Shown here: piece after piece, positions 1-24,290 of the stretch
How the letters are laid out: every line of letters begins with the position of its first letter
How positions within the stretch are numbered: position 1 is the stretch's first letter
IMG/VR virus record: IMGVR_UViG_3300025071_000051
Coordinates: 1 to 24,290 of that record
DNA: 24,290 nucleotides
Strand: one strand, 5' to 3'
DNA from: a virus
Notes under the pieces: model-generated
What the model was told of the DNA's origin: nothing
Database searches by the model: none
What the model saw: only the letters and a program-made list of their open reading frames with translations
Translations under genes and position numbers: made by a program

Positions 1-3000
1 TACCTATAACATCCCCTAAATATGTAACAAATTTAACATTAGCTTCTGGTTTATATGTTTTTAATATACCTCTACCACCTTCTGTTCCTAAAAGTTCATC
101 TATTATAGAATTTCTTATGTCTTTAGGAAGCACATCTCCTTTAGCTTTATTATATCCTAGTTTCTCCCATATAATAGGATTTTTATTTACTAAAGCCTCT
201 ATAGCATTTCCTTTTTCAGTGTTGCTAGTTTCTTTATCTAATATTCTTTTAACTAAAGACTCATTATCAACTTCCTCTAACTCTTTAATTGATTTTTCTG
301 AAAGATTCATAGAAGCTTCCTCGCCTCTCATTAAGTCTTTATAAGTAGATTGTTTGTTTTTTATTAAGTTGTTAATATTTTTACTTCTATATTTACCACT
401 TAATACAAAATTAATAAATTCTTTACCATTGTCTAAAGCTGATTCAAATTCTAATTCTGATATTTCTTTTTTAGAAAGTTTATTAGCATCTTTAACTGAT
501 TTTTCTCCTTTTATATTATCAAAAGCTTTAGCAGCATCAAGTTGTATAAATTCATTAATAAATTCTTTAGCTTCAGATATTGGTAATTGTTCTCCTTTTA
601 ATAAAGCCTCAGCTGTAGCTATATTTCTTTGTATCATTTCTTTAAGAACTCTATCATAAAGACCTTTATCTTTTAAGCCTCCAATAAAATCATCTAAATA
701 ATCTCTAACTTCTTTTTCTGCTTCAACTTTAGCATCTGCCTCACTTATAGACTTTTCCTTTGCTATCTCTAAAGCTCTAGTTTCTATAGCTCTTTCAGAA
801 AATCTAAGCTCATGTGGTATGTGGAATATTTCATGAACCTCAGTTCCTGCTTGTAAATATTTTTTAGTACTCTCTGTATTGATTAATATTATAGGATTAC
901 CTTCTTTATCAATACCTTGTAGCCCAAATTCTTGTTCTGCAAACTTACCACCTAATTCTTTTTTCTTAGCCTCTATTTGTTTGTTATTTCCTTCAAAAAT
1001 ATTAATCCCAGCAGCTTTTGCATCAGCTATGCTTTTAGCTTGATTAATAACTCTTTCAGCGGCCTCAGCTTGAAAAGATTTTTGTTGTTTTTTGTTTGAT
1101 AAATCTAATTGTTTTTCAAGAATATTTTTTTGATAATCATAATAAGATTTTTCAATGTTTTTTCTTTTAAAGCGTTTTTCTAAATTAACTAACTCAGCAG
1201 ACAAAGTATTAGAAACCATACTTTCATTAACATAGTCTTGAAAGTTTTTTCCTGTTAAATTACCTGCAAATAAAGAATTACCTACTTCAGAAATTTGCAC
1301 AGCAGTGTTTAAAACTTCTTTAGCTTTAACTTCAGTTAATCCATTAGCCATTAATTGTATTATAGCTGAAGATTCTCCGCCACCAGCTAAAGTTATAAAA
1401 TCTTTTGCAGTCCCACCAGATCTAGTTATATTTAAAGCAGAGTTTTCTAATTCAGTAAAATCACCAAGTTTATTATCATTGCTTCTATACTCTTCAGCTA
1501 GTTGATCAATATCTGGCTTCATTTTCAATCTATTGAAATTGAATTCTAAGTTTTTGTAAACCTCGTTTCTCTGCTCTTCATTTAAATCCTTATAAGCGCC
1601 TTCGCCTTTAGAAATTTCGTTTAATTTTTTTGCATAAGCTTCTTGAAGCTTAAATATGTAATTAGGATCTTGTGCTGTTTTGTTGCCTTCTTTTGGCCCT
1701 AAAGCTTTTAAACCTATAGCGGTTCTCATCCTATTCCATTCTGGATTATTGCCGCTTATCATATCAATCTCTGCATAGAAGCCATCTACGGCCTTTCTAA
1801 CATACTGATCTGGTCTAGCCGCTCTCATAAATAGTAAAGCACCCGCTGTTTCTATTAAGCTCTTAGAGTCAGTTATTTCATTAAACAGTTGACTCATCGT
1901 TTTTTCACCTTGAATAACATCTATAAGACCTCCTGGTACTTCACCCGCTTTTATACCTACAGCACCAGTCAAAGCTTCTCCAGCTACACCAACTGCTTTT
2001 ACACCTGTTCTTGTGGTCCATTGAGCTATGCCTTTTGCATAATCTAAAGCTCCAGTTCTACTAGCCGTACCAGGTTGCTCACTAATCCATAGTAAGCTTT
2101 GCCTAAGGTTTTCATTACCAGGTTTTCCACCCGCGTTTATAATAGCATCATTATATGCGCTACTAGCTTTTGAAAAAAGTAACCTACTTCCACCGGCAGC
2201 CATAGCAAATAACAATGGCTTATCAATACCTTGTTCATCAAAAACATTTCTTTCTATAATATTACTACCAGTTAAACCTATATATTCTAAACCAACAACA
2301 CTCGCGTAGTTAGCAGCCCTTTGGCCACCTTTAGTTAAAACAAATTCACTACCTTTTTTAATAACACCTAAACCTGCTCGTTTCATAGCGACCTTAGAAA
2401 GTGCTTGTATTCCTTTTATTATACCAGCAGATCCACCACTTAATAGATTTGTTCCATATATTTCTGCGCCCATCCTTGCTAATGCAGGAACTTGAGCTCC
2501 AGCAGCTTCCCAAGAGTCTAGATGATTTACTAATGCATCTTGCTCTACTGTTCTTTCAATATCAAAAGCTTCTTCAAAAACATCTAATGCAACTTTACGG
2601 GACTGTGTTTCACCTAAATATCTACCACCTAAAGCTGGTATTGTTTCTTCTGCTACTTGATCTAACGTTCTCTTAACGCCGTAATCAGACTTGCCATAAG
2701 TCATAGGGTCTACATTAAGTTGTTGAGCTAAAAGATTAATAGATCTTTGTTCTAATAAATCATTGTATTTTGTTATTAATTCATTAGATCCGCTAGCTTC
2801 TGGTAAAGTTGTTAAGTATTCTGGCATTTCACCACTTTCAACCCAGTTTTTTAATTTGTCTATATCATCTTTTGCACTTCCTTTAAAATCTCCAGTAACA
2901 AGGCCATAAGCTCCTGACAAAGCTTCTCCAATTTGTTGAGGCACATTAGCGTCTAACATTGTTTGAGAATAACCTTGTTTTACTATGTCTTCAGCTAAAG

Positions 3001-4603
3001 ATTTTAATTCAAAATTTTGTTTTCTAAATAAATTAAGTAAGTCGTCACTGCTTTTAAACATATATTTCTCAAGCTGTACAGCGTTTTGTTGTTGTTTAGC
3101 TTTAGATTCCTTTACCTGTATATCTTTTACTTCATCTACAAATCCACCATCAGCTGTTCTTAATAAATTTATTTTACCATCATCAAGCATACTTCTTACA
3201 CCGGCCAGCAATTCATTAGAATATTTTTCTCTTAACTCAGGATCTTTTTCATTTAAAGACTTTTCTTTTAATGCTTTCAACTTTAACAATTCGTCTTTTG
3301 AAACTCCAAAAGGAGATTCTGAATCAGAAGCGTTTTCTGCTATAAATACTTTTTCTGCTTTATCTTCCTCTATTTCAAACCTTTTATCTTGAGCTTTTTC
3401 TCCAAATTCTTTTAAATCTTCAATATCTTGTTTTTCTACAGCAGATTCTTTTTTTCTATTGTCATAAGCTGAAAGTATAGCTCTACCATTAGGCGTATCT
3501 TTTAAATACTCATATATGTTCTCTTTTATATTGATTTCCCTAGCTGTTGTAAATTTATTTAAAAAATATTTATCACTAACATCAACTTCGCCTGTAATAG
3601 CGTTAGGTCTAGCGTTTAACAAAGCTTCCATGTAATCTTTATCCTGGTCAGTTTTAAAAACGCCTTCAGGAACACCTAATCTAAGTAATTCATTTTTATA
3701 ATCTTGAAATTCACTTTCTCCTGAGTCACTTGATAAGTCAAAATTAGGGTTTGGATTAAAACCTTTGTCTACTCGTTTAGTTACTTTGTTTTGAAATAAA
3801 ACATTTTTTTCATTTTCTTTATTATAAAAATTAGTATTCCAAGCGGTGTTCATTTCACCAAAGCTAGAATTAACAACTTCATCAATAGCTTCGTCTATTG
3901 TTAATTTATTTTCAAAACTAGAATTTTCAACTAATTCTAATGCTTTTTCAGTTATCTCTTTAGATACTGGTAGATTTTTACCATTGTCTAAAACAAAGTT
4001 TTCTCCAAGCGTTCTTTCAGCTCCACTAGTATAACTACCTTCTTCATTAAATCTAGCTTTATTAGCAAAACTTAAAAAATCTTTATAAACGCTATAGCCT
4101 TTTTCATCAGAAAACTCAGCGCCTCTACCAGCATTATATTCCGTGTTTAGATTTAATCTTATTTCTTCACCTGTTTTTTTATTAGTAACTTCTAAAACAT
4201 CATTTATATAGCCACTACCCATATACGGATCGTTAAACTCTAAATAATCACCATATTTTTTCTCTAACTCCTCTATTAAAGGATCTTCTTCAATATTATT
4301 AAATTCCTCAAAAGAAATGTCACTACCAACTTTGGTCATTTTAGGTTTTTCACTTTCAGTTTCTTGTATAGTAGTTTCTTCAACAACTTCACCTTGCTCA
4401 GGTAAATCAATTGAGTAATATTCTTTTATTTCTAAAAACTTTTCATTATCAATATTTCCATTATCATATTTTTCATACAAATCTTTCATCATAGAAGCGT
4501 TGTCTCCATTGTAATGATCTACTATACTATCAATCTTAGCTTGATCAATTTCTTGATCAGTGTTTTTAGAATAAAAATCTACTAAAAAATCTTCTATTGG
4601 CAT
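1..4603 (-). CDS. Giant virion (ejection/cargo) protein with a putative zinc metallopeptidase motif, C-terminus outside window
   Basis: By my reading this frame is open from the ATG at 4603 to the left edge, giving at least 1534 residues with no stop. The N-terminal third is acidic and charged, with a helical stretch around residues 380-420. Residues about 700-900 are rich in Gly, Ala and hydrophobic residues, as in phage proteins that enter the host envelope with DNA. Around residues 1140-1190 lies a Lys/Gln-rich helical region. It is followed by a compact segment (about 1190-1270) containing EVHEIFHI, with H1257, E1258 and H1261 forming the HExxH signature of zincin metallopeptidases. The gene is last in the structural run, 11 bases after a probable cargo gene. 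Position and size suggest an internal virion protein delivered into the cell. The peptidase role is inferred from one motif and its context. The third zinc ligand and everything past residue 1534 are not identified. Confidence 0.8.
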   Translation of the reverse strand, partial: MPIEDFLVDFYSKNTDQEIDQAKIDSIVDHYNGDNASMMKDLYEKYDNGNIDNEKFLEIKEYYSIDLPEQGEVVEETTIQETESEKPKMTKVGSDISFEEFNNIEEDPLIEELEKKYGDYLEFNDPYMGSGYINDVLEVTNKKTGEEIRLNLNTEYNAGRGAEFSDEKGYSVYKDFLSFANKARFNEEGSYTSGAERTLGENFVLDNGKNLPVSKEITEKALELVENSSFENKLTIDEAIDEVVNSSFGEMNTAWNTNFYNKENEKNVLFQNKVTKRVDKGFNPNPNFDLSSDSGESEFQDYKNELLRLGVPEGVFKTDQDKDYMEALLNARPNAITGEVDVSDKYFLNKFTTAREINIKENIYEYLKDTPNGRAILSAYDNRKKESAVEKQDIEDLKEFGEKAQDKRFEIEEDKAEKVFIAENASDSESPFGVSKDELLKLKALKEKSLNEKDPELREKYSNELLAGVRSMLDDGKINLLRTADGGFVDEVKDIQVKESKAKQQQNAVQLEKYMFKSSDDLLNLFRKQNFELKSLAEDIVKQGYSQTMLDANVPQQIGEALSGAYGLVTGDFKGSAKDDIDKLKNWVESGEMPEYLTTLPEASGSNELITKYNDLLEQRSINLLAQQLNVDPMTYGKSDYGVKRTLDQVAEETIPALGGRYLGETQSRKVALDVFEEAFDIERTVEQDALVNHLDSWEAAGAQVPALARMGAEIYGTNLLSGGSAGIIKGIQALSKVAMKRAGLGVIKKGSEFVLTKGGQRAANYASVVGLEYIGLTGSNIIERNVFDEQGIDKPLLFAMAAGGSRLLFSKASSAYNDAIINAGGKPGNENLRQSLLWISEQPGTASRTGALDYAKGIAQWTTRTGVKAVGVAGEALTGAVGIKAGEVPGGLIDVIQGEKTMSQLFNEITDSKSLIETAGALLFMRAARPDQYVRKAVDGFYAEIDMISGNNPEWNRMRTAIGLKALGPKEGNKTAQDPNYIFKLQEAYAKKLNEISKGEGAYKDLNEEQRNEVYKNLEFNFNRLKMKPDIDQLAEEYRSNDNKLGDFTELENSALNITRSGGTAKDFITLAGGGESSAIIQLMANGLTEVKAKEVLNTAVQISEVGNSLFAGNLTGKNFQDYVNESMVSNTLSAELVNLEKRFKRKNIEKSYYDYQKNILEKQLDLSNKKQQKSFQAEAAERVINQAKSIADAKAAGINIFEGNNKQIEAKKKELGGKFAEQEFGLQGIDKEGNPIILINTESTKKYLQAGTEVHEIFHIPHELRFSERAIETRALEIAKEKSISEADAKVEAEKEVRDYLDDFIGGLKDKGLYDRVLKEMIQRNIATAEALLKGEQLPISEAKEFINEFIQLDAAKAFDNIKGEKSVKDANKLSKKEISELEFESALDNGKEFINFVLSGKYRSKNINNLIKNKQSTYKDLMRGEEASMNLSEKSIKELEEVDNESLVKRILDKETSNTEKGNAIEALVNKNPIIWEKLGYNKAKGDVLPKDIRNSIIDELLGTEGGRGILKTYKPEANVKFVTYLGDVIG
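821..1030 (-). other. Putative zincin-like metallopeptidase core within the giant protein
   Basis: This segment encodes about residues 1192-1261 of the giant protein. It reads as a short helix, a Gly-containing loop, a probable strand (NPIILIN) and then the helix AGTEVHEIFHIPHE. The order strand, short linker, HExxH helix is the usual core of zincins, in which the two His bind zinc and the Glu activates water. Glu and His residues follow closely (HIPHE, then several Glu on the next helix), so a third ligand is possible but not pinned down. Only the motif is directly seen; activity is inferred. A chance HExxH in a long charged protein is the main alternative. Confidence 0.5.
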
Positions 4604-4614
4604 ATTTTATTTTA

Positions 4615-6207
4615 TTAAATTGGAGTTATACCTAAAGCCTTGTTTAAAGCAACTTCCATTTTGTTTAAATCACCTAAAACATCTTCCCTGAATAAATCAT
4701 CAAAGTCAATTTCTTTAAAAGTTGGTTTTGCTATAGTGCCACCTTTTCTATATAGTTTATTAGGGTCTGGATTATCTACAGAGTTAGATTCTTTAACTTC
4801 AGCATTATTACCTCTAAAAACCTTGGAACTAGGGTGGTTTTCTAAATACTCTTTAATCTCATCTAATCTCTGTACTTTTAGCTTTTCTGGATCTGGAAAA
4901 TCATCTTTTTCAGGATCTAAATATACGTATTTTTTACCATCAAATCTATATGTTTTTTTATAATCAGGATTTCTATTGCCATTAGGGTAAAATTCAGTTT
5001 CATTTCGATAAAGCTTGCCTGGTTTAGCATCTTTTATTTTAACCAATGGTCCCTCAACATCAACTTCATCAACTTCAATTTCATTAAAAGTGTTTTCTAT
5101 AAAATCAGTGTGGTTTAAACTAGGTACTTTTTTCTCACCTTTTCCACTTTTAGGGTCGTTAAGAATTGTACTACCAGCAACATTATTATCACCTTTTTGT
5201 GTTGTTCTATCTGATTGAGAGTAAGCATCTACTAGATAATCAGCTTTAGCTTTCTGTAAGTTTCTTTTTTGATCTTCACTTCCATTCCATGTCTCGTCTT
5301 TTCCTGGTTCATAAAAACCGTTAAAAACAAGCATTTGATAATCGTCACTATCTATTAAAGCTATAGCTTGCTCGTCATTAACTATACCATTATAAGCTTC
5401 TTTAGCTTGTTGATCATAAAGCATTGTTTCTTGAACAGTCTTTTTATTGCCTCTATTATCAGTTAAACTCATTTTTAAAGCTGGGTATTTTTTAACTTGA
5501 GTTTTCCATTCACCTTCATAGCCTCCTAAAACAGCTTTTTTATCCACCATTGTTACAGGAGCTTGAGCTCCATTAGCTCTAGATAATGCTTGGTTATTTA
5601 AACTATATTTATAAACTTGTTTTTTCCCATCTGTGTCAATATATTCTTGGCTAAGTATAGAATTTCCATTTATAATTTCAATTTGCACTGGGTTTACTCC
5701 ATTTACAGAACTTCCAGCTCCGCCATATAAACCCATATTACTATATAACGCTCTAGCACCAGGATCGCTGTCAAAACCCACTAAATCAGCTTCACCGTCT
5801 CTTATTGCATTTACATAATTTTCTGATTCTAGCTGAATAACACCTAAATTACCACCTAAATCTTGAACTGCATTAATTATGTTCTCTTCTTTTTTTATAG
5901 TATCTGTTTGGTCTTCACCCATTGAATTAATAGTAGTATAATATAAATCATCAGCCTGTGCTCTTAATTGATTTGCAAAGCCACGAGCTACAGAATTTTC
6001 AGCAGCGTTAGGATCATCTATTTCCTCAGCTTGTCTATAAATTTGCATTTGCTGAGTTAAGGCAGCTTCTTCGTTTAACCTTATATTTGCTTTTGCAGTT
6101 TCAAAATTAACACCAAAATCAAGCAATTCTGTGTTTATCTTAGAACCACTTTTGTCTATTAATGCGCTTTCTCCTTGTGTTAGTCCTGGTCTTGAGTATG
6201 TTCCCAT
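4615..6207 (-). CDS. Probable internal virion (cargo) protein, 530 residues, function unknown
   Basis: I do not recognise a named domain. The N-terminal 110 residues are helical and rich in Ala, Gln and Glu. A mixed region with Gly-rich turns follows (about 160-180). The C-terminal 250 residues are strongly charged with many Asp, Lys and Pro. Two similar phrases, KPGKLYRNETEF near residue 395 and DPNKLYRKGG near residue 480, suggest a small repeated strand motif. There is no signal peptide or membrane segment. The gene lies 6 bases after the 299-residue ejection-like gene and 11 bases before the giant gene. The preceding gene ends in a tandem TAATAA. Position among genes of this type suggests a protein packaged in the head and released with DNA, but the sequence does not prove this. 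Confidence 0.85.
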   Translation of the reverse strand: MGTYSRPGLTQGESALIDKSGSKINTELLDFGVNFETAKANIRLNEEAALTQQMQIYRQAEEIDDPNAAENSVARGFANQLRAQADDLYYTTINSMGEDQTDTIKKEENIINAVQDLGGNLGVIQLESENYVNAIRDGEADLVGFDSDPGARALYSNMGLYGGAGSSVNGVNPVQIEIINGNSILSQEYIDTDGKKQVYKYSLNNQALSRANGAQAPVTMVDKKAVLGGYEGEWKTQVKKYPALKMSLTDNRGNKKTVQETMLYDQQAKEAYNGIVNDEQAIALIDSDDYQMLVFNGFYEPGKDETWNGSEDQKRNLQKAKADYLVDAYSQSDRTTQKGDNNVAGSTILNDPKSGKGEKKVPSLNHTDFIENTFNEIEVDEVDVEGPLVKIKDAKPGKLYRNETEFYPNGNRNPDYKKTYRFDGKKYVYLDPEKDDFPDPEKLKVQRLDEIKEYLENHPSSKVFRGNNAEVKESNSVDNPDPNKLYRKGGTIAKPTFKEIDFDDLFREDVLGDLNKMEVALNKALGITPI

Positions 6208-6213
6208 AATTTA

Positions 6214-7113
6214 TTAATTGGTTGCTAAGTTTGTATTTGAAATAAAAGGCTGCTTAGTATCTGTTATAAGATTACTTATGTAAGCGTATTCATCACTATT
6301 AGGATCAAATGAGTTTCTTTTTTCTATCATAGAATTAAGACCTGCATCGTCCCAAGCCGTTCCTTTACCAGTGCCTCCAAAATCAGAAGCTTTAAAATTA
6401 CCATATCCACTTAAAGGATCTTGTGTATTATAAAAGTCGTCGGGAAGATTTTCCGGACCCATTACTCCTTGAGATTCACCACTGTTAGCATTTGGATTTT
6501 CTCTATCTTGAGAAACCATACCAGCAGTAAATGCTTTACCCATACCACCTATACCAGCTATCATAGCATTTTGAGATTCAAGTTGTTGTCCTCTTAGTAC
6601 ATCAGCTTGGCTTTGCAATCTATCTAATTGAGACACCTCTCTCTTTTCTTGCATTTCCATTCTTTTAATTTCACCTTTACCTTTTGCAATATCAACTTGT
6701 AATTGGCCTTGAGCTTTAAGTTTTTGATTATTAACTTCTTGCTGTTCGATGCTAGCGCTAACACCTTGTTTACTTTTTAAAGCTGCGTTAGCTAATGCAG
6801 TTGCACCACCAGCAGAAGCTCCAGTAGCTCTCAACGTATCTAATGTGGTAGCTAAAGCTTGATCTGTTTGTTCCATTTGTATTTCAGCTGCTTGAGTAGC
6901 AACAGCTAAATTTTTATATGGATTTTCCATTGCTCCAAAACCGTTTGTTATCTTTTGTCTACCAAGCTCATAAGCTTTAATTTCATTCATTTTATTTCCA
7001 TAGTCTACTTTAGCTCTTTGAGCTTGCCAACCACTTAATAAAGCTCCTGCACCTTGAATGCCTATTTGCATTTTAGAGTCAGGTGTTAAATCAAATCCTT
7101 TAAATATATCCAT
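6214..7113 (-). CDS. Probable ejection (internal virion) protein, 299 residues
   Basis: The protein is mainly helical and rich in Ala, Gln, Met and Gly. Residues 10-30 are a Gly/Ala-rich hydrophobic stretch (GIQGAGALLSGW). Residues about 63-185 form a long helical region with the segment QTDQALATTLDTLRATGASA. A second Gly/Ala/Met-rich stretch (MIAGIGGMGKAF) lies at 184-196. The last 100 residues are polar and probably loosely folded. This makeup, long amphipathic helices with short Gly-rich hydrophobic parts and placement just after tail genes, resembles small ejection proteins of short-tailed phages such as T7 gp14 and P22 gp7. The comparison is by character, not alignment. The leader is nine bases, nearly all A, ending ATTATG. 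Confidence 0.8.
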   Translation of the reverse strand: MDIFKGFDLTPDSKMQIGIQGAGALLSGWQAQRAKVDYGNKMNEIKAYELGRQKITNGFGAMENPYKNLAVATQAAEIQMEQTDQALATTLDTLRATGASAGGATALANAALKSKQGVSASIEQQEVNNQKLKAQGQLQVDIAKGKGEIKRMEMQEKREVSQLDRLQSQADVLRGQQLESQNAMIAGIGGMGKAFTAGMVSQDRENPNANSGESQGVMGPENLPDDFYNTQDPLSGYGNFKASDFGGTGKGTAWDDAGLNSMIEKRNSFDPNSDEYAYISNLITDTKQPFISNTNLATN

Positions 7114-7122
7114 AATTTTTTT

Positions 7123-9102
7123 TTATTGTGATGATATTACAAATTGCGACGAAACGGCAAATAATTCTTTAATTCCACCAGGAACAGTCGTATCATCAGT
7201 TGATAGCTTTACAGTAGCGTAGTATCCTTTTATGCCTGTCATTGCTGAACCAAAAACAACTTCACCAGCGGTTGGCTCAGTATTGTTTATCAAGTTAGCA
7301 TAGTATTTATTTTCTTTTATTGTAAAACCAGCTCTGTAAGTTATACCATTTTCTATATAAGCGCCTTCTTCATAACTCTTAACACTATTTGTAACATCTA
7401 ATTCTGAATTAACGTTAGGTAAAACCGCATAAGAATCTGAAATAAAACTGTCTACTTGCCAACCGCTGCTGCCTTCGTAGTTTATTGTTTTAAAATTCTT
7501 ATTTACAGAAGGGTTTGGGTTAAAAATAAAAGTTATAGAAGATTTGTTTTCAACCCCATAAAAATTATTAGCAGAAGTCAATGGACTATAGTGTAAATAT
7601 AAAGAGCCATTTTTAGCTGTATAGAAATTGTTTTTTAAACTAAACATTAAGTCAGGTCTAAAAGAATAAAAGGTTGTCCAACCCTGCACATTCTCTTTGA
7701 AAGTTAGCGTACTATAGTAATCACTTGTTTCATCTAGTGTTTTACTTCCTGAGTGCTGTTGTAGTGATATTACATAGTTATCTTTATAGTTGTCAAAACC
7801 ACCTTCTATTTTATCTTTCTCGTAATATAAAAATCTTAATCTTGGATATATTCCAGAAGATGTTAAATACTCAATATTTATAGGTCCATTATCAGTGAAT
7901 AAACAAGTTGTGTAACTGGTTGGTGGATAAGGAAGAGTACCTGAACTTATGTCGGTAATACCTACAGTTCCAGTGCCAGTCACGTAAGCATTAGTGTTTT
8001 GCCAAAACCCATCAGCAGCACTTTTATCTGAAGGTAATTTTGTGTTTGTAAAATTTACTTGAATTAAAGAGCCTACTATTAAAGTGTCAGTACCTAAAAC
8101 TGGTAGTCCTATTACAGGGGCGATATCTCCTAATTCGCTTACCGCAATCCAAGATCCCAAAGCTGTTGGTTGAGTTACACCAACAGTACTTGGATAGCTA
8201 GCAACTTGAGGTTGTTGGTTAGCGTAGCTGTTAGAACCAGAAGTTATAGTTGTAACAGCGTATTCAGCAGAAGTTAATTCAATTTTATCATTTAACTTAG
8301 CTAATTCGTCTCTAAAGAAATCTTTCATGCCATACTGTGATATTTCAGTTATACCGTCTCTAGACAGCCTTAAAATAGCACTTCGGTCTTTGTCTGCAAA
8401 GTATCTTCTGAATCCAAAGCTAGCAAAGCTCTCTGGATTTCTGCTTATACCATACTCGCCTGTGTAAGGAGTAACTTGACCTATCACAACATTTGAAGTT
8501 GTATTTATTGCAGTTCCTTCAGCTGAGTATATAGCATCTTTATCTATTAATGCTGTACTAACTTTATTTTCTTGAAATATAGTCAAGTTGTTGTCCATCG
8601 CGTATAACAGTTGCACAGATCCATTGTGAGGATCAACAGCTTTTGTTATATCTTCGCCAGTAGCAAATACATTTGTTCTGTTTATATTTGTTCTAGAGTT
8701 AAAAACACCTGAATATACCAAAGCATTACTCCTATGTCTAACTTCATTAGATTCTTCCATTAAATATGCTCTAACCCCTAAGTCTACAGAAGAATTATTA
8801 AAACCACCTCTTATTCTAGACTCTTCAACAACCCAATTAGATCCATTGTTTTCGTCCCAGCTATTGTTAGGTGTTGAATAAACATTAGAATACGGTGGTT
8901 CAACAACCAAGCCAAAAGGAATTGTTTGAGGAAAATTATACCAATTGTCATTAGTATAGTCAAGATAAGAAACTCCTGGATATACACTTGGAAATACATC
9001 TAGTGTTTCACCCGCAACAGTTGAATTAGTTTTTTGAAGAGGAGTAGTAACTTGTTTTAACCAGAATGTGTTGTAATATTTTACTTCTAAATTATAAGCC
9101 AT
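7123..9102 (-). CDS. Tail protein, muzzle/nozzle-like second component, 659 residues
   Basis: This is a beta-rich protein with many aromatic and Asn residues and no signal peptide. Residues about 90-270 hold the most recognisable part: EESRIRGGFNN (93-103), YAMDNNLTIFQENKVS (167-182), ALIDKDAIYSAEG (184-196) and YGISRNPESFASFGFRRYF (217-235), then LRLSRDGITEISQYGMKDFF. I recall this pattern from tail muzzle or nozzle-type proteins of uncultured marine and crAss-like phages. It may fold as a propeller, like T7 gp12 and P22 gp10, but that is inference. The gene starts 11 bases after the 1564-residue gene. The two may form one tail structure and could be halves of what is a single chain in relatives. 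The leader is A/T-only with no Shine-Dalgarno. Confidence 0.82.
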   Translation of the reverse strand: MAYNLEVKYYNTFWLKQVTTPLQKTNSTVAGETLDVFPSVYPGVSYLDYTNDNWYNFPQTIPFGLVVEPPYSNVYSTPNNSWDENNGSNWVVEESRIRGGFNNSSVDLGVRAYLMEESNEVRHRSNALVYSGVFNSRTNINRTNVFATGEDITKAVDPHNGSVQLLYAMDNNLTIFQENKVSTALIDKDAIYSAEGTAINTTSNVVIGQVTPYTGEYGISRNPESFASFGFRRYFADKDRSAILRLSRDGITEISQYGMKDFFRDELAKLNDKIELTSAEYAVTTITSGSNSYANQQPQVASYPSTVGVTQPTALGSWIAVSELGDIAPVIGLPVLGTDTLIVGSLIQVNFTNTKLPSDKSAADGFWQNTNAYVTGTGTVGITDISSGTLPYPPTSYTTCLFTDNGPINIEYLTSSGIYPRLRFLYYEKDKIEGGFDNYKDNYVISLQQHSGSKTLDETSDYYSTLTFKENVQGWTTFYSFRPDLMFSLKNNFYTAKNGSLYLHYSPLTSANNFYGVENKSSITFIFNPNPSVNKNFKTINYEGSSGWQVDSFISDSYAVLPNVNSELDVTNSVKSYEEGAYIENGITYRAGFTIKENKYYANLINNTEPTAGEVVFGSAMTGIKGYYATVKLSTDDTTVPGGIKELFAVSSQFVISSQ

Positions 9103-9113
9103 AATTTTTTATT

Positions 9114-12100
9114 TTAAGGATTACTATCCCCCATTACAAGGAAATTTACACAATAAAAAGGAGAAGATGACTGAGATCCAGTACCTCCACTAGCATCTAC
9201 TAATTTAATTTTTATTTGATAATACCATGCTGGCCACCAATCATTTTTAAATCCTTGCCTAAATAAATTTCCGTGCCAGTTGTTATAATATAAATTATAA
9301 CCTTGAGGTCGATATATTAATCTCATTATCTGTTTGCTGCTACCTGTTTGAAATCTATTTTGAGTACCCGTATCAAAATAAAAATCTCCTCTTGCATCAC
9401 GAGGATCTAATTGACTACGAAGTGGAGCATCACCAGAATTGATTTGAGCTAAAGGATCACCAAGACTGCTGGCGCCACCTCTAGCCACAAATGTTGTAAA
9501 ATTGTATGGTTGAGGAGTTCCATATACTCCAGTTCTGTCATAAAATGCTCTATATCTAATAGCACTCTCGATTACTGGTTCTAAACCAATAATTGATTTT
9601 GGATTAAAATCTGAACTTGTTGGAGTAGACTGGTCTACGTAATAAGTGTCATTAGTTTTTAAGCTACTTTGTTGAGCATTTGGAAGATAGTCAGGCGCTA
9701 TCGGTATGTTATCTAAAGTTCTAAATCCATTAGAAAAATGAGATATATACCCAACAACAAAACCTAGCGGGTAATAGTCATATGTTCCATCTAATAAACC
9801 AAAAGGATTATTACTTTTTAACCCTTGACAATTCATAACTTGAGTATAAAAATCACTTCCAACTCTATTATTTAGGGGGACATCTGGCATGGCTGCTGTA
9901 GATAATGGTGGAAAATTTGAATCACCGTCGATACTAGATTTTAAAAATTTAAGTAAAATATCATCTCCTGGCAACAAAGCCTGCAAAGGAACGTTAAAGC
10001 CGTTGAAGCCATCTAGTGTATTATCATTAATAACTTGTTGAGGTCCTAGCCCTTGAAATCTGTATATTTCAGGCTGAACATTTCCTAGTTTTAAAGTCAC
10101 TACTTTTTGAATACTTTGATTATTAGATCTAGCTTCTAGCGTTACAAAATAACTATCATTAACGTTGGAGTCTATATCATAAGCTATGCCTTCAAAGTTA
10201 GGTGATAGTTTTATCCTAAAAAATGGAGGAGTTGAAGGCGCTGACGCGGGCGTAGATACTTCACAAACAAATAAGTTTTGAGGGCTTAACGCTGCACTGC
10301 CAGAGGCAGAAGGTCTAACGCTTAATATGTCTATTAACAAGCTTTGAGAGACAGCACCAGATAAAGGATCTCCATTAGAGTTTAATGCTGTAAACTCGTT
10401 GGTAATGCTAGTATTTGCTAGTGTATTTTCAAGCCAAGAAGTAACACTAACATCTTCTATAAATCCTAAAACAGTGTCTCCAGAAGGGTCAATATCATCA
10501 GATATATCTTGATTTAATTTACTTATAAGATCACAAGTAGAAGTTTCATAAAATATTTCTAAACTAGATTTAAAAGGTTTTGTTTCAAAAACCATTAAAG
10601 ACTTTGCAAAAACTGATTCAGAAGCTGTTGTTCCAGTTAACGAACTTTCTTGCATATCACTAGTAAATCCCATGCGAGAACTAGTAGATATAGTAGCTAT
10701 AAGAGGATTTTGATTGTTTTTTAAATAAAAAGGATCTACACCACCTTTAGCGCCTGGATATATGAAAGTGTCAATCGCAAATTGAGAAGCCCCGGTGAAA
10801 GGGTCAATATTTAAATAATGTAAATCCACGTTTTTATAGGATGTCCATTGTCCTAGTTCTTTAAAAGATTTTACTGTAACTACCTCTTGTTTCAAAGTAT
10901 TAAATGACTCATTCTGAGTACTTAAGTTTTGGTCATCATCACCACCTGCGCTTGTATTATAGTTATTATTTTTTACTCTGTTATATAAATATATATTAGA
11001 TGAAAAAATTTCATCAGTATCACCAATTTCTTTTAATTCTCTAGGAATTTTATTTATATTATCATTAAACAAAGCTATTTGAAAAGCTTCGTTTTCATTA
11101 GAATACCTTAATCCGTCTATTGTAACAAAATCACTACCAGTTTTATCACCTATAATAATCTCTGCGTCATTTTTAGTATACACTATATTTCCACTAAGAC
11201 CACCTGCTGTATATACATTGTAATACTCTTGTTCTTGCTGCTGAACAACAACTTTATAAGTATACCAACCAAGAGGATTTGTTTCACTATAAAAACCGTT
11301 ACCTTCAGGTGAAAATGTAGAAGAAATACTATCTTCAAAAGTGATTTTTAATGAATTACCTAACCAACTTAAAGGATTTGTTCCAGCGTTAGTGTATTCG
11401 TTAAATATTGTAGAATTTAAAGAACTATTATTATTTACTATCACATTTGAAGATCTACCATATCTATCCTGTAATACTAAACCTACTTGATAAGATCTAC
11501 CTTGTTTTAGTGTGTTGTTATTGTGTTCTATATCTGAAATACTAGTTCCAATACCTTTATTTTGTATGTCTAAAGAGTAATTTATACTTGGTGTTGATTT
11601 ATTTTGTAAGAAATTACCATAAACAATTCTATTACCAACAGCTTCTTGAGTCTGAGCTCTCATTGGTACTATATCACTAACTCTTGTTACCTCCTTGTCG
11701 GTTAACACTTTAATAGGTTTTTCAGAATTATACTTATATAGAAAAGTATTGGTCAATGAATCTACTTTCACTGTGCCACCAGTACCAACGCCTCCTAAAG
11801 AAGCAAAAGTTAGTATATCACCTGCTTTATAACCCTCTCCATTAATATCTCCAGCTATCATACTTTTACTTATAGTAAGTGTTATAGTTCCAGATCCTGA
11901 TCCACCAAAAGCTATACCTAATGTAAGTATTAAAACGTTTCCAGAAACATATCCACCACCTCCATTTAAAACCTTCACAGATGAAACAGCTCCAGTGTTA
12001 TCAGTAGTTATTTCAAAAGAAGCAAATCTTTTATTAGGAGGATTATAAGAACCTCCACTCCCACCAGTTGGGCCTATTGTAGCTGTGGTATTTACAGTCG

Positions 12101-13808
12101 CACTAGTTGCAGTACTTGTCCAATTTGAAGCTGGAATAGCGCCTTTTAAAAGAGAACCAGTATTTGGTATTGGACTAGTTTGAACGTTAGATGTTGATAA
12201 ATTAACTAAAGTTCCTCCCGCAACTCTAGCATCCATTAAAGCTCCAGTTCCTGTACCACCTGTTAAAGGTATTTGCTTATAAAAGCCATTAGTTTGTGAT
12301 GACCCTGCATCTACAACAGAATAAGTTTTAGGTGAACCTAATTGAAGACTTGGAGATGATATATCTATATCTTGGATTATTTTAACATTTTGATCCTCAG
12401 AAGCTTTATATAATATTTGTATTTCTTTTACTTTTAATTTGTCTGTAATTTCATTTGGAGCAAAAGGAAGATCTATAACTAACTCAGCTGAAGTTATTTG
12501 GTTTTCCATAAATTTAACAATACTAGAATCTTTAGTTTTAGTTGTATCTCCAGTTAAAAAATATCCAAATTGCTTAGGCACAAAAGTGTGCTGTGAGAAT
12601 GGGGCTGACAAAGAATATTCATTATCATCGTATTTAAATCTATAGCTAAACCTAGTAAATTTATCTTCTAAAAAATCTTTATCACCAGCAAAACTAGGAT
12701 TATAATTAGGATTTTTCATTGAAAAGTTAAAAACAGCTGGCGTATTAACACCACCCACTTCTTTAGGCCAACCTGATAATGTAGAAAGATCATTTATAAT
12801 CCCACTTGTGCTTTTTAGAATCAAGTAATTATTAGCTGTACTAATACTAAATATAAAAGCGTAGTCAGCCGCGGAGTCACTAGATGGTTGAACTCTGATA
12901 TTATTATTAACCCAAGGTGATGTAGCTGTATTTCCTAAAAAAGTTGATACATTTGAAACCGCCTGTGAAGCAGTACTGCCTTGACTTGAGTTAAATTGAA
13001 GTTGATTAGGAGTTGTAGAACTATCAACATTCCCTGGAGCCGCAAAAAATGGTGGTAACCACTCATCTTTTTCGTTTAACAAAGTACTTTGATAAGCCCC
13101 TGTAATAAAATTTTTAACAAAAGAAATAGTTGAATAAGGTGCGTATTTAGCTACTGAAATATGATCCTCGCTGTAGTAATAACCAGGTTCTTGAGTTGAA
13201 ATAAAAGGATTGTTTATTGCTGTTTCTATATTTATCTTTCTGGGTTGATTTCTATTATCTGTCCAAAAAAGTAAATTTTCAATTACGTTTATGCCAGACA
13301 TAGGGTGAGTTTTAGAAAAATTTAAAAAATCTCCTGAAACTAAAATTCTAGATGTAATGTTTGATATACTTATTTCAGAAGAGCTTCTAACATTGGGTAG
13401 TTGACAGTAGCATATGTAATGTGAAGCTCCTTGTCTATTAAAATTGTAGAAATTGCCTAAACCAGGCTCAAGAAAGCCTCCTGCCCCAGGTTCTGGAGTA
13501 CTTGCTGTTGTTTGTGATAAGTTACTTAGTGAGTCTATTGACGAGTCACTAAAGTTAGTTAAAAAGAAAAACATTCTATTGTTGGCAGTGTCTGAATATT
13601 GCCCTATTATTTCTATATTATTATCACTTATATTAAAAAAACTTAAAAGTTGATTACCTCTAATATTTTCTAAAGAGCCTACACTAGCATCTTCTGATGC
13701 ACTAACACTTGCATTTTGTGCGTCTCTATATTCTCCATTACCTATTATTCTAGAGTCTAGATCTTTATTCATTTTAGACTTTAGAAAAGTATTTTTAATT
13801 TCTGGCAT
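9114..13808 (-). CDS. Large tail (muzzle/stabilisation-like) structural protein, 1564 residues
   Basis: The N-terminus, with KMNKDLDSRIIGNGEYRDA at residues 12-30 followed by a Ser/Glu-rich turn and a SLENIRGN phrase, is one I recall from large tail proteins of crAss-like and related Bacteroidota phages. The rest is beta-rich. Residues about 514-680 look like an inserted Gly/Thr/Ser-rich domain with two GxGYxxG motifs (GGGGYVSGN near 614, GEGYKAGD near 655). Residues about 1150-1255 resemble a cadherin-like Ig repeat (AYDIDSNVNDSYFVTLEARS). The C-terminal 100 residues are rich in Arg, Tyr and Trp. The protein likely forms the distal tube that closes the head and contacts the host surface. It starts 2 bases after the preceding stop, indicating tight coupling. 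Confidence 0.85.
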   Translation of the reverse strand: MPEIKNTFLKSKMNKDLDSRIIGNGEYRDAQNASVSASEDASVGSLENIRGNQLLSFFNISDNNIEIIGQYSDTANNRMFFFLTNFSDSSIDSLSNLSQTTASTPEPGAGGFLEPGLGNFYNFNRQGASHYICYCQLPNVRSSSEISISNITSRILVSGDFLNFSKTHPMSGINVIENLLFWTDNRNQPRKINIETAINNPFISTQEPGYYYSEDHISVAKYAPYSTISFVKNFITGAYQSTLLNEKDEWLPPFFAAPGNVDSSTTPNQLQFNSSQGSTASQAVSNVSTFLGNTATSPWVNNNIRVQPSSDSAADYAFIFSISTANNYLILKSTSGIINDLSTLSGWPKEVGGVNTPAVFNFSMKNPNYNPSFAGDKDFLEDKFTRFSYRFKYDDNEYSLSAPFSQHTFVPKQFGYFLTGDTTKTKDSSIVKFMENQITSAELVIDLPFAPNEITDKLKVKEIQILYKASEDQNVKIIQDIDISSPSLQLGSPKTYSVVDAGSSQTNGFYKQIPLTGGTGTGALMDARVAGGTLVNLSTSNVQTSPIPNTGSLLKGAIPASNWTSTATSATVNTTATIGPTGGSGGSYNPPNKRFASFEITTDNTGAVSSVKVLNGGGGYVSGNVLILTLGIAFGGSGSGTITLTISKSMIAGDINGEGYKAGDILTFASLGGVGTGGTVKVDSLTNTFLYKYNSEKPIKVLTDKEVTRVSDIVPMRAQTQEAVGNRIVYGNFLQNKSTPSINYSLDIQNKGIGTSISDIEHNNNTLKQGRSYQVGLVLQDRYGRSSNVIVNNNSSLNSTIFNEYTNAGTNPLSWLGNSLKITFEDSISSTFSPEGNGFYSETNPLGWYTYKVVVQQQEQEYYNVYTAGGLSGNIVYTKNDAEIIIGDKTGSDFVTIDGLRYSNENEAFQIALFNDNINKIPRELKEIGDTDEIFSSNIYLYNRVKNNNYNTSAGGDDDQNLSTQNESFNTLKQEVVTVKSFKELGQWTSYKNVDLHYLNIDPFTGASQFAIDTFIYPGAKGGVDPFYLKNNQNPLIATISTSSRMGFTSDMQESSLTGTTASESVFAKSLMVFETKPFKSSLEIFYETSTCDLISKLNQDISDDIDPSGDTVLGFIEDVSVTSWLENTLANTSITNEFTALNSNGDPLSGAVSQSLLIDILSVRPSASGSAALSPQNLFVCEVSTPASAPSTPPFFRIKLSPNFEGIAYDIDSNVNDSYFVTLEARSNNQSIQKVVTLKLGNVQPEIYRFQGLGPQQVINDNTLDGFNGFNVPLQALLPGDDILLKFLKSSIDGDSNFPPLSTAAMPDVPLNNRVGSDFYTQVMNCQGLKSNNPFGLLDGTYDYYPLGFVVGYISHFSNGFRTLDNIPIAPDYLPNAQQSSLKTNDTYYVDQSTPTSSDFNPKSIIGLEPVIESAIRYRAFYDRTGVYGTPQPYNFTTFVARGGASSLGDPLAQINSGDAPLRSQLDPRDARGDFYFDTGTQNRFQTGSSKQIMRLIYRPQGYNLYYNNWHGNLFRQGFKNDWWPAWYYQIKIKLVDASGGTGSQSSSPFYCVNFLVMGDSNP

Positions 13809-13810
13809 AA

Positions 13811-15043
13811 TTAATGTTTAATCCATTTTGATTTACCACGCATGACTTGAGTGAATTCTTCTAACTTTATATTAGACAATCTTATTTTAGCATTTCTAAG
13901 AGCGCTAGACCTATCTTTTTTAAATCTTCTTACTACGTATTCAGGTATATTAGCCCTACCGGATAGTATACTATATGCTATATGCATGTACATAGCTTCT
14001 TCAGCCATTTTAGGAACTTTAGTATCTTCATCAATAGCTAAACCATCAGATATGTATTCTAGTATTATTAATTTACCAGCTAGTGTACTAGAAAAATTAA
14101 AAGATCCTGTTCTTTCGTTTATAGTAAACCAGCCATTTTTTTGAGAAACTTCTGGCTCTAAACCATATCTTTGACCATAAGCTAGTTTATCCCAACCCCA
14201 ACCGTATACATCTGCATTTTCAAATATCTCATTGGTTATTTGGCCAGTTATATTTAAAGAGTTGTTTGTTTTCCATCTTTCTTCTATTTTAGACTGTTGA
14301 GCCTCGTTATTGCCTCCAAAAGAGTTTTGAGTTATTTCACCATTGTCATCTTGTATAGGTAATTCAGTAGGATTAGAAGTTAAAGTAGTAGGATATATTA
14401 TGTGTTTAACACCCGCTTGATCTACCCATGATAACTTAACATAGTTAACATAGTCTTGTGGTATTGTTATAGCTAAACTTGGTGGTATTGTAAGCTCTTG
14501 AGATTTAATACTTCTTAAAGTATCATAACTAAACTCTTGTAAACCTCTTTTAGCATGAAACATTATGTCGGTTCTTTTTGCATTTAGTATAAGTTTTCCA
14601 ACGCCTATATAAGCAACTATAAAATTGTTTATAATTTCATTTAAACTTATATATTCATAACTACCGTTATTATTGTTTCTAGCTTGTTGAGTAAGTTGAA
14701 AATAAAAACTACCATTGTAATCGGTGTTATTAGCAGGCGAAATTATAGTTATTTCTTTTGTGTTCGAATTGCTAACATAAACTAAATCTTGACTTATAGC
14801 TGTGTAAGCATTAGGTGTAGCAGTAGGTGCGAAGTAAACATTAAAATTAGAAGCTGCGGAAATCTGAGTTAATTTAATATTAGGAGTAAATCCTGTTTTA
14901 GGTAAACCATATGCACTAATAGGATCAGTGTTGAAACTCCAACCAGCTATAACCATATCGTCGCCTGGAGCGGCTTGAGTTTTAGCACCAATTACCTGTT
15001 GACCAGCATAGTATTGTGCATTAGTTTCTGTTATTAGTCCCAT
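13811..15043 (-). CDS. Tail tubular/ring protein (head-to-tail connector), 410 residues
   Basis: Residues 1-128 form a beta-rich N-terminal domain starting MGLITETNAQYYAGQQ. A mixed domain begins at residue 131 with YISLNEIINNFIVAYIG (131-147) and continues with KRTDIMFHAKRGLQEFSYD (156-174). This second block is one I recall from tail tubular or ring-type connector proteins of uncultured marine and crAss-like podoviruses; the role is comparable to T7 gp11 and P22 gp4. The C-terminal part (about 345-410) is helical and basic, ending near KSKWIKH. The gene is 3 bases downstream of the other connector gene, whose stop is doubled (TAATAA) and abuts this ATG. A gene product forming one ring under the portal fits the position. 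Confidence 0.83.
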   Translation of the reverse strand: MGLITETNAQYYAGQQVIGAKTQAAPGDDMVIAGWSFNTDPISAYGLPKTGFTPNIKLTQISAASNFNVYFAPTATPNAYTAISQDLVYVSNSNTKEITIISPANNTDYNGSFYFQLTQQARNNNNGSYEYISLNEIINNFIVAYIGVGKLILNAKRTDIMFHAKRGLQEFSYDTLRSIKSQELTIPPSLAITIPQDYVNYVKLSWVDQAGVKHIIYPTTLTSNPTELPIQDDNGEITQNSFGGNNEAQQSKIEERWKTNNSLNITGQITNEIFENADVYGWGWDKLAYGQRYGLEPEVSQKNGWFTINERTGSFNFSSTLAGKLIILEYISDGLAIDEDTKVPKMAEEAMYMHIAYSILSGRANIPEYVVRRFKKDRSSALRNAKIRLSNIKLEEFTQVMRGKSKWIKH

Positions 15044-15046
15044 TTA

Positions 15047-16135
15047 TTAAGATTTTTCGTTTTGTTTATCTTGCTGTAATTCACTTTGAGCAGCTTGCAC
15101 TATTTGTGGATCTCTTATAACTATACCAGCGTATAGCAATATATTTAATATAGCTTCTGCTTGTTCAGAAGTATGTAATCCAAATTCAACGTTACCAAAG
15201 GTTGTGCCAGGGTACAAAGTATTTTGTGTAAATAAAATTAAAGCATTTCTTGGTGTCGATGGTTGTTGAAGTTGATAAACACTAGAGCTTATGGTTATAG
15301 TATCATTAATAGCGTATCCCAAACCAGGATTTGTTACTGTTAAATCAGATATCACCCCAGTAGCATTTACAGTCATATCGAACACTAAACCAACACCACT
15401 GCCAGTATAAGTTATTCCAGTACTAGCTGCTGTTAAACCTGTATATATTACACTATTTCCACTTGTTTGAGGTTCAGTAAAAAAATTATTTAATAAACTA
15501 TTTATCAAAAAATTAGGTTGCGGAGGTAAACCAGTTTTTATAAAAGTGTTAGTGTCAAATATATACTGACCTTGGTTACCTACATAATATCCCCATCTAA
15601 TATCACTAGGTTTTTTAACGTATTGCATTTTAATGTCACTAACGTTAGTAATATCACTTGGATAAACTATACATTTATTATCTTCATATAAATATATGGG
15701 AAATTGTTTTGTTGGAGTTGTTAATGGAGCTTTTCTTATGTTGTAAAACTCAGATCTACCTAGCCTCTGCATTTCGGGGTAGATATTAGAACTTGGTTCA
15801 TAAGTAACTGAACCTAGCTTGTACAGCTCAGAAGGAACTGTAAATGTATTAGATAATGGATTTGTAACACCTATAGCTTTTTCAGCTATTAATTGATCAC
15901 TTTCAGTTTTAAATTCTGCAATTTTTTCATCAGTGGCAGCAACTCTATCTGCATAGTCCATATCTGTTTGAGGAATACGAACCTGTTGATTCAAATCCTC
16001 AAAGCATTTTTCAAAGAGTTCTCTTTGAACTTGAGTACCTATCCTGTTGAACTCATCAGGAGTCATATAACCCCTTTGTTCTTTGTTCAAAATAAGTAAT
16101 ACAGTTTTATATACAGTATCTACGCTTATTGCCAT
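15047..16135 (-). CDS. Head-tail connector/ring protein with inserted beta domain, 362 residues
   Basis: The N-terminus contains helices with YMTPDEFNRIGTQVQRELF (22-40) and a following FEDLNQQVR, a pattern I recall from adaptor or ring proteins that sit under the portal in marine and crAss-like podoviruses. Residues about 90-175 are a beta-rich core (YLYEDNKCIVYPSD and nearby strands). Residues about 228-285 look like an insertion: Gly/Thr-rich strands ending in NPGLGYAINDTITI. This resembles two motifs in the 1564-residue tail protein. The C-terminal helix (about 320-360) is Gln/Glu-rich. A short A/T-rich leader and a hairpin lie upstream, so this gene may start a new translation unit. Ring number and exact partner cannot be assigned from sequence alone. 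Confidence 0.82.
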   Translation of the reverse strand: MAISVDTVYKTVLLILNKEQRGYMTPDEFNRIGTQVQRELFEKCFEDLNQQVRIPQTDMDYADRVAATDEKIAEFKTESDQLIAEKAIGVTNPLSNTFTVPSELYKLGSVTYEPSSNIYPEMQRLGRSEFYNIRKAPLTTPTKQFPIYLYEDNKCIVYPSDITNVSDIKMQYVKKPSDIRWGYYVGNQGQYIFDTNTFIKTGLPPQPNFLINSLLNNFFTEPQTSGNSVIYTGLTAASTGITYTGSGVGLVFDMTVNATGVISDLTVTNPGLGYAINDTITISSSVYQLQQPSTPRNALILFTQNTLYPGTTFGNVEFGLHTSEQAEAILNILLYAGIVIRDPQIVQAAQSELQQDKQNEKS

Positions 16136-16157
16136 TTTAAATATTTTTAAAATAAAG

Positions 16158-16177
16158 GGAGCTACTCACGCAGCTCC
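16158..16177 (-). terminator. Candidate weak terminator or processing hairpin after the 261-residue gene
   Basis: On the minus strand GGAGCT, an 8-base loop and AGCTCC form a perfect 6-bp stem. Imperfect A/T pairing can extend it outward, and CTTTATTTT follows. It sits in the 61-base gap between the stop at 16197 and the start at 16135. The interrupted T-tract makes it a weaker terminator than the one near 17011. It could instead protect an mRNA end or act as a processing site. Confidence 0.5.
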
Positions 16178-16196
16178 ACTTAATTATAATCACTTG

Positions 16197-16982
16197 TTAT
16201 TTGAACTTTTTCTCTATAGACTTGTAAACTTCAACTCCTTCATCTGTTTTAAACCACGCAGCCATTGCTGAATAAGGGTTTTCATCAAAAGGAACATTCA
16301 TTAATTTACGGCCATTACTAGCCCAAGTAAAAGTTCTTTGATCTTGCGCTAAACTTATAATACCAGCTTCAGTAGCTCGTATACCAAAGTTTCTAAGTTC
16401 AACGTTTTCATCATTAACTAAATCTAAGAACAATACTGGATCGCTCTTAGCAAATAGTAGTAAATCTCTTTTAAGTTCCTTAGAACTCATAGAAGATACT
16501 TTAGAGCCTAACTCAACTCTCAATATAGCCTCAGCTTTGTCTACATCCATGTTCATTGCCATAGCCATTGCTTCAACTTGTAATTCAAGATTATCTAGTT
16601 CATTACCAGCTTCAATTACTTCATCTCTTTCAGAATATACACCACCTTTGTTTGGGTGATATAATGAAAGTAACTTTTGTAAAGGTTGATTTTGTTTAGG
16701 TACCATTAAAACACCATTTTCAAAAACAATATGACCTAGTGTTGCTGTACCTTTTTGTTCATCCATAAATGGACTTTTCATATTGGTAGCATATCTAAGT
16801 TCTCTACTATATCCTTTCTCTTCATCAAACCACATTAAAGGTTTTCTTGAAGAGTGTCTTGAGTTTAGTCTAGTTGTTAAAGGTGATTGGCCATTTACTA
16901 AATGATAATACCTATCTTTTAACTCCCATGTATCTTTTTTTGCCACAGCTTTAGCTGGAGCTTTCTTTTCTTTTGTTTCCAT
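16197..16982 (-). CDS. Conserved-looking phage protein of unknown function, 261 residues, between two hairpins
   Basis: I recognise the general pattern from uncultured phage structural clusters but know no function. The N-terminus is Lys/Ala-rich and disordered (1-17). Residues 18-95 are mixed and polar with MWFDEEKGYSRELRYA (50-65). VPKQNQPLQKLLSLYHPNKG (94-113) precedes a long acidic helix (about 117-160). Residues about 168-212 are helical (KELKRDLLLFAKSDP, then LRNFGIRATEAGI). The C-terminal 45 residues (RTFTWASNGRKL, NPYSAMAAWF) could form a small wedge or winged-helix-like fold. It has no signal peptide or Cys cluster. It lies between the capsid and connector genes but is bracketed by hairpins, so its level is probably set apart from both. 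Head completion, assembly or a regulatory role are all possible. Confidence 0.85.
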   Translation of the reverse strand: METKEKKAPAKAVAKKDTWELKDRYYHLVNGQSPLTTRLNSRHSSRKPLMWFDEEKGYSRELRYATNMKSPFMDEQKGTATLGHIVFENGVLMVPKQNQPLQKLLSLYHPNKGGVYSERDEVIEAGNELDNLELQVEAMAMAMNMDVDKAEAILRVELGSKVSSMSSKELKRDLLLFAKSDPVLFLDLVNDENVELRNFGIRATEAGIISLAQDQRTFTWASNGRKLMNVPFDENPYSAMAAWFKTDEGVEVYKSIEKKFK

Positions 16983-17000
16983 AATATAATATAATATAAT
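16981..17000 (-). repeat. Pentanucleotide tract, four ATAAT units (ATTAT on the coding strand), overlapping a start codon
   Basis: Four perfect ATAAT units lie on the plus strand, so the coding strand reads ATTAT four times into the ATG at 16982. The tract forms nearly the whole leader between the hairpin's T-tract and the start. A three-unit version precedes the scaffold gene. It gives an unstructured A/T ribosome-binding region, as expected without a Shine-Dalgarno, and may contain a TATATT-type -10 element. The promoter idea is inference. Confidence 0.6.
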
Positions 17001-17004
17001 AATT

Positions 17005-17030
17005 AAAAAAGACCCCGCCTAAGCGGGATC
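17005..17030 (-). terminator. Intrinsic (Rho-independent) terminator after the capsid and 135-residue genes
   Basis: On the minus strand GATCCCGC, loop TTAG and GCGGGGTC form an 8-bp stem (seven Watson-Crick pairs and one G-U) followed directly by six T. It is the most GC-rich spot in an A/T-only gap. It lies 23 bases beyond the stop at 17054 and 22 bases before the next ATG at 16982. Because the following genes are still in the same direction with no clear promoter, partial termination is likely. That would keep capsid transcripts above those of the tail genes. Confidence 0.8.
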
Positions 17031-17053
17031 TTATTATTGTTGTGTTAAATTAA

Positions 17054-17461
17054 TTAACTTACAGTATCACTGTCTATTGTAATTAATATTGGAGCTGAAC
17101 CACCAGATATGGTTAAGTTCAAAATTCCAGCACCACCAGCGTTAGCAGCACCGCCACCTTCAACACCAGGGTTACTAGTACCCATTTGAGAAGCTATACC
17201 AGCAAAGTCATTTCCTTGTTCTGAAGCAGAAATAATTCTTCCCCAAAAATAGTCTATAACTTTTTGATCATCAGCAGCTACAATACCCGCGGTAAGAACT
17301 AGCGTATGCGTTACACCACTTACTGTTACTATAGCAACACTAGTGCTTCTAGTAGCACCAGAACCTGCGTTAGTTACAGCTAGAGATTCAACATCAGTAC
17401 CCATGTAGTATTCTTTATACACACCAGTACTTGCTTTTGTTACGATTTTTATGTAATTCAT
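17054..17461 (-). CDS. Small protein downstream of the capsid gene, possible head decoration protein, 135 residues
   Basis: I do not recognise a family. The protein is Gly-, Ala-, Ser- and Thr-rich with no Cys. Residues 1-60 look like beta strands (YIKIVTKASTGVYKEYYMG, then VAIVTVSGVTHTLVLTAG). A short helix follows (about 63-90, KVIDYFWGRIISASEQ). Residues about 95-115 are a Gly/Ala linker, and the last 22 residues return to strand-like sequence ending ITIDSDTVS. The gene is 25 bases after the capsid gene, shares a 12-base leader with it, and ends before the terminator hairpin. High co-expression with the capsid gene suggests a capsid auxiliary or decoration role. That is inference from position only. 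Confidence 0.8.
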   Translation of the reverse strand: MNYIKIVTKASTGVYKEYYMGTDVESLAVTNAGSGATRSTSVAIVTVSGVTHTLVLTAGIVAADDQKVIDYFWGRIISASEQGNDFAGIASQMGTSNPGVEGGGAANAGGAGILNLTISGGSAPILITIDSDTVS

Positions 17462-17463
17462 AA

Positions 17464-17475
17464 TTTTATCTTTTA
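17464..17475 (-). promoter_or_regulatory. Leader element TAAAAGATAAAA before the 135-residue gene
   Basis: On the coding strand TAAAAGATAAAA ends two bases before the ATG at 17461. The identical 12 bases occur one base before the capsid gene start. The rest of the window's leaders do not share it. It may serve as an A-rich translation enhancer used in place of a Shine-Dalgarno. Confidence 0.5.
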
Positions 17476-17486
17476 AATGTTAATAA

Positions 17487-18977
17487 TTATATAGTTGACT
17501 TGAATAACACGAAGTTATTAGCAGCTTGCGTAACTAAACATCTTTCAGATAAGAAATTAACAGTCATTGCATCTAAATCAGAAGTGTAAGCACCTCCAAC
17601 AGATCCAGTAACCCATGACTTCATTCTACGATCATCAGCTTCAGAAGCTCTATATCTTACATGTAAGAAAGGACGTCTGATATTAGATCCTAAACTTTGA
17701 TCATAAACAGTTGATGTTCCAGCTGGAATCATTACACCATCGATGTCTCCGATTAATCCTCTTGTTGAAAAGTCATTTAGATATTTCCAGTCAGTCTTAT
17801 AAAAATCATAAGAACCTCTTCTAAATCCTGAAAATCCAAAATTCATTGCCATTTCAGCTTCGTTGTCAAAAAGACCATAAGAAGCAGCTTGAGTAGAAGC
17901 ATAACCTCCACCAGCTTGAGCAGCAATCATATCATCAAAATCAAGAGCAGTAGCTCTAGATAAGAATAACATGTTTTCTTCAATAGCACCTTGTGTATCT
18001 AATTGTTTTAGGATAGTATCAAAATCACCTAATGCACCAGCTCCAGGAGCAGCAGCACCAGCAAAATCGTTATAAACGTTTCCTCTTGCTTCGATAGCAG
18101 CAAATAAACCTTCAGAACCAGGTCCATTTTCATCAGCAGCAGGAGCGCCTAAACCTAAAGTAACCGCACCAGCAGCGCCATTATTAACAGCTTCAACCAT
18201 AGACATTTCTAGGTAATCTTCAAATCTTAATCTTGTTTCAGACTCAGACTTTAAATACCATAAGTATCCATTTGTTCCATCTTCAGTAGCAACTTCTACC
18301 CAACCAATTTGAGCTGTATCAGAACCTGATACTTCAAACTTATCTCTTAAGATAATTGGCTTGTTAGAAAATTGTGTTAAAGTTGGCTCAATGCTAGACA
18401 TTGCAGAGTAACCGGCAGTTCCGTCAGCAGCACCAGAGCCTTTAGCAAATTCAGAACCATACACAAATACTTTAACAACTGTACTAGCTAGCGCTGTTGC
18501 AGCAGCTACACCGTAGGTATCAAAAGCTACAGTAGAAACTAGTGGATTTCCAGCAGGAACTCCAGGAGCTGCATTTACTCTAGCTTTAAGAGTAGTTAAT
18601 CCATCAGAAATAACTATTGTATTACCAGCCTTTATAGCGCAAGTTTTATTAGCTTCAATTGGAACTGTCATTGACAGGCCATTAGCAGCTACAGTACAAC
18701 CTTCGTAAGAAACGTGTAATCTATTTTGTTCAGACCAAATTACTTGATCAGATGTCATAGGCATTTCAGCGCCTACCATTCTCAAGAAACCACCTAAAGT
18801 TCGGTTTCCGTATCTTTCTACTTCTGCTTCGTAAAGCTCAGGTAGATATTGTTGTGCAAAGTTTCCACCAGTTGCATTGTCAAAACTCAAGTAATTTGAC
18901 GCTAACGTCATTTGAGTTTGATGAGGCAAAAGTGATGGAGGAAATGCATTTGTTGGGTTTAATGTTGCAAAACTCAT
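17487..18977 (-). CDS. Major capsid protein, 496 residues
   Basis: The gene follows terminase, portal and scaffold-like genes in the normal order of head modules, and its length is usual for an HK97-fold capsid protein of Bacteroidota podoviruses. Residues 1-50 are an N-terminal arm. YGNRTLGGFLRMVGAEMPM (56-74) and VIWSEQNRLHVSYEG (79-93) are phrases I recall from crAss-like and related capsid proteins. The rest is rich in Ala, Gly, Asp and aromatic residues. I see no clear protease site and no protease gene in the window, and the scaffold is a separate protein. It would form the shell around the portal. GC content is higher than in most of the window, fitting a highly expressed Ala/Gly-rich protein. 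Confidence 0.88.
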   Translation of the reverse strand: MSFATLNPTNAFPPSLLPHQTQMTLASNYLSFDNATGGNFAQQYLPELYEAEVERYGNRTLGGFLRMVGAEMPMTSDQVIWSEQNRLHVSYEGCTVAANGLSMTVPIEANKTCAIKAGNTIVISDGLTTLKARVNAAPGVPAGNPLVSTVAFDTYGVAAATALASTVVKVFVYGSEFAKGSGAADGTAGYSAMSSIEPTLTQFSNKPIILRDKFEVSGSDTAQIGWVEVATEDGTNGYLWYLKSESETRLRFEDYLEMSMVEAVNNGAAGAVTLGLGAPAADENGPGSEGLFAAIEARGNVYNDFAGAAAPGAGALGDFDTILKQLDTQGAIEENMLFLSRATALDFDDMIAAQAGGGYASTQAASYGLFDNEAEMAMNFGFSGFRRGSYDFYKTDWKYLNDFSTRGLIGDIDGVMIPAGTSTVYDQSLGSNIRRPFLHVRYRASEADDRRMKSWVTGSVGGAYTSDLDAMTVNFLSERCLVTQAANNFVLFKSTI

Positions 18978-18978
18978 G

Positions 18979-18990
18979 TTTTATCTTTTA
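18979..18990 (-). promoter_or_regulatory. Leader element TAAAAGATAAAA before the capsid gene
   Basis: The same 12 bases as before the 135-residue gene end one base before the capsid ATG and include the TAA stop of the upstream scaffold gene. This is the whole intergenic leader (10 bases). Sharing between the two adjacent, probably abundant proteins suggests a role in strong translation initiation. Confidence 0.5.
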
Positions 18991-20136
18991 TTTGTTTTTA
19001 TTTATTCTTAATTTTAACTTTGAACTATCTACACCACTAATTGCTTTTACTTTCATACCTCCAATAAAAACATCTCCCGTAGACGTTGGTCTAAGTTCAT
19101 TGTTTAAATTTTTGGATTTAGCCATTACATCTTTAACAGCATCGGCTTTCCCTTGCTCGTAAAAATGATTAGCGATTGTATCCGCATTTTGTGCTGCAAA
19201 AATAGCTTTGTGATAACCTTTATAGTCTTTAACTTCCCCTTTATTATCTAAGAACTTCCCGATTAGGTTCGTAAGATCAGATTGATTACTAGCAACTGAG
19301 TCTACATCGTTAACACCGTATCTAAACTTCTTATCACTTAAATTGAACTCAAAACCTTTGAACTCTTGATTAAAGAAATTTTTAGTGGTTGATTTAAACT
19401 TATCATGTTGCTGTTTAACCATTTTTTGTTCTTCGTTGTGTCTATTGAAAAAGTCCATAGCTTTTTGTTGTTCCTGAGTAACGCCCGGTCTCAACTTGAT
19501 CTCGTCGTAATACTTACTCTTGGTTTCTTCCAAAAAGTTAGTGGCTTTGGCAATTTCTTCTTTATAAGCGAGTTTTTTCTTTCTTATATCTCGCTCTTCA
19601 TCCAAATCTTCATCATAATGAAAGTTATCTTCTAATAAGAAGTTAACCTCTTCTAAATCAAGATGTGGTTTAGTCTGTTTGTAATACTCTTTTAATAAAG
19701 TATCTTTATCTACATTTGAATAATCAGCGTTTAATCTAACGTAATCTTCAACGGTTCCACCTGTATCTTCCATAAAATTAACCAGTTTCTCTATGTTTTC
19801 TGGTAGTTTTATTTCTGGTTGCGTTTCAACAACATCTTCAATTACAGGTTCTTTTACTTCTTCAGTAACTTCTTCTTCAGTAATTTCAGATATAGGAGAT
19901 GTAGTTTCTTCTTTTGCTTCAACTACTTCTTCTTTTATCTCTTCTTTAATTACAGGTTCTTCTTTAATAACTACTTTATCTACGGGTTTTTCTTCTTTAA
20001 CCTCTTCTTTTTTAGATAAATCTATTTTAGATTTTGTAGCTTTTTTATTAGTAAGTTTTTTCATTTTAGGTTTCTTAACTTTAAACTCACCTTGTTCTAA
20101 TTCCCCTTTAGGGTTTTCTTTTATTTCTTCTGACAT
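18988..20136 (-). CDS. Scaffolding-like head assembly protein, 382 residues
   Basis: The first 105 residues are low complexity: a basic Lys-rich part (18-40) followed by an acidic Glu/Lys/Val-rich run (42-105). An ordered helical part begins near residue 112 with KLVNFMEDTGGTVEDYVRLN (117-136), then KPHLDLEEVNFLLED (156-170). This pattern I recall from proteins placed just before the capsid gene in many phages. Residues about 180-260 are charged and probably coiled-coil. The C-terminus is basic (KLKLRINKNK), as in scaffold proteins whose basic tail binds the capsid protein. The position, exactly between portal and capsid genes, supports this. No Ser protease or other catalytic motif is visible. 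Its leader carries three ATTAT units. Confidence 0.82.
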   Translation of the reverse strand: MSEEIKENPKGELEQGEFKVKKPKMKKLTNKKATKSKIDLSKKEEVKEEKPVDKVVIKEEPVIKEEIKEEVVEAKEETTSPISEITEEEVTEEVKEPVIEDVVETQPEIKLPENIEKLVNFMEDTGGTVEDYVRLNADYSNVDKDTLLKEYYKQTKPHLDLEEVNFLLEDNFHYDEDLDEERDIRKKKLAYKEEIAKATNFLEETKSKYYDEIKLRPGVTQEQQKAMDFFNRHNEEQKMVKQQHDKFKSTTKNFFNQEFKGFEFNLSDKKFRYGVNDVDSVASNQSDLTNLIGKFLDNKGEVKDYKGYHKAIFAAQNADTIANHFYEQGKADAVKDVMAKSKNLNNELRPTSTGDVFIGGMKVKAISGVDSSKLKLRINKNK

Positions 20137-20149
20137 AATATAATATAAT
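20135..20149 (-). repeat. Pentanucleotide tract, three ATAAT units (ATTAT on the coding strand), overlapping the scaffold start codon
   Basis: Three perfect ATAAT units on the plus strand lead into the ATG at 20136, matching the four-unit tract at 16981-17000. It fills most of the 26-base gap after the portal gene. It probably supplies an unstructured A/T leader. Confidence 0.6.
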
Positions 20150-20162
20150 AGTTAATATAAAA

Positions 20163-22574
20163 TTATTTAGGGCCAAACTGCTCTAAACCAAAACCGCCCA
20201 TTGTATCATTACCTGCGGATTCAAAGTTTTTAGGTAATAAATCATTTTTTCTTTGATCAATAAGCTCAGACTGTTGCGTTGCTTGCATTTCTGTTCTTTG
20301 ATCTTTTCTATTCTCTTTTACGTCTTCGTTCTGTTGCTTAGCTTTTGCTTGAGCTTGAGTTAACTGCATATTGTAGTTAAATTCAATCTCCATCAACTGT
20401 TGTTTGATCTGAGCTTCTCTTTCCATTTTCTGAATAGAAAACTGAGACTTAGCTTGTTCGTAGTTTATATTTTGCTCTGCTATAACTTGTTGTTTTTGAG
20501 CTTCAGCTAATGATATTTGTTCAGCTGCTTTAGCATTAGCCTGCGCTTGTGCTTGCATATTCTCTTGCTGCATTTGCTGATCTTTGGCTTGTTTATCTTT
20601 ACGCCTTTTCTTTAACATTTGATTAGCAAGTTTTAAATTATTAACTTGCCTAATATCTATAGCATCTTCAAGATCTATTTGACCACCTTTTAAAGCTATT
20701 TGAATATTTTGTTCTAGTATCTGCTTTTCTTCTTCATCAGGTTCTAACTCTAAGAATATACCAAAGTCATGAATATTAACTTTAGATAATTCTTGTAGAG
20801 TAGCTACATTATATCTTGATATACTAGACATTAATGTTTGTTTGGTAAGTGGAAAAGCTAAAGCATCAGCTATTCTTAAAGATATATTCTCACAAGATCT
20901 TAACGTTAAGTATAAACTAGCTTGTAATATGTGTCTAGTTGCTACATTAGAGTTAGCAGCTGCTAGTTTTTGTAAACCAACTAATGACTGCTTGTCAGGT
21001 AAAGTACCATCTCTAGCTTCATTAAGCCCCGTCACATCTCTTATCATCTTAAGATAATACTCGTAAGTTTGTATTAAAGACTGTATTTTAGCACCGCCAG
21101 AACTTGATTGTAATTCTTGCACTGGTATTTTACCAGGATTCATACCACCATCTTGAGTCATGGATCTACCTATTACAGAACCTGTTTGGAAATACATATT
21201 TAAAGCTTCTGCTGGGTTATAGTTGGTTCCATTACCTAAATCAACCTCTGCCAAACCATCCATATCCAAGTAAACACCGTCAGGTACTACTCTAGACATT
21301 ACTTGTTGTAATTTTAAATGAGTTAATTGAATCATATCAGCAAAACCTGTAATACGAGATACTATAGACTCTATTCTACCTTTGTACATTCTAGGAGCAA
21401 CTATGTTGTAATTCATATTAACCTTAACAGTATCAGACATAGGTCTAGTCATGTTCTCGGCTAATTCCCATTTTAACATTTTATTGTGTCCTAGTATTTT
21501 AGCTCCAGAGTAAAGAACTTCAATAGATCTAAATGCTTTTTTAAAACCATCAGTTTCTGCAGGTGGATTAAATGAATCAGTTTTTTCAATAGCTTTTTCT
21601 AAACCATTTGCTGTTTCTTTAATTTTAAATACTTGATTAGCAAAAGTTTTATATTCAAAATATAATACTTGAATTGTGTTGTCATCGTATCTACCGCTCC
21701 AGTTTCTAGTATAGTTTTGATTACCTGGATATTTTTGTATTTCTTTAAGTTCTTCTGGCGTTAAATAAGGAAATTGCTTTTTAAGCTCTGGCATACTTAT
21801 AGACTTTACTTCACCAACGTAGTATAAGTCTTCAAAATTAGGATCTTCACTATATGAATAAACTAAACTAGCTGGATCAACATAATCTAAAGTAACACCT
21901 TCAGATCTATTAAAGCTAGTTTTAACAGATGATATACCTAAAACAGTTAAATCATAATTTAATCTTCTTCTTATTAAATCATACTTATTATTCGCTAAAA
22001 CATTGTTTATAACCTCTTCCTCTGCTACTTCTATAGACTCTTTGTAATTCATCTGCATGTGAAGTTGTATATCTTCTTCACTTTCCATATCTTTAGCTAT
22101 ACCTTTAGAAGCTGATATATCTAAACCTGTCATATCTTGAAGCTTAGCTAAAAGCTCTTTTTGCATTATATCTTTTTGTAATCTCTCTGCGTAGTCTGTT
22201 CTTTTCTTTAATGACTCAGGATCTTGAGCGTAGGCTTTAATTTCGTAATTTCTTTGTGACATACCATTTACAACTATGTCAACAAACTTAGGTATAACTG
22301 GTACAGGTTTCCAGTCTAAGTTTAAATAAGATAAATCGCCATTAATAGATAGCTCATCTTTATATTTTTGAACTGATTGCTCTCCTCTAGCATATAATCT
22401 TAAATTGTGAAAAGAATTATAGTTGCTACCAAACCTATCTGAATAACCATTGCCGTTAGTAAACCACTCAGACTCTACAGCTCTACCTACTTGTAAGCCA
22501 TACTCTTCTGTAGCTTTTTCTGCATCTGGGACTACTTGATCTGGAAATATGCTATTATAATTAGTATTTATCAT
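20163..22574 (-). CDS. Portal protein, 803 residues
   Basis: The gene lies between terminase and scaffold genes and its length is usual for the large portals of crAss-like and related phages. Residues about 55-110 (LRLYARGEQSVQKYKDEL, then PVIPKFVDIVVNGM) and about 210-260 (TSFNRSEGVTLDYVDPASL) match my memory of these portals, which thread DNA into the head and anchor the tail. Residues about 490-560 carry a helical part with a GLNEARDGTLPDKQSLVG phrase. Residues 655-775 form a long Gln/Ala/Lys/Glu-rich coiled coil, longer than in model portals. A short Gly-rich tail ends the protein. Its ATG abuts the terminase stop (TAAATG), so the two are probably translationally coupled. Confidence 0.88.
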   Translation of the reverse strand: MINTNYNSIFPDQVVPDAEKATEEYGLQVGRAVESEWFTNGNGYSDRFGSNYNSFHNLRLYARGEQSVQKYKDELSINGDLSYLNLDWKPVPVIPKFVDIVVNGMSQRNYEIKAYAQDPESLKKRTDYAERLQKDIMQKELLAKLQDMTGLDISASKGIAKDMESEEDIQLHMQMNYKESIEVAEEEVINNVLANNKYDLIRRRLNYDLTVLGISSVKTSFNRSEGVTLDYVDPASLVYSYSEDPNFEDLYYVGEVKSISMPELKKQFPYLTPEELKEIQKYPGNQNYTRNWSGRYDDNTIQVLYFEYKTFANQVFKIKETANGLEKAIEKTDSFNPPAETDGFKKAFRSIEVLYSGAKILGHNKMLKWELAENMTRPMSDTVKVNMNYNIVAPRMYKGRIESIVSRITGFADMIQLTHLKLQQVMSRVVPDGVYLDMDGLAEVDLGNGTNYNPAEALNMYFQTGSVIGRSMTQDGGMNPGKIPVQELQSSSGGAKIQSLIQTYEYYLKMIRDVTGLNEARDGTLPDKQSLVGLQKLAAANSNVATRHILQASLYLTLRSCENISLRIADALAFPLTKQTLMSSISRYNVATLQELSKVNIHDFGIFLELEPDEEEKQILEQNIQIALKGGQIDLEDAIDIRQVNNLKLANQMLKKRRKDKQAKDQQMQQENMQAQAQANAKAAEQISLAEAQKQQVIAEQNINYEQAKSQFSIQKMEREAQIKQQLMEIEFNYNMQLTQAQAKAKQQNEDVKENRKDQRTEMQATQQSELIDQRKNDLLPKNFESAGNDTMGGFGLEQFGPK

Positions 22575-24290
22575 TTATTTTATTTTTGAAACATAACCTG
22601 TGTTATCATATCTTTTAATGCCTAAGTTTATAGACTGTTTCTTTCTAGCAGCTACTGGTGTATACCTGTTCTTGTGACAAGCCATAATAGCTAATCCAGA
22701 ACTAATAGAAGCATCATGCTTTGTTCTATTGTTTATATTAAATACAGCCCAATCTTCTAATGTGCTTTGATGATACATATCACCATGTCCATTTTCAGTT
22801 GATCCTACATGTTCTTCTATGTAAGACTCTATAGCAGCAGCATGCGCTTGCTTAATATCTTCACTTGAATTAGGTATTCCACCTATTTCTTTTTCAGTTA
22901 CAGAAAGTTTGTTCCAAATTTTATCAGGACGATTAATTGAAAAACCTCTATAACCTCTACGCTTAAAATAATATAATAATCTAGGTTTATTATTCTCAGC
23001 TAGTATGGGCATACCGTAAAATACACAAGCCATAAGTACATCTTCAAAAAATATCTCAGCCGTTTGAGGTCTTGATATATATTCTAAGAAAAAATGATTA
23101 GGTGGTGAATCTTCCATAGAAAACTTAGTTAATCCATGTAGTGAACCATTAGATCCTTTTCCATCTACAGTTCCAGAGATGTCGTAACTATCACAACCAA
23201 ATGCACCTATATGATCATTACCAGGGTATTTCCCATTATTTTTGTTAATTATTTTGTTTTGCAAATTAACAGGTGGTACCCAACTTATTTTAAATCTACC
23301 ATCTTTATTAGGAGAAAATATAACCTTACTATCTTTAATTCCGTTTTCCCACATGAAGCTACCTGTTGTTACAGCAGCTGCATTATTAGACTCTAAGTTG
23401 TAATCTATTTGTTGGTATATTTTAGTTAAGTTAAATAAACTTTCTTTAGCTTCATCTCTAAAGGCGTGCATTTCAGTTCTTGGAAACTGCCTGTAATATT
23501 CATTTAAACTGTCTTGATCGTTTCTTAAACCATCTACTTCGTTTTCCCAGTGTTCAATAACGCCTGTTGTAATGTCGTAACCGTCTGCTCCTTTGACGCT
23601 ATCTTTTTCTCTAATGAAAACAGGTGATCCGTAAGAATCCATGAATCCTTCGTAGTTCCACTCCATAGGGATGAACATAGAATAGAGTCCAGAAGAAGTT
23701 TGTCCGTTACGATTTCTTTTTGTAACGTCTGAATTATAGTATAACTTTTTGAAGTTGTTTCCACCTTTATCTAACGCGTTTGAAGTTGAGCCCATCATAC
23801 ACTTGCCTACGATTCTTGATCCTAGTCTTAGTGTTGTTTTTGTAACTCGCCAATTGTTTAATATGTTGTCCGGTCTTTCCCATTTTCCGCTTTCGTCGTG
23901 TGCTAGTAATTTTAATTTCTCACCATCGTAAGAGTTGTCACCAGTATTTTTCCAGTCAATTGTTGTGTCAAGCCCATCAAGTTCTCTTAATTGCTCATTA
24001 CTCTCAAGCTTTCTTCTAGTAAGTTTTGAAGCCGGAACCCTATACGCCAGTTCTGTCTTAGGACGATCCATACCGTCTTGGATCGGCTTGAAGAAAAACG
24101 GATAGTTAACGGATATTGGCACGACTTTATCTGTAAACATTTTTTTAGCATCTGATCCAGATTTAGATAATATACCGAATCTGGAGTCACTGGATATCGT
24201 CGCTTGATTAACAAGCTCTGCTGAGGACATAAATGAAAATCCAGACCTTCTGTTTTTAAGATAGCACATCCCGTAACATCTGTTATCTGC
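22575..24290 (-). CDS. terL: Terminase large subunit (DNA packaging motor), N-terminus outside window
   Basis: The frame is open to the right edge; an ATG at 24269 is internal, since seven in-frame codons precede it without a stop and the motor motif starts beside it. Numbering from that Met, LKNRRSGFSF (4-13) fits a deviant Walker A, KLLAHDESGKW (120-130) a Walker B with catalytic D125-E126, and GKCMMGSTSN (155-164) the coupling motif. The C-terminal nuclease is RuvC-like: D360 in GCDSYDISG, E425 in LAENN and D519 in KHDASISSGLA are the likely metal-binding residues. The protein cuts concatemeric DNA and pumps it through the portal encoded next. The whole catalytic set appears intact. The missing part is probably on the order of 100 residues. 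No small subunit gene is in the window. Confidence 0.9.
   Translation of the reverse strand, partial: ADNRCYGMCYLKNRRSGFSFMSSAELVNQATISSDSRFGILSKSGSDAKKMFTDKVVPISVNYPFFFKPIQDGMDRPKTELAYRVPASKLTRRKLESNEQLRELDGLDTTIDWKNTGDNSYDGEKLKLLAHDESGKWERPDNILNNWRVTKTTLRLGSRIVGKCMMGSTSNALDKGGNNFKKLYYNSDVTKRNRNGQTSSGLYSMFIPMEWNYEGFMDSYGSPVFIREKDSVKGADGYDITTGVIEHWENEVDGLRNDQDSLNEYYRQFPRTEMHAFRDEAKESLFNLTKIYQQIDYNLESNNAAAVTTGSFMWENGIKDSKVIFSPNKDGRFKISWVPPVNLQNKIINKNNGKYPGNDHIGAFGCDSYDISGTVDGKGSNGSLHGLTKFSMEDSPPNHFFLEYISRPQTAEIFFEDVLMACVFYGMPILAENNKPRLLYYFKRRGYRGFSINRPDKIWNKLSVTEKEIGGIPNSSEDIKQAHAAAIESYIEEHVGSTENGHGDMYHQSTLEDWAVFNINNRTKHDASISSGLAIMACHKNRYTPVAARKKQSINLGIKRYDNTGYVSKIK

Follow-up and report, generated by a model that had tools for sequence, protein, structure and literature searches.

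A zincin-like domain in the giant cargo-type protein of a crassvirus-related flavophage

The human gut virome is dominated by crassviruses, which inject a number of very large proteins with no known activity. The DNA analysed here, a window of 24,290 bases that is the entire virus contig of its source record (IMG/VR IMGVR_UViG_3300025071_000051), ends within a giant open reading frame (ORF) carrying the zinc-peptidase motif HExxH, and raises the question of whether such a protein contains a protease, how it would reach the host cell and what it would cut.

The giant ORF (2..4603, minus strand) starts at the ATG at 4603-4601, is stop-free for 1534 residues and exits the window at base 1. A sequence-only reading had placed an open frame of at least 1534 residues here; the ORF reading bears out its openness and position, with the strand corrected to minus. 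Scans of IMG/VR identified eleven contigs with the same domain inside a giant ORF, all of which keep HE[IVL][FW]H. Complete giants among these relatives measure 3350 (L002), 3287 (L015), 3212 (L016) and 3152 aa (L028), and that of L026 about 3010-3020 aa. As complete relatives have 3152-3350 aa, about half of the window protein is missing, and the earlier expectation of further domains past the window was right. The whole window giant had no match in Pfam or PHROGs, the relatives' giants matched no NCBIfam family above cut-off, tblastn of the window giant (P0001) and the L002 giant against 50,697 phage records returned no match, and no relative was found among 84,980 prokaryote genomes. Its N-terminal region (residues 1-1150; 1154..4603, minus) likewise matches no family. 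A sigma-factor-like appearance near residues 1515-1534 was rejected for want of Pfam support.

The neighbouring genes, all on the minus strand, indicate what kind of protein the giant may be. They include the terminase large subunit (TerL; 22575..24290, 5' end cut at the window edge), assigned by its position upstream of the portal as in annotated relatives and matched in relatives; the portal protein (20163..22574; PHROG 6547, 2e-143; 42-52% identity to flavophage portals); a virion structural protein in the major-capsid position (17487..18977; PHROG 13704, 2e-87); and a muzzle-like protein of 659 aa (7123..9102; Pfam crAss_MUZ_C 45.9 bits, cut-off 27; PHROG 14478 virion structural protein, 3e-40). 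A 299-aa protein (6214..7113) in the position of crAss001 gp45 belongs with the phi38:1 gp099 'virion structural protein' family (hhalign E 8e-13), and a 530-aa protein (4615..6207) was assigned to the gp46 position by synteny and a weak profile match to the phi38:1 gp100 family (E 0.004); tblastn found no counterpart of the latter even in close relatives. The resulting order of muzzle, 299-aa gene, 530-aa gene and giant is also that of crAss001 (gp43 ring, gp44 muzzle, gp45, gp46, gp47), in whose virions gp45, gp46, gp47, gp49 and gp50 were detected by mass spectrometry (PMC10172136), with gp47, gp49 and gp50 detected also by a second study (PMC6235969). Because its gene order equals that of crAss001, whose gp47 is in virions, the window giant is called a cargo protein, and the sequence-only claim of a cargo-type protein gains support from this synteny. 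By analogy, the giant is probably packed in the particle and injected with the DNA.

Judged from its genes, the window comes from a flavophage whose muzzle is of the crassvirus type. Its portal, capsid-position and tail genes are similar to genes of Cellulophaga, Flavobacterium, Tenacibaculum and Maribacter phages, which makes a flavobacterium the probable host. The muzzle (crAss_MUZ_C above cut-off) and structural gene order used to define Crassvirales are both present. A tblastn search with the portal at E 1e-5 returned only phages of Flavobacterium, Cellulophaga, Tenacibaculum and Maribacter and one uncultured Caudoviricetes, with no recognised Crassvirales; as its portal is unlike those of recognised members, we treat the phage as a relative of the order and not as a member. 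Short stretches of the GxGYxxGD type recur in two tail proteins (window:15047-16135 and window:9114-13808), a pattern that the spread of a small module between the two would give.

Divergence rises steeply along the operon (window:4615-24290), from a conserved TerL to a 530-aa cargo-position protein that is unrecognisable. Identity to four relatives is 79-88% for TerL, 63-69% for the portal and capsid, with the capsid near 67%, 36-53% for tail proteins, 34-43% for the zincin region and 27-45% for the first 1150 residues of the giant. Taken as a whole, the giant outpaces nearly every other virion gene in divergence. Purifying selection is evident from three sufficiently distant pairs, with dN/dS of about 0.13-0.34 for the frames of the relatives' giants and 0.03-0.32 for the zincin region.

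Within this fast-changing protein the motif stays fixed. HEIFH (residues 1257-1261; 821..835, minus), located as EVHEIFHI at residues 1255-1262 in the sequence-only reading and confirmed there, is the sole HExxH among all window ORFs of at least 150 aa, against 0.0018 expected from composition. In an alignment of nine sequences with 28-43% identity to the window, H1257, E1258 and H1261 are invariant, as are T1254 and E1265, so that the conservation check proposed for these three residues came out positive in all nine members of the window's own clade. Since 25 of the 178 ungapped columns are invariant, the probability that three given columns are so under random placing is about 0.0025. A second conserved block, KEFINEFIQL (residues 1346-1355; 539..568, minus), has K1346, E1347, F1348, N1350, E1351 and F1352 invariant in the nine sequences (KEFxNEF), together with its L. 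Statistically, HEIFH is not a chance occurrence, and that a catalytic motif stays the same while the protein around it changes fast speaks for a function.

The predicted structure places both blocks where a zincin would have them. AlphaFold2 with nine sequences modelled residues 1179-1425 (329..1069, minus) at a mean pLDDT of 84.4 and pTM of 0.81; this trimmed model replaced a first one (306 residues, six sequences), which was set aside since its pLDDT fell below 50 at positions 127-139, the motif itself, and its Foldseek matches were uninformative. The model comprises helix 2-19, strand 24-27, helix 29-39 and strands 49-53 and 59-64, after which HEIFH (model positions 79-83) lies on a clean helix (76-90) following the small sheet; after several inserted helices, KEFINEFIQL is found on helix 169-179. 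This order of helix-strand-helix-strand-strand, HExxH helix and later Glu helix is that of zincins, and it is also the order described for the MPTase domains of polyvalent proteins, in which an N-terminal helix and a three-stranded sheet precede an HExxH helix and then a Glu helix, with variable inserts between these last two helices (PMC5512222). The structure prediction that had been called for thus puts the motif on a helix, and the suggestion of a segment ordered like a zincin core is matched by the model. H1257 and H1261 are the predicted zinc ligands and E1258 the general base, with the third ligand likely to be E1351 or E1347 on the later helix.

Comparison with known folds and families was less informative. 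Foldseek, whose sensitivity is low where a domain has large helical inserts, found nothing significant for the trimmed model in PDB and BFVD; the best PDB match had E 0.59 and no zincin was among the 50 matches listed. Many matches were of glyoxalase/FosB type and were rejected as chance-level (E above 0.5). Sequence searches of PDB with the domain gave nothing significant, and in Pfam the isolated domain reached no family above cut-off, the best being DUF6782 'putative metallopeptidase' (E 0.04, 13.6 of 27 bits); its Elemovirus counterpart has a sub-threshold match to DUF5700 'putative zinc dependent peptidase' (5e-4). As no fold match was significant we call the domain zincin-like and do not file it as a zincin member, and with Foldseek negative and the Pfam match below cut-off, its zinc binding and peptidase activity are inferred from sequence and model.

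Giants occupying the same gene position in other phages fall into two groups. Elemovirus gp18 (3694 aa, HEIFH), Gundel_1 gp074 (2482 aa, HEFGH) and MW202828 (3859 aa, two motifs) carry HExxH; Panino (1829 aa), phi38:1 gp101 (1691 aa) and phi46:3 gp120 (1439 aa) do not. Among isolate giants in this position, those without the motif have 1439-1829 aa and those with it 2341 aa or more. Pervagoviridae phi38:1 gp101, Pachyviridae phi46:3 gp120 and Maribacter phage Panino CDS0069 are flavophage giants in the same position that differ from the window giant in being shorter and lacking HExxH, and whole-giant homology to them was undetectable. The Panino giant (L005:35423-40912) is annotated 'tRNA methyltransferase', a name to which Pfam gives no support. 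Two HExxH motifs each occur in the giants L009:741-12320 (MW202828; HEFGH twice) and L033:2-11818 (HEVFH and HEIQH); the label 'reticulocyte binding/rhoptry protein' on MW202828 is probably a misannotation.

A close parallel in this position is gp18 of Elemovirus (Flavobacterium phages, annotated 'structural protein'), where HE[VI]FH is followed by EEKxAEL and the EEKLAEL form resembles the KEFINEF helix motif; most Elemovirus relatives in IMG/VR have HE[VIA]FH with a downstream EExxAE[LFV]. The rest of gp18 is undetectably similar to the window giant, and differs in having DUF3293, upstream of the zincin at residues 1323-1392 (L008:852-11936), and in lacking the DFDDTV HAD motif described below. 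In two Elemovirus relatives, L044:7745-16957 (3071 aa) and L045:8288-17860 (3191 aa), the motif is broken to HEVWE, while the homologue in L043 has HEAWH; the zincin of L044 and L045 is apparently inactivated, judging from the changed residue, and a long giant can thus do without the site. Such survival of the domain without its site, together with the lack of a significant structural template, is what one might expect if a zincin-like fold were kept for structure and not for catalysis, or if HExxH had arisen by chance on an unrelated helical domain. We consider this very unlikely, given that the two His and the Glu never vary among sequences of 28-43% identity, in a protein that evolves fast, and that the same motif pair recurs in other families in the same gene position.

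The recurrence extends to crassviruses. The crAss001 protein gp47 (L048:16120-23145), annotated as a 'putative RNA-polymerase subunit', has a zincin-like C-terminal domain (residues 2031-2341 of 2341) with the motif GTTYHEAFH, its first His at 2157. A tblastn search with the last 311 residues of gp47 found 54 records, mainly crAss-like phages. YHEA[FW]H is conserved in each of the nine records examined, most of them Steigviridae and Suoliviridae, and a downstream EExxAExFR in those that extend far enough; in Suoliviridae the domain lies inside proteins of about 4300-4550 aa. This crassvirus Glu motif, EExMAExFR (e.g. EENMAEGF), resembles KEFINEF of the window. Profile comparisons among the window, Elemovirus and crassvirus domains gave E-values of 6.5e-6, 7.1e-5 and 5.9e-5, with HExxH always aligned on HExxH, against 0.04 to 0.67 for reversed-profile controls between pairs and 0.005 to 0.06 for a profile against its own reverse. 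Because these matches span short stretches around the motif, common descent of the three domains is likely rather than proven. Although gp47 shares with the window giant its position after the muzzle and two cargo genes and its HExxH and EExMAExF pair, its domain is C-terminal and whole-protein similarity is absent (hhalign E 0.017, motif only).

The crassvirus domain matched no peptidase family in Pfam, and the crAss virion RNA polymerase family had no match in residues 1-1534 of the window giant (Pfam, PHROGs); DFDVD in crAss001 gp50 fits the DxDxD catalytic loop of that polymerase. In openly licensed literature we found no link between crassviruses and a zincin or metalloprotease, and the main texts of two crAss001 papers (PMC10172136, PMC6235969) contain no protease or peptidase terms; the connection seems to have gone unremarked so far, although it may have been mentioned elsewhere. 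It is a plausible proposal, in our estimate only a little short of even, that the zincin is a common, unrecognised part of the largest cargo proteins across crassviruses and related marine flavophages, gp47 included, and that as infection begins it acts on the injected cargo or on the host cell.

Phage-type polyvalent proteins with a zincin-like MPTase domain, such as N4 virion RNAP and P1 DdrB, were described by Iyer et al. 2017 (PMC5512222), and the window giant resembles them as a giant multidomain phage protein in which an HExxH helix and then a Glu helix follow a small sheet. The likeness extends, in the window's relatives, to a chain that holds one more enzyme domain, and by analogy to a likely co-delivery with the genome. 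A HAD-phosphatase-like domain with DFDDTV lies inside the giant of L002 (L002:9674-19726, residues about 2433-2606) and also of L028; it matches PHROG 415, polynucleotide kinase (E 2e-6 and 1e-7), and stands downstream of the zincin. L002 and L028 thus carry zincin and HAD-like domains in one chain, that is, the two or more unrelated effector domains that define a polyvalent protein; the window sequence stops at residue 1534. The C-terminal part of the window-group giants matches the C-terminal part of the Gundel_1 giant (hhalign E 2e-7). Unlike the described MPTases, the window domain falls in no described peptidase family above cut-off and has several inserted helices between its motif helices, and the partner in its relatives is HAD-phosphatase-like, 'phosphatase' being absent from the main text of PMC5512222. 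The kind of protein is already known, as a polyvalent phage protein with a zincin, and the domain family itself is unnamed in Pfam, PHROGs and, for the relatives, NCBIfam.

The explanation that we put first, and regard as evenly balanced between right and wrong, is a polyvalent cargo giant whose zincin, at residues about 1180-1425, most likely cuts the giant itself. The ORF would encode the N-terminal half of a giant polyvalent cargo protein of the virion, in a crassvirus-related phage probably infecting Flavobacteriia. As the synteny with crAss001 gp47 suggests, the giant would most likely travel inside the capsid and leave it through the muzzle in a partly unfolded state, before the DNA or together with it. 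Judging from the sequence and the order of fold elements, zinc would be held by H1257, H1261 and a single Glu of KEFINEF (E1351 or E1347), and E1258 would activate water. Limited proteolysis, in cis or between copies, may follow packaging or ejection, and the cut would separate the N-terminal part from a C-terminal enzymatic part (in relatives, the HAD-phosphatase-like domain and a C-terminal module). Self-processing is favoured because the domain goes mostly with long multidomain giants and because this role has been proposed for polyvalent MPTase domains (PMC5512222). Bands of 270 and >300 kDa are reported from crAss001 virions in PMC6235969, the available part of which assigns no band to gp47; they suggest that gp47 (262 kDa) is packed whole, and if so, cutting does not precede packaging, at least in crAss001, which counts against self-processing.

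Almost as probable is the cutting of a host protein once the giant has been injected. The zincin would then be an injected effector directed at a defence, transcription or envelope factor with the giant as its delivery vehicle, a reading that we hold tentatively, at clearly less than even. Related phages may have or lack the domain, few other virion genes diverge as fast as the giant, and one sublineage has lost the second His, a pattern expected for host-matched functions, and polyvalent MPTases have been proposed as effectors too (PMC5512222); however, no host target or partner was seen, nor any pointer to a specific substrate. The sequence-only reading had also suggested maturation of virion proteins. 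A role in assembly, with the zincin maturing other proteins of the particle (scaffold, capsid), would suit a gene inside the virion operon and a window without a second HExxH, but the capsid-tail operons of phi38:1, phi46:3 and Panino are of the same kind and show no HExxH in the stretches read, and a giant cargo protein is an unusual site for a general maturase. With related phages lacking the domain and one sublineage carrying the degenerate HEVWE, general virion maturation is highly improbable.

Should the domain prove to be a true protease, this would give gp47 and the corresponding marine proteins an enzymatic role in the earliest minutes of infection that can be tested. A single-residue test is offered by one conserved Glu, E1258 in the window and that of HEAFH in gp47, in culturable laboratory systems such as Elemovirus on Flavobacterium sp. 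or crAss001 on Bacteroides intestinalis.
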